64,000 nt of DNA from Stigmatella aurantiaca DW4/3-1 (GTDB taxonomy: Bacteria; Myxococcota; Myxococcia; Myxococcales; Myxococcaceae). The translations under genes were made by a program, and so were the position numbers. Location: contig NC_014623.1 in the NCBI RefSeq assembly GCF_000165485.1, forward strand, positions 7,024,893-7,088,892, given 5' to 3'. Of this stretch, positions 1 through 64,000 are shown in pieces (the stretch's first letter is position 1; each line of letters begins with the position of its first letter). Below the pieces are notes generated by a model. It made no database searches. It worked only from the letters and a program-made list of their open reading frames with translations, and had not been told where the DNA came from.

Positions 1-1267
1 TCTTGGCGCGGCGGGCCTCCAGGTCCGTGCGCTGGCGCGCGAGGTTGACGAGGTTGGACTCGTGGTTGGCCAGGCGCGCCGCCACGGCGACGAGCCCCGC
101 CCGCTCCTGCTCCAGCCGCATGGACACTTCCGTCTGGAGGTGGGTCCCCCGGCGCATCTCTTCCTGCGCCACCTGCATGGCGACCTCGTCCTCCTTCCAG
201 GCCCCGGCGATGCCCGACAGCTCCGCCTCGCGGGCGGCCATGGTGCCGGCGACCTCGGCCTGGCGCTCCAGCAGCGCCTTCAGCTCGCCCTCGGCCTGGG
301 CCACCCGGGCGCTCGTCTCCTCGAGGTCCTTGCGCGCATAGGCCAGGTCCTGGTCGTCCCGCTGCACGGCGCTCTCCAGCGCGTGCACCTCACCGGCCAG
401 CGTCTGAAGGGCGGTGGCCTCGGCCTCGAGCTCCGTGCGGCGCCGGGTGATGGCCTCCTCCAGCTCCCGCACCCGGTCCACGCTGTCGCGCTCCTCGGTG
501 TCCAGGCTCTCCAGCCGGGCCTGGAGCACCTTCTTCTCCGAGAGCAGCTCCAGGTAGCGGTGGGAGGCGGCGTGCAGGTCGATCTCCCGCATGCGCGTCT
601 TGAGCTTCTTGTACTTCTCGGCCTTCTTCGCCTGCCGGGTCAGCGTCTCCAGCCGCTTCTCCAGCTCGTTGGTGATGTCCGTGACGCGCAGGAGGTTGGC
701 CTCGGTGGCCTCCATCTTGCGCTCGGCGGCCTTGCGGCGGGCCTTGTACTTGGTGATGCCCGCGGCCTCTTCAATGAGGGAGCGCCGGTCCTCGGGCTTG
801 CTGGAGACGATCAGGCCCACCCGGCCCTGCTCGATGATGGAGTAGGCCTTGGTGCCCACGCCGGTGCCCAGCAGCAGCTCGGTGATGTCCAGCAACCGGC
901 AGGTGGCCTTGTTGATGAGGTACTCGGACTCGCCGTTGCGGAACAGGCGCCGGGTGACGGTGATCTCCGGAAAGCCCTGGTACTGGGGGGCCAGCTGGTC
1001 CGTCTCCTCGATGAGGAAGGTGAGGGAGACCTCGGCCATCGACAGCGGCTGCTTCGACTCGGAGCCGTTGAAGATGACGTCCTCCATGCCACGGCCCCGG
1101 AGGTTCTTGGCGCTCTGCTCGCCCATGGCCCAGCGGATGGCATCCACCACGTTGGATTTGCCGCAGCCGTTGGGGCCGACAATGCCGGTGACGCCGTCGT
1201 CGAAGCTGAAGACGCTCCGGTCCATGAACGACTTAAATCCAGTGATGTCCAGGCGCTTGATTCGCAT
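1..1267 (-). CDS. smc: Chromosome segregation ATPase SMC, N-terminal part (runs off left edge)
   Basis: The product is the N-terminal 422 residues of SMC, the ATPase core of bacterial condensin that compacts and segregates the chromosome with ScpA/ScpB. The head begins MRIKRLDITGFKSF and has Walker A GPNGCGKSN near residues 31-39, followed by the typical GRGMEDVIFNGS loop region and the RRSLIEEAAGITKYKARR segment at the head/coil border. After about residue 170 it is a long charged coiled coil that leaves the window, so hinge, second coil and C-terminal head are not visible. The ATG is preceded by AGGAG at 8-nt spacing. The 289 nt upstream up to the next gene hold no convincing gene. Identification rests on family motifs and is very secure. 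Confidence 0.96.
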   Translation of the reverse strand, partial: MRIKRLDITGFKSFMDRSVFSFDDGVTGIVGPNGCGKSNVVDAIRWAMGEQSAKNLRGRGMEDVIFNGSESKQPLSMAEVSLTFLIEETDQLAPQYQGFPEITVTRRLFRNGESEYLINKATCRLLDITELLLGTGVGTKAYSIIEQGRVGLIVSSKPEDRRSLIEEAAGITKYKARRKAAERKMEATEANLLRVTDITNELEKRLETLTRQAKKAEKYKKLKTRMREIDLHAASHRYLELLSEKKVLQARLESLDTEERDSVDRVRELEEAITRRRTELEAEATALQTLAGEVHALESAVQRDDQDLAYARKDLEETSARVAQAEGELKALLERQAEVAGTMAAREAELSGIAGAWKEDEVAMQVAQEEMRRGTHLQTEVSMRLEQERAGLVAVAARLANHESNLVNLARQRTDLEARRAK

Positions 1268-1556
1268 CCAGCGGGCTCCTGTGGGGCTATCGGTGCGCTG
1301 AGGAAAGTCGCTCCAGGGCCGAAAAATCGGCCTCGGAGCGAAAGCAGGAGTACCAGCCACCTGTCAGCGGATCAAGCGTGACCATGCGTCGCGTGACCCT
1401 ACATTGGGGCAGCCGGCGTTCCGGCCCTTGCTTGCCTTTTCGCTCCTCAGTGAGAGCAACCCCGATGCTGTAGCCGGCCGGTCTGACATGCCCCCTGTGG
1501 GGGGGCACGGACCTGGGGCCCCCGAAGCTTCCGAGCCGTCTGGTGGAGCCGCCGGC

Positions 1557-2918
1557 TCAGGAAGCGGCGGGGGTGCCGGGGGTGCCCGAGGGAGGCACCG
1601 GGGGCTTGGCGGCAGCCTGGGGCTCCACCGTCACCCGGACCACCCGGGGGCCCTCCACTTCCTCGACCTGGATGCGCCACATGTCCAGCTTGAGGACGTC
1701 GCCCTTCTCGGGCACGCGCCCCAGCTTGGTCATCAGGTAGCCGGCGATCGTCGTCACCTCGCCCTCTTCGTCCTCGCTGAGGTCGAAGTTGACGTCCAGC
1801 CGGTCTTCCAGGTCATCCAGCTGCGCCGTGCCGGGCAGCTCGAAGCGGCCGCCGGGCAGCGAGCGCACCTCGTCGATCCGCCGCCCCAGCTCCGCCACGT
1901 CGCCCACCACCTCGGCCACCACGTCCGCGATGCTCACCAGGCCCGAGGTGCCCCCGTGCTCGTCCACCACCAGCGCCGTCTGGCGGCGGCGGCGCCGGAA
2001 CTCCGCCAGGAGCTGCTCCAAGGTGACGTTCTCCGGGATGAACAGCACCGGCCGCTGGACCTGCGAGAGCGCCCGCAGCTCCCCCTTCGACAGGAGGAAG
2101 AAGAGGTCCTTGGCGTTCACCACGCCCTCCACCTCGTCCATGCTTCCCCGGCACACGGGCAGCCACGTGTGCCCGGCGGCGCGGGCGTCCGCGATGCACT
2201 TCTCCAGGGGCTCTTCCACATCCAGGTACTTCACCTGGTTCCGGGGCACCATCACCTGGCGGGCGGTCTTCTGCGCCATCTCCAGGGCGCGCTCGAGCAA
2301 CTCCGCGCGCGAGGTGGTAATGGAGCCGGCCTCCGCGGAGCTGTGAAGGATGACGCGCAGCTCGTCCTCGTTGTGCGCCTCGTGCGCCTCGCTGGCCGCC
2401 TCGATGCCGAAGGCGTTCAGCAGCGTCCGGGCGATGCCGTTCAGCATCCAGATGGCCGGATAGAAGAGGAAGTAGAAGGCCCGCATCGGCAGCGCCACCG
2501 CGAGCGTGGTGGACTCGGCGCGCTGGATGGCCATGCTCTTGGGCGCCAGCTCCCCGACGACGATGTGCAGGAAGGTGATGAGGGCGAACGCGATGGCCAC
2601 CGCCGCGCTGTGCGCCACCGTGGCGCTGGCCCCCTCTGGCACCACCTGGGTCAGCAAAGGTTCAAGCAGGTGCGCGAAGGCCGGCTCACCCAGCCAGCCG
2701 AGCCCCAGCGACGCGAGGGTGATGCCGAACTGCGTGGCGGAGAGGTAGGCGTCCAGCTTCTCCACCATCTTCATCGCGTTGCCCGCGCCGGGCCGGCCCT
2801 CGTCCACCAGCGCCTGGAGGCGCGTGGCGCGGACCTTCACGATGGCGAATTCCGTCGCGACGAAGAAGCCGTTGGCGAACACCAGGAGGAGCGCCAGCCC
2901 GAGAAAAAGCCATTCCAT
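1557..2918 (-). CDS. CNNM/HlyC-CorC family membrane protein (DUF21, CBS pair, CorC domain)
   Basis: A 453-residue inner-membrane protein of the hemolysin C/CorC (CNNM) family, whose members are linked to Mg2+/Co2+ export or membrane-stress tolerance. The order is an N-terminal DUF21 region with several hydrophobic segments (starting MEWLFLGLALLLVFANGFFV, to about residue 190), a CBS-domain pair (about 205-330, including VMVPRNQV and VVDEHGGTSGLVSI), and a C-terminal CorC/HlyC domain (about 345-430). Length and domain order are normal for the family. It starts 4 nt after the stop of the TPR gene, so the two are probably co-transcribed. The transported ion cannot be read from sequence. The name hemolysin is historical and does not imply a toxin. 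Confidence 0.9.
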   Translation of the reverse strand: MEWLFLGLALLLVFANGFFVATEFAIVKVRATRLQALVDEGRPGAGNAMKMVEKLDAYLSATQFGITLASLGLGWLGEPAFAHLLEPLLTQVVPEGASATVAHSAAVAIAFALITFLHIVVGELAPKSMAIQRAESTTLAVALPMRAFYFLFYPAIWMLNGIARTLLNAFGIEAASEAHEAHNEDELRVILHSSAEAGSITTSRAELLERALEMAQKTARQVMVPRNQVKYLDVEEPLEKCIADARAAGHTWLPVCRGSMDEVEGVVNAKDLFFLLSKGELRALSQVQRPVLFIPENVTLEQLLAEFRRRRRQTALVVDEHGGTSGLVSIADVVAEVVGDVAELGRRIDEVRSLPGGRFELPGTAQLDDLEDRLDVNFDLSEDEEGEVTTIAGYLMTKLGRVPEKGDVLKLDMWRIQVEEVEGPRVVRVTVEPQAAAKPPVPPSGTPGTPAAS

Positions 2919-2922
2919 CGCG

Positions 2923-3738
2923 TCAGAATAGCGCTTCGAACTCGGCGTCGCCCTTCAACGCGTCGAACATGGGGTCCGTCGACAACCAGCCCATCACCTT
3001 GGCCTTGTCGGCCGTCAGCGCCTGGCGGAGGAAAGTGACGGCATCTTTCGGCCGGCCCCACAGGGCGTAGAGCGCCGCCAGGTTGTAGTTGAGGAGCAAG
3101 TCCTCCGCGTTGAGCCCTCGGGCCTTCTCGTAGGCCCGCTCGGCCTCGGCGTAGAAGCCCTTCTGCGCGTAGCAGATGCCCAGGTCCAGGTGGGCCTCGA
3201 AGTTGTCCTGCTCCAGCCGGACCACTTCCTTGAGCTGGGTGATGGCGGAGCGGTAGTCCCCCTCATCCATCTGCAAGGCGGCCAGCTCGTGCCGGGGGAA
3301 GGCGTCCTGCGCGTCCAGCTCGATGGCCGTCTGCAGCTCGCGCATCGCCTCTTCCACACGGCCCTGGTCCGCGTACGTGAGGCCCAGGTTCAGGTGGGCA
3401 TCCGGGTACTCCGGATCCAGCTCGATGGCCTCCTTGTACTCCTCCACCGCCATCTCGGCGGCGTGCGTGGAGAGGAAGCAGGCGAGGTTGTAGTGCGCCG
3501 TGGCGCTCTCGGGCTCCAGCTTCAGGGCCGTGAGGTACTCGGCCAGCGCCTCCCGGAAGAGCTTCTTCTCGGCATAGACGGTGGCGAGGTTGTCGTGAGC
3601 GTGGGCCGAGGATGGATCCAGCTCGATCGCCTTCTTGAATTCCTTGATGGCTTCGTCCAGCCAGCCACGGTCCGCCAGCTCGATTCCGCGAGAGTTGTGC
3701 TCGTCAGAGAGCGCGATGTTGTCCTTTTCCCGGGCCAT
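2923..3738 (-). CDS. TPR repeat protein
   Basis: A 271-residue protein made almost entirely of tetratricopeptide repeats with the usual pattern of A-x-x-x-L-x-P, for example AIKEFKKAIELDPSSAHAH, AVEEYKEAIELDPEYPDAH and AMRELQTAIELDAQDAF. About six repeats cover residues 10-240, followed by a short tail ending GDAEFEALF. TPR scaffolds bind protein partners; there is no signal peptide, so it is probably cytosolic. The ATG at 3738 (MAREKDN) was chosen; a start 10 codons upstream is possible. The gene is divergent from the CapA-like lipoprotein and almost touches the CNNM gene downstream, suggesting a two-gene operon. Partner and pathway are unknown. Confidence 0.88.
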   Translation of the reverse strand: MAREKDNIALSDEHNSRGIELADRGWLDEAIKEFKKAIELDPSSAHAHDNLATVYAEKKLFREALAEYLTALKLEPESATAHYNLACFLSTHAAEMAVEEYKEAIELDPEYPDAHLNLGLTYADQGRVEEAMRELQTAIELDAQDAFPRHELAALQMDEGDYRSAITQLKEVVRLEQDNFEAHLDLGICYAQKGFYAEAERAYEKARGLNAEDLLLNYNLAALYALWGRPKDAVTFLRQALTADKAKVMGWLSTDPMFDALKGDAEFEALF

Positions 3739-3802
3739 TGGAGAGCCCGGCAATCTACGCGTCGCCATCTTCCGGGCGCAAGGTAGAGTTTCCCTACCTT
3801 CT

Positions 3803-4981
3803 ATGCGCCGCGCTGCCCTCCTCCTGATCTTGCTTGCCACCGCGTGTGCCCGCAGGTCCACGCTCCCTCCCGAACCCGTTCCGGCACCGCCGCCCGAGCC
3901 GGCTGTCGCCCTGCCAACACCTCCGCCCCCGCCCCCCGAGCCCCCGCCTCCCGCCCGCCCGGTCACCCTGCTGGTGGGCGGGGACGTGACGGTGGGGCAC
4001 CACCACCAGACGTACTTCGACGAGCAGGTGGCCAAGGGGCGCTCGCGCGAGGAGATGTTCGCCCACGGCTTCAAAGGGGTGAAGGCGGCCGCGGAGGCGG
4101 CGGATCTCTTCCTCGTCAACCTCGAGTGCCCCTTCACCGAGGGGGGCGAGAAGCTGCCCAAGAACTTCAACTTCCGCGCGCGGCCCGAGTTCGTGAACAC
4201 GCTGCTGGCCGGCAGCGTGGACGTGGTGAGCCTGGCCAACAACCACATGATGGACTACGGCCCGCAGGGGTTGCTGGACACGCTGGCGACGCTGGAGCAA
4301 GCGCGCATCCCCTACTTCGGCGCGGGGCGCACGCTGGCCGAGGCCCGGCGCCCTGCCCTCGTCACCGTGGGCGGCGTGCGCTTCGCCTTCCTGGGCTACT
4401 TCTTCCTGGGCACCCGGAACATCGAGCCGCCCCAGGTGTACGCCACGGAGACCACGCCGGGGGTGGCGGGCCACTTCTCGGACATCCAGGTGATGGAGCA
4501 GATGCTGCGCGAGGACATCCTCGCCGCGAAGGCCCAGGCGGACGTGGTGCTCCCCTACTTCCACTGGGGCCGCGAGGGCACCTTCGAGCCGGAGCCCTAC
4601 CAGATCCAACTGGCGCGGGTGGCCATCGAGGCGGGGGCGGCGGGGGTGCTCGGCAGCCACCCGCACGTGCTCCAAGGCATGGAGCTGTACCAGGGAGCCC
4701 CGGTCGTCTACTCGCTGGGGAACTTCGTCTTCGGTGGGAACTGGAACCCGCGCGAGAAGCGCAGCGCGCTCTTCCAGGCCCGGTTTTCCCCGGCAGGGTA
4801 CCTGTCGAGCGAGATCATCCCGCTGCGGACGGACCGCTATCCCGAGGTTCCCATCCAGCCGGTCATCGTGACCGGACCGGAGGCAGAGGCGGTGATGCGC
4901 CTGCTGGCCACCAGCTCCGAGAAGCTGCCTCGAATGCTGCCGGAGCTGGAGCCATGGCGCCCGGCAAGCCCCCTCCCCTAG
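3803..4981 (+). CDS. CapA family lipoprotein (PGA_cap metallophosphatase-like)
   Basis: A 392-residue lipoprotein: signal LLILLATAC, acylated Cys near residue 15, then a Pro-rich linker (VPAPPPEP, TPPPPPPEP) and a CapA/PGA_cap domain. Motifs typical of this calcineurin-like fold are visible in order: LLVGGDVTVGHH, VNLECPFT, LANNHMMDYG, YFHWGREG, GSHPHVLQG and YSLGNFVFGG. Family members act in poly-gamma-glutamate or capsule polymer handling, but many are uncharacterised, and no capB/capC partners lie nearby. It stands alone, divergent from the TPR gene and convergent with the small basic protein. A role in envelope polymer metabolism is therefore only inferred. Confidence 0.87.
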   Translation: MRRAALLLILLATACARRSTLPPEPVPAPPPEPAVALPTPPPPPPEPPPPARPVTLLVGGDVTVGHHHQTYFDEQVAKGRSREEMFAHGFKGVKAAAEAADLFLVNLECPFTEGGEKLPKNFNFRARPEFVNTLLAGSVDVVSLANNHMMDYGPQGLLDTLATLEQARIPYFGAGRTLAEARRPALVTVGGVRFAFLGYFFLGTRNIEPPQVYATETTPGVAGHFSDIQVMEQMLREDILAAKAQADVVLPYFHWGREGTFEPEPYQIQLARVAIEAGAAGVLGSHPHVLQGMELYQGAPVVYSLGNFVFGGNWNPREKRSALFQARFSPAGYLSSEIIPLRTDRYPEVPIQPVIVTGPEAEAVMRLLATSSEKLPRMLPELEPWRPASPLP

Positions 4982-5017
4982 AAATCCCCAGGGGAGAGAG
5001 CGGCTCCACCACAGCCC

Positions 5018-5143
5018 TTAGCGCTTGGGCTTGTTGTTCTGCCCGCGCTTGGCGCGCACGCGGCGGCGCTTGAGGGCGCCCTTCCGGACCTTGGCACGGT
5101 TGGACAGCTTCTTCTTCGAGCGATTTCCCTTTTGGGCGGGCAT
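5018..5143 (-). CDS. Small highly basic protein (41 aa), function unknown
   Basis: A 41-residue protein beginning MPAQKGNRSKKKLSNR, with about half of its residues Lys or Arg and no acidic residues. The composition resembles small ribosomal or RNA-binding proteins such as bTHX or bL36-like peptides, but I do not recognise a specific family. The ATG at 5143 has GGAG about 10 nt upstream; a longer reading frame to 5275 lacks such a site and its extra part has different composition. The gene is divergent from prfA (start at 5293), which fits a translation-related role without proving it. Nucleoid or RNA binding are alternatives. Confidence 0.65.
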   Translation of the reverse strand: MPAQKGNRSKKKLSNRAKVRKGALKRRRVRAKRGQNNKPKR

Positions 5144-5292
5144 GTGGAAGGACTCCGGTGGAGATGTTGAGCCGCAGTGAAGCGGCAGCGGGCGCTCTTC
5201 TTTCACGCTCCTGGCCACGCTTCCAAGGAATTTCTTGACGACGCCACCCTTGCCAGCGGGCAGCCAACGGGGCAATACCCCCGGGAACGACG

Positions 5293-6389
<1,097 letters not shown>

Positions 6390-6393
<4 letters not shown>

Positions 6394-7268
6394 GCGAGAC
6401 CTGGACCATCCGCAAGGTCCTGACCTGGACGGCGCAGCACTTCGAGAAGCGCCAGGTGGACTCGCCCCGGCTCACCGCCGAGGTGCTCCTGGCGCACCTG
6501 CTGAAGACGGGCCGGGTGCGGCTGTACGTGGACCTGGACCGGCCGCTCTCCAAGGAAGAGCTGGCCGCCTACCGGGCCCTCATCGAGCGGCGCATGGCGG
6601 GCGAGCCCACCCAGTACCTGACCGGCGCGAAGGAGTTCTACAACCGCCCCTTCAAGGTGGATGCGCGCGTGCTCATCCCCCGGCCGGAAACGGAACTGCT
6701 CGTGGAAGCCGCCCTGAGGGCCTTGCCCAAGGACGCCCCCAGCCACGCCCTGGATGTGTGCGCCGGCTCGGGCTGCATCGCCATCAGCCTCGCCGCCGAG
6801 CGCCCCCAGACTTCCGTGCTGGCCACGGACCTGTCGCCCGGCGCGTGCGCGCTGGCCCGGGAAAACGCCGAAACCCTGGGGGTGAGCAGCCGTGTCACCT
6901 TCCTCCAGGGGGACCTCTTCGCCCCAGTGCCCGCGGACGCCCGCTTCGCCCTGGTGGTCTCCAATCCGCCCTACATCGCCTCCGGAGAGATTCCGGGCCT
7001 GTCGGTGGAGGTGCGCCGGGAGCCCCACCTGGCGCTGGACGGGGGCCGGGACGGACTGGATTTGATTCGCCGCGTCATCCAGGGCGCCCGCCGGTACCTG
7101 GCGCCTGGCGGTCTGCTTGCAATGGAGATTGGCGAAACCCAGGGGGCCGCCGTGAAGGAGCTGCTCCACGCCGCGGGCTACAGCGACGCACGCGTGGAGA
7201 AGGATCTGGAGCGGCGGGATCGCCTCGCTTTTGGGACACAGCCCGTGGCCACCGAGCCGCGGGCGTGA
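6390..7268 (+). CDS. prmC: Release factor N5-glutamine methyltransferase PrmC
   Basis: An SAM-dependent methyltransferase that modifies the GGQ glutamine of RF1/RF2 and raises termination efficiency. The 292-residue protein has an N-terminal helical domain, the substrate-side segment RPETELLVE, an SAM motif [16 protein letters not shown] and the diagnostic NPPY motif in [10 protein letters not shown]. The start overlaps the prfA stop by 4 nt, indicating translational coupling. The murA ATG follows 10 nt after the stop. Length and motif order are standard. Confidence 0.97.
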
Positions 7269-7278
7269 CACGGGACTG

Positions 7279-8544
7279 ATGGACAAGATCGTCGTGAAGG
7301 GTGGCCCCGCGCTGCATGGGGAAGTGAAAGCCTCGGGGGCCAAGAATGCCGCGCTCCCCATCCTCGCCTCCTCGCTGCTGGCCGATGGAAAGAGCACCTA
7401 CCGCAACGTGCCGGACCTGGTGGACGTCTCCACCATGCTCAAAGTCCTGCGGACCATGGGGTGCGGCGCCGAGCGCCTGTCGGAGACCGCCAAGGACGTC
7501 TGTGAGGTGACCGTGGGGGCCGGCATCACCCCCGAGGCCCCGTACGAGCTCGTCAAGACGATGCGCGCCTCGGTGCTGGTCCTGGGCCCCCTGGTGGCCC
7601 GCTATGGCCGGGCGCGCGTGTCGCTGCCGGGCGGCTGTGCCATTGGCGCCCGCCCCATCGACCAGCACCTCAAGGGGCTCAAGGCCCTGGGGGCGGACAT
7701 CACCCTCACCGAGGGCTACGTGGAGGCCCGGGCCGAGCGGCTGCGGGGGGCCACGGTCAACTTTGACCTCATCACTGTCACCGGCACGGAGAACGTGATG
7801 ATGGCGGCGGTGCTGGCCAAGGGGCGCACCGTCCTGGAGAACTGCGCGCGCGAGCCCGAGGTGGAGGAGCTGGCCCGGGTGCTCAACAAGATGGGGGCGC
7901 GCATCGAGGGCGGGGGCACCTCCGTCATCACCATCGACGGGGTGGACGCCCTGCACCCCGTGGAGCACGCCATCCTGCCGGACCGCATCGAGGCTGGCAC
8001 CCTGCTGGTGGCCGCGGCCATCAGCGGCGGCGACGTCCTGGTGAAGCACGCGGTGCCCGAGCACATGGAGGCGGTGGTGCTCAAGCTGCGCGAGGCGGGG
8101 TGCACGGTGACCACCGAGAACGGTGGGGTGCGCTGCAAGGCCCCCCAGACCCTGCGTCCAGTAGACGTGACAACCACCGAACACCCCGGCTTCCCCACGG
8201 ACATGCAGGCGCAGCTCATGGTGCTGCTGAGCGTGGCCCAGGGCACATCGGTCATCTCCGAACACATCTTCGAGAACCGCTTCATGCACGTGGCGGAGCT
8301 GCACCGGATGGGGGCGGACATCACCATCCAGGGCCCCACGGCGGTGGTGAAGGGGGTCCCCAAGCTGTCCGGCGCCCCCGTGATGGCCACGGACCTGAGG
8401 GCCAGCGCCTCCCTCATCCTGGCCGGTCTCCGAGCCGAGGGCCGCACGGACGTCCAGCGCGTCTACCACCTGGACCGGGGCTACGAGCGGCTCGAACTCA
8501 AGCTGCGAAGCCTGGGGGCCGACATCCAGCGCATGAAGGCCTGA
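7279..8544 (+). CDS. murA: UDP-N-acetylglucosamine 1-carboxyvinyltransferase
   Basis: MurA transfers enolpyruvate from PEP to UDP-GlcNAc, the first committed step of peptidoglycan synthesis, in the cytoplasm. The 421-residue sequence has the N-terminal [18 protein letters not shown] region and the catalytic loop [14 protein letters not shown] with the active-site cysteine at residue 120, the residue targeted by fosfomycin in sensitive enzymes. The C-terminal [13 protein letters not shown] segment is also typical. The ATG at 7279 starts MDKIVVKGG as in the family; a longer in-frame extension to 7231 overlaps prmC and is unlikely. It is the third gene of the prfA-prmC-murA block. Confidence 0.97.
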
Positions 8545-8646
8545 CGGCTCGTTTGCAACAGAATGGTCCTCAACGGTTGCATCCCAAAATTCGGGCGCCC
8601 TATCATCGGGTTTATTCACCAGGGAGCACGCTCCCGTTTCAGGAGA

Positions 8647-9045
8647 ATGAACCGTCCCATGATTTGCCCCGGTTGCAACGTCGAGATGGCCGATCTCGAA
8701 GGGGATGACCTGACGTTGCGGAAGTGTGGAGATTGCGGCGGGCTGTGGATCGACGTCGCGGACCTCAACCGGGTCCTGCTCCACAACAACCTCCCCGGGC
8801 TGGAGAGCCAGGGCGGTAAACTCGACGCGGACGCGCTCACGGGCCAATGCCCGGAGTGCCAGGTGGACCTGGTCCGGGTAACCGGTGGAGACCGGCATCA
8901 CCCGCTCCAATACGACACCTGCGAGTCCTGCGGTGGCATCTTCTTGGAGTCGGAGTTCGCGGACGCGACCGACGCCAAGGTCGCCGTCACGGAGATCATC
9001 GACTTCTTCCGCTCCTTCAGTGCGAAGAAGAAGACCGCCGTCTAA
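8647..9045 (+). CDS. Zinc-ribbon (zf-TFIIB-like) protein
   Basis: A 132-residue protein with four cysteine pairs: CPGC and CGDCGG near the N-terminus, then CPEC and CESCGG in the second half, forming two zinc ribbons of the zf-TFIIB type. Each repeat includes the characteristic LRKCGDCGGLWID or YDTCESCGGIFLE pattern. Such proteins are widespread in myxobacteria and mostly uncharacterised. Start choice is uncertain: ATG 8647 sits one base after AGGAG, while ATG 8659 (MICPGCN) is 13 nt away. It lies 100 nt behind murA and is convergent with the next gene. Confidence 0.8.
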   Translation: MNRPMICPGCNVEMADLEGDDLTLRKCGDCGGLWIDVADLNRVLLHNNLPGLESQGGKLDADALTGQCPECQVDLVRVTGGDRHHPLQYDTCESCGGIFLESEFADATDAKVAVTEIIDFFRSFSAKKKTAV

Positions 9046-9091
9046 CCCCTCCGCCCCAGATGCCTGCCCGCCCCCCCTGGGCTGCCCTCTT

Positions 9092-9946
9092 TCAGGGACG
9101 GCTTCGGAAGGGCTCTTTCCAGGGGCCGGGCAGCTCGCCCTGCAGGGTGAGGGTTTGTCCGTCCGCGGGCCCGTCGCCCTCTGAGGGCTGCAGGCTCGCG
9201 GCGGTCTTGCCGTTCTTCGGGAGGTCCAGCGTCAGCTTGGCGCCCGAGGCCGTGTACGTCCCCGTGACCGTGGTGGGCTCCTCGCCATGCAGCGGCTCGT
9301 GAACGAAGCGGTATGTCCCATCCACATAGAAGGACAGGAAGCGGTCGGGTGCGCCCTCGAGCCCCGCATACCAGGTGCCCAGCACGGGGGCCGTGCGGGC
9401 GTCGTACTTCAGCTTCGGGGCCAGCGGGGGCCCATTGAGCGGCTTGCCCTCTGAGTAAAAGACGACATCCGTGAGACACACCGGGGCGTTGGGCTCGGCG
9501 CCAGGGAACGTGTCCACCACCTCCAAGGTGAACCAGGCGCCGGAGATGGCCGGGTTCAGGGGCACCGTCTGAATGCCCCGCTTGTCCTCGAGGGTGAAGG
9601 TGCGAGCGCTCTCCTTGCCCTGCAGGGTGAGCTTCTTCACCCGGGCGTAGTCCTTGAACGCCTGCCGGTCCGAGCCATTGCCCGTGTAGAGGCGCACCTC
9701 GTCCACGGTGGCAATCCCCTTGAAGCCCACGGACAGGGGGCTGCCGCGCCCTTCCGGCGAGCACCACACGGTGGTGTCCCGTCCATCCAGGATGTTGAGC
9801 GGGGAGTAGCGTTCGGGGTGTGAGTCCTTCTCGAGGTAATCCGCCGCCTGGGCGTAACCGGCGGAGGGCTGCGCGGCGAGCGAGGAAAGCGGGGGCACGA
9901 GGGACAACAGGCTGGCGAGGATCGAGATGCGACGCATGGCGGGCAT
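9092..9946 (-). CDS. Secreted protein with probable NADase-type glycan-binding (discoidin-like) domain
   Basis: A 284-residue exported protein. The N-terminus (MRRISILASLLSL, cut near AAQ) is a signal peptide. Residues about 40-165 resemble the discoidin-fold glycan-binding module found beside NADase toxins and in many secreted proteins: SPLNILDGRDTTVWCSPEGR, then EVRLYTGNGS and CLTDVVFY. The C-terminal half has a small beta domain (GTWYAGLEG, TYRFVHEP, GTYTASGAKLTLDL) like a lipocalin-type stress-product domain. No catalytic motif is visible. It is divergent from the PPC-type lipoprotein at 10075, sharing a 128-nt promoter region. Two starts (9946, 9937) are possible. The domain name is from recognition by eye. 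Confidence 0.72.
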   Translation of the reverse strand: MPAMRRISILASLLSLVPPLSSLAAQPSAGYAQAADYLEKDSHPERYSPLNILDGRDTTVWCSPEGRGSPLSVGFKGIATVDEVRLYTGNGSDRQAFKDYARVKKLTLQGKESARTFTLEDKRGIQTVPLNPAISGAWFTLEVVDTFPGAEPNAPVCLTDVVFYSEGKPLNGPPLAPKLKYDARTAPVLGTWYAGLEGAPDRFLSFYVDGTYRFVHEPLHGEEPTTVTGTYTASGAKLTLDLPKNGKTAASLQPSEGDGPADGQTLTLQGELPGPWKEPFRSRP

Positions 9947-10074
9947 CTTGGATCGGCGGGTGAGGCACGCTCCAGTCCGCGGCCCACCCGGATGAAAACG
10001 CAGGCCGCGTTGTTTGCGGTGCTTGACACACGCCCCCTGGGGGCAAGAGTAGGCCGCCGCTACGAGGAGAGGTG

Positions 10075-11940
10075 ATGCGACGTCTGGTCTGGATTGCTGT
10101 GTGCGCCGCACTGGCCGGCTGCCCCAAGGGCAAGGAAGAGGTGCCCGATGCGGGCCCGCCCATCGACCCCGGTCCAGACGCCTTGACCGAGAAAGAGCCC
10201 AATGAGCGGCCAGACCAGGCGCTGGCCCTGATCCGGGATGCGGTGGTGACGGGAGCCCTCTCGGCCGACCCCTCCAAACAGGATGAGGACTGGTACCGGC
10301 TGGCACCGTCCACCGCGCGGACGGCGGACATCACCCTGTCCGGCATTCCCGGAGTGGATGTGACGCTGGAGGTCTACGACCGGGACCGCAACCGGCTGGG
10401 GAATGTGAACAGCGAGGGGGAAGGCAAACCGGAGCGCTTTCCGAACCTCTTCGTCGAGGGCGAGCGCTTCGTGCGCGTGGCCTCGGCTCGCAAAGGCAGC
10501 GGAGGGGCCTACACCCTCACGCTGAGCTACCGGCGGCCCAATGACGGCGAAGAGCGGGAGCCCAACGACCGGGCCGTGGACGCATCCCCGCTGACGCTTG
10601 GGCAGGCGGTGGCCGCCTACATCGGCCACTCGGGCGATGAGGATTGGTATCGCGTCGAATTGCCCGCCCCCGAGGCCGCCTCCCCGCCCTCTGCGGAGCC
10701 CCCCCCTCCCCCGCCCACCGAAGCCCCTCCGCCGACGCCTCCCACCGAGGGCCTGGCGGCCCCCACCGAGGAGGCCACGACCCCCACCGAGGGCATCGTC
10801 CCCCCCGAGGCGCTGGGAGGTGACGCGGGCGTCCCGGGAGCGGTGGCCCAAGGGGGGGATGCGGGCGCTCCTCCCCCGCCCGAGCCTCCCAGCGTGGCCC
10901 TGAAGATCGATCTGTCGGCCCTGGACGGCGTTCGCCCGGAGATCTCGGTGCTCTCCGCCGCGGAGGCCCCGCTGTTCTCCCTGCGTGGCAAGGAAGGCGA
11001 AGCCCTCTCGCTGCGCAACATCGGCGTGCGCGCCACGGACCGCATGGTCTACGTGGTGGTGAAGAGCGGCTGGATGGGCACGGGCAAGGAGGCCCGGCGC
11101 GCCTACAACGCGACGAATGCGTACACCCTCTCGGTCTCGCTCGAAGAGGCGGGGGCCAACGCGGAGCTCGAGCCCAACGATGAGCTGTACAAGGCCACGC
11201 CGCTGACCTCGGCGGGGTTCAAGGAGGGCTTCCTCGCGCCCAAGAGCGACGTGGACCACTACGTGCTGCGGACGAGCGAGCCCGTGCTGGCCAAGGTGGA
11301 GCTGTCCGGGGTGGACCGGCTTGACCTGGTGCTCTCGGCGGTGGAGCCCCCCACGGGCGACGGCGCGCAGGAGACGGTGACCCTGCGAGCCAATGACGGC
11401 GCGGTGAAGGAGCCCGAGCGCCTCAACAACGTCTCGTGCCGGGAGACGTGCTACTTCCGGGTCGAGAGCGCCACCCGGAAGATCGACGGCAAGTGGGTGA
11501 AGGACTTCGAGAACGCGGACTTGCCCTACCGCATCTCGGTCACCACGGTGCCCGACAACGGCAGCGAGGAGAGCGAGCCCAACAACACGGCGGCCCGGGC
11601 CACGGAGCTGACGTTCGGCAAGCCGCTGCGCGGCACGGTGTACCCGGTCAAGGACGTGGACTACTACCGGCTGGACCTGTCGGACCGGCCGGTGCGCACC
11701 TCGCTCCGGGCCACGCTCCTGGGCATCCTCAAGGTGGACGTGGGGCTGTACCTCCACCGGATGGGCGAGGACGGGAAGCTGTCGCTCGTGCAGACGGCCG
11801 ACCGCGCCAAGGGGGACCAGCCAGAGACCATCCGCTACAGCGCCGAGCCTGGGGTCTACCTCCTGGAAGTCCGCGATACGAAGAACCGCGAGTCCAACTT
11901 CCAGGACGCGTACCAGCTCTCCGTCGAGGAGGGAGAGTAA
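10075..11940 (+). CDS. Lipoprotein with four PPC-like EPN(D/E) repeats
   Basis: A 621-residue lipoprotein (signal ending CAALAGC) of unknown function. Four modules each start with an acidic motif, EKEPNERPDQA, EREPNDRAVDA, ELEPNDELYKA and ESEPNNTAARA, followed by a D-x-D-x-Y-R/V-L strand such as DEDWYRL, DEDWYRV, DVDHYVL and DVDYYRL. This pattern matches bacterial pre-peptidase C-terminal (PPC) domains, here without any peptidase. A Pro/Glu-rich linker separates modules 2 and 3 in the region of residues 210-285. ATG 10075 has AGGAG at 5-nt spacing, better than the GTG one codon earlier. The likely site is the outer membrane or periplasm. Confidence 0.82.
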   Translation: MRRLVWIAVCAALAGCPKGKEEVPDAGPPIDPGPDALTEKEPNERPDQALALIRDAVVTGALSADPSKQDEDWYRLAPSTARTADITLSGIPGVDVTLEVYDRDRNRLGNVNSEGEGKPERFPNLFVEGERFVRVASARKGSGGAYTLTLSYRRPNDGEEREPNDRAVDASPLTLGQAVAAYIGHSGDEDWYRVELPAPEAASPPSAEPPPPPPTEAPPPTPPTEGLAAPTEEATTPTEGIVPPEALGGDAGVPGAVAQGGDAGAPPPPEPPSVALKIDLSALDGVRPEISVLSAAEAPLFSLRGKEGEALSLRNIGVRATDRMVYVVVKSGWMGTGKEARRAYNATNAYTLSVSLEEAGANAELEPNDELYKATPLTSAGFKEGFLAPKSDVDHYVLRTSEPVLAKVELSGVDRLDLVLSAVEPPTGDGAQETVTLRANDGAVKEPERLNNVSCRETCYFRVESATRKIDGKWVKDFENADLPYRISVTTVPDNGSEESEPNNTAARATELTFGKPLRGTVYPVKDVDYYRLDLSDRPVRTSLRATLLGILKVDVGLYLHRMGEDGKLSLVQTADRAKGDQPETIRYSAEPGVYLLEVRDTKNRESNFQDAYQLSVEEGE

Positions 11941-12011
11941 GGGGCCCAACCCCCCCGACACTTCTCGTTGACAAGCCAGGGCGAGGCCCCTACTTTGGGC
12001 CCGCTTCCGCT

Positions 12012-12084
12012 GCGGTGGTAGCTCAGCTGGTAGAGCACGAGCTTCCCAAGCTCGGGGTCGCGGGTTCGAATCCCGTCCGCCGCT
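12012..12084 (+). tRNA. tRNA-Gly (anticodon CCC)
   Basis: All arms can be folded by hand. The acceptor is GCGGTGG with CCGCCGC (one G-T pair) and discriminator T at 12084. The D arm is GCTC/GAGC, and the anticodon stem CGAGC/GCTCG has loop TTCCCAA giving anticodon CCC (reads GGG). The T arm is GCGGG/CCCGT with loop TTCGAAT. CCA is not encoded. A strong hairpin follows 9 nt later, and a degenerate integrase gene lies just beyond, so the 3' end is a likely former integration site. Confidence 0.96.
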
Positions 12085-12092
12085 CACTCATA

Positions 12093-12133
12093 AAGGCCGG
12101 TAGTTCCTGGGGAAACTGGGGGCTACCGGCCTT
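12093..12133 (+). terminator. Hairpin terminator after tRNA-Gly
   Basis: An 11-bp perfect inverted repeat, AAGGCCGGTAG (12093-12103) with CTACCGGCCTT (12123-12133), loop 19 nt, begins 9 nt after the tRNA. Only a short T-poor stretch (CGTGTTT) follows, so it is an imperfect intrinsic terminator. It could equally act as a processing hairpin for the tRNA precursor. Confidence 0.6.
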
Positions 12134-12242
12134 CGTGTTTCTGGGCTTGGGAGCACCTTGCAGCAAGGATGCAGCCAGCGGAGCGAAACCGGCCCCGCCG
12201 ATCCCCTCCCGGCTTGCGCCCGCGGCCACTCCCCTGCTGCTC

Positions 12243-12575
12243 GCCGGAGGCCGGACCCAAGGACAGTGTGTTGATCTCCTGACGCAGGCAGGCCGGATCC
12301 AAGTGGGCGCAGCGCCGCATGGTGAGGCTCGGCTCGGAGTGCCGCAGGACGCTGGATGAGCAACGAGGCGCATGTCGCAGCGGGGGCACCGCTTCGCCTC
12401 AGCCTCGGCCGCCTCCTTCAGGTAGCCACACCCCTTCCGGCGACAGACGAGTTTCCAGCCACTCACGATACCGGCCCGGCCCCAAGTCCGCTGGAGGGTG
12501 GCCTGGGCCTTGAAGTCCCGGCGGCGCATGGAGCCATCCGGTGCCGGGAAAAGCAGTTCGGGGGTGCTAATACGT
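12243..12575 (-). pseudogene. Degenerate tyrosine-recombinase (integrase), C-terminal remnant
   Basis: Two minus-strand frames together match the C-terminal half of myxobacterial phage-type integrases. The first (12562-12361) reads LLFPAPDGSM, then WKLVCRRKGCGY and KRCPRCDMRL, the zinc ribbon these integrases carry inside the catalytic domain. A second frame (12350-12243) continues VLRHSEPSLTMRRCAHLDP and LRQEINTLSLG, matching the segment around the active-site tyrosine. The part between, which should hold the HDLRHT box, is missing, the frame shifts at about 12350-12361, and the tyrosine position (usually Y before AHL) is Cys. The remnant is therefore dead. It ends pointing at the 3' end of tRNA-Gly, as expected for a tRNA-targeting element. 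Confidence 0.7.
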
Positions 12576-12637
12576 TGGCAGTTCAAGTCCCATGTCCCCG
12601 AAATCCGGGGCAGGTCCACCTCGCGAAATGGGGATGC

Positions 12638-13057
12638 ATGATGCTTAAGCTCATTTTCTCGATCATCGGCGGGATGCTCATCGCTTTCGCCCTCGTGTTC
12701 GCAACCGACGCTCTCTTCCACTCGATGTCTTCATCGCCTGCTCCGGCGGATACGAATGACAGAGAGGCCATGCAGGCTTATCTGGCGAGTCAGCCATCAG
12801 GCGCCCTCCTCGCGGTGTTGGTGGGCTGGGCCGTGGCCGCCTTTGCGGGCGCTGCCCTCGCAGCCCGTTTGGGCGGACGCGGTCCATGGCCCGGCTGGGT
12901 CGTCGCCGGGCTGTTCTTCCTTGCCACGGTATTTAACTTTCTCATCTTCCCGCACCCAGCATGGATGGTGTTGGCTGGGATCGTGTTGATCATCGCGGCC
13001 GGCTGGTTCGGCTCCCGCGTGGGAACTCGACGTAGCGCTGATCCTCGGGATGTTTGA
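12638..13057 (+). CDS. Small four-helix membrane protein, function unknown
   Basis: A 139-residue integral membrane protein. Four hydrophobic segments are visible: LIFSIIGGMLIAFALVFA (about 5-23), ALLAVLVGWAVAAFAGAAL (about 55-75), WVVAGLFFLATVFNFLIF (about 86-104) and MVLAGIVLIIAAGWFG (about 108-124). It ends with a short Arg-rich tail. No catalytic motif is visible and I do not recognise the family. Two adjacent ATGs (12638, 12641) follow a GGGGA stretch. The gene sits between the integrase remnant and a decayed lipoprotein gene, so it may be part of the same variable stretch. Confidence 0.7.
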   Translation: MMLKLIFSIIGGMLIAFALVFATDALFHSMSSSPAPADTNDREAMQAYLASQPSGALLAVLVGWAVAAFAGAALAARLGGRGPWPGWVVAGLFFLATVFNFLIFPHPAWMVLAGIVLIIAAGWFGSRVGTRRSADPRDV

Positions 13058-13068
13058 GTTGAGGGCCG

Positions 13069-13404
13069 CTACGGGCAGGTCTGCCCGGCGAGGAACCAGC
13101 AGCGAGTGTGGGGCGAGGTCTTGAAGAAATCGAGCAGCATCGCGCCCACCTTGCTCTCCCCGGGCTGGGTGAATGGTGTTTCGGGCCTGCGGGTGCAGGC
13201 CGCCGGTGAAGCCCTTGTACGAGCCGGAGAGCAGGTGGTGGAGGGGGATGTTTCCGGTAGAGAGGCCGCGGGCCTGGGCGTCCTGGGACGGGAATTCTCC
13301 GAGAGCGCGTCACCCCCACAGGCTACGAGCAGGAAGGGGAGCAGACAGGTGGTGAGGCGCGTGACCCCGCGCTGGAGGGGAGCTCGAAAGAAAGCAGAAG
13401 TCAT
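13069..13404 (-). pseudogene. Decayed lipoprotein gene with internal deletion and frame disruption
   Basis: The open frame gives 111 residues: a lipoprotein signal (RLTTCLLPFLLVAC, Cys followed by GGD), a Pro/Thr/Arg-rich middle that looks out of frame, and a tail PGESKVGAMLLDFF...SPHTRCWFLAG that looks like the natural C-terminus of a longer secreted protein. A second minus-strand frame across the middle reads NIPLHHLLSGSYKGFTGGLH, a coding-like segment resembling the N-terminal part of secreted proteins in this group. The parsimonious reading is an N-terminal and a C-terminal piece joined by a large deletion plus a frameshift. The parent family is not named here because the middle is lost. 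Confidence 0.5.
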
Positions 13405-13471
13405 GTCATGGGCTCCGCGGGGTGCAACAGCCTTCGGGGGCTTAGACCATTTATGCTTGATTTGAATATTA

Positions 13472-13499
13472 TTGAGCTTATTCAGAATTTCCCTATTAT
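13472..13499 (+). promoter_or_regulatory. Sigma-70-type promoter for the DUF1800/DUF1501 pair
   Basis: TTGAGC (13472-13477), a 16-nt spacer and TATTAT (13494-13499) lie in an AT-rich island unusual for this genome, 36 nt before the ATG at 13536. A GGAGG ribosome site follows in between. The island also separates the decayed lipoprotein gene on the other strand, so divergent promoters are possible. Motif match by eye only. Confidence 0.5.
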
Positions 13500-13535
13500 G
13501 CGTCTTCCGCGCAACATCCCCCGGAGGACACCCGG

Positions 13536-15206
13536 ATGCTTCGACGTACCGCCCTTGCCCTTGTCTTGTGCGCCACCGCCTGCGCACCCGAGGAACTGCC
13601 CGCCGGCGAGAACCCGGCCGAGGCGCTCCGCCAGGTGGAACAGGCCGCCGAGCCGCTCGATACCCCCACCGAGAGGAACGCCATCCGGTTCCTGGAGCAG
13701 GCTACCTTCGGCCCGCGCCTGGCCCAGGGGGTAAGCCCAAGGCCCATTGACTCCGTGGATCAGGTGATGGCCGAAGGCATCTCCAAGTCCATCACGGCAC
13801 AACTCTCCGCCACCCGCTCCACGTTCGATGGCACCAACGACAGCAAGGGCCTGGACTCCCAGTTCTTCGTCAACGCCGTCACGGGCAAGGATCAGCTCCG
13901 GCAGCGGGTGGCCTTCGCGCTGAGCCAGATCCTCGTCGTCTCGCCCAACGGCATCGCCAACATCGCGTCCACGCCCGAGTCGGAGCCCAAGGTGGCGATG
14001 GCGGGTTACCTCAACCTGCTTTCCACGAATGCCTTCGGAAACTTCCGGACCCTGTTGGAGGCGGTCACCAAGAGCCCCGCCATGGGGAACTACCTCGACA
14101 TGGTGGACAACCGCGCGTTCGACAAGGACGGCAATCCCAAGGAGCCGAACGAGAACTATGCGCGCGAGATGCTGCAGCTCTTCACCCTGGGTTTGCACAA
14201 GCTGAACGAGGACGGCACCGTGCAACTCGACGCGGAAGGATTGCCCATCCCCGTGTACACCGAGGCGCAAGTCCAGGCGTTCTCGCGGGCGCTCTCCGGG
14301 TGGACCTTCGCCGCGGCCACCGGCTGCCCCAGCATCGGCCGCACCAACCCACCCAACTACACGGAGCCGATGATTGGGTGCAACGTGAACCATCTGTCCA
14401 CCTCCCAGACCCTGCTCCGGGGCGTGGTGACAACGGAGGGGGGAGGCACCACGGCGCACCTCAAGCAGGCGCTCGACAACGTCTTCGCCGATCCAAACCT
14501 CCCGCCCTTCATCTGCAAGCAGCTCATCCAGCACCTCGTCACCAGCAACCCGAGCCCCGCCTATGTCAGCCGGGTCGTGGCAGTCTTCAAGAACAACGGC
14601 AGCGGCGTGCGCGGCGACCTGAGCGCGGTGGTGCGGAAGATCCTGGAGGACGACGAGGCGCGCGGCCCGCAGCCCTCGCAGGCCCTCTACGCCACCTACG
14701 GCCACCTCCGGTCTCCCGCGCTGTTCATCACCTCCATGGTCCGGTGGCTGGACGCCACGCTCGACACGTCCGCGGACAAGGATCCGGGCAAGAAGCTCAA
14801 TGCGTGGAGCAGCTCGCTTGGCCAGGATGTGCCCCGCCCACCCTCGGTCTTCAGTTACTACCCTCCGAATGCGCCCGCGCCCGGCGGGAACGGATTGCTC
14901 GGTCCTGAGTTCGCCATCCTGGACACCGCGACGGCCACCGCCCGAGCCAACTTCGTGAACGACCTGCTCTTCTCGAACTCGACGGCCAATGCGGGCATCC
15001 TCATCGATCTGAGCAAGCTCCCGGCGGACGCCACCGGGCTGGTGGCCTGGCTTGGCCGCTACTGGCTCCACGGCTCGATGTCCTCGAGCCTTCAGTCCGC
15101 CGTCACCAATGCCTTCACCAACCCCCGGGCTGGCAGCACGCTGCGCAGGCAGAAGCTGGCCATCTACCTCACGTCGCTCTCCCCCGAGTACCAGATCCAG
15201 AGGTGA
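13536..15206 (+). CDS. DUF1800 family lipoprotein
   Basis: A 556-residue protein with a lipoprotein signal (ALVLCATACAPEE) and a DUF1800 domain over most of its length. Typical segments are AIRFLEQATFGPRL, LRQRVAFALSQILVVS, PNENYAREMLQLFTLGLH and FSRALSGWTF. DUF1800 proteins are exported, of unknown activity, and nearly always paired with a DUF1501 protein as here. The stop codon overlaps the region just before the DUF1501 start, so the two are translated from one message. Length is normal. GGAGG lies 9 nt upstream of the ATG. Confidence 0.9.
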   Translation: MLRRTALALVLCATACAPEELPAGENPAEALRQVEQAAEPLDTPTERNAIRFLEQATFGPRLAQGVSPRPIDSVDQVMAEGISKSITAQLSATRSTFDGTNDSKGLDSQFFVNAVTGKDQLRQRVAFALSQILVVSPNGIANIASTPESEPKVAMAGYLNLLSTNAFGNFRTLLEAVTKSPAMGNYLDMVDNRAFDKDGNPKEPNENYAREMLQLFTLGLHKLNEDGTVQLDAEGLPIPVYTEAQVQAFSRALSGWTFAAATGCPSIGRTNPPNYTEPMIGCNVNHLSTSQTLLRGVVTTEGGGTTAHLKQALDNVFADPNLPPFICKQLIQHLVTSNPSPAYVSRVVAVFKNNGSGVRGDLSAVVRKILEDDEARGPQPSQALYATYGHLRSPALFITSMVRWLDATLDTSADKDPGKKLNAWSSSLGQDVPRPPSVFSYYPPNAPAPGGNGLLGPEFAILDTATATARANFVNDLLFSNSTANAGILIDLSKLPADATGLVAWLGRYWLHGSMSSSLQSAVTNAFTNPRAGSTLRRQKLAIYLTSLSPEYQIQR

Positions 15207-15211
15207 ACCCC

Positions 15212-16753
15212 ATGACCCTTTCACGACGCCACTTCCTCCGCGAGGTTACCCGTGGCCTGGGTTGCCTCGCTGCTGCCTCCGCCCTTCCTCGCTGGCTGGG
15301 TGAGGCGGAAGCCGCCTCGATCGGCGGCTACGCGGGCTACCGCGCCGCGGTGTGTGTCTTCCTTCTGGGAGGCAATGACTCCAACAACCTCCTCATTCCC
15401 AAGCTGAGCACCCCCTACGCGCAGTACCGCGCGGCGCGGCCGAACATCGGCATCGCCCAGGCCGACCTGCTCACCATCAACCCCGTGGGCCTGGCTGCGG
15501 GGTCCTATGGGCTGCACCCCTCGCTCAAGAAGCTCCAGGCGCTCTTCGAGCAGGAGCGGGCCGCCGTCGTGTGCAACGTGGGGCCGCTCGTGTTGCCCAT
15601 GAGGAAGAACGACTACCTCACGGGCGGCGTGATCCGGCCGGACAACCTGTTCTCTCACTCCGACCAGCAGGACGCCTGGGCGAGCTCGATCGCCAACCCC
15701 TCCTCCGTGGAGCTGCCGTTGCCGCTCATTGGCAAGGTCACCGGATGGGGCGGCCGGACCGCAGACAAGATCGCCGGGCTGAACCCGGGGGAATACCCGG
15801 AGGTGACGTCGTTCGGGGGCAAGGCGCTCTTCTCCACGGGGGCCGACCGGCAGCCCCTGGTGGTGGCCGCGAACGGCAAGCTCGAGTTCGAGGGGACGGG
15901 CGACGAGGACTTCAACACCATCCAGCAGGAGGCGCTCTCCGAGGTGCTCGGGATTCACAATGACGTCATCCTGGAGGCGTCTTACGGCGGGACGTTCGCC
16001 ACGGCGCAGCAGTTCGCCGCGGCAAGAGCCGCCGCGCGCGAGGCCGCCTGGCTCCTGCTCCCGGTGGCGACGCGCGAGGCCATTGATGCCCTGTTCGAGC
16101 TTCCCGAGGGTGGCTCGAACTGGGGGCTGCCGGGCCAGCTCTATCAGGTCGTCCGGGATCTCGTGGCGGGCGCGATGCCCACGGCGAGCGGCGGGCTCGG
16201 CCTCAAGCGCCAAATGTTCTCCGTGGGACTGGGCGGCTTCGATACCCATACGGGACAGGATACGGCCCAGAGCGCGCTGTTCGCGCAGCTCGACTTCTCG
16301 CTCGACGCCTTCCACCAGGCCCTCGCGATTCTCCGGGCGGGGCCGAGCTTCGGTACGGCGCCCCCGCAGACCACGCTCTTCACGATCAGCGACTTCGGCC
16401 GCACCTTCCTGGAGAACTCCAACAAGGGCACGGACCACGGTTGGGGCAGCCACATGCTCGTGCTGGGAGACCGCGTCGTGGGCCGCCGTCTCTATGGCGC
16501 CTTCCCGAACCTGGACCTGACGAACAACGCGGCGAACAACCTCGATGCCGTCGACGCCAAGGGACGCTGGCTTCCCTCGCTGACGGTGGACCAGTACGCC
16601 CATTCCATCGCCGCGTGGCTGGGCCTTTCGGCCGTCGAGGAGCGGGACTACGTGTTCCCGAACCTCGGTGCCTATGTCGCCGCCGCGGCCGCCAACCAGT
16701 TCCCCGAGAGCGCGCGGAAGACCAAGATCGATTTCCTGCTCCAGGACACCTGA
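15212..16753 (+). CDS. DUF1501 family Tat-exported protein
   Basis: A 513-residue protein with a twin-arginine signal (LSRRHFLREV, then hydrophobic LGCLAAASALP) and the DUF1501 domain, a sulfatase/alkaline-phosphatase-like fold. Seen are VCVFLLGGNDSNNLL near the N-terminus, QMFSVGLGGFDTHTGQD in the middle and SDFGRTFLENSNKGTDHGWG with GSHMLVLGD in the C-terminal half. Family members share metal-site-like Asp and His residues, but no substrate is established. ATG 15212 has AGAGG 8 nt before it and begins just after the DUF1800 stop, so the two probably work together outside the cytoplasmic membrane. Confidence 0.9.
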   Translation: MTLSRRHFLREVTRGLGCLAAASALPRWLGEAEAASIGGYAGYRAAVCVFLLGGNDSNNLLIPKLSTPYAQYRAARPNIGIAQADLLTINPVGLAAGSYGLHPSLKKLQALFEQERAAVVCNVGPLVLPMRKNDYLTGGVIRPDNLFSHSDQQDAWASSIANPSSVELPLPLIGKVTGWGGRTADKIAGLNPGEYPEVTSFGGKALFSTGADRQPLVVAANGKLEFEGTGDEDFNTIQQEALSEVLGIHNDVILEASYGGTFATAQQFAAARAAAREAAWLLLPVATREAIDALFELPEGGSNWGLPGQLYQVVRDLVAGAMPTASGGLGLKRQMFSVGLGGFDTHTGQDTAQSALFAQLDFSLDAFHQALAILRAGPSFGTAPPQTTLFTISDFGRTFLENSNKGTDHGWGSHMLVLGDRVVGRRLYGAFPNLDLTNNAANNLDAVDAKGRWLPSLTVDQYAHSIAAWLGLSAVEERDYVFPNLGAYVAAAAANQFPESARKTKIDFLLQDT

Positions 16754-17661
16754 GGGGGCTGCTGCCTCGAGCGTGAGATGACCCGGATGGCGCGCGCGAC
16801 GGCACGCGCCGTGCGGGCTGGCCCAGCAAGACTGGACGGCGGGGGCTTGTGCACCGACGACGCGGGCTGCGCGGAGCGCTGGCAACTCAGAGGGAGTAAA
16901 GACATGAGCTGAGGTATGGAGCTGGGGAAAGCCGACCAGCGCCTACGGCAGTTCTGGCCCATTCCACGCACACCTCCGTTCGATGGGCTTGCACGACGCG
17001 GTCGCGGCGTCCTCTCAGAACACGGTCTGCCTATTGGATGATAAGGGACGTGCCCGAGAGGAGGCGCGGAACGCCTCGGATTTGGCCTTCAGCATTCAAG
17101 AAGCAGGCGGCTTTCGGCGCTGCACCTGGCGCACGGGGACCCGAAAGAACCCGTCGGCTCGCTTTGCCCTCCGTCGGGTGAATGCAGGGGGGTGCCCCAG
17201 AGCGAGCAGGAATCCCTCGGGTTGCCCATCGCATGGCGCGATGGAGAGCCGGAGCCTGCCAATGACCTCCTCCACTCCCAAGTTGAATGATTCCTGTCCC
17301 CCGATGCGGATGGAGCCTCCAACCCACATCCGATCCCATTCTCCGCTCCTGGAGCGCATAGACCCTGGCCCGGCCAACTGCCAGTTCCGCCACCTCTCCC
17401 GCCCAGGATGAGCAGCGGCGCCAAGGCGATGCCGCAGCGCAGCTCCCGCTCCCGCCATAGGGAGGGGAACTGGGAACCACGGGCAGCGAGTCAGCGGCGA
17501 CCCTGTGCCAGAAAGTCCTCCACGTCCGCAGGCCGAATGCGGATGGCGTTGCGCACCCGCACGTGGAGCAGGTCGCCTCGCCCCACAGCCTTGTTACCTC
17601 CTGCTGTCGGCTGGGCCCTTTGCTTTTCCGGCCGCGGAACACCGCCCTAAAGTCACGGCGC
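16754..17661. other. 908-nt region without an intact gene; several coding-like remnants
   Basis: No complete gene is convincing here. On the plus strand a short frame ends DMS-stop near 16912, and a 42-codon frame MELGKADQRLRQFW starts at 16916 and ends at about 17044. On the minus strand 17096-17458 holds a frame with protein-like composition (MWVGGSIRIGGQESFNLGVE, then CDGQPEGFLLALGHP) that I cannot assign. At 17491-17586 there is an excisionase-type fragment listed separately. The pattern suggests the graveyard of a mobile or accessory insertion. Confidence 0.45.
17491..17586 (-). pseudogene. Excisionase-type HTH_17 C-terminal fragment
   Basis: A 31-codon minus-strand segment starting at a GTG reads VGRGDLLHVRVRNAIRIRPA, continues DVEDFLAQGRR and ends at a stop. 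This closely follows the second half of helix-turn-helix 17/excisionase domains (a G-x-L-x-x-V-R-V-x-x-x-x-R-I-R-x-x-D-x-x-x-F-L pattern). The first recognition helices are absent upstream. An AGGAGG lies 10 nt before the GTG, so translation is possible, but the domain is incomplete. The frame is broken relative to the longer reading frames covering it. Confidence 0.5.
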
Positions 17662-18240
17662 ATGGGCGTTCACGATTACCGATGCAGTGTCTGCGGCACC
17701 CCTTCCACCTATGCGTGCGGCGAGAAGACCGGCGAGCCCTGCGAGGAAGAGGGGGTAGGAGAGGACCAGGCCGTGCTCGACCTGTTCTTCTTCGCGGCAG
17801 CGGATGCGCCTCAAAGCGCCGGGGAATTCGAGCAGGTGCGAGGCCGGGCCCGCCGCGTCGAGACGAAGCCGTTCGGCTATGACTGGGGAGATTGGGAGTT
17901 CGAGCCCAGCCTCAACTACCGGCAGTTGCTCATGGACGACGACGACGTGGCGGGCATCTGGGCCATCCAGCCCTTCGACGAGGACATCGGAGAGGGCAGC
18001 CCCGTCTCCATCGAGATCCCCGAGGGCGAGCAAGTCTGGGCCGTGAACTACTGCCCGCCGTGCCGCGAGCTGTTCGTGGGGAACGCGAAGCCCACGGAGG
18101 AGCCCTGCATCGCGTTCCTGCGGGCCGTCGCCGAACAGCTCGCGCTGGACTTCACGAACGTGCGGGGAAGCGCGGACAAGACGTCCTTCATCACGTCGGT
18201 TCGCGAACGCATCGCCCGAAGACGTCCCGTGACCGGATAA
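17662..18240 (+). CDS. Hypothetical acidic protein with CxxC pairs
   Basis: A 192-residue, acidic, soluble protein without signal peptide. It begins MGVHDYRCSVCGTPSTYACG with a CSVC pair, and has a second pair, CPPC, in VNYCPPCRELF near residue 133, so a single zinc site is likely. The middle is rich in Asp/Glu (LLMDDDDVAGIW, PFDEDIGEGSPV) and the end is basic (RERIARRRPV). I do not recognise the family. It stands alone between the remnant-rich region and the GH16 gene. The ATG is the only one consistent with the CSVC motif near the start. Confidence 0.65.
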   Translation: MGVHDYRCSVCGTPSTYACGEKTGEPCEEEGVGEDQAVLDLFFFAAADAPQSAGEFEQVRGRARRVETKPFGYDWGDWEFEPSLNYRQLLMDDDDVAGIWAIQPFDEDIGEGSPVSIEIPEGEQVWAVNYCPPCRELFVGNAKPTEEPCIAFLRAVAEQLALDFTNVRGSADKTSFITSVRERIARRRPVTG

Positions 18241-18441
18241 AGGTCCAAGACAGTCTTTTTTCGAGCATCGAATCGTTTCGAATTCACGGCCCCCTCCCAA
18301 TCATAGGCCCCCCCACGGTGACCCGGCGCGTCAATTAATCTCAGATAGACATTGATTAGGCGATTTTCAGGAAATCATGTTAAAACAGTATCCTCTCGCT
18401 TGCGCCACACCCCGTTGGCGCTCCGTGTTGAGGAACTCCCC

Positions 18442-19344
18442 ATGAACATGATTTTCAATTCGAAGCGTCAGAGTGGTTTCAAGCACCTCGTAGCGTGGGG
18501 CCTGGGGACGTTGCTCGCCGCCTCGGGCTGTGGAGGCGAGGCCGGGCAGCCCAACGATGAGGTGGAGACGGTCACGCAGGAGGCCCAGACCCGGGCGGGC
18601 TGGGTCCAGATCTGGAGTGACGAGTTCAACGGCACCAGCGTGGACACGTCCAACTGGTCCTACGTGACCAACATCCACGTCAACAACGAGCAGCAGCAAT
18701 ACACGACATCGTCCCAGAACGTGTCGGTGAACAACGGCACCCTGAAGATCACCGCACGCCTCCAGTCCAACAACGGCTACCCCTTCACCTCGGGCCGTCT
18801 GGAGAGCGCCGGCAAGCGCCAGTTTGGCCACACCCGTATCGAGGCGCGCATCAAGCTGCCGGTCGGCGCGGGCCTCTGGCCAGCCTTCTGGCTGCTCGGC
18901 AATGACATCAACTCCGTGGGCTGGCCTGCGTGCGGTGAGCTCGACATCATGGAGAACGTGGGCTACAGCAACTGGGTCTCGGGTGCCCTGCATGGCCCTG
19001 GCTACTCCGGCAATACGCCCATCAACGGCCGCTTCTATCCCAACTCCTCGGTCAGCAACTTCCACGTGTATCGCGCCGAGTTCTCTCCCACGGACGTCAA
19101 GTGGTACATCGATGACGTGCTGGTGAAGACCACGCTCAAGTCGGAGGTCACGCGGTACGGCGCCTGGGTGTATGACAAGCCTTTCTACATCATCCTCAAC
19201 CTGGCGGTGGGCGGCAGCTATCCGCAGGGCCAGAACGGCGCGACCTCTCCTTACCCCGGCGTGCCTCAGTCCACCGTGGACCTCATCCGCAATACACCGC
19301 AGACGATGGAAGTCGACTGGGTGCGCGTCTATCAGTGGCGGTAG
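18442..19344 (+). CDS. Glycoside hydrolase family 16 lipoprotein (beta-glucanase-like)
   Basis: An endo-acting glycanase of family GH16, likely on beta-1,3- or mixed-linked glucans, secreted as a lipoprotein. After an N-terminal signal with lipobox (LLAASGC near residue 30) the catalytic domain runs from about residue 52 to the end: WSDEFNGTSVDTSNW, GAGLWPAFWLLG, the catalytic ELDIMEN (nucleophile Glu166, acid/base Glu171), then HVYRAEFSPTDVKWYIDD and MEVDWVRVYQW. All active residues are present, so it should be functional. GAGG precedes the ATG by 8 nt. The 200 nt upstream are AT-rich and probably hold the promoter. The exact glucan is inference. Confidence 0.93.
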   Translation: MNMIFNSKRQSGFKHLVAWGLGTLLAASGCGGEAGQPNDEVETVTQEAQTRAGWVQIWSDEFNGTSVDTSNWSYVTNIHVNNEQQQYTTSSQNVSVNNGTLKITARLQSNNGYPFTSGRLESAGKRQFGHTRIEARIKLPVGAGLWPAFWLLGNDINSVGWPACGELDIMENVGYSNWVSGALHGPGYSGNTPINGRFYPNSSVSNFHVYRAEFSPTDVKWYIDDVLVKTTLKSEVTRYGAWVYDKPFYIILNLAVGGSYPQGQNGATSPYPGVPQSTVDLIRNTPQTMEVDWVRVYQWR

Positions 19345-19491
19345 TCCGCAAGGACTCCCGGGCGGGCCGCGCTCCGGCCCGCCCCACTGCCAGACGACGG
19401 GGACTCACCCAGAGAGTGGCCACGTCGCGCTGGCATGCACTGCCTGAAACCGCTACATGGGCGCTTCCTCATCTCTCAAGGAGACGCGCGC

Positions 19492-19983
19492 ATGGCCAAG
19501 ATCACCCTGAAGGGCAACCCGGTTCAGACCGAAGGCAACCTCCCTCCCGTGGGGAGCCCGGCACCCGATGCCTCGCTCACCGGAATCGATCTTTCCGACA
19601 AGAAGCTCTCCTCGATTCCGGGCAAGCGCGTGCTCAACATCTTCCCGAGCATCGACACCGGTGTCTGCGCGACCTCGGTGCGCACGTTCAACAAGCGCGC
19701 GACCGAGAAGCCCGGCGTCACGGTGATCAACGTCTCGATGGACCTGCCGTTCGCGCTCAAGCGCTTCTGTGGCGCTGAGGGCATCGACAAAGCGCTGACC
19801 CTCTCAGGCTTCCGCAGCGACTTCGGCAAGCAGTACGGCGTGACCATCCAGGAGGGAGGCCTGACGGGCCTCTACTCCCGCGCGGTCGTCGTGCTCGACG
19901 AAGGCGGCAAGGTCCTCTACTCCGAGCAGGTCCCTGAAATCGGCCAGGAGCCGAACTACGACGCGGCCCTCGCGAAACTGTAG
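19492..19983 (+). CDS. tpx: Thiol peroxidase (atypical 2-Cys peroxiredoxin)
   Basis: Tpx reduces hydrogen peroxide and organic hydroperoxides using thioredoxin. The 163-residue sequence is full length, with the peroxidatic Cys59 in SIDTGVCATSV and the resolving Cys93 in RFCGAEGI, the spacing expected for Tpx. It begins MAKITLKGNPVQTEG as usual and has AAGGAG before the ATG. The gene is single; a short GC-rich repeat of 5 bp at 19995-20008 follows before the convergent remnant. Confidence 0.96.
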   Translation: MAKITLKGNPVQTEGNLPPVGSPAPDASLTGIDLSDKKLSSIPGKRVLNIFPSIDTGVCATSVRTFNKRATEKPGVTVINVSMDLPFALKRFCGAEGIDKALTLSGFRSDFGKQYGVTIQEGGLTGLYSRAVVVLDEGGKVLYSEQVPEIGQEPNYDAALAKL

Positions 19984-20016
19984 CGCGGACAGCCCCCGCT
20001 GACGCGGGCCCCCGCC

Positions 20017-20493
20017 TCAGACGAGCCCGAGCTTCTTCATCCGATCCTTGAGGGTGTTGAGCGCAATCCCCAGCTCATGGGCAGCCCGCGTCTTGTTGCC
20101 CTGGTGCTTCTCCAACACGGCCCGGAGCTCCGCCTCCGTCAGATCGCTGGGGCGCTTGCGCCCGGCCGATGCGCTCATCCCCCCGGATGCCGGCGGAGAA
20201 GCCGCAACCGAGGCGCCAAACCCAATCCTTCGCTGGAACAGGTACGCCTTCACTGCCTCCAGGGAGATCACCATCCGCGAGGAGCCCATGCCATCCATGG
20301 AGCGCGCTGCCACCTCACGGGCCACCACGGCTTTCACGGTGGCCTCCAGTTCGCGGATCTGCCCCGGCCAATCGGCCTGCTGCAAGTAAGCAAGCGCATC
20401 GCTGGTGAACTTGGCGTCGTACTGCTGCTCCGTCTTCAGGCGATGCAGGAAGTCCTCCACGAGGTTCGGGATATCGTCCCGCCGATCCTCCAA
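20017..20493 (-). pseudogene. C-terminal fragment of a sigma-54-dependent activator
   Basis: About 158 codons match the end of a sigma-54 enhancer-binding protein: LEDRRDDIPNLVEDFLHRL, DWPGQIRELEATVKAVV (the conserved WPGN/xxREL motif), a Pro/Ser-rich linker and a Fis-type helix-turn-helix LRAVLEKHQGNKTRAAHEL ending KKLGLV. The AAA+ core with Walker A, GAFTGA loop and Walker B is absent. Sequence upstream of LEDRR is unrelated in this frame, and exactly there an FHA domain fragment starts on the opposite strand. It therefore looks like a rearranged, non-functional gene. A short independently translated DNA-binding protein is a less likely alternative. Confidence 0.65.
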
Positions 20494-20649
20494 CCCGGCT
20501 GCTCGCTGTCGAGGGAGGAGCGATCGTGTCGGATGAGGGCTCAACGAACGGGACGTTCCTCAATGGCGAGCTCGTGGTCCGCCCCACGCTGATGACCGCA
20601 GACGATGAGCTGCGCGCTGGGCTTTATGTGCTGAGGGTGCAGCCCCTGA
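20490..20649 (+). pseudogene. FHA domain fragment, inverted relative to the sigma-54 fragment
   Basis: The plus strand reads LAVEGGAIVSDEGSTNGTFL, then NGELVVRP, DDELRAGLYVLRVQPL. This is the core of a forkhead-associated domain, with the signature GSTNGTFLNG that binds phosphothreonine. Sequence before and after is not FHA-like, so both ends are lost. FHA plus sigma-54 AAA+ is a common myxobacterial regulator architecture, and the two parts lie head to head here, which suggests an inversion inside one ancestral gene. Confidence 0.6.
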
Positions 20650-20773
20650 TGGGCAGTGCAAGCACGTTCTCTCCTCCAGTACGGGATGATCGCGCGCAGC
20701 TCATCGATCCGCCGCTGTCTGCCAAGGCCCGCCCGATCGCGGAGGGTCCACGCCCCAAGGAGCACCCCACTGA

Positions 20774-20923
20774 TCTTCAGATCTCTCAAAGGATTGCCGC
20801 CCCGGCGAGCTGTCGGAGATCAACCCTCGGCTGCGCGTGCTCTCCGAGCAGCGTCACCGGGAGCTTGAGTTCGCCTGGGAGTACATCCAACGGCTATTCA
20901 GCAAGGCTCGAGACGCAGCCTGA
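20774..20923 (+). other. Coding-like 3' tail of unknown gene
   Basis: A plus-strand frame open from 20774 to a stop at 20921-20923 reads ELSEINPRLRVLSEQRHREL followed by EFAWEYIQRLFSKARDAA. The composition and amphipathic pattern look like a helical protein C-terminus. No start codon or ribosome site is seen and an in-frame stop precedes it, so it is probably another broken piece. Confidence 0.35.
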
Positions 20924-20929
20924 TTTGAA

Positions 20930-21883
20930 TCAGACGATAAACCGGACGACTTCGATGCCCTTCTCCGTGCCCACGGCGAAGCGGTGGCCGGCCGGATCCA
21001 GCGCGAGGGGAGGAAGAGGCGGAAGGTGACGGATGATACTGCCACACTGAAGGCCCGTGGCGAGGTCAGACCAGCGCTCCACGACGTGTCCCGTCGACAG
21101 GTCGATGAGCGTGGGGTGCTCGAAGAAATGAACCACGTGCCCCCCCATCACCATCATCGTGCCCACCGCCTGCTCGAACGGGACCTCGGACAGAAGGCGG
21201 CGCTCCGTCAGTGAATACAGCCCCAGCGCCTCCGGCTCGGAGCCGCTCAGCACCAGCGTGTCGCCTTCGCCGAAGGCGGCGGAGTGAAGTTCCATTCCCC
21301 ACTCGCCAGTCTCGAGCAACCCCTTGTCGTCCAGAGACTCGGGCTGCTCAAGCGCGCGGGAAACATCGAAGACGCGCACGCTGTCGATCGGGTGCCAGAT
21401 CCATCCCGCGCTGAGCAGATAGCGGCCGTCTCCGCGAAACTGAAGGCGCGAGTGGAAGAAGTCCGGGGACTGGCTCGTGCGCTGAGTCAGTCGCTGGCCG
21501 GTTTCGATGTCCTCGATCTCGAGGCGGCAGTAGTCGTCGGGACAGTGGGCCAAGATCGTACGGCCACTCGGAAAGGTGTGGAGCGCGATGGGATATTCGT
21601 AGGCGGTGGCGTGGTAGAAGCTGCGGTTGATCTCTCGCAGCACCTTCCCTTCTTTCAGCACCAGCCCCTTCGTCCCCAGCACCTCGTAGAGGACGGCATA
21701 GCGCCCATCGGGAGACATCACCGCGCGATCGAAGCGGTAGGCATATCGGACCGGTGGATCGCAGAAATGTCCATCGAGCGAGTGGACGGCGCATCCGGAG
21801 ACCCAGTCCACGAGGGAATCCCCGGACCAACAGAGTGAGCGGGGAGGACGGGGTGTCGGGAGGAAAATGCGTTCAGTTTTCAT
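20930..21883 (-). CDS. WD40/beta-propeller-like protein
   Basis: A 317-residue soluble protein without signal peptide, built from repeated strands of the propeller type: SPDGRYAVLYEV, LQFRGDGRYLLSAGW, AFGEGDTLVLSGS and DPAGHRFAVGTEKGIEVV. No enzymatic motif is seen. The start MKTERIFLPTPRPPRSLCW at 21883 was chosen because codons further upstream overlap an unlikely region. Similar proteins of this start are found as orphans in many large genomes; function is unknown. It is divergent from the O-methyltransferase. Confidence 0.75.
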   Translation of the reverse strand: MKTERIFLPTPRPPRSLCWSGDSLVDWVSGCAVHSLDGHFCDPPVRYAYRFDRAVMSPDGRYAVLYEVLGTKGLVLKEGKVLREINRSFYHATAYEYPIALHTFPSGRTILAHCPDDYCRLEIEDIETGQRLTQRTSQSPDFFHSRLQFRGDGRYLLSAGWIWHPIDSVRVFDVSRALEQPESLDDKGLLETGEWGMELHSAAFGEGDTLVLSGSEPEALGLYSLTERRLLSEVPFEQAVGTMMVMGGHVVHFFEHPTLIDLSTGHVVERWSDLATGLQCGSIIRHLPPLPPLALDPAGHRFAVGTEKGIEVVRFIV

Positions 21884-22044
21884 GGGCTTCGTGCGTTTTC
21901 GCGAAACCGGCGGACCGGCTTCGGGGTTCGCCGCCCGAGGACGCTCCCATGGCAGGGCTCCTGACATTTTCAGCTCGCACTGACGCGGCCCTGAGACCGC
22001 ATGCGTTCCTGCCTCCCGCCCCGGAGGCCGTTACATCCCTGGGC

Positions 22045-23088
22045 ATGAGCCCCACTCCCGTCCAGAACGTCTCTCCTCAACAGCAAATGCTCGAATTCAT
22101 CACGAGCGCCTGGAAAACCCAGTTGGTCGCCACCGTCGCCCGGTTGGGGCTGGCGGACGCCCTGGCCGGGGGCGCTCGCTCGAGCGACGCACTTGCACAC
22201 GAGGTCAAGGCCCATCCCGATGGCCTCTACCGCCTGCTGCGCGGAGGCGTGGCCATCGGCCTCTTCGAGGAAAAGCCCCCTCGCACGTTCTCGCTCACCC
22301 CCCTGGGCGCCTGCCTCCGCTCCTCCGGGCCCGGCGCGATGGCGGACTTGGCCATCTCTCAGGCCGACCGGTCGCATTGGCTCCCCTGGGGCCAGCTTCA
22401 CGAGGCGGTCCGCACGGGCCTCCCGACGACGCGGCAAGTGCTGGGCGCCGATATCTGGGAGCACTTCGCGAAACACCCCGAAGAGGCCACGTTCTTCGCC
22501 CGGGCCATGGGCGCCTTCAGTGCCCCTTTGGCCAGTGACGTGGTGCGTGCCCATGACTTCTCGCGTTATGCCCGCGTGGCAGATGTAGGTGGAAGTCAGG
22601 GAATCCTCCTGGCGGCGGTGCTCCGCGCGTTCCCCGGCTGTCGAGGCGTCCTCTTTGATCTGCCCCACGTCATCGAAGGGGCCCGCGAGCACCTGAAGGC
22701 GGAGGGCCTGGCCGATAGGACAGAGGTGGTGGGAGGCAGCTTTTTCGAGCCAGTCCTCCCAGCGGCCGACGCCTATCTGCTCAAGAACATCCTCCATGAC
22801 TGGGACGATGCGAGCAGCATCGCCCTCTTGACCCAGATCCGCCGGGCCGCACCGGCGGGGGCCCGGCTGCTCGTGGTGGAGGCACTCATTCCAGAGGATG
22901 GCAGCCCCTCGAGCACCGCCCTCCTGGACTTGAACATGCTCGTCCTGGTCGGGGGGCGCGAGCGCACTGCCAGCGAGTTCAAGGCATTGCTCGCCAGCGC
23001 CGGCTGGGCGTTGGAGCGCATCACGCCCGCGGGGTCCCTCGTCAGCGTCATCGAGGCGCGTCAGCACTTGAGCGATAATCGAGGGTGA
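22045..23088 (+). CDS. SAM-dependent O-methyltransferase (plant-type OMT/AcSMT fold)
   Basis: A 347-residue small-molecule methyltransferase. An N-terminal winged-helix dimerisation domain (WKTQLVATVARLGLADAL, LYRLLRGGVAIGLFEEK) is followed by the catalytic Rossmann domain. There ADVGGSQGILLAAVL is the SAM motif, LFDLPHVIEGAREHL the adenosine-side strand, and LLKNILHDWDDASSIALL holds the catalytic His-Asp pair (HDWDD) of this family. Such enzymes methylate hydroxyls of aromatic or polyketide metabolites. No biosynthetic cluster lies beside it, so the substrate is open. ATG 22045 (MSPTPVQNVS) fits the family start better than the upstream one. Confidence 0.88.
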   Translation: MSPTPVQNVSPQQQMLEFITSAWKTQLVATVARLGLADALAGGARSSDALAHEVKAHPDGLYRLLRGGVAIGLFEEKPPRTFSLTPLGACLRSSGPGAMADLAISQADRSHWLPWGQLHEAVRTGLPTTRQVLGADIWEHFAKHPEEATFFARAMGAFSAPLASDVVRAHDFSRYARVADVGGSQGILLAAVLRAFPGCRGVLFDLPHVIEGAREHLKAEGLADRTEVVGGSFFEPVLPAADAYLLKNILHDWDDASSIALLTQIRRAAPAGARLLVVEALIPEDGSPSSTALLDLNMLVLVGGRERTASEFKALLASAGWALERITPAGSLVSVIEARQHLSDNRG

Positions 23089-23107
23089 CCGTGAAAGACG
23101 TGACGCC

Positions 23108-24805
23108 ATGACGATCAATCGACCCAACCGGAAATCCCAAGGTGTCCCCCCCCAGCAACCCGTGGAAACGAAGTCCGGGGACAGCCCCACCCCCCAGAGC
23201 ACCCTGCCGACTCCGGAAGCCCAGCCCCTTCTCCCCTCCCAGGCAGACACATTCCAGCCCACGGCGCTCGAGCCACAGCAGGCCCTGTCCCTCCCCTCGA
23301 CCCCCAGCGCCCCCCAGCAGGTGGACCCGAATGGCCGGGCAGAGGATGCGAGGACGGGCGCCGAGGCCGCCGCGCGTCTGCTCGTGCCGGACAACTACCC
23401 CACCGCGGAGTGGGAGAGCATCCGGGGAAGCGACTTCCTGAGCACGGTGGCACAGCACCAGGACGATCCTGCCTTCCTGGCGGACCTGTACAAGGCGCTG
23501 GGCCCGGCCAACACGGCCAAGATGCTGGAGAATGCGGAGCGGGCCGCGACAACACGCGAGGAACTCGACACGGCAGCGCGCAGCCTTGGGACAGCCTTCG
23601 CCTCGGGCCAGTTCTCCGTGGCCGAACAGCGAATGTTCGGTGAGCAGGCGGCGCGCGACGTCAGCACCGCGCTCTCGGTCGCGCAGGTGCTGGGCTCCCC
23701 CGCCTCGGCGCCTGGGGTGGACGAGATGCGGCGCGGCTTTTTGGACGTGGCGATGAAACCGGGCAAAGCGCTGGGCACCGGACGTGAAGCGGGCAAGTGG
23801 GCCCGCGCCGCGGGCGAGGCCCTCGCTGGGGACACGAGCGGGCGCGCCATGCGGGAGTACGTCGGCCGCATGACGGAGGGCGAGCGCACGGGCTTCTTCG
23901 AGAAGGGCATCCGGCAGGGCCCATCCTGGGGGGATCGATCTCTGGAGATGCCCTACAACGGGCTGGAAGAGGTGATGCGCCAGGCCAGCCTGGAGGGCTT
24001 GCTGCCAGCGAGCCTCGAGCCGCTCCGCGTGCCCAACGACGCCGAGCTGATCGGCCGGCTCAACGCGCTCCGCGGCGAGAAGCTGACCCCAGAGCAGGAG
24101 GCCGACATCCGCGACCTGTCCTCCCCGGAGGAGCGGCGGATGTTCCTCGCCACCGTGAGGCAACTCGAGGCCGTGAAGGCGGGCTCACTCACACCCTCTC
24201 AGTACATGACGAACGTCATGCAGGCCGCGGCGGACATCGCCGGCACCGACGGAAAGCAGTTCGCCCACCTGGTGCACTTCGCCTTCAACGAACCGTTGAA
24301 CACGTATGTCAACGAGCGCGTCCGCGGAATACTCGGCGGGGGCAACATCCCGGCAGGCTCTCTCCTGGAGACGACCTTCAAGGAACTGGATGGTGACCGC
24401 AACAGCGCGAAAGGCGGCTTCAACCCGAACATCACCGACACCGACCCGAGCAGCACCGTCACCCACCACTTCGCGGAGTTCCTCGCCGTCGGCAGTTCGA
24501 CCACCTTCAACGTGTCCCCACTGGATGCGTTTGACAACCCAGCCGTCGAACACATCGACGACAAGACGATCAACCCGGGCGATGTGCGCAGCGGTTACTT
24601 CGGCGTGATGCTCGGCAACGCGCTGAAGGGAGGAAAAGTCACCCCTCAACAAGCGGTGGACCTCTACCGCTGGGCCTACACCCAACCGCCCTCGACGATG
24701 CAGCCACCGCCCTGGGGCACCCAGGACACGGGCACCTACCTGGATCCAAGCAAGGATTACGACATCACCCAATGGATGCAGATGTATGCAGAGGCGGCCC
24801 AGTAG
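23108..24805 (+). CDS. Large hypothetical protein with Pro/Gln-rich N-terminus
   Basis: A 565-residue protein that I cannot place. Residues 1-85 are low complexity (SQGVPPQQPVETK, STLPTPEAQPLLPSQ), reminiscent of secreted or effector-like proteins of myxobacteria, but there is no signal peptide. The rest is mostly helical (ATTREELDTAARSLGTAFAS, LTPEQEADIRDLSSPEERRM) with a C-terminal part rich in Asn/Thr and aromatic residues (GGFNPNITDTDPSSTVTHHF, DLYRWAYTQPP). An HHF motif near residue 451 is not part of a recognisable metal site. It follows the methyltransferase by 20 nt and could be co-transcribed; it is convergent with the TonB receptor. Confidence 0.7.
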   Translation: MTINRPNRKSQGVPPQQPVETKSGDSPTPQSTLPTPEAQPLLPSQADTFQPTALEPQQALSLPSTPSAPQQVDPNGRAEDARTGAEAAARLLVPDNYPTAEWESIRGSDFLSTVAQHQDDPAFLADLYKALGPANTAKMLENAERAATTREELDTAARSLGTAFASGQFSVAEQRMFGEQAARDVSTALSVAQVLGSPASAPGVDEMRRGFLDVAMKPGKALGTGREAGKWARAAGEALAGDTSGRAMREYVGRMTEGERTGFFEKGIRQGPSWGDRSLEMPYNGLEEVMRQASLEGLLPASLEPLRVPNDAELIGRLNALRGEKLTPEQEADIRDLSSPEERRMFLATVRQLEAVKAGSLTPSQYMTNVMQAAADIAGTDGKQFAHLVHFAFNEPLNTYVNERVRGILGGGNIPAGSLLETTFKELDGDRNSAKGGFNPNITDTDPSSTVTHHFAEFLAVGSSTTFNVSPLDAFDNPAVEHIDDKTINPGDVRSGYFGVMLGNALKGGKVTPQQAVDLYRWAYTQPPSTMQPPPWGTQDTGTYLDPSKDYDITQWMQMYAEAAQ

Positions 24806-24816
24806 CCCGCCTCCTT

Positions 24817-27795
24817 TTAGAAGCTGTAGCCCATACCGAACTGGAAGCTGCGGGGCGGCCCCACCAGGACCGTGGGCATCCCGAACTTCGGGTTCGCAGG
24901 CTCTGCCTCCGGTGGAAGGAACCCGTCGTATCCGCCGTAGTTCTTGGCGTTGAAGAGATTGAAGCACTCGGCGAAGGCGTTGAGCCGGTGGGCCTTGGAG
25001 ATCGTGAAGCTTTTCGCCAACCGGACATCCACCTGGCTGAACTCGATGAAGCCTTCCGCCCGGCCGCCATTGGTCCGAAGCACGAACTCGGTGGGACCAA
25101 AGCCCTTGGACGCATCCGAGATGGTGTAGGGCAAGCCGGTTCCCAGGGTGATGAGGGTGGACAGCTTGAACTCCAGCGGCAGCCCCACGATGCCGGAGAG
25201 CACGAGCCGATGGCGCTCGTCGGTGGCAGTGGGCGTGAGGGGGCTGTCCTTGACGGTCGGGTAGTCGAAGTTGAAAGTCCCCCCCCGCTCCTTGGCGACG
25301 CCAAAGGTGTAGGCCAGGGACGCTCCCCACTCGATGCCCGCCCCTGAGAGCTCGCTCGAATAGGGCTTCTCCGCCGAAACCTGCACACTGCTGTAAACGG
25401 AGGTCCGGTCGTCCACCGAGATGAGGACACTGCCGAAGCCGCCCGGCGTGGGAATGAAGTCGCGGGTGCCTGTCGACCTGCGGTTGGCGGGATAGAAGCC
25501 GATGCCATTCTTGCTACGGATGTGCGTGAGCGTCACCGAGGAATTGACCGGTCCAACCCGTTGCCGGGCGCCAGCGCTGAACTGATCGCTGAACTGCGGC
25601 CGGGTGTCGTTCTCGAGCAGGTAGATCTCCGGGGCGGGGGCCACGCCGCTGTCGATCAACGCGTCGAGCCCCTGCTGGCTCAGATACTCGGGCCGCCAGG
25701 CGATGGTCTGCTGCCCTCCGCGCGGCGCGCCATCCGCCGAGAACTGGAACGTGCGAACCTGGTAACGAAGACGAAGCCGCTCGTCCACGCCGGTGTTGAA
25801 CAAGGTGCGATCGTAGTAACGCCCAGCCCCGGCGACCAGGACCGTATGGCCGTTGCCCATCACATCGAAGGCCACGCCGAGCCGCGGCTGCACCGCTCCC
25901 AGGAAGACGGGGCGCTGCTTGCCATTGGTCAGATAGTTCTCGACGGGGAAGAAGTCCGGCCCATTCGTCTGCGCGACGATGCCAGCGAGTTCCTCCACCG
26001 CCGCGCGGACATCGTCGGGGGTCACGTAGTCGTTGTTCAGCGGATTGGTCTCGACATCCCACCGGAGGCCCACGTTCAGCGTCAGCTTCTTCGCGATCTC
26101 CCAATCGTCCTGCACGTACACGCCCACTTGCGTGTTGTTGGACGCCGCCTTCGGATCGCCCACGCCATAAGAGGCTTCGGCCGGGAAGTCGTAGCTGAGG
26201 CCTTCGTCGGCCTCCTCGCGGTAACGGAACACCGGGTTCCCGTAGAGCGTGCGCTCGACCTCGTACCGCTGGAAGGAGAGCTTGGCGCCGGTCTTCACCA
26301 CGTGCTGGCCGGCCCAGTCGAAGTCCGCGAACGTCACGTCATCGCGCAACGTGAACGCCTGCTGGCGGATGTCCTGACTGGTATCTCGGCCGCCAATCCG
26401 GATGACCCCCGTGTAGTCCCGTCCGACGGTGTCAGGGGTCGCAGCGGTCGGGTTGAACCGCGAGTTGAGGTACTGGAACGTGGCCTCGTTCGTCAGTGAG
26501 CCCAGCCGCAGTTGATGCCTCGCCGAGGTGGTGACCACATCGTTTCGCACGTCCTCGGCGCTCTCGACGCTCACCAACCCACCGAAGCTGCGGATGTCGG
26601 TTTCCTTCCTCAGGCTGGCGCTGAGATCCACGGTTTGGTTGTCCGCCGGTCTCCAGGTCAGCTTCGCGAAGCCGAGGTGCTCACGGAAGGGGCTCTTGAA
26701 GCTGCCTTGGAACTCGCCGAACCGGCTCAGGTTCTCCTCCGTCGGATTGCCGATCGTCACCGGGTTCGAGCGATCCTGCAGGTTCCCCTCATAGGTCACG
26801 AAGAAGTGCAGCTTGTCCTTCACCACGGGGCCCCCGATCGCCGCCCCGAACTGAGAGCGCAACAACTCGGGCCGATCCAGCTCGCCACGCATCACGGCGA
26901 ACTCATCGCGGGCCATCAGCGCCTGGTTCTGAAAGGTCAGGAAGAGATCGCCATGGAAGTCGTTGCTGCCCGAGCGCGTGCTCGCCGAGATGATCGCGCT
27001 GTTGGCCTGCTCGTACTCGGCCTTGTAGTTCTGGCTGATCACGCGGAACCCGCTGACCGCAAGCTGCGGGAAGGGGTTTCCCCGGCTCGCGTCCTGACCG
27101 ACCAACCCGCCTTCAATGACGTTGTTCTTGAGACTCACACCATCCACGAACACGTTGGTGCTGCGCGCCTCGAGCGCACCCGACGAGAAGTTCTTGTTGA
27201 ACTCATCGTTGGAGACGCGAACGCCGGGCGCGAGGGCCGCGAAGTTGAGAAAGTTGCGGTTGCTCTGGGGCAGGTTCTCGATCTCTTCGCGGCTGACGTT
27301 GGTGGCGACCTCGGAGGTCGTGCTCTCGGGGGTCTTTCCCTGGACGACCAGGGTCTCGCCTTGGCCGAGATCGAGCGCCTCTTCCTCTTCAAGGTTGATG
27401 TTCAGGTCCACCGTCTGGCCGACCTGTGCGACGACCTTCCGGTAAACCTCTTTCCCGCCAGGCTGGGTGACGGTGAGCACATACTCGCCGGGCTCCAGGC
27501 CCGTCAGAAGGAAAGAGCCGTCCGCGCGCGCGATCCCCTTCGTCGAGAAGCCGCTGTGGGTGTTCACCGCGAGCACGGTGACGCTGGAGGCCGCCGGCCC
27601 ACTGACCGCGCGGAGGCTGATCCGGATGGTCGCTGTCGTCTTCTGCGCGAGTGCTGGCTCGGCCGTGAGCAGGAGGACGAGTCCCAACGCACTCCCGACG
27701 CACATGGCTCGCGACAACAACACAATGAAGACACGGGCCTTGCGAGCCATGTCCTTGATGCCGCCCCCTGCTCCGTCTCGCGCGATTCCAGTCAT
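24817..27795 (-). CDS. TonB-dependent receptor with N-terminal carboxypeptidase-regulatory-like domain
   Basis: A roughly 992-residue outer-membrane receptor. After a signal peptide ending AEPALAQ comes a CarboxypepD-type beta domain (about residues 55-140: GIARADGSFLLTGLEPGEY), then a plug domain (TNVSREEIENLPQSNRNFLN, VFVDGVSLKNNVIEGG) and a beta-barrel with repeated aromatic strands to the terminal GMGYSF, the C-terminal Phe expected for BAM insertion. It belongs to the large OmpA-like/SusC-like transporter type often used for glycan, siderophore or peptide uptake. Two starts, 27795 and 27750, are possible; the first has AGGAT nearby. No ligand-binding partner is next to it except the lipoprotein upstream. 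Confidence 0.88.
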   Translation of the reverse strand: MTGIARDGAGGGIKDMARKARVFIVLLSRAMCVGSALGLVLLLTAEPALAQKTTATIRISLRAVSGPAASSVTVLAVNTHSGFSTKGIARADGSFLLTGLEPGEYVLTVTQPGGKEVYRKVVAQVGQTVDLNINLEEEEALDLGQGETLVVQGKTPESTTSEVATNVSREEIENLPQSNRNFLNFAALAPGVRVSNDEFNKNFSSGALEARSTNVFVDGVSLKNNVIEGGLVGQDASRGNPFPQLAVSGFRVISQNYKAEYEQANSAIISASTRSGSNDFHGDLFLTFQNQALMARDEFAVMRGELDRPELLRSQFGAAIGGPVVKDKLHFFVTYEGNLQDRSNPVTIGNPTEENLSRFGEFQGSFKSPFREHLGFAKLTWRPADNQTVDLSASLRKETDIRSFGGLVSVESAEDVRNDVVTTSARHQLRLGSLTNEATFQYLNSRFNPTAATPDTVGRDYTGVIRIGGRDTSQDIRQQAFTLRDDVTFADFDWAGQHVVKTGAKLSFQRYEVERTLYGNPVFRYREEADEGLSYDFPAEASYGVGDPKAASNNTQVGVYVQDDWEIAKKLTLNVGLRWDVETNPLNNDYVTPDDVRAAVEELAGIVAQTNGPDFFPVENYLTNGKQRPVFLGAVQPRLGVAFDVMGNGHTVLVAGAGRYYDRTLFNTGVDERLRLRYQVRTFQFSADGAPRGGQQTIAWRPEYLSQQGLDALIDSGVAPAPEIYLLENDTRPQFSDQFSAGARQRVGPVNSSVTLTHIRSKNGIGFYPANRRSTGTRDFIPTPGGFGSVLISVDDRTSVYSSVQVSAEKPYSSELSGAGIEWGASLAYTFGVAKERGGTFNFDYPTVKDSPLTPTATDERHRLVLSGIVGLPLEFKLSTLITLGTGLPYTISDASKGFGPTEFVLRTNGGRAEGFIEFSQVDVRLAKSFTISKAHRLNAFAECFNLFNAKNYGGYDGFLPPEAEPANPKFGMPTVLVGPPRSFQFGMGYSF

Positions 27796-28047
27796 GATCC
27801 TGCGCCATCTAGATGCTTCCCTGCTTGGTGTAAACGGCTTCATGTTGCGAGGGGCCACAGGATGAAGCACTCGACGCAGCTTGTTAAACTTGGGGCTCCT
27901 TGCAGCCATGACAACCGCAGGCGCCCCCCCCTCTTTTGAGGCCGATGTCGTACATGCCGCCGGCGTGCCCAAAGACTCCTGGTGCACCCACCCCACCGGC
28001 CCATGTCCTCCCAGCGCGCCGCGCCGTGACCGGCCAACGCCAGAGCC

Positions 28048-29241
28048 TCACCGCCGCAGGACGCGGTGGGTGCCCAGCCCGTCGATCACCACGATGACAT
28101 CGTTGAGGGCGCGCTCGAAGAGGCCCGGGGTATAGTTGCGCGAGGTCGCCGTCCACACGGGACTCGCACCGGACCAGGTCTCGAAGTTGGTGGTCGTGCT
28201 GACGTAGCCGACATGGCAGTTGCGTTGATCCACCGGCGCGTTCGAGGCATCCGGCGGCCCCGCCTTGTCCTCGTCGGTGCAGAACGCGACCCCCACGGGC
28301 CCGTTGCCGACGCGGATGGCGTAAGGCACGTACGCGTTGTAACGCCGCCCCGAGCCCGGATCGATCCGTGACTGGTAAACGGTGCGGCGCAGGGACTCGT
28401 CCCATGTCTTGCCGCCGTCCCACGACTGCACGGCGTTGATCACATTGGCGCGGGCGCCTCCGGTGGTGAATGGCTCCACGCCCTCGACGACGACCATGAG
28501 GCGATCGCCTCCCAGCTGCACGACCGTGGGCATGCCCTCGCGGTTGAGCGCTCCGGCGCGCTTGTCCCACGACACGGCCACGGTGCCATAGGCCGTCCAC
28601 GCGCCCGTGGTGCCCTGACGGCCCTGCATCGCGATCCACTGGTGGCCTGGGTACCCCCGCTGCGCCGCGAGCAGCTCCGAGTCGTAGTACACCTGCAGAT
28701 CCCCGTTCGCGCGCTGGAAGAGGAACGGCGCGCCCACGAAATAGGTCGTGGGCCCCACGACGGTGCTGTCGTAGACCCAACCATCCCCATCGTTGTCGCT
28801 CCGAGCCACCGTGACGCGCCACTGCCCCCCGGCGTACTCACGGAAGGCACAGAAGATGGTGCGTGTGCCCGGGATGGCCCGCATCGTCACGTCGCCGAAC
28901 TCCACGCTCGGATTGCTGGCGACGGAGCCGTGGACGTACCAGCTCGCACCATTGTCGCGGCTCGCCCAGACCGTGATGCCATGGCCCGTGCTCGCCCCGC
29001 CGATCAGCAATCCATCCGAGCGGCGGGTGATGCTCCGAATTGGCGCCCCTCCGCTCGCCATCAGCACGCTCCAACCACCGCCCGGCAGGGCTCTTTCCAC
29101 GCGCGCGGCAGGCTCAGGGCTGTCCTCGGAGGGTTCGCCGGGAGCACATGCCAACAGCGGCGCCAGCAGGAGTGCCCAGCCCCACCGCCAGGAGCTTTGG
29201 GCACGACAAGAGACACGGCTTGCCTGTGATAGAGAGATCAT
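28048..29241 (-). CDS. Lipoprotein with sialidase/BNR-like propeller
   Basis: A 397-residue lipoprotein (LLLAPLLACAPGEPSED). The mature part has repeated BNR/Asp-box-like segments such as SRDNGASWYVHG, ARSDNDGDGWVYDS and SWDGGKTWDES, the S-x-D-x-G-x-x-W pattern of sialidase-type propellers. It also has an Arg-rich first strand (RSITRRSDGLLIGG) and FREYAGGQWRV, which could be an arginine for carboxylate binding. Exo-glycosidase or glycan-binding activity is plausible but not proven. It precedes the TonB receptor on the same strand with 252 nt between, so separate promoters are likely. ATG 29241 is chosen over 29292 because the signal peptide then has normal length. Confidence 0.78.
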   Translation of the reverse strand: MISLSQASRVSCRAQSSWRWGWALLLAPLLACAPGEPSEDSPEPAARVERALPGGGWSVLMASGGAPIRSITRRSDGLLIGGASTGHGITVWASRDNGASWYVHGSVASNPSVEFGDVTMRAIPGTRTIFCAFREYAGGQWRVTVARSDNDGDGWVYDSTVVGPTTYFVGAPFLFQRANGDLQVYYDSELLAAQRGYPGHQWIAMQGRQGTTGAWTAYGTVAVSWDKRAGALNREGMPTVVQLGGDRLMVVVEGVEPFTTGGARANVINAVQSWDGGKTWDESLRRTVYQSRIDPGSGRRYNAYVPYAIRVGNGPVGVAFCTDEDKAGPPDASNAPVDQRNCHVGYVSTTTNFETWSGASPVWTATSRNYTPGLFERALNDVIVVIDGLGTHRVLRR

Positions 29242-29384
29242 GGCGGCAGCGTGCCGGAAGTGCCATCCGAGAATCAACGGACTAAGCAGCAAAACGCGAA
29301 GAAGCGTTCCCGCCCTTCTTCCTTCCGGCTGCTGCTCAGGCCAAGCGGGAGGGCTTCATGCCGCTCCCATCACCGGCTTCTGCC

Positions 29385-29942
29385 TCAGGAAGGCTCACAG
29401 AAGCCGTTGAGGTAGAAATCATAGCCTGTCGCCGGCTGGGTCCCGTTCTTGTCCAGGTAGAAGTCGCAGCTGAACTGCGTGGGGTGAAGGAAGAGTTGCC
29501 GGTTGGAGGAACTCGCCAGATCGTACTGGCTGCCATAGATCGGGTAGATGGGCCGCTGCTTCAGGCGCGCGGCAGGCTTGTTCCACTTGCAATAGCCATC
29601 CGCATCCACCATGTAGGATATGGGTGCGCTCAGGTACAGGAGCGAAATGTAGGCCTCATTGACCCCAGAGTACGTGGAGGAGGCAAGATAGACGTTCCTG
29701 CCAAAGGGATTGGTGCTGGCATCCGTCTCGGCATAATCGGAGGGGCAAGTCCAATCTGGAGCCCGGACATTGCGGGTCAGTGCGCACCAGCGCGCCAACT
29801 CCACGCGCTGCCTGCCTTGCGCAGCGTTCAGGCTGTCAGCCACACAGCGCTGAACGAGGACAGGCTGGGCCCCAGCGGGCGCTGGGAGCACCACGGCCCC
29901 CACGGCGAACATCGCCACCGCGACAGTCTCAAGTCTCATCAT
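29385..29942 (-). CDS. Secreted hypothetical protein
   Basis: A 185-residue exported protein with signal peptide MMRLETVAVAMFAVGAVVLP cut near AGAQ. The mature part has five cysteines (RCVADS, RWCALT, WTCPSD, GYCKW, FSCDFYL and a final GFCEPS), so disulfides are likely, and is rich in Tyr/Ser (YLASSTYSGVNEAYISLLYL, IYPIYGSQYDL). I do not recognise a family. The ATG at 29942 has GGAG 9 nt upstream. It lies between the BNR lipoprotein and a small coiled-coil frame on the same strand. Confidence 0.68.
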   Translation of the reverse strand: MMRLETVAVAMFAVGAVVLPAPAGAQPVLVQRCVADSLNAAQGRQRVELARWCALTRNVRAPDWTCPSDYAETDASTNPFGRNVYLASSTYSGVNEAYISLLYLSAPISYMVDADGYCKWNKPAARLKQRPIYPIYGSQYDLASSSNRQLFLHPTQFSCDFYLDKNGTQPATGYDFYLNGFCEPS

Positions 29943-30015
29943 GGTTCGCATCTCCGTCAGAGAATGGACCGAAAGCATAACCAGATCCAAAGCGGGATTC
30001 TATGCTTATCGTTTA

Positions 30016-30327
30016 TTACGAGCGATGGGCACCCGTGCCGTGACGCGGGCCTCCGCAGGAAGATCCCTTCAGGATGTCGAATGAATCCACGCCGGAGCCC
30101 TGATTCGTGAGCTTGAGCGCGTTCGACACATCCTGGTGATTGGCATCCAGCAGCTTCGCCTGCTTCTCGAGCAGCGCATCCGCCTGCTGGAGGTTCGCGG
30201 TCTTCGCTTGCAGTTGAGCCGCAGCAGGGCAGAGCCCTCCGGGAGCCAGACGCGCCGTGTCCGCCGCTCTCGGCACATCGCGACATCCATGAAATCGCTG
30301 ACAAAACTGTTCGCGATTCGTTAGCAT
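30016..30327 (-). CDS. Small coiled-coil protein, possibly a remnant
   Basis: A 103-residue frame whose central part (LQAKTANLQQADALLEKQAK, LLDANHQDVSNALKL) is a convincing coiled coil. Start region MLTNREQFCQRFHGCRDVP has two Cys and the end SSCGGPRHGTGAHRS is Gly/His rich. It has no clear ribosome site and no signal peptide, so it could be the tail of a broken gene. It is divergent from the Cys-rich lipoprotein at 30374. No family recognised. Confidence 0.4.
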   Translation of the reverse strand: MLTNREQFCQRFHGCRDVPRAADTARLAPGGLCPAAAQLQAKTANLQQADALLEKQAKLLDANHQDVSNALKLTNQGSGVDSFDILKGSSCGGPRHGTGAHRS

Positions 30328-30373
30328 GTCACCGCGGTACAGCCAACCCGTGTCAATGAATCAGGAGCGTGTC

Positions 30374-30823
30374 ATGAAGCTCGTCAAAGGGATTCTCTTT
30401 GCACTGTCTGTCGTTGCCATGTCCGCGTGCGGCACCCAAGCCGAGATGAGCGCAGCCCAGGAGGGCGAAGCTGCGCTCTCTCAGCAGGAATCCCGGCAGG
30501 AAGTGGGCACGCTCGCGGCCCTGGACTGTTCGGTGAGCATTCAGTGCTCCAACGGCACCACCCGCTCGTGCAGTGGTAGCTCAGGGGCCTGCTCGGCCAG
30601 CGCCAGCGGCTCGGGGAGCGTGACGTGCAACGGCGTCACCTCTTCCTGTGCCCTCACGCTCTGCTCTTGCCGTGCGGACGGTTGCTGCAACAACACGTGC
30701 GCCGCCGATCCGGACTGTGGTTTGAGCAACTGTCCTCAGGGCGCGGCGTGTAGCTCCAACACTCAATGCGGCTCCAATGGCAGGTGTGTCTCTGGGCAGT
30801 GCATGTGCCTCATCGAGCCGTAG
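30374..30823 (+). CDS. Cysteine-rich lipoprotein
   Basis: A 149-residue lipoprotein: signal MKLVKGILFALSVVAMSAC with the acylated Cys followed by GTQ. The mature half has about 20 cysteines in short-spaced pairs (LDCSVSIQCSNG, CSCRADGCCNNTC, CPQGAACSSNTQCG, CMCLIEP), suggesting an EGF-like or knottin-type disulfide fold. AGGAG lies 6 nt before the ATG. The C-terminal CSSNTQCGSNGRCVSGQC is typical of small Cys-rich modules in myxobacterial surface proteins. Function is unknown. Confidence 0.78.
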   Translation: MKLVKGILFALSVVAMSACGTQAEMSAAQEGEAALSQQESRQEVGTLAALDCSVSIQCSNGTTRSCSGSSGACSASASGSGSVTCNGVTSSCALTLCSCRADGCCNNTCAADPDCGLSNCPQGAACSSNTQCGSNGRCVSGQCMCLIEP

Positions 30824-30877
30824 TCTTCCCTCCCCGATGGGCTTGACTGAACGCACATTCAGGCCCACCGTGGGGCT

Positions 30878-31906
30878 GTGAAACCTCGTCCCATCTCCAA
30901 CCCACCCAACCCCTGGGCCAGCACCGAGGTCCAATACCTCGACGAGATTCCACCCTCCCGGCTGGAGGTGATGGAAGACCACAGCCGCGAGGTGCTGGCC
31001 CGCAACAACAGTCCGGACGTCTGCTTCACCTGGAGCGTCAACCCCTACCGGGGCTGCATGCATGCCTGCGCCTACTGCTATGCACGCCCCACCCATGAAT
31101 ACCTGAGCCTGGGGGCGGGGACCGACTTCGAAACACGCATCGTCGTGAAGCCCCACGCGGCAGCGCTGTTACGAGAGACCTTCGAGCGCCCTCGCTGGCA
31201 GGGAGAGACCGTGACCTTCAGCGGTGTCACCGACTGCTACCAGCCGCTGGAGTCCTCGCTGCGCTTGACCCGCGCGTGCCTCGAGGTCTGCGCCGAGTAC
31301 CGAAACCCCGTGGCCATCATCACCAAGGCCCCCCTCATCGAGAGAGATCTGGACGTGCTCCAGACCCTCGCCCGCGAAGCACGGCTGTGGGTGAGCATCA
31401 GCCTGCCCTTCCACAACCCGGAGCTGGCACGGGCCATGGAGCCCTATGTCGCCACGCCGAAGCGGCGCCTGCTCACCATCGAGCGGTTGGCGGCGGCGGG
31501 AATCTCGGTGGCGGTGTCCGTGGCCCCCATCATCCCGGGCCTCAACGACGAGGACATCGCCAAGGTGCTTGCTTCGGCCCGGGAGGCAGGCGCCACGCGG
31601 GCCCACTACACCCTGCTGCGGCTGCCCGGCCCCGTGAAGGACGTCTTCGAGGAGCGGATGCGCGCGAAGCTGCCCCTGCGCGCCGAGCGGGTCCTGCACC
31701 GCATCCGGGAAACGCGAGGGGGTGAACTCTCCGACTCGCGCTTCCAACACCGCATGCGCGGCGAGGGGCTCTACGCGGAGACCCTCTCCCAGCTCTTCCA
31801 CGCCGCGGCACGCAAGGTGGGCATGCGCATGTCCTCGGTGACGGAGACCGCGCCCACCACGTTCCGGCGGCCCACGAAACCTTCCGCCCAGCTCAGCCTC
31901 TTCTGA
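30878..31906 (+). CDS. PA0069-family radical SAM protein (SplB-like)
   Basis: A 342-residue radical SAM enzyme. The cluster motif is CMHACAYCYAR (CxxxCxxC, about residues 60-67), following FTWSVNPYRG, as in the PA0069/Rv2578c family related to spore photoproduct lyase. Further family segments are VTFSGVTDCYQPLE, ITKAPLIERDLDVL, VSISLPFHNPELARAMEP and the end PSAQLSLF. The reaction of this family is not established; DNA-repair roles have been proposed by analogy to SplB. The start is a GTG at 30878; no ATG is available before the motif. It is convergent with the next gene at a 13-nt gap. Confidence 0.9.
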   Translation: MKPRPISNPPNPWASTEVQYLDEIPPSRLEVMEDHSREVLARNNSPDVCFTWSVNPYRGCMHACAYCYARPTHEYLSLGAGTDFETRIVVKPHAAALLRETFERPRWQGETVTFSGVTDCYQPLESSLRLTRACLEVCAEYRNPVAIITKAPLIERDLDVLQTLAREARLWVSISLPFHNPELARAMEPYVATPKRRLLTIERLAAAGISVAVSVAPIIPGLNDEDIAKVLASAREAGATRAHYTLLRLPGPVKDVFEERMRAKLPLRAERVLHRIRETRGGELSDSRFQHRMRGEGLYAETLSQLFHAAARKVGMRMSSVTETAPTTFRRPTKPSAQLSLF

Positions 31907-31919
31907 GCCCCCGCCCTCC

Positions 31920-32930
31920 TCACTCCAGGGAAAGCGTCACCAGCTTTCCCTCTGTGTAGACGATGGGCGCCCGGCTCTCGTGAACGAGCAGGAGGCGCCC
32001 GGAGCCGAGGCTCTCCAACCGGGTCACCCCTGGCGCCACCCCAATGGCATTGGGCTCTTGCGCATAGGGAAGCTCCCCCAGCGAGACGAGTTCCACGGGC
32101 TTGCCTTCCTCGAAACGCACCAAGCTGTTCTGCTCGATGCCGTAAAGCACCTTGCGCGCATCATCCCAGGCGACCGTCTGGATGTACTTCGATTTGAACT
32201 CCGGGTACGCCCGCGCGACGGTGGCATCGGGCCGGTGGACGCGCAGGAGCGTGTTGGCCATGAAGTGGCTCATCGACCAGCTCACCCACAGGTTGCCCTC
32301 TCCATCACTGGCGATGCCCGTCACGTAGTGCAGGCTGTCCTTGGACTGCACCCATTGCCCTCTCTTCAGGTCGAGCCCGAAGAGACACCCACCCCATTCC
32401 CCATAACCCGTTCCCACCCAGACGTGCGTCCCCGACGCATGAACGGCCAGGGCACGAAAGCCCTTGGCGAAGGCGTCCTTCAACTTCGATAGCGGATGGA
32501 CCTTGCCAGTGCGCGCCTCCACCACACTCGACGTGTACACAACCACTGGCCGATCCCCCACCACGGCCAAATCAATCGCGGGCTCCTTGCGCGCCGGGAG
32601 CGTGCCCACCGCTGCCCACGCACGCTCCTTTTCGGACCAACGGTAGATACGCGCCAGGTCCGTGCCCCAGAGCTGACCGCCCCCCGTGGCCAGCAGCAGC
32701 AGGCGCTGACTCGCAAGCGCTCGGGCGTACTCTGGGTCAGCTCCGAGATCCCCCACACGCCAGGCATGCACCGTGCCTTCTCTCGACAGGTGCACGATGT
32801 GTTCACCCTGAACCACCACCGAGGGGCCCCTTTTTTCAAGGGGTGGCGGCTTCTTCTCCCCTGGGGCCTTCGGGGCGGCCAGCCCTGTGAGCGACCCCAA
32901 CAGGACGGCCACCCAAGCCCAGGCTCTCAT
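31920..32930 (-). CDS. Secreted propeller-like protein
   Basis: A 336-residue exported protein: signal MRAWAWVAVLLGSLTGLAAP, then a Lys/Pro segment and a beta-propeller-like series (VVQGEHIVHLSREGTVHAW, RLLLLATGGGQLWGTDLARI, AVHASGTHVWVGTGYGEWGG, ASDGEGNLWVSWSM). No catalytic residues recognised. Its ATG shares a base with the stop of the chalcone-isomerase-like gene (TGATG), so translation is coupled and the two products may act together in the periplasm. No known family name. Confidence 0.75.
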   Translation of the reverse strand: MRAWAWVAVLLGSLTGLAAPKAPGEKKPPPLEKRGPSVVVQGEHIVHLSREGTVHAWRVGDLGADPEYARALASQRLLLLATGGGQLWGTDLARIYRWSEKERAWAAVGTLPARKEPAIDLAVVGDRPVVVYTSSVVEARTGKVHPLSKLKDAFAKGFRALAVHASGTHVWVGTGYGEWGGCLFGLDLKRGQWVQSKDSLHYVTGIASDGEGNLWVSWSMSHFMANTLLRVHRPDATVARAYPEFKSKYIQTVAWDDARKVLYGIEQNSLVRFEEGKPVELVSLGELPYAQEPNAIGVAPGVTRLESLGSGRLLLVHESRAPIVYTEGKLVTLSLE

Positions 32931-33496
32931 CAGTCGTCCTTGCCGAGCATCCCGTCCTTGAGGCCCCCGTCCACGGGGCTCTTGCCGAGCCACACGCCAA
33001 AGAGCGCGTCCGCGAAGTCCTTGCCCTCCACCGAGATCTCCTGGCCTGTCTTGCTCTCCACACGCGTGCCCTTGCCCGGCACATAGGTGAGCACCAGCTC
33101 ATCCCCCTTCTTCAGGTCCGGGATGGCGGCCTTGAAGGTGTCCAACCGTTGTTGCAGGGCAGGCATCTGCGCCTTGTTGTTCTTCTCGATGCCGTCGGAG
33201 ATGGCGTCGGTGATCTTCGCCTTCTCCAGGTCCCGCAACATCGTCATCCGCACGCGCTTGATCTGATCCGAGCCGAGGATCTGCGCGGCATCCTGGGACG
33301 GCGTCTCCAGGTAGAGGCCCACGGTGTAGACCTTGAAGATGGCCTTGGTGCGCAACCCCGCGCCGTTGAGCTTCAGCTCCTTGCCCTCCACCGTCACGGC
33401 CGCGGGAAACTTCACCCCCGCCACCGTCCTTTCCTGGGCGGCCGCGGGCAACGCAAGGGTCAGGGACAGCACGAGGGCGGACAGCATCGCTTTCAT
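32930..33496 (-). CDS. Exported chalcone-isomerase-like protein
   Basis: A 188-residue periplasmic protein with signal peptide MKAMLSALVLSLTLALPAAA. The mature part is the bacterial chalcone isomerase-like fold: VAGVKFPAAVTVEGKELKLN, AIFKVYTVGLYLETPS, KRVRMTMLRDLEKAKITDAI and a KGDELVLTYVPGKGT strand. Bacterial members do not make flavanones; they are thought to bind fatty acids or other lipids. It starts 35 nt after the serC stop on the same strand and overlaps the propeller gene, so serC, this gene and the propeller gene may form a unit. Confidence 0.88.
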   Translation of the reverse strand: MKAMLSALVLSLTLALPAAAQERTVAGVKFPAAVTVEGKELKLNGAGLRTKAIFKVYTVGLYLETPSQDAAQILGSDQIKRVRMTMLRDLEKAKITDAISDGIEKNNKAQMPALQQRLDTFKAAIPDLKKGDELVLTYVPGKGTRVESKTGQEISVEGKDFADALFGVWLGKSPVDGGLKDGMLGKDD

Positions 33497-33531
33497 GGAC
33501 TTCTCCCGGTGAGGCGGTGGAGGAGACGAGC

Positions 33532-34620
33532 CTAGCCCCGTGTCCGGACGAATTGGTCCATGAAGGACACCAACGTCCGGACATTGTCCACTGTCACCGC
33601 ATTGTAGAGCGAGACGCGGATGCCCCCCGCGCTGCGGTGCCCCTTGAGCCCCACCATTCCCGCCTTCTTCGACTCCGCCACGAAGGCCTCGTCCAACGCC
33701 TCCGTGGGCAGGTTGAACACCACGTTCATGTACGAGCGGGAGTCCTTCTCCACCGGCGCCCGGTAGAACTCCGGGTGGCGATCGATGGCCGCGTAGAGCA
33801 GGTCGCCCTTCTCCCGGTTCCACTTCTCCAACTGCGTCAGCCCACCCACATCCTGGATCCAGGACAACACGTTGCGGCACAGGTAGATCGCGAAGGTGGG
33901 CGGCGTGTTGTAGAGCGAGTTGTTCTCCGCGTAGGTGGTGTAGCGGAAGACCTTCGGGATGTCCGTGCGCCCCCGGGCCATGAACGCCTTGGACACCACC
34001 ACGATGACGATGCCCGAGGGGCCCACGTTCTTCTGGGCCCCTGCGTAGAGCAGCGTGAACTGGCTCACGTCGATCGGCTTCCACAGCAGGTCCGAGCTCA
34101 TGTCCGCCACCAGCGGCACGCCGCCCACGTCCGGGAAGGCGTGCCACTGCGTCCCGTAGATGGTGTTGTTGCTCGTCATGTGGACGTAGACCGCCCGGGG
34201 GTCCACCTGTATTTCGTCCTCCCGGGGGATCCGCGTGTAGCGCCTGTCCGCATTGAGGGTGGTGGCCGCGATGCGCCGCTTGCCGTAGTACTTCGCCTCA
34301 TCGAAGGCCTTCTCGCTCCACACCCCCGTCATCAGGTAGTCCGCGCTCGTCTCCGGGGTGAGGAAGTTCATCGGAATCTGCGCGAACTGCTGCGACGCAC
34401 CTCCCTGAAGAAAGAGCACCTGGTGGGTGTCCGGAATGCGGAGCAACTTCGTGAGCAGGGAGATGGCCTCCTCGTGGACGGCGTCGTACTCCTTGCCGCG
34501 GTGGCTGTGCTCCATGATGCTCATGCCCGAGCCCTGGAACTCGAGCAGCTCGTCGCGGGCTCGCTCCAACGCAGGCAGGGGCAGACCGGCGGGTCCAGGG
34601 TTGAAGTTGATGACGCGCAT
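33532..34620 (-). CDS. serC: Phosphoserine aminotransferase
   Basis: SerC converts 3-phosphohydroxypyruvate to phosphoserine in serine synthesis and acts in pyridoxal phosphate synthesis. The 362-residue protein starts [19 protein letters not shown] as in the family, with [34 protein letters not shown] and the PLP lysine in [13 protein letters not shown]. It ends [19 protein letters not shown]. Length is normal. It is preceded by a 119-nt gap after the hvfC-like gene, which probably holds its own promoter. Confidence 0.97.
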
Positions 34621-34739
34621 GGCGGTGTCCTCTCGGGAAATGAACGGCGCCACGCATTCTCGCCGAGCCGCCCTCAAGGGCCAGCACGAAGCGTGTGCGG
34701 TGTTCAGCGGCTGGCCGAAAGGAGGCCGGCGCACCTGGC

Positions 34740-35453
34740 TCAAGGGCGGAGGATGAAGCCCTCTCGGACGCATTCCTCCACCGCGCGGTGGATGTCCGCC
34801 TCCGGTACGCCGGTCGCCGCCGCCACCCCTTCGGTGGAGAGCCCCTCCAGCGCCATCTTCACCACCAGCAGCGCCCGGTCATGGGCGGGCATGAACCATG
34901 TGGTCAGCTGCTGGGGATGGCGCCACAGCAGCGCCATTTCCTCGCCCTCCAGCGGAGCGGGGGCCTCGCACTGGCCTCGCACCCAGGCACAGAGGCGAAA
35001 CGGGTGCTGGAGCACCGCGAGCGTCGGATTCACCGTGAGCCGCGCCACCGTGGCAGGGAGCACTTCCTCCGAGGCGTACACCGTCCAATCCGTCCACTCG
35101 AAGCGCGCCAGCGCGGGGATGAACGCCTTCAGCCCGTGGGCCTCGGCCCTGTCCGCCACGAACGCCGGGAACCCCTCCCCCATCCGGTTCATCTCGTAGT
35201 GCCGGGCCGGCCGTTGGGCCTCAAAGGCATCCAGCAGCGCCTCCCAGCGCTCGGGGCCCACACACGCCTGGGTGAACGGAAACAGCTTCGCCACCGTCGT
35301 GCGCACATGGTGGCTCACGAATTCGCCATAGAGCGCCACGCGAGAAGGGGACTCGTCCCACCCTGGGTGCGCCGCGCGCAAGCGCTCCAGCTCGGCAGGA
35401 GCCGCCAGGAAGTCCGCCATCGAGTCGAAGAAGTGCCGCAAGCCCGGTTTCAT
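34740..35453 (-). CDS. DUF2063 (HvfC/BufC-type) partner of MNIO oxidase
   Basis: A 237-residue cytosolic protein of the DUF2063 family, the partner that presents the precursor peptide to the DUF692 enzyme. The N-terminal domain runs [49 protein letters not shown], typical of DUF2063. The C-terminal part ([49 protein letters not shown]) is the second helical domain with a winged-helix-like end. It overlaps the DUF692 gene by 4 nt (ATGA), so the two are made in fixed ratio. Role assignment follows the HvfABC and bufferin systems; peptide binding here is inferred. Confidence 0.88.
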
Positions 35454-36295
35454 CGCGCGGCCTCCCGCAAGTCCTCGCGCGCCCGGTCCGCCTCGTCCAG
35501 CACGGCCTCCAACGAAGGGATGCTCTGATCCCACTCGATGAGCGTGGACACCGGCCCGGTGCGGGCCAGCACGTAGCGGTAGAGCGACCAGACCTCATCG
35601 CACACGGGGCCGCCATGCGTGTCGATGACCACCTCGGGCCGACGCTCGTGCCCGGCAAGGTGGATCTGCACCACGCGCTCCAGCGGCAGCGCGTCCACGA
35701 AAGCCCGCGGCTCGTAGCCGTGGTTCTGCGCGTTCACATAGACGTTGTTCACATCCAGCAGCAGGCCGCAGTCCGCCTCCTCGGCCACGCGCCGCAGGAA
35801 GGTGGCCTCGTCCAGCGTCCCCCCTGGCATCCGCGCGTAGTAGCTCGGGTTTTCCAGCAGGAAGGGGCGCCCCACCCGGTCCATCACCTCGCGGACTCGG
35901 GGGACCACATGCTCCACGGCCTCCTCATGGAAGGGCAGCGGCAGCAGATCGTGCAGGACCACCCCGCCCAGGCGCGAATAGCAAAGGTGGTCCGAGAAGA
36001 ACGGCGCATCCAGCCGCCGCGTCAACGCCGCCAGCCGGGTGACATAGTCCTCATCCAGCGGATCCGGTCCGCCGATGTTCAACCCCACGCCATGGGGAAG
36101 CACCCGCCAGCGCTCCGCACAAGCCTCCAGCGCCCGCTGCGAGCGCCCGCCCAAGGACAGGAAGTTCTCGGGGACGATCTCCACCCAGTCGAGCGTGCGC
36201 TCGGTGCGAGGCAGCGTCTCGTAGAACTCGCGCCGCAGCCCGATCCCCGCCCCGAGAAACGTCAGTCCATGTCTGTGGGCGTAGCTGTCGGACAC
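35450..36295 (-). CDS. DUF692 multinuclear non-heme iron oxidase (MNIO, HvfB/BufB type)
   Basis: A 281-residue TIM-barrel enzyme of the MNIO family, which uses a two- or three-iron centre to rearrange cysteines (or other residues) of a precursor peptide into oxazolone-, thioamide- or thiooxazole-type groups. Metal-ligand regions are intact: SDHLCYSR (His103), LLENPSYYAR (Glu148, Asn149), LLLDVNNVYVNAQNHG (Asp181, His191) and VQIHLAGH (His211, His215), plus VEIVPENFL near residue 40. Start is GTG at 36295 with GAGGAG 6 nt before it. It stands between the EGKCG precursor and the DUF2063 partner, the usual precursor-enzyme-partner order. Confidence 0.92.
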   Translation of the reverse strand: MSDSYAHRHGLTFLGAGIGLRREFYETLPRTERTLDWVEIVPENFLSLGGRSQRALEACAERWRVLPHGVGLNIGGPDPLDEDYVTRLAALTRRLDAPFFSDHLCYSRLGGVVLHDLLPLPFHEEAVEHVVPRVREVMDRVGRPFLLENPSYYARMPGGTLDEATFLRRVAEEADCGLLLDVNNVYVNAQNHGYEPRAFVDALPLERVVQIHLAGHERRPEVVIDTHGGPVCDEVWSLYRYVLARTGPVSTLIEWDQSIPSLEAVLDEADRAREDLREAAR

Positions 36296-36325
36296 CGGTG
36301 GCTCCTCAGGAAGAGAACAACCCAA

Positions 36326-36351
36326 GCGGCGGGAAGCGATCTTCCCACCGC
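36326..36351 (-). terminator. Attenuator-like hairpin between precursor and MNIO gene
   Basis: On the minus strand GCGGTGGGAAG and CTTCCCGCCGC pair with one T-G mismatch-type position around loop ATCG, 22 nt after the precursor stop and 31 nt before the GTG of the DUF692 gene. Only TTGGGTTGTT follows, so it would terminate partially. Such a hairpin would give more precursor than enzyme, as is common in RiPP operons. The regulatory effect is inference. Confidence 0.5.
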
Positions 36352-36373
36352 CTGGATTACCTACGCAGCGGGA

Positions 36374-36646
36374 TTACTTCTTGCCACCACACTTGCCCTC
36401 ACCGCACTTGCCCTCACCACACTTGCCCTCACCGCACTTGCCCTCCTCGCCCTTGGGGGCAGAAGGGGCCGCCGTGGTGTCACCCGCCGCGCCCTGCTCG
36501 GGGTTGGCCGCCTGGCTGCCGGGGGATTGGGTCGACGTATCGGTGGAGGCAGGGGTGGCCTCCGCCGACTTGGAGGACGCACAGCCGGTGGCGAGCGCGG
36601 TGAGCGAGAGGGTGCCAACAACCGCCGCCAGAGCCTTAACGTTCAT
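36374..36646 (-). CDS. EGKCG-repeat precursor peptide (HvfA/bufferin-like), with lipobox
   Basis: A 90-residue precursor, the presumed substrate of the DUF692 enzyme next to it. It has an export signal (MNVKALAAVVGTLSLTALAT, Cys22 after ATG in LATGC), a Ser/Thr/Ala/Pro linker and a core of four tandem EGKCG units at residues 68-87 with cysteines 71, 76, 81 and 86, ending GKK. This core is the hallmark of HvfA-class peptides, whose modified cysteines chelate copper. Unlike a plain signal peptide, the LATGC sequence resembles a lipobox, so the peptide may be lipid-anchored. AAGGAAG lies 5 nt before the ATG. About 45-70 nt upstream a TGAAC and a CGTCTA resemble ECF-sigma elements, but at 13-nt spacing, so this is weak. 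Confidence 0.88.
   Translation of the reverse strand: MNVKALAAVVGTLSLTALATGCASSKSAEATPASTDTSTQSPGSQAANPEQGAAGDTTAAPSAPKGEEGKCGEGKCGEGKCGEGKCGGKK
36386..36445 (-). repeat. Four tandem 15-bp units encoding EGKCG
   Basis: The core of the precursor gene consists of four direct 15-bp units, with starts of ACTTGCCCTC (plus strand) at 36391, 36406, 36421 and 36436. They differ only in wobble bases, alternating TGT and TGC cysteine codons, as if a 30-bp pair had been duplicated. Such repeats can expand or contract by slippage, changing the number of modifiable cysteines. Confidence 0.85.
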
Positions 36647-36725
36647 GGATGCTTCCTTTCGAGACTGCGTGGAAAGTACTGCGATCACGGTAGACGACTG
36701 CGCGCCACCGTTCATCCACCGCCGC

Positions 36726-38192
36726 CTACCAGGGACCGCTGGCGCTCCGAGCTTCCAGAGATTCACGCAGCAAGCTGTCCCGGGCAGGCCGCAGCTGGAT
36801 GCCGCCCGGCGTGAGCGTCACCCCCAACGCTTCTAACAAACCCTCCAACCCAGCAAAAGCAGGTTCTCGCAGGCGCCGGGCCCACCACTCCTCGAAAAAA
36901 GGCCTCCCCGCCACGGCATCCACGGCCGCGCCATAGGCCGCTGGCGTGGAGGTGGCGCCGCGTCCGGCCAGAAACGCCAGCACGTCTTCCAGCCCGCGCT
37001 GGTGCTGGGTGGCCCGGCGCAGTTCCACATCGAGCAGCAATGCCAGGTATGCGCCCACCCAGTAGATGCCAGGGGGCGCATCTTCTTCGATCATCTCCTC
37101 CAGCGTCCGCCCCGCTGCCTGCTCCCGCCCCCGCTCGAAGCCCCGGAGCAGCTCCGCCCACGCACGCTCGGGCGGATGCCGCCCCGAACGCGCCCGCGCG
37201 AGCTCCGTGAAGTAAGTGGCCAGTCCCTCGGAGATCCAGGGCGTGCGCGGCACAAAGGCCGGGTGAAGCAGGTGCAACATCTCGTGGAGCGCAGCCCAGT
37301 CCGCCTCCAAGGCCTCTGGGCGCGCCTCCTGCCCCACCAGCAAGGAGATGCTCGGGGGCGTACTCCACATCAGCATTCCGAAGAGGTTGGGCGTGCGGTC
37401 CCCTTCCACCGGGACGACGTGGACGGCCACCCGTGGGTAAGGGAAGGTCCTCCGCACGGTGAGGAGCTGCCCGGCGGTCCGCCCCAGCCAGTCACAGACC
37501 GCCGCGTCCCCCAGGTGGCGCATCGGCGCGAGGATGGCCACGTCCAGCACCGCTCCCGGCAGCCGGGCCTGGCACCGGTGTCCTCCGAAGCTATGAAAGC
37601 CCGAGTCCACCAGATCCGCGGCGGTCAACACATAGTGCCCTTCGGGAGCTGGGACCCAGGGCAGCAGCGCATTCGCCCCTTCTAGCCACAGCTCCACGCG
37701 CCGGGACGGCGATGCCACCCGGGGCCGCAGCAGCCAGCTCTTTCCCGCCAGGTACCGCGCGTCCCCCCGCCCCATTCCGGTGAAGAAGCCGGGTCCCCGC
37801 TCACGGATGATCTCATCCAGGGGGTAGCGATAGCGCAGCGAGTGGGTTCCCCTGGGAAGCCTCACCGAGCCGCCCTGGACAGGCAGTGCGAGCGGCGGCG
37901 CCGCCGGATCCCGGAAGGCCCAGACGGTCTTCACCCCACCGGGCTGGGTGAACAGAAACTCCTGCTCCCCCGGCTGATCCAGCCCCACCTCCACCTCCAG
38001 CGCATGCCCGGGCTCGCGCACATAGGTCACGTGGTAGCGCAGGCTCCGGGAAACCGCCTCTTGCCGAGGAGGTGGAAGCCGAGGGGCCACCGTCCCGCAG
38101 GCGCTCAGGCTCAGGATGATCGCCAGAAGGCTCGAAAGCCGAAGCGGGCGTCTTGGCAGGCGGTGGAGGGGCCCATCCCCTGTCTTTTTCAT
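36726..38192 (-). CDS. Gluzincin-like metallopeptidase lipoprotein
   Basis: A 488-residue lipoprotein (LSSLLAIILSLSAC, then GTVAPRLPPP). The N-terminal half is a beta domain (RYHVTYVREPGHALEVEV, RGTHSLRYRYPLDE) and the second half has the zinc motif HEMLH in AALHEMLHLLHPAF followed 20-odd residues later by WISEGLATYFTELA, the Glu expected as third ligand in gluzincins (M1/M61 clan). Arrangement resembles M61 glycyl aminopeptidases. It is located upstream of the EGKCG precursor on the same strand with a 79-nt gap, so co-regulation is possible but not shown. Substrate unknown. Confidence 0.82.
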   Translation of the reverse strand: MKKTGDGPLHRLPRRPLRLSSLLAIILSLSACGTVAPRLPPPRQEAVSRSLRYHVTYVREPGHALEVEVGLDQPGEQEFLFTQPGGVKTVWAFRDPAAPPLALPVQGGSVRLPRGTHSLRYRYPLDEIIRERGPGFFTGMGRGDARYLAGKSWLLRPRVASPSRRVELWLEGANALLPWVPAPEGHYVLTAADLVDSGFHSFGGHRCQARLPGAVLDVAILAPMRHLGDAAVCDWLGRTAGQLLTVRRTFPYPRVAVHVVPVEGDRTPNLFGMLMWSTPPSISLLVGQEARPEALEADWAALHEMLHLLHPAFVPRTPWISEGLATYFTELARARSGRHPPERAWAELLRGFERGREQAAGRTLEEMIEEDAPPGIYWVGAYLALLLDVELRRATQHQRGLEDVLAFLAGRGATSTPAAYGAAVDAVAGRPFFEEWWARRLREPAFAGLEGLLEALGVTLTPGGIQLRPARDSLLRESLEARSASGPW

Positions 38193-38370
38193 GCCGCACC
38201 GTGTCAGTAAAAGTTTGACAACAACCGGCAAAGACGGTGTGCCGTCGACTTCCGCCTCGACCGAGCCCATTGTAACCAACTGATTTTACGAGATTAAAAC
38301 GTTTCGGGACTGCCCTGGCGAACCCGTCCGTTGCTCCTTCAACAGGGGTCAAAGCCTCCTGAAACGCTGG

Positions 38371-38397
38371 TTGCAAATCGGTAAATCGCCTTGCAAA
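38371..38397. promoter_or_regulatory. Two TTGCAAA boxes, putative ScfR/RamB operator
   Basis: TTGCAAA occurs at 38371-38377 and again at 38391-38397, start-to-start 20 bp, about two helical turns, 55-80 nt before the ScfR-like start. On the other strand the second box reads ACTTTTGCAAGG, similar to the RamB target with core ACTTTGCAAA known in corynebacteria. Autoregulation is therefore plausible. This is a motif comparison by eye. Confidence 0.45.
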
Positions 38398-38451
38398 AGT
38401 GTTTTTAAGGCAGGAGGCCCCAGTCCGGGCGACCTCTGTGTGGAACCGGGA

Positions 38452-40014
38452 ATGAATGAGAACGCACTCAACGCGAACGTGGGCCTGAAGCTGCGGGGCC
38501 TGCGGCTCGCGCGCAACATCAAGCAAACGGATGCGGCGAAGGATCTGGGGGTCTCCCCGGCGTACCTGAACCTCATCGAGAAGGGCAAACGGGTCATGCC
38601 CTTCCCACTGCTGTGGAAGGCGCTGCGCTACTTCGATCAAGATCCCGAGCAGTTCATGTCCACGCTGGGCGAAGGGCGCGTGGACGAGGCCCTGGCGAAG
38701 CTCCTGGACGAGCCGCTCCTCAAGAGCCTGGACATCGATTCCGAGTCCCTCCAGAGCCTGTCGGCGGAGCCGAAGCTCGCGGGCACCGTGGCCGCCCTCT
38801 TCAACCTCTACAAGAACACGCGCACGCAGTTGGAGAACGTGCTGACGCAGCTGTCCGCCGAGGAGCGCACCCGCGCCCAGACCGGCCAGAGCGGCGGCAC
38901 CGGGCCCGGGCTGCGCTTCGACTACTCGCCGTTCGACGAGGTGAGCGACTTCCTGGAGTCCCACCGCAACTACTTCCCCGAGTTGGAGGAGCAGGCGGAG
39001 GCGATGCGCCGGGACTTCCAGCTGGAGCGGCTGCTTACCAGCGCCCAGCTCATCCGCCTGCTGGAAGAGCGCTTTGGCTTCCGGGTGCGGTTCGAGCATG
39101 CCCCCAGCGGCTCGTCCGTGGTGCGCCGGTTGGACCTGGAGGAGCAGACGCTCACGCTCTCGCCGGACCTCACCGAGCAGCCCTTGAAGTTCCAGGTGGC
39201 CACCTCCCTGGGCCTGCTGCTCATGGACCGGGAGAAGCTGGTGGAGCGCATCGTCGGCCATGGCCGCACCCGCCACGCGGAGACGCTGCGCCTCATCAAG
39301 GTGAACCTCTCCAACTACTTTGCCGGCGCGCTCATGCTCCCCTACGGGGACTTCTTCAAGGAAGTGGAGCGCACGCGCTACGACGTGGAGCTGCTGTCGA
39401 ACATCTTCGGCAGCACCTACGAGACGGTGGCCCACCGCTTCTGCAACCTCTCGGACCCGAAGCGCACCGGCATTCCCTTCCACTTCCTGCGCGCGGACAT
39501 CGCCGGCAACATCTCCAAGCGCTACAGCGGCACCGGGCTGAAGTTCGCCACGGGCGGCGGCTCGTGCGGCAAGTGGGCCGTGCACCTGGCCTTCCTCAAC
39601 CCCGGCCAGCTCACCCGGCAGTACTCGATGATGCCGGATGGGGCCACCTACTTCTGCTTCGCCAAGGTGCAGCTCCAGCCCATCGAGGGCTCCATCGTGA
39701 AGGGCACCGCCTACTCCATCGGCCTGGGCACCCACGCGGAGAACGCCAAGTACCTGGCCTATGGCCTGCCCACCAATGATCTGCGCAAGGACGCGGTGGC
39801 CAGCGGCATCACCTGCCGCTTCTGCGAGCGGACCGATTGCAACCAGCGCTCGGCGGCCAGCTATCGCTTCGCCTTCGCTTTTGACGAATACACCAAGAAG
39901 GACTGCTTCTTTTCGCCCCTGCTCGTGCATGAGGGCGGCAAGGGCGAGCGCGGGGAACGCCACGACGCTATGGACAAGGCGCTCCGGCGCCGCAACAAAG
40001 ACGGGGAGGGCTGA
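38452..40014 (+). CDS. XRE-family short-chain acyl-CoA-type regulator (ScfR/RamB-like)
   Basis: A 520-residue transcription factor. The N-terminal XRE helix-turn-helix (LKLRGLRLARNIKQTDAAKD, VSPAYLNLIEKGKRVMP) is followed by a linker, an ImmA/IrrE-like domain in the middle (TSLGLLLMDREKLVERIV, FAGALMLPYGDFF; no HExxH seen) and a C-terminal DUF2083-type part with Cys residues in GGGSCGKWAVHL and CRFCERTDCNQRS. This layout is that of RamB/PrpC-regulator-like proteins controlling acetate, propionate or glyoxylate metabolism in response to acyl-CoA or a related ligand. No such metabolic genes are adjacent. Paired TTGCAAA boxes lie upstream. ATG 38452 (MNENALNANVG) is chosen since the HTH follows directly. 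Confidence 0.88.
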   Translation: MNENALNANVGLKLRGLRLARNIKQTDAAKDLGVSPAYLNLIEKGKRVMPFPLLWKALRYFDQDPEQFMSTLGEGRVDEALAKLLDEPLLKSLDIDSESLQSLSAEPKLAGTVAALFNLYKNTRTQLENVLTQLSAEERTRAQTGQSGGTGPGLRFDYSPFDEVSDFLESHRNYFPELEEQAEAMRRDFQLERLLTSAQLIRLLEERFGFRVRFEHAPSGSSVVRRLDLEEQTLTLSPDLTEQPLKFQVATSLGLLLMDREKLVERIVGHGRTRHAETLRLIKVNLSNYFAGALMLPYGDFFKEVERTRYDVELLSNIFGSTYETVAHRFCNLSDPKRTGIPFHFLRADIAGNISKRYSGTGLKFATGGGSCGKWAVHLAFLNPGQLTRQYSMMPDGATYFCFAKVQLQPIEGSIVKGTAYSIGLGTHAENAKYLAYGLPTNDLRKDAVASGITCRFCERTDCNQRSAASYRFAFAFDEYTKKDCFFSPLLVHEGGKGERGERHDAMDKALRRRNKDGEG

Positions 40015-40049
40015 CTCCCTCTCCCGGCCGGTATAAGAGCCACCCCACG

Positions 40050-40919
40050 ATGAGCCTGACGGACAGCGAACAAGCCCACATCCAGAAAGCCCTCCAGAAG
40101 CAGCGCGACGCGCTCGCCGCCCTGCGCTTCACCGGCAGCCCGGCGGAGGTCGGCCAGGGGCTGCTCCAACTCGCCGAACTCCACGGCATGCTCGAGGACC
40201 ATGCTGGCAGCCGCCAGAGTTACGAAGAGGCGCTCGGCCTCTTCAAGACCGCGGGCAACAAGGCCGGCCAGGCCCAGGCGCTCTATGGCCTGGGCGTGGT
40301 GCGGGCGAACCTCGAAGACCACCGGGGCGCCATCGAGCGGCTGGCGCAGTCAGCGGCCCTTTATAATGAGGTGAAGGACCGCGAGGGCGAGGCGCTCTGC
40401 CGCGCCTGCATCGGTGAGTCCCTGCGCGCGCTCGGCCACACGGATGGCGCCGAGGAGAAGTACCAGGAGGCGCTGATCCTCTTCCGCCAGACGCGCAACC
40501 CCCAGCGCGTGTCCGCCCTGCTCCTGGACATTGGCGACATCCGCATGGAGGCGGGAGACTACAAGAAAGCCCGCGAGCGCTTCCTGGAGGCCCTCACGCT
40601 GCTGGAGAAGGGCGATGAGCCGGAGCCCCTGGCGCTCTGCCATCTGCTGCTCGGCGAAGCCGAAGGGCTGCTCGGCGGCCACGAGGCGGCGCGCCCCCAC
40701 CTGCTCCAGGCCGTGTCGCTGTACGAGCAACTGCACGAGCATGCCTTCGAGGCCCGGGCGCGGTGGGATCTGGCCCTGGCCTGCTACCACCAGCAGGACT
40801 GGCCCGCGGCGCGAGCCCAGTTCGAGGCCGTGCTCCCGCTCTACGAAGAGCAGGGCCGCACGGAAGAGGCGGCCAAGGTGCGCAACGTGCTGGCGCACTT
40901 CACCGCCCGGGGTGTGTGA
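40050..40919 (+). CDS. TPR protein
   Basis: A 289-residue cytosolic protein with six or so tetratricopeptide repeats in the style ALYGLGVVRANLEDHRGAIE, ALCRACIGESLRALGHTDGA and ALCHLLLGEAEGLLGGHEAA, spaced about 40 residues (TPR_12-like). It begins 36 nt behind the regulator gene on the same strand. Scaffold role for a protein partner is likely; no specific function recognised. It is convergent with the DUF1634 gene at a 2-nt gap. Confidence 0.85.
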   Translation: MSLTDSEQAHIQKALQKQRDALAALRFTGSPAEVGQGLLQLAELHGMLEDHAGSRQSYEEALGLFKTAGNKAGQAQALYGLGVVRANLEDHRGAIERLAQSAALYNEVKDREGEALCRACIGESLRALGHTDGAEEKYQEALILFRQTRNPQRVSALLLDIGDIRMEAGDYKKARERFLEALTLLEKGDEPEPLALCHLLLGEAEGLLGGHEAARPHLLQAVSLYEQLHEHAFEARARWDLALACYHQQDWPAARAQFEAVLPLYEEQGRTEEAAKVRNVLAHFTARGV

Positions 40920-40920
40920 C

Positions 40921-41337
40921 TCAGGCGTGCAGCCCCGCCCCGACCGAGAGCGCCAACAGCCCCAGGATTCCCACGGCGTAGAGGGTGTACCGCCACTCCC
41001 CGCGCAGCCCCAGCATGGTTCCCGCCACCGCCAGCCGAGCCACGGGCGTCACCAGCAACAGTGACGCCGCGCTCTTGCGCAGCGTATCGATGGACACCGC
41101 CACGTCCTGGGACAGGGGCAACAGCTCCATGAACAGGGAGGCGAGAAACATCCCTCCACTGATCAACGCTCCTCCCTGAAGAATCCGGACGATCCACCGC
41201 TCCCCCGCCATCGCCCGGCCAATGCGTAGCTGGGCCCGGGAACGGGCGGGCGGCGCGTACGTGCGAAGCGACTCCGGCTCGCCCAGCACATGCCCCTGCC
41301 CGTGCGGCGGTGGCATCGGCGCCGCCGCTTCCCTCAT
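40921..41337 (-). CDS. DUF1634 membrane protein
   Basis: A 138-residue protein with a soluble N-terminal part and three hydrophobic segments (ILQGGALISGGMFLASLFME, ASLLLVTPVARLAVAGTM, LYAVGILGLLALSVGAGL). This is the DUF1634 family, nearly always encoded with TauE/SafE permeases, as here. The ATG at 41337 overlaps the TauE stop as ATGA; a start two codons earlier is possible. Presumed accessory subunit of the transporter. Confidence 0.85.
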   Translation of the reverse strand: MREAAAPMPPPHGQGHVLGEPESLRTYAPPARSRAQLRIGRAMAGERWIVRILQGGALISGGMFLASLFMELLPLSQDVAVSIDTLRKSAASLLLVTPVARLAVAGTMLGLRGEWRYTLYAVGILGLLALSVGAGLHA

Positions 41338-42113
41338 TTCCATATGCTCGGCCACAGTCCCTCGCCTCCCTTCCACAGCATCTGCACCGCCACCACCAGC
41401 AGCAGCCCCGCGAACAGCTTCTTGAGCAGCGAGGTGGAGACGTACGGCATCAACCGGCTTCCCCCATGCGCGCCCGCCAGCACGCCGACGATCAAGGGGG
41501 AGACGAGCGCCAACTTGAGGTGCCCGCGCCAGGCATAGGAGGCCACGCTGGCGGCCCCCGTCACGCCAATCATCAAACTGCTGGTGGCGCTGGCCACCTT
41601 GAAAGGCACGCGCATGCCGTAGCTCATCAGCGGCACCTTGAGCGGGCCGCCACCGACGCCCAGCAGCGCCGACAGCCCTCCGGCCACGAACGAGCCGGAG
41701 ACGCCCAAGGGGTAATTCACCGGCGTGTACGTCCCCTGCACCGGTTCTTCTTGGGGCGAGCGCACCAGGAGAAGCTGAAGGCCGACGTAGAGGGCAAAGA
41801 GGCCAAACACCACCGCCACCATTGCGGGGGCGATGTAGACCGCCACCAGCCCCCCGATGAGGGCGCCCATCACCGTGGCCAGTTCCAGCGTCAGCCCCAG
41901 GCGGATGTCACTCATGCGCTTGTCGACGTAGCTGGCCGCGGCCGCGCACGAGCTGGCCACCACACACATGAGGCTCGCGGGAACCGCCTCTTCCACCGGC
42001 AGCTTGAATCCGAGGACCAGCACCGGCACCAGCACTACTCCTCCGCCGACACCGAGCAACGCCCCCGCCAAACCCGCCACCCCACCCGCGGCAATGAGAA
42101 ATAGGACCGTCAT
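41334..42113 (-). CDS. Sulfite exporter TauE/SafE family permease
   Basis: A 259-residue inner-membrane protein with about eight helices. Family glycine-rich motifs are present: AGALLGVGGGVVLVPVLVLG in the first half and GGLSALLGVGGGPLKVPLM in the second, giving the inverted two-fold repeat of the family. Members export sulfite, sulfoacetate or other C2 sulfonates or organic anions; substrate is unknown here. It overlaps the DUF1634 gene by 4 nt. No sulfur-metabolism gene is adjacent. Confidence 0.9.
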   Translation of the reverse strand: MTVLFLIAAGGVAGLAGALLGVGGGVVLVPVLVLGFKLPVEEAVPASLMCVVASSCAAAASYVDKRMSDIRLGLTLELATVMGALIGGLVAVYIAPAMVAVVFGLFALYVGLQLLLVRSPQEEPVQGTYTPVNYPLGVSGSFVAGGLSALLGVGGGPLKVPLMSYGMRVPFKVASATSSLMIGVTGAASVASYAWRGHLKLALVSPLIVGVLAGAHGGSRLMPYVSTSLLKKLFAGLLLVVAVQMLWKGGEGLWPSIWK

Positions 42114-42263
42114 TTCCCAACTGAGAATAGGGGGCCCCCCCCGCATCGGATAGCGGCATTCCCTCCCGCCCCCCGTGCTCGCTTGGACGGCCGCTCCCCA
42201 AGGCCCAGGCATGGCCCCGGGGTACAAGGTGAGCGTTGGGTACTCGTCCGCGCAAGCCTTGGA

Positions 42264-43157
42264 TCAGGCGACGCACGCCCCGATGGTGCCCTCTGGAAAC
42301 TCCTCCAGGAACCGGGCGCGCGTCCGGGGGGTGAAGGTGCCGCGCGCCATGTAGACCAACAGGCGCCGCAGCAGCACCCGGGCCTGCTCCAGCGCGCCAT
42401 CCACTTCTGTAAAGAAGTCGAAGCCGTCGTGCCGGTACAGCTCGTGGAAGCTCAACTGCGAGTACGCGGGCAAGCCCCGCAGGCGCCCCAATGGGCTGGA
42501 GAGGACGAGCCCCTTCACGTAGAGCCCCCTCACCCACCCGTCCACCTGGGCCTTGGTGGGCGCCCGCTCCATCCGCTCCTGCGAGGCCAGCCGCACCAGT
42601 TCGTAGATGCCCCGCCCGATGCCCCGGTACGGGAACCCCGAACTCTTGATGACCTGGAAACGCTCCAGCAAGTGGAAGCTGCCCAGCATCTCCTTGCCGT
42701 ACAGCTCCCGCAGGTAGAAGAGCGTCTGCACCCATTCGATCTGCTGGTGCGCCTCCAGCGCGCGTTCTCCCCGGCGGCGGTGAGCCACCACCATCCGCTC
42801 CACCTCCCCGTGAAGCCGCCGGTCCACGCACAGGTGCAGGAAGTAGCCCGCCAGCAACGCCAGGCCCGGCTCGGTGCCCACCAGGGCCCCCGTGGCCACC
42901 AGCTCCGCCATCTTCAGCCCCAGCGCCACGGGCGCATGCTCGTGGTAGAGCCGCGCGAAGGCGGGCAGTTCCTGCGCCGGCAGCAGCGCGGACACCCCAC
43001 CCCGGAGCCCTTCGCACAGCGGGAGGGCCGGCAGCGTGGCACCGAAGCGCGCATACGGCAGGTCCTCGGACAGGGCCCGGGCAATGTCCGCGGGCAGGTC
43101 GCCCGGTTGGGCGGCGAGCCGCTCGATGGCTGTCAGGTGCAACAACATCGTGGGCAT
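42264..43157 (-). CDS. Conserved hypothetical, possibly zinc-dependent phospholipase-C-like fold
   Basis: A 297-residue, His-rich soluble protein without signal peptide. It starts MPTMLLHLTAIERLAAQPG, and LALLAGYFLHLCVDRRLHGE near residue 105 resembles the helical His/Asp core of zinc-dependent phospholipase C-like proteins (usually a G-x-x-S/L-H-x-x-x-D motif). The rest (RFQVIKSSGFPYRGIGRG, FHELYRHDGFDFFTEVDGA) is not recognised. Catalytic status is doubtful. It is divergent from pepA. Confidence 0.6.
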   Translation of the reverse strand: MPTMLLHLTAIERLAAQPGDLPADIARALSEDLPYARFGATLPALPLCEGLRGGVSALLPAQELPAFARLYHEHAPVALGLKMAELVATGALVGTEPGLALLAGYFLHLCVDRRLHGEVERMVVAHRRRGERALEAHQQIEWVQTLFYLRELYGKEMLGSFHLLERFQVIKSSGFPYRGIGRGIYELVRLASQERMERAPTKAQVDGWVRGLYVKGLVLSSPLGRLRGLPAYSQLSFHELYRHDGFDFFTEVDGALEQARVLLRRLLVYMARGTFTPRTRARFLEEFPEGTIGACVA

Positions 43158-43283
43158 GCACGGCCACAGCTATCCAGCGCGGCGCATCATTGCAATGACC
43201 GAATGAATCCGGCGCTTTGCGTGTAACAGGTGGGGCGGTACAGTCCGCGCCGCTTCCTCCCACCCCAGGAGCACATCCTCACC

Positions 43284-44888
43284 ATGAACTTCAGCTTTGC
43301 CTCCGGCGACGCCGTGCGGGCCGGCGGCGCCCTGCTCGTCATTCCTCTGTTCGACGGCGATCTCGGAGACACCCTCCCCTCCGCGTTGGCTTCCGCCGAG
43401 AAGGCCCTGGAAGGCAAGCTGAGAACCGCCGCCGCCCAGGAGGGCTTCAAGGCCAAGGCGGATCAGAGTGTCTCCATCCACACGCTGGGCCGCCTCGAGT
43501 CCGATCGCGTGCTGCTCCTGGGCCTCGGCCCCCGCGCGAAGTTTACCCCCGAGGTGCTGCGCCTGGCCGCGGGCCGTGCCGCCAAGGCGGCCCAGAAGCT
43601 GAAGGTGGCGGACTTCACCTTCGCCCTGCCCAGCACGGAGCAGCCCGAGTGGGCCGTGCGGGCCACCGTCGAGGGGCTGCTCCTGGGCACCTACCGGTTC
43701 GATCGCTACAAGAGTGCCTCCAAGGAGGAGAAGTCCCCGCCCCGGGCCACCTCGGTGCGGCTCGTGCTGCCGGAGGGCGCACAGAAGGGCCCCGCGTTGG
43801 AGCAAGCGCTGGAGTTGGGCCGGCGCGTGGCCGAGGCCACCAACTGGGCCAGAGACCTGGTCAACGAGCCGGCCAACGTGGTGAACCCCGAGCGCCTGGC
43901 CCAGGCCGCCCAGGAGGTGGCGAAGGAAGTGGGCCTCAAAGCCACCATCGGAGGCCAGCGCGACATCGAGCGCCTGGACATGGGCATGTTCCTGGCCGTG
44001 GCCCGGGGCAGCGTGAACGAGCCCCGGCTGATTCACGTGGTCTACACGCCGAAGAACCCCAAGGACGCCAAGCGGCCCCCCCTGGCGCTGGTGGGCAAGG
44101 CCATCACGTTCGACTCCGGAGGCCTGTCGCTCAAGCCCTCGGACTCGATGGTGGACATGAAGACGGACATGGCCGGCTCGGCGGCGGTGCTGGGGGCCAT
44201 GAAGGTGATTGGCGCGCTCAAGCCGCCCTTCCCCGTGCACGCCTTCATCGGCGCGTGCGAGAACATGCCCTCGGGCGATGCGTACCGCCCGGGAGACATC
44301 CTCACCTCGCGCCTGGGCAAGACGGTGGAGGTCACCAACACGGACGCCGAGGGGCGGCTCGTGCTGGGGGACATCCTCACCTGGGCCTGCGAGCACAAGC
44401 CCTCGGCGATCATCGATCTGGCCACGCTGACGGGCGCCTGCGTGGTGGCCCTGGGCAATTACATCGTGGGCGCGTTTGGTGAGCACGACGCCACGGTGGA
44501 GGCGGTGCTGGAGGCGGCCCGCTCGGCGGGCGAGGAGTTCTGGCGGATGCCGGTCACGGATCTCCAGAAGGACGCGCTGCGCTCCGAGGTGGCGGACATG
44601 AAGAACTCCGGCGAGCGCTGGGGCGGCGCCATCAACGCGGCCCTGTTCCTGCGCGAGTTCGTGGGCACCACGCCGTGGGTGCACCTGGACATCGCAGGCC
44701 CCTCGCAGAGCCCCAAGGAGCGCGGTTACTTCAACAAGGGCGCCACGGGCGTCGGCGTGCGCTCCCTGGTGGAGTACGTGCGGCAGCGCACCGCCGAGGC
44801 CGCCAACGCGCCGGAGGAAGAAGCCGCCGCGCCGGTCAAGCCCTCCAAGGGCGCAAAGGCGGGCAAGGGCAAAGCGCCGCGCGCCTGA
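43284..44888 (+). CDS. pepA: Leucyl aminopeptidase (M17)
   Basis: A cytosolic M17 aminopeptidase with broad N-terminal-residue specificity, in peptide turnover. The 534-residue protein has an N-terminal macro-like domain (about 1-160) and the catalytic domain with GKAITFDSGGLSLKPSDSM, MKTDMAGSAAVLGAM and the signature NTDAEGRLVLGDIL, all zinc and active residues present. A Lys/Ala-rich tail (VKPSKGAKAGKGKAPRA) of about 30 residues is extra to the family and may be a linker or DNA-binding tail (some PepA proteins bind DNA). ATG 43284 has AGGAG 11 nt upstream. Confidence 0.96.
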   Translation: MNFSFASGDAVRAGGALLVIPLFDGDLGDTLPSALASAEKALEGKLRTAAAQEGFKAKADQSVSIHTLGRLESDRVLLLGLGPRAKFTPEVLRLAAGRAAKAAQKLKVADFTFALPSTEQPEWAVRATVEGLLLGTYRFDRYKSASKEEKSPPRATSVRLVLPEGAQKGPALEQALELGRRVAEATNWARDLVNEPANVVNPERLAQAAQEVAKEVGLKATIGGQRDIERLDMGMFLAVARGSVNEPRLIHVVYTPKNPKDAKRPPLALVGKAITFDSGGLSLKPSDSMVDMKTDMAGSAAVLGAMKVIGALKPPFPVHAFIGACENMPSGDAYRPGDILTSRLGKTVEVTNTDAEGRLVLGDILTWACEHKPSAIIDLATLTGACVVALGNYIVGAFGEHDATVEAVLEAARSAGEEFWRMPVTDLQKDALRSEVADMKNSGERWGGAINAALFLREFVGTTPWVHLDIAGPSQSPKERGYFNKGATGVGVRSLVEYVRQRTAEAANAPEEEAAAPVKPSKGAKAGKGKAPRA

Positions 44889-44950
44889 GCCTCGACCCTG
44901 GCCCACCACTGGGGTGAGGGGGCCTTTCCTTCATCGTCCACGGAGGGCGG

Positions 44951-45517
44951 CTACCCGGGCTCGGGCAAGGGCCGGACGGCCCCGAAGAGGGCTTCCACGC
45001 TGCGCTCACAGTCGGCGGAAGCATCCGCGGGCCACGTGGCGAGCATCATGAAGAGGCGGCCTGGGCGGCCCTCCGTCACCGCGACGCGGCCGTGCACCCC
45101 CTGGCCCACCTGAAAGTCGAAGCCCACCGCACTGTCGGACAGGGGGAGCGGCTCCAGCTCCGAGGCAACGAAGTCCGGTTGCTCGCTCAGGCCCTGGTTC
45201 AACTGCTCGGCGATTTGCGTGGGAGAGCCCACGGCGGGGGCCACCTGGAGCACCACCTGCGCACCGGTCATCCGGTTGCGGAGAATGACGGGGATGGCCG
45301 CGCCCTCGGATGACTCCGGTTGCGCGGGCTCATCGAGTTGCCAGTCCTCGCCGGGCCGGACGATTTCCAGGCCCAGCTCCACATCCACATAGTGGCGCGC
45401 CGGGGCCGTGGACTCCGCCTTCGAGACGCGCGGTGGCGCTTTCACGGCGGGCTTCGAGGCCCCACACGCCGTGCACAGCACACACAACGCCCACCCCAGC
45501 CACCCCATCCGCCCCAT
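44951..45517 (-). CDS. Lipoprotein, function unknown
   Basis: A 188-residue lipoprotein with signal MGRMGWLGWALCVLCTACGA. The mature domain (YVDVELGLEIVRPGEDWQLD, GAQVVLQVAPAVGSPTQIAE, VGFDFQVGQGVHGRVAVTEG) is a small alpha/beta fold like those in DcrB/PsbP-type lipoproteins, which is a tentative match. ATG 45517 with GGGGAG 8 nt upstream is preferred; a longer start at 45559 would give a poor signal. It lies 89 nt downstream of pyrF on the same strand, at the end of the lpxC operon. Confidence 0.72.
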   Translation of the reverse strand: MGRMGWLGWALCVLCTACGASKPAVKAPPRVSKAESTAPARHYVDVELGLEIVRPGEDWQLDEPAQPESSEGAAIPVILRNRMTGAQVVLQVAPAVGSPTQIAEQLNQGLSEQPDFVASELEPLPLSDSAVGFDFQVGQGVHGRVAVTEGRPGRLFMMLATWPADASADCERSVEALFGAVRPLPEPG

Positions 45518-45606
45518 GTCCCACTCCCCGCCAGAAGGCCCAAGCGCGACGTTGGCCATGCGCCAGACCGTCCGCCAGGGGACCGCGGCCTGAAGCCCGG
45601 CAGGTG

Positions 45607-46332
45607 TCAACCGAAGGAAACTTCCGTGGCGATGGCCCGGGCGGCGGCCACCGGATCCGCGGCGGCGTGCACCGGCCGGCCAACCACCAACACATCCGCC
45701 CCCGCGCGCACCGCGAAGGCCGGTGTCTCGGCACGGGCCTGATCGCCCAGCTCCGCGCCCGCGGGGCGGATGCCCGGCGTACACAGAAGGGGCGAGGGGC
45801 CCAGCAAGCGGCGAAGCCCCTCGGCCTCCCGGGGCGAGCACACCAGTCCATCGACCCCGGCGCGGACCGCCAGTTGGGCCAGCCGCTGCGCCGCCGCTTC
45901 CGGGGCGCCGGTGAGGCCCACGGCCGTCACATCCTCGGCCGAGAGGGACGTCAGCACCGTCACCGCGAGCACGCGGGGCGGAGGGTGACCCTGGCTCCGA
46001 GCCCCCTCGCGCGCACCCCGCACGGCGGCCTTCAGCATGGCCTCGCCTCCCGCCGCGTGAACGGTGAGCAGTGCCACCCCCAGGGCCCCGGCGCGCGTGG
46101 CCGCCAGTTCCACGGTGTTGGGGATGTCGTGCAGCTTCAAGTCGAGGAACACCCGGCCCCCCAGCTTCTGGAAGGCGGTCACCGCCGCGGGCCCGTGCTC
46201 GACGAACAGCGAGAGCCCCACCTTGGCGTAGCCCATGAAGGGCGCCACCTGTGCATAGAGGGCGAGCCCCTGGTCCAACGGCAAATCCACCGCGAGGGCG
46301 AGGCGCTCGCGGGCGGGAGAACCCTCGGTCAC
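45607..46332 (-). CDS. pyrF: Orotidine 5'-phosphate decarboxylase
   Basis: PyrF catalyses the last step of UMP synthesis. The 241-residue protein has the signature [17 protein letters not shown] with catalytic Lys and Asp residues, [15 protein letters not shown] near the start and the phosphate loop [16 protein letters not shown]. Its ATG overlaps the stop of the DUF4388 gene (ATGA). Length fits the short bacterial class. It is the fourth gene of the lpxC operon. Confidence 0.96.
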
Positions 46333-47579
46333 GTCAATCCCTCCTGAAGGGCCCGGTAGGTCAGGGACAGCTGGCCCGCGATGTCGGGGGGCAGCGCGTT
46401 CTGCGCGGTGAAGAGTGCATAGGAGACGAACGCATCGAGCGCCTCCAGCGTCAACGCGCGAGAGAGCGCCTCGTCCCCCGAGGCCACATTGTTGCGGATG
46501 AGCGCCACATCCACCCGCCCGTCTTCGTCCAAGGTGACGCCCGCGTACGCATCCTCCAACCCCGAGGGGGGCGCATCGAGGAAGCTGCTCAGCATGCCCA
46601 CGTCCCGCCCCACCTCTTGAAGCGCGCGGTAGACCAGCGAGAGCAGCAGGTTGTAGCGATCCTCGGGACCGAGCGTCTCCGGGGCGGGGCCCCAGTCGAA
46701 GGAGCGGAGGGGGGAAGAGGTCTCGGGCAGGGGCTCGACAATGAGCTCTCCGGTGCGCAACCGGTCCTCCACCCAGGTGAGAAAGGCGTGGATGCTGCCC
46801 TCGTAGGCGGGGCGGAGCTCCTTCAGCGTCACCCCATGGCGCACCCGGGCGAACAGGGCCTCTTCTCCAGGGGGAACCGCCAGGGCCCCCGCCACCACGC
46901 GGGTGTCTTCCGGGTACAGGCGGCGCATCCGGTTGGTGGCCTCCCCCCGCTTGATGCCTTGGATGACGAGATCCCTCGTGCGCTCGGGCAACTTCACGAT
47001 GTCGGCCACCGGCGGCTGCGTCTCCAGGAAGAGGAAGTTGCCCTCCATCATCTCGAAGAGGTTCAGCACCACCTCGCGCACCAGGAACGTCATGGCGTTG
47101 TAGAGGTTCGACTCGGAGACCGTCCCCTCGGTGACGAGCACCTGGCCCAGCCGCCGCGAGGGCGTCACCAGCCCGATGGCGTGCGTGAGCTGCTCGGAGG
47201 TGATGAGCCCCAGCTGGACGATGACGGCGCCCAGGCGCTCGTAGCGCTCGGTGGAGGTGGCGAAGACAACCTGCCCATCGCGGAACGACACCGTGCGGCG
47301 CAGCGAGCCATGCTGGATTATGAGCTGGCCGCTGCGGATGCCGGACAGAACGTAGGAGAACACGTCCTCCATGAAGAGCGAGCCCAGATTGCCGGCGAAG
47401 TAGCCGATGAGGTCGGGCGGCTCCCGGAGGAGGATCATCCCCTCGGGCGCATGGAAGTGCGCGGACAAGGGGCGAAGCGGCGACAATCCCGCGGCGAGCG
47501 GCCGCTCTAGGTCCAGAGCAACCGCTTCACCGGAGATGCGAGGAGTGGCCTTGGGACGTGGAGGAACCACGTGCGCCAC
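46329..47579 (-). CDS. DUF4388 domain protein
   Basis: A 416-residue cytosolic protein with an N-terminal DUF4388 (PatA-type) domain, [40 protein letters not shown] and [20 protein letters not shown], which occurs in myxobacterial signalling and gliding proteins. The C-terminal half (about 215-416) is helical and unassigned. It begins 1 nt after the DsbA-like gene and overlaps pyrF, so it is in the same operon. Specific role unknown. Confidence 0.85.
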
Positions 47580-47580
47580 T

Positions 47581-48666
47581 CTACTTCTTCTTCTTCAACT
47601 CCGCGTCGATGATGGTCTTGAACTCAGAGGCGGGCACTGCGCCCGACAAGGCCACGCCGTTGATGAAGAAGGCTGGGGTACCCGTGACCCCCACCTTCTC
47701 GCCATCGGCCATGTCCTTCTTGACGAGCTCCGCCTTCTTGTTCGAGTCCAGGCACTCGTTGAAGCGAGCGGAGTCCAGGCCCAACTCGGTGGCGTACTTC
47801 TTCAGGTCATCCACCTTGAGGTTCTGCTGGCTGGCGAAGAGCTTGTCGTGGAATTCCCAGAACTTGTTCTGATCCTGGGCGCAGGCGGCGGCCTCGGCGG
47901 CCTTGGGCGCATCCCCGTGGAAGCTCAGCGGGAAGTGGCGGAACACCAGCTTCACCTTGCCCTCGTAGGTCTTCATCACCTCGTCCACGTTCTGGATGGC
48001 CTTGCTGCAGAACGGGCACTGGAAGTCGCTGAACTCCACGATGGTGATGGGGGCGTCGGCAGGGCCCTTGGAGGGACCGATGGCCGCCACCTCGGCGCGC
48101 TTCTCGGGCAGGTTGATCTGCACGTCTGCCTTTTCCTTCAGCTGGGTGAACAGGGTCTGGGCGTGCTCACGCTTGGCCTGCTCGCTCAGCATCTTGACGA
48201 TCTCTGGCTTCACCTGCTCCAGGGTGACGTCCGGGGGCAGCTGATTGCCAGCCTTCGCCTGGTCGTAGATCTTCTGGATCTCCGCATCGGACGGCGTGGC
48301 GACCTTCGACTCCACCTCGGCCTTGATGAGCGCGTCCTCGTTCTCGAGCCCGCGCTTCTTGGCCTCGGACTGGACGAGCTTCTCGATGATGTAGCCATCG
48401 AGGCCGCGCTTGATCAGATCCTGCTTGCGCTTCTCGAGGTCCGCCATGGGAGGACCGATGCGCGAGGTCAGCTCGCCGTAGGTCACCTTCTGCTCGGCCC
48501 CATCCAACTTGTAGGTCGCGACGACCGTGTCGGAAGCGGGCTCGCACTGGCCCGCCGCGGCGGACGGAGTGGCGGAGGTGGCCGGCGAAGTCTGCTTGTT
48601 GCAGCCGGAGAGGACGGAGGCCGCAACGAGGGCGGACAGGACGAAACGGAAGGGGCGCAGGGACAT
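47581..48666 (-). CDS. DsbA-family thiol oxidoreductase lipoprotein with SurA-like N-domain
   Basis: A 361-residue lipoprotein (ALVAASVLSGC near residue 22). Residues about 50-180 resemble a SurA/PrsA-type chaperone N-domain (VTYGELTSRIGPPMADLEKR, GYIIEKLVQSEAKKRG), and residues 190-360 form a DsbA-like thioredoxin domain with CPFC in FSDFQCPFCSKAI and cis-Pro loop GVTGTPAFFINGVAL. Likely acts in periplasmic disulfide formation or folding. It follows lpxC by 49 nt and precedes the DUF4388 gene by 1 nt. Confidence 0.9.
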   Translation of the reverse strand: MSLRPFRFVLSALVAASVLSGCNKQTSPATSATPSAAAGQCEPASDTVVATYKLDGAEQKVTYGELTSRIGPPMADLEKRKQDLIKRGLDGYIIEKLVQSEAKKRGLENEDALIKAEVESKVATPSDAEIQKIYDQAKAGNQLPPDVTLEQVKPEIVKMLSEQAKREHAQTLFTQLKEKADVQINLPEKRAEVAAIGPSKGPADAPITIVEFSDFQCPFCSKAIQNVDEVMKTYEGKVKLVFRHFPLSFHGDAPKAAEAAACAQDQNKFWEFHDKLFASQQNLKVDDLKKYATELGLDSARFNECLDSNKKAELVKKDMADGEKVGVTGTPAFFINGVALSGAVPASEFKTIIDAELKKKK

Positions 48667-48715
48667 GGGCCCGGGGTCTTAATCGAGGAGTCCGGACCTC
48701 GCAAAAGAAACTTGG

Positions 48716-49657
48716 CTATGCGAGCAAAGGCTCCAGCTCCAGCCCCCCCGGTAACTCCGGAAGGCGCAGCTCCGAGCGCTCCGACTCCAGCCGCCGGAGT
48801 GGGACGAGTTCGTAGCAACTCGGGTCCGCCAGCACCTTCTGCACCAGCTTGTGGTTGAGGGCGTGACCCGTCTTGAAGACCTTCAGGTGGCCGATGATGG
48901 GCCTGCCGAAGAGGGACACATCCCCGATGGCGTCGAGAATCTTGTGCCGCACGAACTCATCCGAGAAGCGCAAGCCCTCCGGATTGAGGATGGAGGCCTC
49001 GTCCACGACGATGGCGTTCTCGAGCGAGCCGCCCCGGGCCAGCCCCAGCTTCTTGAGCATCTCCACATCCCGCAGGAAGCCAAAGGTGCGAGCGCGGGAG
49101 ATTTCGCCGGAGAAGCTCCGGTCGCTCATTTCCATCTCGTAGTACTGGCTGGAGATGAGCGGGTGCTTGAAGTCGATGGAGCAGCTGACGCGGAAGCGGC
49201 GCGACGGGGACAGCGTGGCCTCCTTGTCTCCTTCCGTCACGGTGACGGACTTCTTGATGACCAGGTAGCTGCGCGGCTCCTCCAACTCCCGGATGCCCGC
49301 GCTCATCACCATCTGCACGAAGTGCGCGGCGCTGCCGTCCATGACGGGCACCTCGGGGCCATCCACCTCCACGCGCACATTGTCGATGCCCAGCCCGGCC
49401 AGCGCCGAGAGCAGGTGCTCCACGGTGCTCACCTTCACCCCCTCCTTGCCCAAGGTGGTGGCCAGCGCCGTGTCCACCACGTACTCGGACAACGCCGGGA
49501 TGAGCACCGGCCGGGGCGTGTCCGTGCGGACAAAGAGGATGCCGTGGTGGGCTGGGGCGGGCCGCAGGGTCAGGTTCACCGTGACGCCCGAGTGAAGCCC
49601 CACGCCTTGGCAGGAGACGGAATGGCCGAGAGTGCGCTGGTTGTCGGTGGAAGGCAT
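48716..49657 (-). CDS. lpxC: UDP-3-O-acyl-N-acetylglucosamine deacetylase
   Basis: LpxC carries out the committed zinc-dependent deacetylation of lipid A synthesis. The 313-residue sequence has TLGHSVSCQGVGLHSG at the start, the zinc-ligand region STVEHLLSALAGLGID (His81), and the catalytic second-domain FVRHKILDAIGDVSLFG with GHALNHKLVQKV. Length and both motifs are normal. GAGG precedes the ATG by about 12 nt. It leads the operon continuing to pyrF; its 400-nt upstream region likely holds the promoter. Confidence 0.97.
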   Translation of the reverse strand: MPSTDNQRTLGHSVSCQGVGLHSGVTVNLTLRPAPAHHGILFVRTDTPRPVLIPALSEYVVDTALATTLGKEGVKVSTVEHLLSALAGLGIDNVRVEVDGPEVPVMDGSAAHFVQMVMSAGIRELEEPRSYLVIKKSVTVTEGDKEATLSPSRRFRVSCSIDFKHPLISSQYYEMEMSDRSFSGEISRARTFGFLRDVEMLKKLGLARGGSLENAIVVDEASILNPEGLRFSDEFVRHKILDAIGDVSLFGRPIIGHLKVFKTGHALNHKLVQKVLADPSCYELVPLRRLESERSELRLPELPGGLELEPLLA

Positions 49658-50060
49658 TGCCGTGTCGCCTCTTTCACTTCTCGTGCGGCCTGTTTTGCCG
49701 CGGTGTCCTATCGAACCGGATCGGAAACGTTCACTGCTGTCCTGCTGCGATGCACGGGGCACAGCAAGCCACGTGCCATGTGCTCAAAGAGGCCGGGCCG
49801 TTCCAAGGGAGTGCGATGGACTCGTATGTCGTGGAAAACCTTGGGCTTTTCCCCGCCCCGGCGGTAGGAATCCAGCCCCTGTGGGAACCGTCCTCCCTCA
49901 AGCTGCCGCCCCCACCCCCCTCGACCGTGACATTTCTGTCCGACATTCATCACTCCGTTGCCCCGCAGATTGACCTTGCGGACACCTCGGCCGCGACGCG
50001 CCGGGTCCATAACGCAAGGAACTGCCCAGAAGCAAACACTCCTGGGCCTCTTCCGGAGGG
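49658..50060. other. 403-nt intergenic region, no gene seen
   Basis: The stretch between lpxC and the gene ending at 50061 holds no convincing frame on either strand. The longer frames here have Arg/Gly-rich shadow composition. It should contain the lpxC promoter (minus strand) and the end of the ruvB transcript, but I see no clear -10/-35 pair or terminator. Confidence 0.5.
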
Positions 50061-51551
50061 TCAGCGGGGGACGGAGGTCAGGAAGCGGTCCCGGAGGGCC
50101 TCGGCTTCCGCGCGATCGAAGGTGCGGCCCCGGAGGAGGACCCGCCGGCTGACGGAGGCGAAGGTGCTCTCCAGCGTTTGAGAAAAGCGGCGCAGATCCT
50201 CGGTGAGCCGCTGCCGGATGCTGGGCCCCTCGGGCGGCCAGGGCAGCTCCATCAGCAGCGCGGTGAAACGGTCAAAGGGCTCGTAGTCCGAGTAGCGCAG
50301 GAGCTGATAGCTCCCCTCCTGGAAGTAGCCGAAGTAGGACTTGAGCGCCGAGAGTGCGGCCTCGGCGGCGGGGAGCGAATCCCCCGCCAGGGCATTCTCC
50401 GTGACGCGGCACAGCTGGCCGAAAACCCAGAGATCCTTGCGCAGCCTCAGGGCCATCTCCTCCGGAGCGGCGAGCCGCGCAAAGGCCTGCTCCCCCGTGA
50501 AGCCTCCCGGCTCGAGCGCCTCGGCCAGCGCCACCACCTGGCCCTGCAAGAGCGTGGTGAAGGCGACGGCGGCCCGCATGGGGGCATCTGGCTCGCTCTC
50601 CAGCTCCACCAGCACCTCGCGGGCGATGCGGTCCGTCTCCTTCATGATGTCCCGCGCGGAGCGCAGCCCCACGGCCTTGAGGCGCTTGGGGCCCACCCCG
50701 GTGGCGAACTCCTGGCGAAGGTACCCCACGAGGCTCACCGCCTCGCTGCGCACCAACGAGAGCACCACCCGGGCGCGGGGCGGAGGAGGATCTTCCCCAT
50801 CTCGTCCGACGTAGGAGAGGTAGTGCAGCAGGCGGAAGAGTGCGAGGAACGCGGTGGTGAACAGGGGCCGGGTGTCCTGCGGCTGCTGGGCGAGCAGATC
50901 CAGGACGCGGACCGAGTGGATGCGATCGTACTCGATGTGGAATTCCAGCGGCCGGAAGGGGCGGAAGTAGCGGTTGAGGACGATCTCCCGCAGGGCCAGG
51001 TTTCCCACATCCGAAAAGAGGCCCAGGCCACAGGTGGGCAGCTTCAGCAGGTGATCAATGAGGTTGCGCAGCGACTCGAACGACTCGCGCAACACGAAGA
51101 GGCTCTCCTGGGGCGTGTCCTGATCCAGCTCCTCCTCGAGGAAGGCGCGGCGCACCCGGTCATCCGCCAGTTGGGTCTCCACGTACTTGCGGAAAACCAG
51201 CTTCGAATCGGAGTCGGGATCCAGCAACCGGCGCGCGATGCGGATGGCCCGGTGGATGGCGTCGCGCACATCGCCCAGCTCGGTATGGAAGTCGCGGGTG
51301 ACCAGGGGACGCGCATCGGCGTCCACCACCCCGTTGTGCAGGTTGAAGGAGCGCTCCACCCCCCGCAGCAGCATTTCGAACTCGAAGAGCTGCTCCTCGC
51401 GCCCCTCCACGTTGACGCCGCGCAGCCAGCGCTCGCGCTCGGCGAGGAAACCAAAGCGCGAGGACTGCGTGGCGCGCATCAGGTCCGCGTAGAAATCCCG
51501 GGACACCCGGGGCGGCGGCGAGACCGGCTGCTTGGCGCGTGCCTGGCTCAT
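50061..51551 (-). CDS. Large helical hypothetical protein downstream of ruvB
   Basis: A 496-residue, Arg/Leu/Glu-rich, mostly helical cytosolic protein I cannot assign (examples: RFGFLAERERWLRGV, SFESLRNLIDHLLKLPTCGL, YFGYFQEGSYQLLRYSD). There is no signal peptide or membrane segment. Its start follows the ruvB stop by 16 nt with a GGGAAG site, so it is co-transcribed with the Holliday-junction helicase. This position hints at a recombination or DNA role but that is only context. Confidence 0.78.
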   Translation of the reverse strand: MSQARAKQPVSPPPRVSRDFYADLMRATQSSRFGFLAERERWLRGVNVEGREEQLFEFEMLLRGVERSFNLHNGVVDADARPLVTRDFHTELGDVRDAIHRAIRIARRLLDPDSDSKLVFRKYVETQLADDRVRRAFLEEELDQDTPQESLFVLRESFESLRNLIDHLLKLPTCGLGLFSDVGNLALREIVLNRYFRPFRPLEFHIEYDRIHSVRVLDLLAQQPQDTRPLFTTAFLALFRLLHYLSYVGRDGEDPPPPRARVVLSLVRSEAVSLVGYLRQEFATGVGPKRLKAVGLRSARDIMKETDRIAREVLVELESEPDAPMRAAVAFTTLLQGQVVALAEALEPGGFTGEQAFARLAAPEEMALRLRKDLWVFGQLCRVTENALAGDSLPAAEAALSALKSYFGYFQEGSYQLLRYSDYEPFDRFTALLMELPWPPEGPSIRQRLTEDLRRFSQTLESTFASVSRRVLLRGRTFDRAEAEALRDRFLTSVPR

Positions 51552-51567
51552 CGGAAGCACTTCCCTA

Positions 51568-52602
51568 TCAGAAGAGGCTCCCCTGCGGGGAGGCCGGAGG
51601 GGGAGCCCTCTTGAAATAACCGTAGGCCCGGTGGGTCGCCATGCGTCCACGGGGGGTCCGCTGGAGGAAGCCCTCCTGGAGCAGGTAAGGCTCGTACACA
51701 TCCTCGATGGAATCGCGCTGCTCGCCCACACTGGCGGCGATGGTCTCCACCCCCACCGGACCGCCCCCGAACTTGTCGATGATGGTCAGGAGGATCTTCC
51801 GGTCCATGGAGTCTAAACCACTGGCATCCACGCCCAACCGGTCCAGCGAGACACGGGCCAGCTCCCGGGTGATGTGCCCCTCCCCCTCCACCTGGGCGAA
51901 GTCACGCAACCGGCGCAGCAGCCGGTTGGAGATTCGAGGGGTGCCCCGTGAGCGGGTGGAGATCTCCTTGCTGGCATCGCGCTCCAGGGGAACCCCGAGA
52001 ATGCGCGCGGAGCGGTTGAGAATCATCTCCAGGTACTTGGGCTCGTAGTAATCCAGGCGCTCCTGGATCTGGAACCGGTCCCGGAGGGGCGAGGTCAGCA
52101 AGCCCGTGCGGGTGGTGGCCCCGATGAGGGTGAAGGGCGGCAGATCGATCTTCATCGCGCGCGCCGCGGGCCCCGTGTCAATGGTGATGTCCAGCCGGAA
52201 GTCCTCCATCGCCGGATAGAGGTACTCCTCGACGGCGGCGTTGAGCCGGTGGATCTCGTCGATGAAGAGGACGTCGCGCTCGTTGAGGTTGGTGAGCAGC
52301 CCGGCCAGATCTCCCTTGCGCTCGAGCGCGGGCCCGCTGGTGACGTGAATGCCCACCCCCAGCTCGGAAGCGATGATGTGCGCCAGGGACGTCTTGCCCA
52401 GCCCAGGCGGACCCGAGAAGAGGCAATGGTCGAGCGCATCCCGGCGCTGGCCCGCGGCCCGGACGTACACCTTGAGCTTCTCGACGACGGCGTCCTGGCC
52501 CACGTACTCCTCGAAGGTCCGGGGACGCAAGGAGGCCTCCAAGCGGACATCGTCTCCCAGCACCTCTTCCGACAGCGTGTCGGATTTCCGCTTCGTGGCC
52601 AT
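51568..52602 (-). CDS. ruvB: Holliday junction branch migration helicase RuvB
   Basis: The ATPase motor of RuvAB branch migration. The 344-residue protein has [14 protein letters not shown] at the start, Walker [21 protein letters not shown], Walker [12 protein letters not shown], the sensor region [18 protein letters not shown] and a winged-helix C-terminus ending with a 20-residue Pro-rich tail ([13 protein letters not shown]). ATG 52602 (MATKRKSD) is the usual start. It is not adjacent to ruvA/ruvC in this window but leads the unknown gene downstream. Confidence 0.97.
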
Positions 52603-52703
52603 GTCGATGCTCACCCTACCAAGAACGGCGCGTGTGTCGCCGTCCATCTCCCAGCGCTAGACTCGAGCCCCATGACGGCCGGCTGGCCAGGGGGCACGAA
52701 ACT

Positions 52704-53933
52704 GTGAAAGGCCTCGTTTTCGATCTCTCCCTTTCCAAGTATGTCCTCGCCAAGGGATTGGGGGGACTGTATCCCAAGCTCCACTATGGGCCGGGAAGCG
52801 GTCTTTCCCTGAGAGAGCTGCCCTCCCCGGTCCCCCCCGGTCCAGAGTGGGTCCGTCTGAGGCCACGGCTGGCCGGTCTCTGTGGCTCGGACATCGCGAC
52901 GCTCTTCTTCAAGGTCAGCCTCCAGCTGGAGCCCTTCAACAGTTTCCCGGCCGTGCTGGGCCACGAGATCCTCGCCACGCTGGAGGACGGCTGCCCGGGA
53001 ATCGAGGCCGGGCAGCGCGTCGCCGTGGATCCCATGCTCCCCTGCCGCCTGAGGGGCATCACCCCTGCGTGCAAGCCGTGCGCGGCCGGGATGGAGAACG
53101 GGTGCGAGCGCACCGCGGACGGCTGCCTCGCGCCCGGTCAGATGCTCGGCTACCAACGGGATCTGCCGGGGGGAATGGGCACGGAGATGGTGAGCCACCC
53201 CTCCCAGCTCCACCCGGTGCCCCCGGGCATCCCGGACAAGGCCGCGGTGCTGGTGGAGCCGCTGGCGGTGGGCCTCCATGCCGTCCTCAAGGTGCCCTGG
53301 AAAACCGGGGATCGGGTGCTCGTCATCGGGGGAGGCCCCGTGGCCTTCGCCGTGCTCTGGGCAATCCGAGCGCTCGGGTACCGCCACCACGTGACGCTGC
53401 TGGTGACGGAGGACTACCAGCGGAAGCTCGCCGTGCTGCTCGGCGCGGACGAGACCCTGCTCGTGCAAGAAGATGCGGCCGAAGCCGAGGAGGTCGCCCG
53501 GCTGACCGGGGCGCGCCTGTACAAGCCCCTCCTCGGGCCCCCCACGCTCACGGGAGGCTTCGAGGTCACCCTCGACTGTATTGGCAGCGCCGCCTCCGTC
53601 CAGGACTCCCTGCGCTACACCCGGGCGTTGGGAAAGGTGGTGCTGGTCGGGGCCGCGGGGCTCCTGAACGGGGTGGATTGGACCATGGTGTGGCGTAATG
53701 AACTGATGGTGCTTGGCTCCTACGCCTACGGAACGGAACATTTCCGGGGCGAGCGCAAGCACACCTTCGATCTGGTACTGGAGTTGCTTTCCCGGCGGGA
53801 GGGGCCGGACCCCTCCGTGCTCGTCACCCACGTCTTTCCGCTTTCGCGATACCAGGAAGCCATCGAGGCGAACCTGGAGCGAAGGCGCTGGCAGTCCGTG
53901 AAGACCGCTTTCGACCTGACGGTGAACGCATGA
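52704..53933 (+). CDS. Zinc-dependent medium-chain dehydrogenase
   Basis: A 409-residue alcohol/threonine/sorbitol-type dehydrogenase. The catalytic zinc Cys is in LCGSDIATLF and the His-Glu in LGHEILA; structural-zinc-like Cys are in CRLRGITPACKPCAAGMENG. The Rossmann motif is VLVIGGGPVAFAVLWAI. Length is about 40-60 residues more than the usual family member, with the extra part around the cysteine loop. The start is a GTG at 52704. The gene overlaps the MBL-fold gene by 4 nt, so they are coupled. Substrate unknown. Confidence 0.88.
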   Translation: MKGLVFDLSLSKYVLAKGLGGLYPKLHYGPGSGLSLRELPSPVPPGPEWVRLRPRLAGLCGSDIATLFFKVSLQLEPFNSFPAVLGHEILATLEDGCPGIEAGQRVAVDPMLPCRLRGITPACKPCAAGMENGCERTADGCLAPGQMLGYQRDLPGGMGTEMVSHPSQLHPVPPGIPDKAAVLVEPLAVGLHAVLKVPWKTGDRVLVIGGGPVAFAVLWAIRALGYRHHVTLLVTEDYQRKLAVLLGADETLLVQEDAAEAEEVARLTGARLYKPLLGPPTLTGGFEVTLDCIGSAASVQDSLRYTRALGKVVLVGAAGLLNGVDWTMVWRNELMVLGSYAYGTEHFRGERKHTFDLVLELLSRREGPDPSVLVTHVFPLSRYQEAIEANLERRRWQSVKTAFDLTVNA

Positions 53934-55003
53934 CCTCGAGCTTCCGTCCCCTGCCCTTCCTGGCCGCGGCCCGCGCCGAGCCCATTGCAGGCCTTCGCCT
54001 CCAGCACCTCCGGCGCGCCGCGCAAGAGGCCCGGGAGGCCTTCGTGGCCTCGGGCCCCGTGGCCGCGGTGGCCACCTGCGACTTGATTACGTTCCCCTAC
54101 CCCACCCAGTTCGCCTTCAGCGGGGCGGCGCTGTCACCGGTGCCGTACGTGATGATGACGAACCGGATGCAGGTGGTTCAGTTCCACGCGGACGGGGAGC
54201 TGCGCACGCTGCTCTTCAACCCCACGGACTACGAGCGGGGCTACGCGGCCCCCTTCTACCGGAGCCTGCGCGAGCGCTACGGGGCCTTCGTCGCGGACAA
54301 GATGATGTCCACGCGGCACGGCACCGTGGAGAGCCACCTGGCGGCCCTGGGACTGAAACCCGAGGACGTGGACTACCTCGCGTTCGATCACCTGCACGTC
54401 CAGGATGTCCGCCGCTGGCTGGGGGGAGAGGGCACTCCGGCCTACTTCCCCCGGGCCCGGTTGCTGGTGCAGCGCGCCGAATGGGAGACCGTGAAGCACC
54501 TGCACCCGATGCAGACGGTCTGGTACGTGCCGAACGGCACGGCGGGAGTGCCCGAGAGCCGGGTGGAGCTGCTGGAGGGCGACGTGTGGCTGGGGCCCGG
54601 GGCCGCCATCCTGGCCACGCCCGGGCACACGCTGGGGAACATGTCCCTGGCGGTGGCCACGGGCCAAGAGGTGTTCGTGGTGAGCGAGAACGGCGTGGCC
54701 ACGGAGAGCTACACGCCGCTCCAATCCGCCATCCCGGGCATGCGGTCCTTCGCCGAGCACATGGGCCTGGAGGTCGTGCTCAATGGCAACACCCGCGAGC
54801 ACTCCCTGGACCAGTACTCTTCGATGGTGGTGGAGAAGCTGTTCGCGGGGCCTTCGGCGGTGGAAGAATCGTTCGTGAACTTCCACCCCTCATCCCTGCT
54901 CACCGCCTCCCTGATGGCCCCGGGCCTGTCTCCCACCGTGGTCTTGCCCGCCCCCCACTTTGGAGACATCCGCCCAGCGGCCGCTGCCCGCCGCGCCGCG
55001 TGA
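53930..55003 (+). CDS. Metallo-beta-lactamase-fold hydrolase
   Basis: A 357-residue MBL-fold enzyme. The metal-site core is FDHLHVQDVR (an HxHxxD-like motif), with ATPGHTLGNMSLAV and VSENGVATES later, as expected for the fold. N-terminal residues 1-100 form extra strands (VAAVATCDLITFPYPTQFAF). No specific class (e.g. lactonase, RNase) is recognised. It overlaps the dehydrogenase start/stop as ATGA; together they could process one metabolite. Confidence 0.85.
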   Translation: MTSSFRPLPFLAAARAEPIAGLRLQHLRRAAQEAREAFVASGPVAAVATCDLITFPYPTQFAFSGAALSPVPYVMMTNRMQVVQFHADGELRTLLFNPTDYERGYAAPFYRSLRERYGAFVADKMMSTRHGTVESHLAALGLKPEDVDYLAFDHLHVQDVRRWLGGEGTPAYFPRARLLVQRAEWETVKHLHPMQTVWYVPNGTAGVPESRVELLEGDVWLGPGAAILATPGHTLGNMSLAVATGQEVFVVSENGVATESYTPLQSAIPGMRSFAEHMGLEVVLNGNTREHSLDQYSSMVVEKLFAGPSAVEESFVNFHPSSLLTASLMAPGLSPTVVLPAPHFGDIRPAAAARRAA

Positions 55004-55011
55004 GCCCAGCG

Positions 55012-55668
55012 TCAGTACAGGATGAGGAGGGGGTCCTGCCCGCTGGTAAAGAAGTTGAGGAAAACCGCCGTGTACCCGGTCCCCTGCCCGTACGCGCACA
55101 CCCTGGGGTACTCGTAGCAGAGCACGTTGAGCCCGTACCCCCCGATCACAATCAAGCTCCCGCTGCCGTCGATGAAGACGTGTTGCACGGTCGCGGTTCC
55201 CGGGCCACCGCCACCGCCGTTGGGCGGAACCGCGCTCCCGTTCAGCTGGACACGCCTGAGGACGCTCGCCGTGTTCAGGTCCACCCGGACGGCATTCGCC
55301 TTACCAAAGATCCCCATGCCCCGGATGCTGTACCACTCCGTATAGCTGGCCACGAACCCCGCTGGGTCCACATTGATGAAGATGTCTGGCTCATACTGGG
55401 AAGTTCCCAGCAGGGTGACCGCCGGCGGCGTCGAGCATGCGCCAGAAGGGTCCGCCTCGATCCGGGCGTAGATATTGAACGGCGGCTCTGGGTACCCAGT
55501 GGGCCTCTCTTTCTCGGCCCGGACCTTGTATGTGCAACCATTCAAGGAGGCGGATACCTCCTTGCTGGAGATAATGTCCGTCTTGCCAAACCCATCCCCG
55601 GCGTCAGCCCACACCGGCGCGCACAGGGCCATGGCAATCCCAAAGGCGAGTCTTCCCATCCACTGCAT
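55012..55668 (-). CDS. Secreted hypothetical protein
   Basis: A 218-residue exported protein with signal MQWMGRLAFGIAMALCAPVW cut near ADA. The mature part is beta-rich with many Gly (VPPNGGGGGPGTATVQHVF, IVIGGYGLNVLCYEYPRVC) and four cysteines. No family recognised. GAGGT before the ATG at 55668. Convergent with the MBL gene at an 8-nt gap. Confidence 0.7.
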   Translation of the reverse strand: MQWMGRLAFGIAMALCAPVWADAGDGFGKTDIISSKEVSASLNGCTYKVRAEKERPTGYPEPPFNIYARIEADPSGACSTPPAVTLLGTSQYEPDIFINVDPAGFVASYTEWYSIRGMGIFGKANAVRVDLNTASVLRRVQLNGSAVPPNGGGGGPGTATVQHVFIDGSGSLIVIGGYGLNVLCYEYPRVCAYGQGTGYTAVFLNFFTSGQDPLLILY

Positions 55669-55833
55669 GGTTGCAACCTCCAGATGATGTCTCTCAAGGT
55701 GATGGGTCAAATCATACACGGCTGAAGTCCAGAAAGACATCTGTAAAATCCGCCCCGGTCCGGAGCCATCCCCCCTCCGCGGGCGGCGCGAACACCGCCG
55801 CCCGCGGTCCTTCACCGCGCTCGCCGAAGCACG

Positions 55834-57990
55834 CTATTGATGGCTCGTGGGATGGTTGACCGTCAGGGGGATCTGTCCCTTGAACAGCCGGTTGATGTCA
55901 CCCGCCAGCCGCAAATAGAAGTCCGAGGACACCGCGACACCATCCGCGTCCAGGGTGAGGAAGTATTGATTGGTCGGAACCATCGAGCTGTTCTCCGCCC
56001 CCTTGGCGATGGCCGTCCCCTCGTCATACTCGTCAAACATGGCCACGTAGCCAGTCGAGATGCCCACGCTCTTGAGGTTATAGGCCTGCCGCCACATGAA
56101 GTCGCCGTGGAGCCTGGGGATCTGGTTGCGGGGCCCCCCTTGCAGGTTGGCCCAGGAGAACCCCGGCCAGATGACCGCCTGATAGGCAATGCCATACTGC
56201 TGCGTGTAGGCATAGTCCGGCTGCCACTGGTTGGCCAGGTAGTGATCCGCCCCCTCGGCCCCTCCAAAGCGGCCGACGAACCACGGGGAGATCATGTCCA
56301 AGGAACGGTAGACGTTCTCGAAACCCGTCCTCGAATCATTGGTGCCCGTGCGCCAGTACGTGGGCACGCCGCCAATGACATAGATGCCCTGGCCCTTGAA
56401 CCAGTTGATGATGTCCGTGGCCTCGGCGGCCGTGCCGGGACGGTCGGTGAAGCCAATGCCCCAGATGCAGACGACCAGCTTGCCGTTCTGCCGGGCATAC
56501 GCGGAGGACGAGGTCAGGCGCATGGCATTGACGATGTTGGCCGTCCAGTCGTGCTTGACCGCGTTCACCCAAGTGCTGGGGTTCATGCCGGTGATGTCAT
56601 ACATGACATAGAACTTCCGGCCGTAGACCTCCGCCGCATTCTTCACCTTCACCGCGACACTGTCCCGGTTGGTCCTCCAGCCATCCGGCGAGGTGCTCTC
56701 GCTGGCACCGAAGCGCTGCAGCGCGGCCCCATCGATGTTGTAGGTCCGCATCCACTCGAAGTGCTTGTTGACGGTCTCCGGATCATAGGACGAGAAGAGC
56801 TTGGCGGGCTGTCCATTGCCCAGATTTGCCAGGTTGGTCTGATACAGCTTCGAGTACTCCCGGAGGTCCGGATAGAGATCGAAGTTGACGTTGGAGTTGG
56901 GCGTGGGCGCGCTGCTGTTCTTGGACCAGTGGATCCAGCCGTTGTTCGGAGACCCGTCCCCGGCCGCGTTGAACCACCCCTGATACCCCGCGAACAGCTT
57001 GCCGACGACATCGCCTCCGCTGGCCACCGCCGTCGAGAACTTGAACCAGTTCACGTTGAAGAGGCCCCCGGTGCCACTGCCGGTGAACCGCAGGTACAGG
57101 TTGTGCACACCACTCACGCTGTTGATGGGGCAGGAGCGAGTGGCCCAGGTCTGCCAGCCACCCGTGGGCTGAACCGCGCAGGTCCCCGCGAGCGTTCCGG
57201 TCACGCTGTCGAGCCGGACCTCGATGTTTCCCCCGGCCCCCGCACTGGCGACCCGGGTCTCGAAGACCGTCGCGCCGCCACCGAAATCCACGTTGTTGAA
57301 CGCGATGGAGTCGCCACTGTCGATGAAGGCGACGTTCTGTCCCCCTTCGCTGGAGGCCTCCAGCTGCGTGCCCGACTGGCTGTCATAGCTCGACGCCGCG
57401 ATCTGGTTGAACGCGGAGCGGTTGGCCGTGGGGGGGGCGGAACCATACACCTCGAACTCGGAGAGCTGTCCTCCCGTCGCCCCCGAGTTGGCCGTGAAGT
57501 TCAGCCTCACGTACCGGGCGTTAACCGCCGCGAAGTTCAAGGTGACGGTATTGGCACTCGGGCTGAACGTATACGTCGCGGGGGCGAGAATCTGCGCATA
57601 GGTGACATCGTCCGTGCTCCCTTGAACGGACAGGGTCTGCGTTCTGGCCCCCCAGGCGGACGGCAGCTTGAGGACCACTTGATTGACGCTGCTCGCGCTG
57701 CCCAGATCCACCCGGATCCAAGTGGGATAGGCGTTGGCGGCCCCCTCCCAGTAGGTGGATGGGTTTGCGTCATTCGCATTTCCCGCGACGTAGACTTGCG
57801 TGTAGCTGCCCGCCGAAATGCCCTGCGCGTTGAGTCTCAGCGGAAGCTGGCTCTGCCCCACCTCCTGGGAGGCATTCGCCTCCGGTGTCGGCTCTCCGGG
57901 GGCACAGGCCAGAGCGCTCAGCAACAGCCCTCCCAAGCCCATCTTCAGCCACCAACGGCTTGCCATCCCCTGCTTGAAGTTCAAAGTCAC
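55834..57990 (-). CDS. GH71/GH99-like glycoside hydrolase lipoprotein with two carbohydrate-binding modules
   Basis: A 718-residue lipoprotein (LLLSALACAPGEPTPE). Residues about 55-190 form a discoidin/F5-8C-type module (GNANDANPSTYWEGAA, WIRVDLGSASSVNQVVLKLP, NARYVRLNFTANSG), residues 195-335 a CBM6-type module (LEASSEGGQNVAFIDSGDSI, NLYLRFTGSGTGGLFNVNWF), and the remainder a TIM-barrel of the GH71/GH99-like kind (GKLFAGYQGWFNAAGDGSPN, FSSYDPETVNKHFEWMRTYN, KFYVMYDITGMNPSTW, VAMFDEYDEGTAIAKGA). The last segment has the acidic residues expected at the active site. Likely targets alpha-glucans or mannans; specificity is not readable. Confidence 0.88.
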   Translation of the reverse strand: MTLNFKQGMASRWWLKMGLGGLLLSALACAPGEPTPEANASQEVGQSQLPLRLNAQGISAGSYTQVYVAGNANDANPSTYWEGAANAYPTWIRVDLGSASSVNQVVLKLPSAWGARTQTLSVQGSTDDVTYAQILAPATYTFSPSANTVTLNFAAVNARYVRLNFTANSGATGGQLSEFEVYGSAPPTANRSAFNQIAASSYDSQSGTQLEASSEGGQNVAFIDSGDSIAFNNVDFGGGATVFETRVASAGAGGNIEVRLDSVTGTLAGTCAVQPTGGWQTWATRSCPINSVSGVHNLYLRFTGSGTGGLFNVNWFKFSTAVASGGDVVGKLFAGYQGWFNAAGDGSPNNGWIHWSKNSSAPTPNSNVNFDLYPDLREYSKLYQTNLANLGNGQPAKLFSSYDPETVNKHFEWMRTYNIDGAALQRFGASESTSPDGWRTNRDSVAVKVKNAAEVYGRKFYVMYDITGMNPSTWVNAVKHDWTANIVNAMRLTSSSAYARQNGKLVVCIWGIGFTDRPGTAAEATDIINWFKGQGIYVIGGVPTYWRTGTNDSRTGFENVYRSLDMISPWFVGRFGGAEGADHYLANQWQPDYAYTQQYGIAYQAVIWPGFSWANLQGGPRNQIPRLHGDFMWRQAYNLKSVGISTGYVAMFDEYDEGTAIAKGAENSSMVPTNQYFLTLDADGVAVSSDFYLRLAGDINRLFKGQIPLTVNHPTSHQ

Positions 57991-58276
57991 TGGCGTCTCC
58001 TCATGTCACACGCAGGGCCATTGGCTCGGCCGAGCCCGTGCGACCTGGCCTGAATAGGCCAAGAAAGCCAATTTTTCCATTATTTCATTGAATCATGCGG
58101 TAACAGGCTTCTGTTCACTGTATGACCATGGGTCTCTGACACTCACTTCAGAGCACGTGACGTTGCGCGGAGATGACGCAATGCGAAACACCGGCAGGGG
58201 GCGTTCCTTGGAACGTGAAGGCACAACGTCTCGCGGGGTTCCGTGTAGCATGCGCGCTCCTCCTTAAAGGGCTCAC

Positions 58277-59077
58277 ATGCATCGGACCTGGACCACCGTC
58301 GTCGTATCGTTGGGGCTGCTCACTGCCATGACGGGCACGGCCCGCGCCGAGGGTCTCGGACACATTCCCTATGGTGACAATTGCTGGGGGAGCGGCACGG
58401 ACGCCGATCGCGACGGGCTCAACGACCAGTGCGAGTACCAGGTCGCCTACGGCTTCATGCCACTCTTCTGGTTCGACAGTGGCGAGAGTGGCTTTGCCCG
58501 GCGGCCTTACTACGCGGTGAAGAGCACCAGCTTCGCCACCCGCACGTTGCAGATCTTCTACCTGGACACCTTCTTCGATGACACCGGTGTCACCACCGGG
58601 CACGACGGAGACCCCGAGTTTCAGATCCTGGAGGTCCATTACTCGGGTGGACGGTGGTACCTCGACTGGGCCTACCTGTCCGCCCACCGCAAGAGCAGCT
58701 GTGATTCGTCCGCCTGGTACGCCTACAACCAACTCGAATACGACACCGCGATCGACTCCCGCAATGCCTACCGGGGCTGGCCGACCCTCTACGTGGCCGA
58801 GGACAAGCATGCCACCTACAACAACCTGAGCACCTGTGATCAGGGCTGCTTTCTCCAGGACTACTGCAGCCGCCACACCTCTCAGTACCTCGACACGGCG
58901 GACCGGCTCGTCTCCCGGAACGTGGGCTCGACGGCGGTCCAGTTGATCAACTCCGTCATTCTCAATGGCAAGACCGAGCGCCTGCTCGACGATGCCGCGT
59001 TCAAGGGATGGGATGACCAGTGGTACCGGCCCAACTCGGAAGGGTACCGCCGCCATCTGGACGACTTCGGGTTCTAG
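58277..59077 (+). CDS. Secreted protein of Vps62-like type, function unknown
   Basis: A 266-residue exported protein: signal [20 protein letters not shown] cut near ARA. The mature part has aromatic strands ([50 protein letters not shown]) and a segment [19 protein letters not shown] like those of secreted DUF946/Vps62-related proteins, plus seven cysteines (CWG, QCEY, SCDS, CDQGC, CSRH) that suggest disulfides. No catalytic motif. A second secreted protein gene follows at 6 nt, so they are co-transcribed. Confidence 0.72.
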
Positions 59078-59083
59078 CGCTTC

Positions 59084-60337
59084 GTGCGGAACACTCGGGC
59101 GCGCATCGCCCTTCTGGGAACAGGGGCTGGGGTGCTCCTGCTGGCCCTCATCCTCTCCCAGTGGCCCCCTTCCGGCGATCAGGCACCGGCCCTCCCTTTC
59201 ACCCCGGAAGAGCGAGGCCCCGCCTCCACAGAAGAGCGCCCCTCTGAGCCTCCGGCCCCTCCGCCCCCCTCGCGCCCCTCCCCGCCAGCCGCCCTTCCTC
59301 CTGAGGATGCTCTCGCGACGGCCCTGGGCGAGGAACGGGTCACCCTGGCGTCCAGCGTCAGCATCGAAGGGATCGAGCAAGACCGCCCCTGGGTGTGCGC
59401 GGGCGAAGTCTTGAGCCTGTCCGCACGCCTCGGCGGAGTCGCCGAGCCGGGCTCGGTCACCCGGTGGATCTGGCCTGTCCCGGGCGGGCATGCCGAGCTG
59501 CACCCCGGCCCCTTGCTCCAATGGAGGGCCCCTCTGGCTGCGGGCAGGTACCCCGTGCGATTCCAGGTGTGCAAGGACCTCGGGGGGCGGCGTGTCGGCG
59601 TCCTGGCCGAGCGCCAGCTCGAACTGGACGTGCGCCCATGCGGCGAGGACGCGGGACAGCGGTACGAGCCCCTTCAGATCGGCGTCACTCAAAGCGGCCC
59701 AGGGACCTTCACCTTCGAAGCGCTGTACCGGGGCGGCGAGCCGGTCGCCGCATACACGTGGAACTTCGGCGATGGCTCCCGTGCCACCACGGCCGAGCCC
59801 CGCATGACGCACACCTATGAACTCTCAGGCCTCGGCCCCCAGGAGCCCCGGAGCTTCACCGTCAAGCTCCAGGCGCGCCTGGAGCGGGGCCCTTCCCTGG
59901 AGGCCACCACGTTCGCGCTCACGCGTGGGCACCCCTCCTCCGGCGCGCCCCCTTCTGTCGAACTCCAGGTCTCCCGCTGGCGGCCCCGCCCCGATGGAGA
60001 CGGTTGGCGGAGCGACGTGGTGGTGCGCGTCCCGGACAACACGGACCACACCTGGGAGCGTTTCGAGCGCGTGTTTCTGCACTGGGAGGGAGAAGCAGAA
60101 ACCGACGTGAGGGACTGGCGTGAACGGGTGCACGTGGAAGAGGAACTCGGGCACGGCGGCTTCCGCGGCTACGTGACGGTGAGTCCGTCCGAGGCCGGGC
60201 CCGACATCAAACAGATCCTCGACTTCCTGTACGGCCGCGATGCGGCGGGCCAGGAGGTGGTGGTGTCCTGGAGTCCCTTCAAGCGCGAGCCCCCCGCGGA
60301 GCCGCCCAAAACCCAGGAGCCGCTCCCCGTGAAGTAG
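59084..60337 (+). CDS. Membrane-anchored protein with PKD domain
   Basis: A 417-residue protein with one N-terminal hydrophobic segment (IALLGTGAGVLLLALILS, no lipobox), a Pro-rich linker (residues 40-72) and beta domains. A PKD domain is visible at AYTWNFGDGSRATTAEPRMT with HTYELSGL following (about residues 220-255). No enzymatic part. The start is GTG at 59084, 6 nt after the upstream stop. It probably faces the periplasm and acts with the preceding secreted protein; function not known. Confidence 0.75.
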   Translation: MRNTRARIALLGTGAGVLLLALILSQWPPSGDQAPALPFTPEERGPASTEERPSEPPAPPPPSRPSPPAALPPEDALATALGEERVTLASSVSIEGIEQDRPWVCAGEVLSLSARLGGVAEPGSVTRWIWPVPGGHAELHPGPLLQWRAPLAAGRYPVRFQVCKDLGGRRVGVLAERQLELDVRPCGEDAGQRYEPLQIGVTQSGPGTFTFEALYRGGEPVAAYTWNFGDGSRATTAEPRMTHTYELSGLGPQEPRSFTVKLQARLERGPSLEATTFALTRGHPSSGAPPSVELQVSRWRPRPDGDGWRSDVVVRVPDNTDHTWERFERVFLHWEGEAETDVRDWRERVHVEEELGHGGFRGYVTVSPSEAGPDIKQILDFLYGRDAAGQEVVVSWSPFKREPPAEPPKTQEPLPVK

Positions 60338-60364
60338 CGGCGAAGACCTCCAGCCCTCCGTGAC

Positions 60365-61720
60365 CTATTGCCGGACGATCAGGTTGTCGAAGGTACCGGC
60401 GTTGTTCTTCGTGCCGACGCCCACCTTGCCGCCGGTGAAGGACGCGTCCGTCACCTGGCCCTCCAGCACCCCGTTCCGGTACACCTGGATGCGGCTGCCG
60501 GTGCGCACCACCTTGATGCCGTAGACGGTGCCCGCGGTGATGGCGCCACCGAAGTCGGCCAGCTGCGTGAGGACCCCATTCTCATACTTGAGGATGCCGT
60601 GGGTGGCCCCATCGTTGCTCTCGTTGAAGCTGGCGAAAGAGTAGTTGCTCGAATCCCGGTAGTGGAAGACGACGGCGAAGTCATCCCAGAGCTCCGCGGT
60701 GGCCGGCGCGCTCGCATCGAGGGTGTATTCGAAATCACCGGTCACCGCGGTGTTGTGGACGAGGATGTTGCCCAAACTCTGTCCCACGGGAGGAACCGCC
60801 TGGGTGAGCGTCATCTGCCCACCGGTCACGGACCAGGTTCCTCCAGACACCGTGGTGAAGCGGTTGTTGGCGGCGCTGAAGTCCTCATGGATGAGGACGG
60901 TGGGAGGAGGCGGGGTGCCTCGGGGAGCGACCTCGGCATAGCTGGAGTTGGCGTCTCCGACCCGGACCTCGTCATGGTAGATGGTCCGCGACGGAATGGC
61001 CGTGTCCTTCCACTCCCAGCGATACAAACCGACCTTCAGATAGCCAGGCCGGGTGTCGTTGTAGATGTTCCCGCCCATCTGGTCGCCGACGAGCTGCCCG
61101 TTGATCCAGTATTGGGTGCGGCCGGAGCTCGTATAGGAGAACTGGGCCTTGATGACCACGTCCACCCATTGCCCCTTGATGAGCGGCGTGCTGGCGACGG
61201 CCGCGATCCCCTCGGGAGTGTTTCCCACCGTGCAGGGCTTGGAGTCATAGCGCCGGTAGAGCGTGACCATGCCCCCCTGGACGTAGAGGCCGAGGTAGGG
61301 ACTCCGCCAGGTCTCGCAGGAGTCCGGAAACTCGTGGAGCTGCCAGATGACTTCGCCCGTCGACGCATCCGTCACCCAATCCGCCGGGATGTAGTAGCTG
61401 AAGCCATACCAGAGGGTCTGACCGGCCTTGCCCCCCAGGCCGTTGTCTTTCACCGTCTCCGCGCGCCACGCGCTGCCGCCGACGTCGCGCTCGCCCTGGA
61501 CCACCGTCACCTTCTGGGCATAGGCCCCCCCCCGCGCGAGCGACGGCTGCACCCAGATTTCGCCGCTGTGGCCCTCCACGCTGCCGTACTGCGAGAAGTT
61601 CCCCGTCTCGTAGTCCGCCTTGAACAGCTCGGCGGCCCCCGCGCTCGCGGTGAGACCGCACGCCAGCAACAACCCCACGGCGCGCCGGGCCGAAGCCACC
61701 CTCCCGCTCGTCTGGTTCAT
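60365..61720 (-). CDS. Secreted polysaccharide-lyase-like protein (heparin lyase I-type fold)
   Basis: A 451-residue exported protein (signal cut near ASAGAAE). Residues about 30-265 match the heparin-lyase-like jelly roll: LFKADYETGNFSQYG, QTLWYGFSYYIPADW, VIWQLHEFPDSCETW, QWVDVVIKAQFSYTSSGRTQ and RWEWKDTAIPSRTIYHDEVR. The C-terminal part (about 275-451) is a LamG/DUF1080-like sugar-binding domain (FTGGKVGVGTKNNAGTFDNL). Eliminase activity on an acidic polysaccharide is likely by family; substrate unknown. Confidence 0.85.
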   Translation of the reverse strand: MNQTSGRVASARRAVGLLLACGLTASAGAAELFKADYETGNFSQYGSVEGHSGEIWVQPSLARGGAYAQKVTVVQGERDVGGSAWRAETVKDNGLGGKAGQTLWYGFSYYIPADWVTDASTGEVIWQLHEFPDSCETWRSPYLGLYVQGGMVTLYRRYDSKPCTVGNTPEGIAAVASTPLIKGQWVDVVIKAQFSYTSSGRTQYWINGQLVGDQMGGNIYNDTRPGYLKVGLYRWEWKDTAIPSRTIYHDEVRVGDANSSYAEVAPRGTPPPPTVLIHEDFSAANNRFTTVSGGTWSVTGGQMTLTQAVPPVGQSLGNILVHNTAVTGDFEYTLDASAPATAELWDDFAVVFHYRDSSNYSFASFNESNDGATHGILKYENGVLTQLADFGGAITAGTVYGIKVVRTGSRIQVYRNGVLEGQVTDASFTGGKVGVGTKNNAGTFDNLIVRQ

Positions 61721-61793
61721 CGTTCCTCTCCTGGTGTGAGCGTCGAACCCATCAATACCAGGATTTCAGGAAATATCGCCAGAAGGCGTTGGG

Positions 61794-63239
61794 CTATCCC
61801 GCCCGCCGCTTCGGGCTCGCGTAGGGCGCCAGAAGGCCGGGCTGATCCACCAGGCAGCGCAGGGCCCTCCCGGCGAAGTCCTCCAACTGGCGGATGAAGG
61901 CGAAGTCGTGCTCCTCACCCACCTCGTGCGCCAACTCATGCAGGATGATGCCCAGCGTCCCCGGCTCCAGCGGGTCGTCCAGCCGGACTTGCCCCCGCAT
62001 GTTGACCCGCAGGATGCGCCGCTCGCGGTCGTACTCCGCGTCCACCCGGGCACTCGGGTCACGCACCTTGCGCTCGAAGAACTCCACGCCCACCTCCCGC
62101 CCGGTGAGCTCCCGCGAGAGGCACCGCACCAGCCCAGTGAAGCGCTCGGCCCGGGCCCCAGGCTGAACCAGGACATCGCGCGGCGGGCCCTCCATCCGCT
62201 CCACGTACGCGTCCGCGGACTCCACCAGCGTCTCGAGTTGCTCCAGCGCGGAGAGCGGCATTCCCCGCAGGTCCACCACCTTCGCCCCAAGCTGGCGTGC
62301 CCGGTCATCCACCCGGGAGCCCACCGACAGCACCGCCCGAGCGGGCAGCACCTTCGCCACATAGGCCTCGAGCGCCTCCTGACCGAGGGTGAAATGCGCC
62401 AGCACCTCTGTCACCCACGCCCCCGACAGCTCCTGGCGGCTCAGTCCAGGCGCCATCGACTCGAGGAGAATGGCCGCCAGCGTGCGCTTGTAGGCATCCC
62501 GGGCCGCATCCCGCTCGGCCGCCAGCGGAATGCGCTGCTGCACGTCGACATGCCACGGAAGGTGGTGCGGCTCCACCGGCAGGCCCAACTCGAAAAGGTG
62601 CGGCGTCTCCCCCGGCCGTGGAAAGTAGAGGTCCACCCTCGTGGCCCGCTCCGCATACCGCTCCACCCCCCGGTGCAGTTCCACCGTCTCCAAGGGGCAA
62701 TCCTCCAGCGAATCCTTGGCGCGGGGAGGCCGAACCGTGCGCCCGTTGATGACCAGCTCGACGTGCGGAGGGGGGATGGTGAGGCGCAGCAGTTGGAGGG
62801 CGGCCTCGCGCTCGCTCGCGCTCGTGCGGCGGAAGAGCCGCAGGCAGGTTCCCACCTGGCGTGAGTTGGGTTTCACATGGCGTCCGGTGCTGTCGAAGAC
62901 GAGCGTGCGCCCGACGGTCTCCACCTCGGCCCGGTCGCTCGCCGCGATCATCTCCTTCAAGCCACGGCCCTTGCGGCCCCGCCATGTGGGCGGCGTGTCC
63001 TTCTCCCCGAGGAAGACGGTGAAGGCGAACTCGTCACGCGCCAGCCCCGCGGGGGCATCGTCCTCGATGCGGACCTCGTCCTCGGCCAGGCGCACCTTGA
63101 CCCGGCGGGCGCGCTGGTCAAACGCGTTCTGCAGCGCCTCGCGGACAAGCTGACCGAGCGGCCGGGCGCGATTGGAGCGCCGCCAGCCCTCCTCCGACAA
63201 CTCGAACCACTCCGAACGGCCGTTCCGGCCCTGACTCAT
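61794..63239 (-). CDS. HATPase-type ATP-binding domain fused to HExxH metallopeptidase domain
   Basis: A 481-residue cytosolic protein of unusual composition. The N-terminal half is a GHKL ATPase: N-box LVREALQNAFDQ, VRIEDDAPAG, WRGRKGRGLKEMIAAS (G-box-like) and a basic strand set after it, like the Hsp90/MutL/histidine-kinase fold. The C-terminal end has a gluzincin/minigluzincin-like zinc motif, LHELAHEVGEEHDFAF, with a downstream helix (IRQLEDFAGRALRC). The middle (about 180-420) is unassigned, with ERATRVDLYFPRPGE. ATP-dependent chaperone or toxin-immunity-like function is possible. Divergent to nothing; it lies between the lyase and MATE genes. Confidence 0.75.
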   Translation of the reverse strand: MSQGRNGRSEWFELSEEGWRRSNRARPLGQLVREALQNAFDQRARRVKVRLAEDEVRIEDDAPAGLARDEFAFTVFLGEKDTPPTWRGRKGRGLKEMIAASDRAEVETVGRTLVFDSTGRHVKPNSRQVGTCLRLFRRTSASEREAALQLLRLTIPPPHVELVINGRTVRPPRAKDSLEDCPLETVELHRGVERYAERATRVDLYFPRPGETPHLFELGLPVEPHHLPWHVDVQQRIPLAAERDAARDAYKRTLAAILLESMAPGLSRQELSGAWVTEVLAHFTLGQEALEAYVAKVLPARAVLSVGSRVDDRARQLGAKVVDLRGMPLSALEQLETLVESADAYVERMEGPPRDVLVQPGARAERFTGLVRCLSRELTGREVGVEFFERKVRDPSARVDAEYDRERRILRVNMRGQVRLDDPLEPGTLGIILHELAHEVGEEHDFAFIRQLEDFAGRALRCLVDQPGLLAPYASPKRRAG

Positions 63240-63337
63240 CACGGGTCTCCCTGTTCCGGGCACCCGCGAGCGCATGCGGCGCCGCGGGACGGCCGGACCC
63301 AGAAGAACACCTTGGACGGCGGATCTCTTCCCGTCCG

Positions 63338-64000
63338 CTATCCGCCGAGCGCCACCGCGGCGGTCTGTTCCTGCGGCGTGACGAGCACTTGCCGCTCCCA
63401 GGCCCGGCTCTTCCACCGGTACCAGAAGACGAGGCCGCGCATCCACTCGTCCGCCGCGATGGCCAACCAGACGCCGGGCAGTCCCAGCTGGAACTTGAAG
63501 ATGAGCGTGTAGCCCAACGGCAGGCTCAGGCAGACCATGGAGAGAAAGGCCATGTAGACGGTGAACTGCGCGTCTCCCGCGGCGCGCAGCGCGTTCACCA
63601 GAACCAGGTTGAGGGAGCGTCCAGACTCCAGCACCAGGCTCAGCAGGATGACCTTCGAGGTCAGCTGCACGATGTCGCCATTGGCCGTGAACAGGCCCAC
63701 CAGCGGCTGGCGCACCAGGGTGACGAGCACATCCACCAGCACCGTGATGGACACGGCCCACTTCAAGGCCGACAGGGCCCGCCGGTAGGCCTCGTCCGGC
63801 TGGAGCGCGCCCACCATCCGCCCCACCAGGATGGCGGTCCCCATGCCAATCGCCAGGCTGCACAGGAAGACGTACTGAGAGATCGCCATCGCGTACTGCC
63901 GGGAGGCCAGCGCCGTGGGCCCCAGGAAGGTGACCCAGTACAGGAACGTCGTCTGGACGGAGTGATAGGTGACCTGCTCGATGGCCGCGGGGACACCGAC
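63338..64000 (-). CDS. MATE-family efflux transporter, C-terminal half (runs off right edge)
   Basis: The last 220 or so residues of a MATE (multidrug and toxin extrusion) antiporter. About six hydrophobic helices are visible (AISQYVFLCSLAIGMGTAIL, WAVSITVLVDVLVTLV, VILLSLVLESGRSLNLVL, FTVYMAFLSMVCLSLPLGY). Typical family segments are VGRMVGALQPDEAYR, NALRAAGDAQFTVY and LGLPGVWLAIAADEWMRGL. Start and first half lie outside the window. Substrate unknown. Confidence 0.9.
   Translation of the reverse strand, partial: VGVPAAIEQVTYHSVQTTFLYWVTFLGPTALASRQYAMAISQYVFLCSLAIGMGTAILVGRMVGALQPDEAYRRALSALKWAVSITVLVDVLVTLVRQPLVGLFTANGDIVQLTSKVILLSLVLESGRSLNLVLVNALRAAGDAQFTVYMAFLSMVCLSLPLGYTLIFKFQLGLPGVWLAIAADEWMRGLVFWYRWKSRAWERQVLVTPQEQTAAVALGG

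Follow-up and report, generated by a model that had tools for sequence, protein, structure and literature searches.

Copper has been linked to RiPPs of the bufferin type, and the cysteine products of characterised MNIOs bind this metal (PMC12452194). The bufferins Buf1 and Buf2 (BufABC) are matured by an MNIO with a DUF2063/RRE partner, and lipoprotein status is predicted for about 16% of Buf2 (PMC12452194). HvfABC and the other Buf_EGKCG-oxazolins combine a DUF692-DUF2063 operon with a precursor carrying a signal peptide and EGKCG repeats (PMC12452194 and the available text of PMC13419390); DoxX occurs in this family in various combinations and is not obligatory (PMC12452194), and in the available text of PMC13419390 the chemistry of HvfB is reassigned to 5-thiooxazole. 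An EGKCG peptide that is both MNIO-modified and lipid-fastened has been known since a 2025 preprint on NedABC of Neisseria dentiae, in which NedA, termed an oxazolin, is tri-acylated and bears a -12 Da modification (PMC12636315). The same source describes the DybA/chryseobasin RiPP-lipoproteins, with a ChrH-type MNIO, macrocycle chemistry and a CPACGMG core. The sigma-F regulon of Caulobacter crescentus, according to the available text of PMC3511200, unites DUF692-DUF2063 operons having DUF2282 precursors with YedY/MsrP behind a promoter of GTAACC-N16 type with CGAA at -10.

We analysed a window of 64,000 nucleotides of Stigmatella aurantiaca DW4/3-1 (NC_014623.1, positions 7,024,893 to 7,088,892) that encodes a related operon. 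With NedABC it shares an SPII signal, an EGKCG core and an MNIO plus partner, the predicted product being an acylated, Cys-oxidised lipopeptide; it differs in that the myxobacterial MNIO falls outside the EGKCG clade in a tree without NedB, that EGKCG is here a lineage variant, and that every myxobacterial family member read bears the lipobox. The window operon resembles HvfABC in its genes, signal peptide and repeats but has no 17-residue repeats, L..GY segment or DoxX, has an MNIO of another clade and carries a lipobox. It is like the bufferins in its MNIO, which exceeds the BufB cut-off, and its DUF2063/RRE partner, whereas its precursor is neither DUF2282 nor BufA2, bears a lipobox and has no DoxX companion; only in relatives of the window operon is there the further likeness of a sigma-F-like promoter common with MsrP. 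With DybA/chryseobasin it has in common an MNIO-modified peptide with an SPII signal. We think it likely that the operon represents a myxobacterial family of MNIO-modified, copper-binding RiPP lipoproteins with a sigma-F-type promoter in most relatives. We found no experiments on any member in the literature searched. The family appears to be new, and so do its repeat, which evolved independently, and its connection with genes for the repair of oxidised envelope proteins.

Operon Layout and Encoded Proteins

The three-gene operon of precursor, MNIO and DUF2063 partner proposed in the initial annotation was confirmed in position and strand (Table 1), and the sequence reads ATGA at a 4-base overlap of the MNIO stop and the DUF2063 start. 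The absence of DoxX was likewise borne out, the nearest of six DoxX matches in the genome lying more than 200 kb away. The gluzincin-like gene noted upstream is real and encodes an HEMLH motif, but its match to the M61 family (PF05299, 14.3 bits) is below the Pfam cut-off of 22.

Table 1. Features of the lipo-RiPP operon and its neighbours, numbered from the first nucleotide of the window
Feature	Position	Strand	Remarks
serC, downstream housekeeping neighbour, outside system	33532..34623	minus	TIGR01364 469.3 bits (cut-off 443.6)
DUF2063 plus RRE-like partner	34740..35453	minus	PF09836; AlphaFold2 model; Foldseek
MNIO (DUF692) peptide oxidase	35450..36295	minus	GTG start; bufferin-maturase-like; PF05114, NF050167
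RiPP precursor gene	36374..36646, including stop	minus	90 aa; orthologues in 63 genomes
Core with four EGKCG motifs	36386..36445	minus	15-bp tandem unit, 4.1 copies over 36385..36445
Signal peptide through Cys22	36581..36646	minus	Best-conserved precursor part; predicted SPII cut before Cys22
M61-like (HEMLH) lipoprotein gene, upstream of precursor	36726..38192	minus	Start codon chosen by us

Orthologous operons were collected at 63 primary loci (63 genomes) and as 6 second copies, giving 69 loci in all; nine further entries (L076-L084) duplicate places among L005-L025, and each place enters the 69- and 63-locus counts once. The 69 loci are related, and the counts are not independent. Distinct precursor sequences number 66 where cysteines and the +2 residue are counted and 67 for pairwise identity. 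The M61-like gene is syntenic at 57 of the 63 primary loci and at none of the 6 second copies, and it was rejected as a component of the system, being missing also at four g7 primary loci (L062-L064 and L068). Because the second copies lack it, this neighbour probably stands outside the RiPP system.

The MNIO, which was aligned to 3bww, matches PF05114 at 345.2 bits (cut-off 25) and scores 319.3 bits against NF050167, above the cut-off of 310, making it a bufferin maturase (BufB) by NCBIfam; its score against the HvfB model is 283.5 bits, under the cut-off of 360. It is 94% identical to the MNIO of one congener (G036) and 85-90% identical to those of the other five. The partner, encoded at 63/63 primary loci, matches PF09836 at 48.4 bits (cut-off 27.2). 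Its AlphaFold2 model (pLDDT 84.6) retrieved 3dee (E 7.2e-6) and TglI (8hci, E 2.2e-5) in Foldseek, the predicted fold matching NGO1945 and TglI, and in its DUF2063 plus RRE partner the window operon agrees with the bufferins.

A Fixed Lipobox and a Drifting Core

The signal peptide ends in LTALATGC, followed by ASS, with LATGC as lipobox, which, judged by eye, we take to fit the PROSITE lipoprotein rule. The conservation of Cys22 among homologous precursors, on which the tethering idea of the initial annotation depended, left that idea standing: Gly21-Cys22 is invariant (69/69 orthologous loci), residue +2 is Ala or Val in 66/66 distinct precursors, and Lys or Asp occurs at +2 in none of the 69 loci. 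Ala is present at +7 in 56/63 primary precursors and missing there from all 6 second copies, compared with 1/19 among background lipoprotein-like genes of this genome, 5 of which have Ala at lipobox position -3; this background comprises the 19 such genes out of 467 that a simple gene caller of our own making predicted in 800 kb. The available text of PMC3222651 reports that in M. xanthus FibA needs its +7 Ala to be sorted to the matrix. On these sequence features the precursor is very probably a lipoprotein. Cys22 could be conserved partly because the partner recognises the signal peptide, and not because this residue is lipidated; the signal peptide may be the part of the precursor that the maturase complex recognises. 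The initial annotation had suggested that tethering would be a variant of the system; NedA anticipates it.

The four EGKCG repeats reported for the precursor are present, its C-terminus being APKG-E-(EGKCG)x4-GKK with a pure period of 5 residues (15 bp) and a variable linker between signal and core, and a profile search detected no EF-hand domain in it. The precursor barely exceeds the cut-off of the KCGExKCG domain model NF050137 (19.7 vs 19.5 bits) and scores 16.2 against NF050188 (HvfA, cut-off 95), on which a Microbulbifer EGKCG precursor likewise reaches just 39.6. Neither it nor three orthologues tested matched BufA1 (DUF2282) or BufA2; BufA2 gave a weak match, 18.6 bits against a cut-off of 60, to the precursor of a relative of SPI type (L073). 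Mean pairwise identity, estimated from 400 random pairs drawn from 67 distinct precursors, is 0.83 over residues 1-22 vs 0.47 from residue 30 onward. EGKCG occurs in only 6/63 primary orthologues; the relatives have EGSCG, the commonest core, or EHKCG. This scarcity speaks against filing the operon under HvfABC and leaves the proposed substrate role of the core in place, because 2 to 6 further cysteines follow Cys22 in all 66 distinct precursors.

Phylogenetic Position of the MNIO

In a tree of 94 rows the window MNIO is nested in a robustly supported Myxococcaceae-only clade (100/99), apart from the HvfB/EGKCG clade. The tree holds 21 of the 69 lipobox-family loci and 25 EGKCG rows, 24 of these from the at least 119 loci of an EGKCG scan and one from an EGKCG-EF-hand operon (L253) of genome G034; L075 was removed for its shortness, and NedB is not among the rows. 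An AU test rejected joining the MNIO to the EGKCG clade (p 1e-8), and a repeat tree without ten long or odd rows again placed the myxobacterial MNIOs outside it. The L253 operon, by comparison, clusters with Pseudomonadota. An L..GY-like segment follows the signal in 61 of 70 EGKCG precursors adjoining an MNIO, among the matches listed, vs 0/66 distinct myxobacterial precursors. The description of the operon as HvfABC/bufferin-type therefore stands as far as an MNIO plus DUF2063 RiPP operon is concerned, but its HvfABC/EGKCG part is rejected on the tree, the AU test and the model scores, in line with the 6/63 count. Given that EGKCG is rare among orthologues, that the HvfB/EGKCG enzymes form a clade without the window MNIO and that NCBIfam calls this MNIO BufB, the EGKCG repeat of Stigmatella-type strains is, on this comparative evidence, of separate origin from that of the Haemophilus/Pseudomonadota oxazolins. 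Consequently, the EGKCG motif alone does not place a precursor in the HvfA family, a point of importance for motif-based annotation.

An ECF-Type Promoter Motif in Most Relatives

The motif GTAAC-N15-18-CGTA, which was defined only after the alignment had been viewed, is found at the operon start at 44/63 loci, compared with about 0.09 expected from base shuffling. It is missing at 19/63 loci: the window operon, its close relatives L005-L007, and 15 more, whose MNIO frames are open. In the genome of the window, four of the five sites of the form GTAACN{15,16}GCGTA precede genes for YceI, MsrA, MsrB and MsrP, and this form is rarer genome-wide than its reversed control (5 vs 19). A narrower form has 1 site in this genome vs 7 for the reversed control; it has no site in 2 of 8 relatives searched, and in the remaining relatives 12 of 25 sites are tied to no related gene. 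The form GTAACCN{16,17}GCGTA has no site in this genome; the other forms use spacing read from the loci. Sites of the same form precede the lipo-RiPP operon and genes for MsrA, MsrB, MsrP, YceI, DsbD-N and DUF1223. The YceI gene and its promoter lie 5.4 Mb from the window operon, which, judged against its relatives, is one that has lost its ECF promoter and YceI neighbour.

By analogy, the pattern resembles the Caulobacter sigma-F regulon with its bufferin operons and MsrP; on the myxobacterial side MsrA, MsrB and YceI are found in addition, and the promoter is missing from the operon of the window. The factor behind the motif may be a sigma-F homolog: ECF and NrsF genes adjoin a related SPI-type MNIO operon of G034, and the NrsF match of the window's own genome is under the Pfam cut-off (24.6 vs 26.8 bits). 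None of the NrsF-like genes found is linked to the ECF motif. CorE was also considered as regulator of the RiPP operon; its promoters are described in the available text of PMC3107203 only by AAC at -35 and a G within the -10 region.

Proposed Function and Alternative Explanations

While the precursor is in the cytoplasm, the MNIO would oxidise cysteines of its C-terminal Cys-Gly motifs, with 5-thiooxazoles as the most likely products; the DUF2063/RRE partner, which may read the conserved signal peptide, would aid it. Sec would then export the precursor, Cys22 would receive diacylglyceryl and signal peptidase II would cut, so that the mature peptide would stay in the outer membrane or the extracellular matrix, its modified cysteines binding copper and perhaps oxidants as well. 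In most relatives an ECF sigma-F-type promoter, common to periplasmic methionine-sulfoxide repair genes, would drive the operon; in the lineage of the window, promoter and YceI gene would have become separated from it. Kin myxobacterial cells exchange outer-membrane lipoproteins, and the chelator could for this reason be a public good among cells. We put forward only tentatively the fuller picture of a permanent surface lipoprotein, sorted by its +7 Ala to the outer membrane or the matrix, that serves kin as a shared copper/oxidant sink within a sigma-F-type regulon also comprising methionine-sulfoxide repair and YceI, and whose EGKCG arose independently from an EGSCG-type core.

The precursor might instead be an ordinary periplasmic bufferin/oxazolin, cut by signal peptidase I at ALA-TGC and soluble, with Cys22 as a further substrate or binding cysteine. 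A possible type I site of A-x-A form (ALA before TG) does sit three residues ahead of Cys22, and among the matches listed for the EGKCG scan (121 ORFs), 106 of the 112 ORFs with an N-terminus have no lipobox by pattern; in a subset of 80 of the at least 119 loci, 5 of 81 ORFs have one. This reading is nonetheless unlikely given the invariant Gly21-Cys22 and constant Ala/Val at +2, the fixity of Cys22 while linker and core vary, and the nearest outside MNIO loci (54-58% identity), 9 of 10 of which have clean type I signal ends without an equivalent of Cys22. Acquisition of a true HvfABC/EGKCG operon from Pseudomonadota, with later gain of the lipobox, would account for the four exact EGKCG motifs and the narrowly passed KCGExKCG model, but we judge it very improbable: the Myxococcaceae-only clade, the AU test, the missing L..GY-like segment and the EGSCG or EHKCG cores of relatives all speak against it, and it is the L253 operon that groups with Pseudomonadota instead.

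Another reading makes the peptide a lipid-anchored sink for oxidant or sulfur stress, acting alongside MsrA/B/P and YceI to repair envelope proteins, and gives metal binding a secondary place. The shared form of the ECF sites points this way, as does the Brucella ECF16 system, in which, according to the available text of PMC8315932, hypochlorous acid induces a methionine-rich peptide and MsrPQ. It is a possibility that we rate as doubtful, since characterised MNIO cysteine products bind copper (PMC12452194) and heavy metals trigger the Caulobacter sigma-F response in the available text of PMC3511200; the two roles are compatible, not exclusive. The loss of the ECF motif in the window operon and L005-L007, with YceI and its promoter 5.4 Mb distant, could also mean that the operon is degenerating in this lineage and is weakly expressed or silent. 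Such decay seems distinctly unlikely where none of the three reading frames is interrupted, the MNIO is so close to those of six congeners, the core shows expansion of its repeats and no erosion, and the 15 other motif-less loci keep open MNIO frames.

We therefore favour the copper-binding RiPP lipoprotein. What appears new here, besides a Myxococcaceae lipo-RiPP family, is an ECF-type promoter at the start of its operon in most relatives, in a site form common to YceI, MsrA, MsrB and MsrP genes, and it bears on the part that bufferin-type peptides may play in envelope stress beyond copper. The fixed lipobox, the drifting, presumed metal-binding core and the Msr/YceI promoter form together allow a direct test of whether the family deals with copper, with oxidised methionine and thiols, or with both, a question that is addressable in genetically tractable Myxococcus strains.

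Organization of the operon and its proteins

A peptide oxidase of the DUF692 type (MNIO) with its ligand regions, a DUF2063 partner and a RiPP precursor with four EGKCG repeats lie on one strand, as the initial annotation had described and as sequence and Pfam matches confirm. The MNIO stop and the DUF2063 ATG overlap in ATGA, the precursor and MNIO genes are 78 bases apart, and 79 bases separate the precursor from an M61-like gene upstream. A regulator gene diverges from the M61-like gene, and several relatives also have it upstream. The precursor reads MNVKALAAVVGTLSLTALATGC-ASSKSAEA...PKG-E-(EGKCG)4-GKK, and its core is a 15-bp tandem repeat at the DNA level.

Features of the operon and of related loci (window positions unless a genome and contig are named)
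Feature	Location	Strand	Basis
RiPP precursor, 90 aa	36374-36646	minus	sequence
DUF692/MNIO enzyme, GTG start	35450-36295	minus	PF05114, 345.2 bits (Pfam)
DUF2063 protein	34740-35453	minus	PF09836, 48.4 bits (Pfam)
HTH/IrrE/ScfRs-type regulator	38371-40014	plus	
Unlinked YceI gene (L301, L328)	G000:C1:1658436-1659133		
Second MNIO of the genome (L074, also L242)	G000:C1:5215934-5216725		
Buf2-cytochrome MNIO locus (L241)	G034:C1:11207961-11213740		Cytochrome_CBB3, 28.9 bits (cut-off 27)

The MNIO has residues aligning with the conserved 3bww motifs HG, SDH, EN, DVNN, H-x-AGH and DTH, which we take to supply the iron ligands. Through the DTH motif, D242 and H244 of HvfB, as named in the available text of PMC13419390, would correspond to D225 and H227 of the window enzyme. 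The DUF2063 protein as modelled by AlphaFold2 (pLDDT 84.6, 27-row alignment) matches NGO1945 (3dee, E 7.2e-6) and, from the TglHI holoenzyme, TglI (E 2.2e-5), in keeping with a DUF2063 plus RRE-type protein; matches to leader-peptide-bound TbiB1 were weak (E 0.7).

Conservation of the lipobox

Of the 96 genomes of the bacterial family, 63 have an orthologous MNIO (75-100% identity), and six second copies in these genomes bring the total to 69 loci; the DUF2063 partner is encoded at 63/63 primary loci and at all 6 second copies. The lipobox proposed for the precursor signal held when the conservation of Cys22 was checked: the first Cys is residue 22, preceded by Gly21, in 69/69 loci. Among the 67 distinct precursors M1, K4, G11, S14, L15, L18, A19, G21 and C22 are invariant, and mean identity over 400 random pairs is 83% for residues 1-22 versus 47% from residue 30 onward. 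The precursor is thus very probably lipidated on Cys22, although we infer this rather than state it because ALA|TG in the signal is a possible type I (plain signal-peptidase, SPI) site. Ala at -3 of the lipobox is not unusual here: 800 kb of the same genome contain 19 lipoprotein-like genes, and 5 of these have it.

Nine of ten MNIO loci at 54-58% identity (L073, L085-L087, L089, L221, L222, L238 and L239) have precursors with type I ends, such as MNKKLLGAVLG...APAFAED, and no Cys there. At the tenth, L088, the precursor is longer and of another kind, and it bears a lipobox. These loci are nearest by identity, and the MNIO tree has an open fork at the sister position of the lipobox family. The label lipidated or non-lipidated requires five changes on this tree, so there have been several gains or losses of lipoboxes, among them those outside the family at L213, L223, L225, L228 and L240. 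At L213, on Thiothrix subterranea plasmid NZ_CP133216.1, a Buf2-like precursor with a lipobox (LILAGCTG) stands ahead of the MNIO, and a gene annotated as a DNA-binding domain-containing protein is also present. The lipobox-like precursor at another MNIO locus, L224 (G182:C2), is built from DAGCPSCG repeats and a GDGDGD linker.

Origin of the EGKCG array

The initial annotation had assigned the operon to the HvfABC/bufferin type. The window MNIO passes the bufferin-maturase model NF050167 (319.3, cut-off 310), but it falls below the HvfB cut-off (283.5 versus 360), as the partner does for HvfC (50.2 versus 142; all NCBIfam). The EGKCG core, checked in homologues, occurs in only 6 of 63 primary orthologues, in tandem in four: the window locus, L005, L007 and L009. 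The close relative L006 has EGTCG-EGQCG-EGQCG, and the commonest core words of the family are EGSCG and AGSCG. An MNIO tree of 94 rows has separate clades for the 21 sampled lipobox-family rows (100/99) and for the 25 EGKCG rows (100/95). When three window-type EGKCG rows are constrained to join the EGKCG clade, the loss is 140 log units (AU p 1e-8), and joining the whole family with it costs 31 (p 0.007); both groups were chosen with the tree already in view. A quick tree that leaves out ten long or odd rows agrees with the full one. Among the matches listed, 61 of 70 EGKCG precursors beside an MNIO have an L..GY-like segment after the signal, against 0 of 66 for distinct myxobacterial precursors. 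The tree, the AU test, the missing segment and the rarity of EGKCG speak against an HvfA-type precursor, and the HvfABC assignment is not supported. Since the core is rare among orthologues, the MNIO clade separate and forced joining rejected, the window array is most simply explained as having arisen independently from an EGSCG-type core.

A scan of genome contigs for KCGEGKCG returned at least 119 loci. The matches listed include 112 ORFs with an N-terminus, six of them with a lipobox by pattern: five are from Bacteroidota or Campylobacteraceae with no MNIO on the stretch examined, and the sixth, L176, adjoins an MNIO and is a doubtful case. An EGKCG-EF-hand operon (L253) in G034, a genome that also carries a lipobox operon, groups with Stenotrophomonas.

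A shared promoter form and a link to YceI

GTAAC-N15-18-CGTA lies upstream at the operon start in 44 of 63 orthologous loci, against about 0.09 expected in total from base-shuffled 300-base stretches. It is found in 23 of 24 loci with a YceI gene ahead of the precursor and in 21 of 39 loci without; in the sole YceI-bearing exception, L031, the examined stretch ends short of the expected site. The YceI assignments rest on a PF04264 match of one example (73.3 bits) and on a four-seed profile. YceI genes on the MNIO strand also occur at other Myxococcota MNIO loci (L223, L228, L250, L257 and L258), and none was found at 77 EGKCG loci with an MNIO among the matches listed. The window operon and its closest relatives, L005-L007, have neither the ECF-type motif nor YceI.

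GTAACN{15,16}GCGTA has 5 sites in the window's own genome, versus 19 for the reversed control. Four lie 3-43 bases ahead of the predicted starts of YceI, MsrB (SelR), MsrA (PMSR) and MsrP (Oxidored_molyb) genes, and the fifth is followed by a frame resembling a glycosyl hydrolase. This YceI gene, with its ECF-type promoter, is 5.4 Mb from the lipo-RiPP operon and is the orthologue of the YceI heading that operon in 24 of 63 relatives. In eight relatives searched with the narrower GTAACCN{14,15}GCGTA, 25 sites were found, all in six of the eight. Four are lipo-RiPP operon promoters, ahead of the precursor in L304 and L308 and of the operon's YceI in L307 and L309; one lies ahead of an unlinked YceI (L318), others precede MsrAB, MsrB, MsrP, DsbD-N (2) and DUF1223, two precede a P460-like lipoprotein matching below the Pfam cut-off, and 12 have no assigned gene. 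The lipo-RiPP promoter is the sole narrow site in the 12.3 Mb of G034.

NrsF matches were detected in 6/6 genomes searched, above the Pfam cut-off in four and below it in the window's own; an adjoining ECF sigma gene was confirmed by Pfam in two cases (L332 and L336). In G034 and G033 (L238/L239/L332) ECF sigma and NrsF genes are directly next to a non-lipidated SPI MNIO operon with GTAACC-N16-CGTC in its upstream region.

Other MNIO operons

MNIO operons number at least five in G034 and fall into four types: lipobox (two copies), SPI GSEKSC, EGKCG-EF-hand and Buf2-cytochrome. In the last (L241), the presumed precursor of 242 aa combines a lipobox-like signal, a Buf2-like Cys segment and, fused to these, a cytochrome c-like domain. 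Lipobox-bearing presumed precursors at L088 and L090 (G011:C28, G093:C17) carry CPAGCPAADAGCPAGCP and end in a CxxCH region. One of them gives a weak Cytochrome_P460 match (22.9 bits, cut-off 27), and they are possibly RiPP-cytochrome lipoprotein fusions. The second MNIO of the window's own genome (L074) sits in a frame of 646 aa that has an additional C-terminal region. The 38-aa Cys-rich frame at its start, MLDCGPAYSFTDAGSVCISCACGSGCLCGCVSTTSKTA, is kept in another genome and is a possible signal-less RiPP precursor.

Proposed maturation, location and role

Lipid-anchored EGKCG MNIO RiPPs have been predicted and one demonstrated, according to the available text of PMC12636315, and about 16% of Buf2 precursors are predicted lipoproteins in that of PMC12452194; the chemistry and anchoring principle proposed for the lipo-RiPP are already known. 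Apparently new here are the Myxococcaceae lipobox family, the separate origin of its EGKCG array and the regulon link, which does not appear in the accessible text of either paper. The terms myxo-, Myxococc- and YceI are absent from the main text of PMC12452194, and the matches listed for DUF692, MNIO, bufferins or DUF2063 contain no YceI. Listings for Myxococcus or Stigmatella with DUF692 and copper held nothing on the family in the portions available. The text available of PMC12636315 names Myxococcota for ChrH-type clusters, and its supplementary lists could hold family members.

As in close systems, the core cysteines would be modified by the MNIO-partner complex before export; the related HvfB product is now given as 5-thiooxazole in the available part of PMC13419390. 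The signal peptide may belong to the recognition sequence, a preliminary remark in the accessible text of PMC12452194, and this would explain why it is the most conserved stretch of the precursor. Cys22 must escape the MNIO and would then be lipidated after export, as for NedA, the lipidated Neisseria dentiae RiPP, described in the available text of PMC12636315 as tri-acylated, its three EGKCG motifs together accounting for -12 Da.

In Myxococcus xanthus, the text available of PMC3222651 gives Ala at +7 in 7 of 10 matrix lipoproteins and Lys at +2 in 8 of 12 inner-membrane lipoproteins. Ala is at +7 in 56 of 63 primary precursors, and Lys or Asp at +2 in 0 of 69 loci. All 6 second-copy precursors lack Ala at +7; they may go elsewhere than the primary ones. 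Kinship suggests that the lipo-RiPP binds copper. Because myxobacterial cells exchange outer-membrane lipoproteins (PMC3325183, available text), a bold reading is that it would be a chelator shared among cells, and the shared promoter form suggests that part of its role may be guarding envelope proteins from oxidation.
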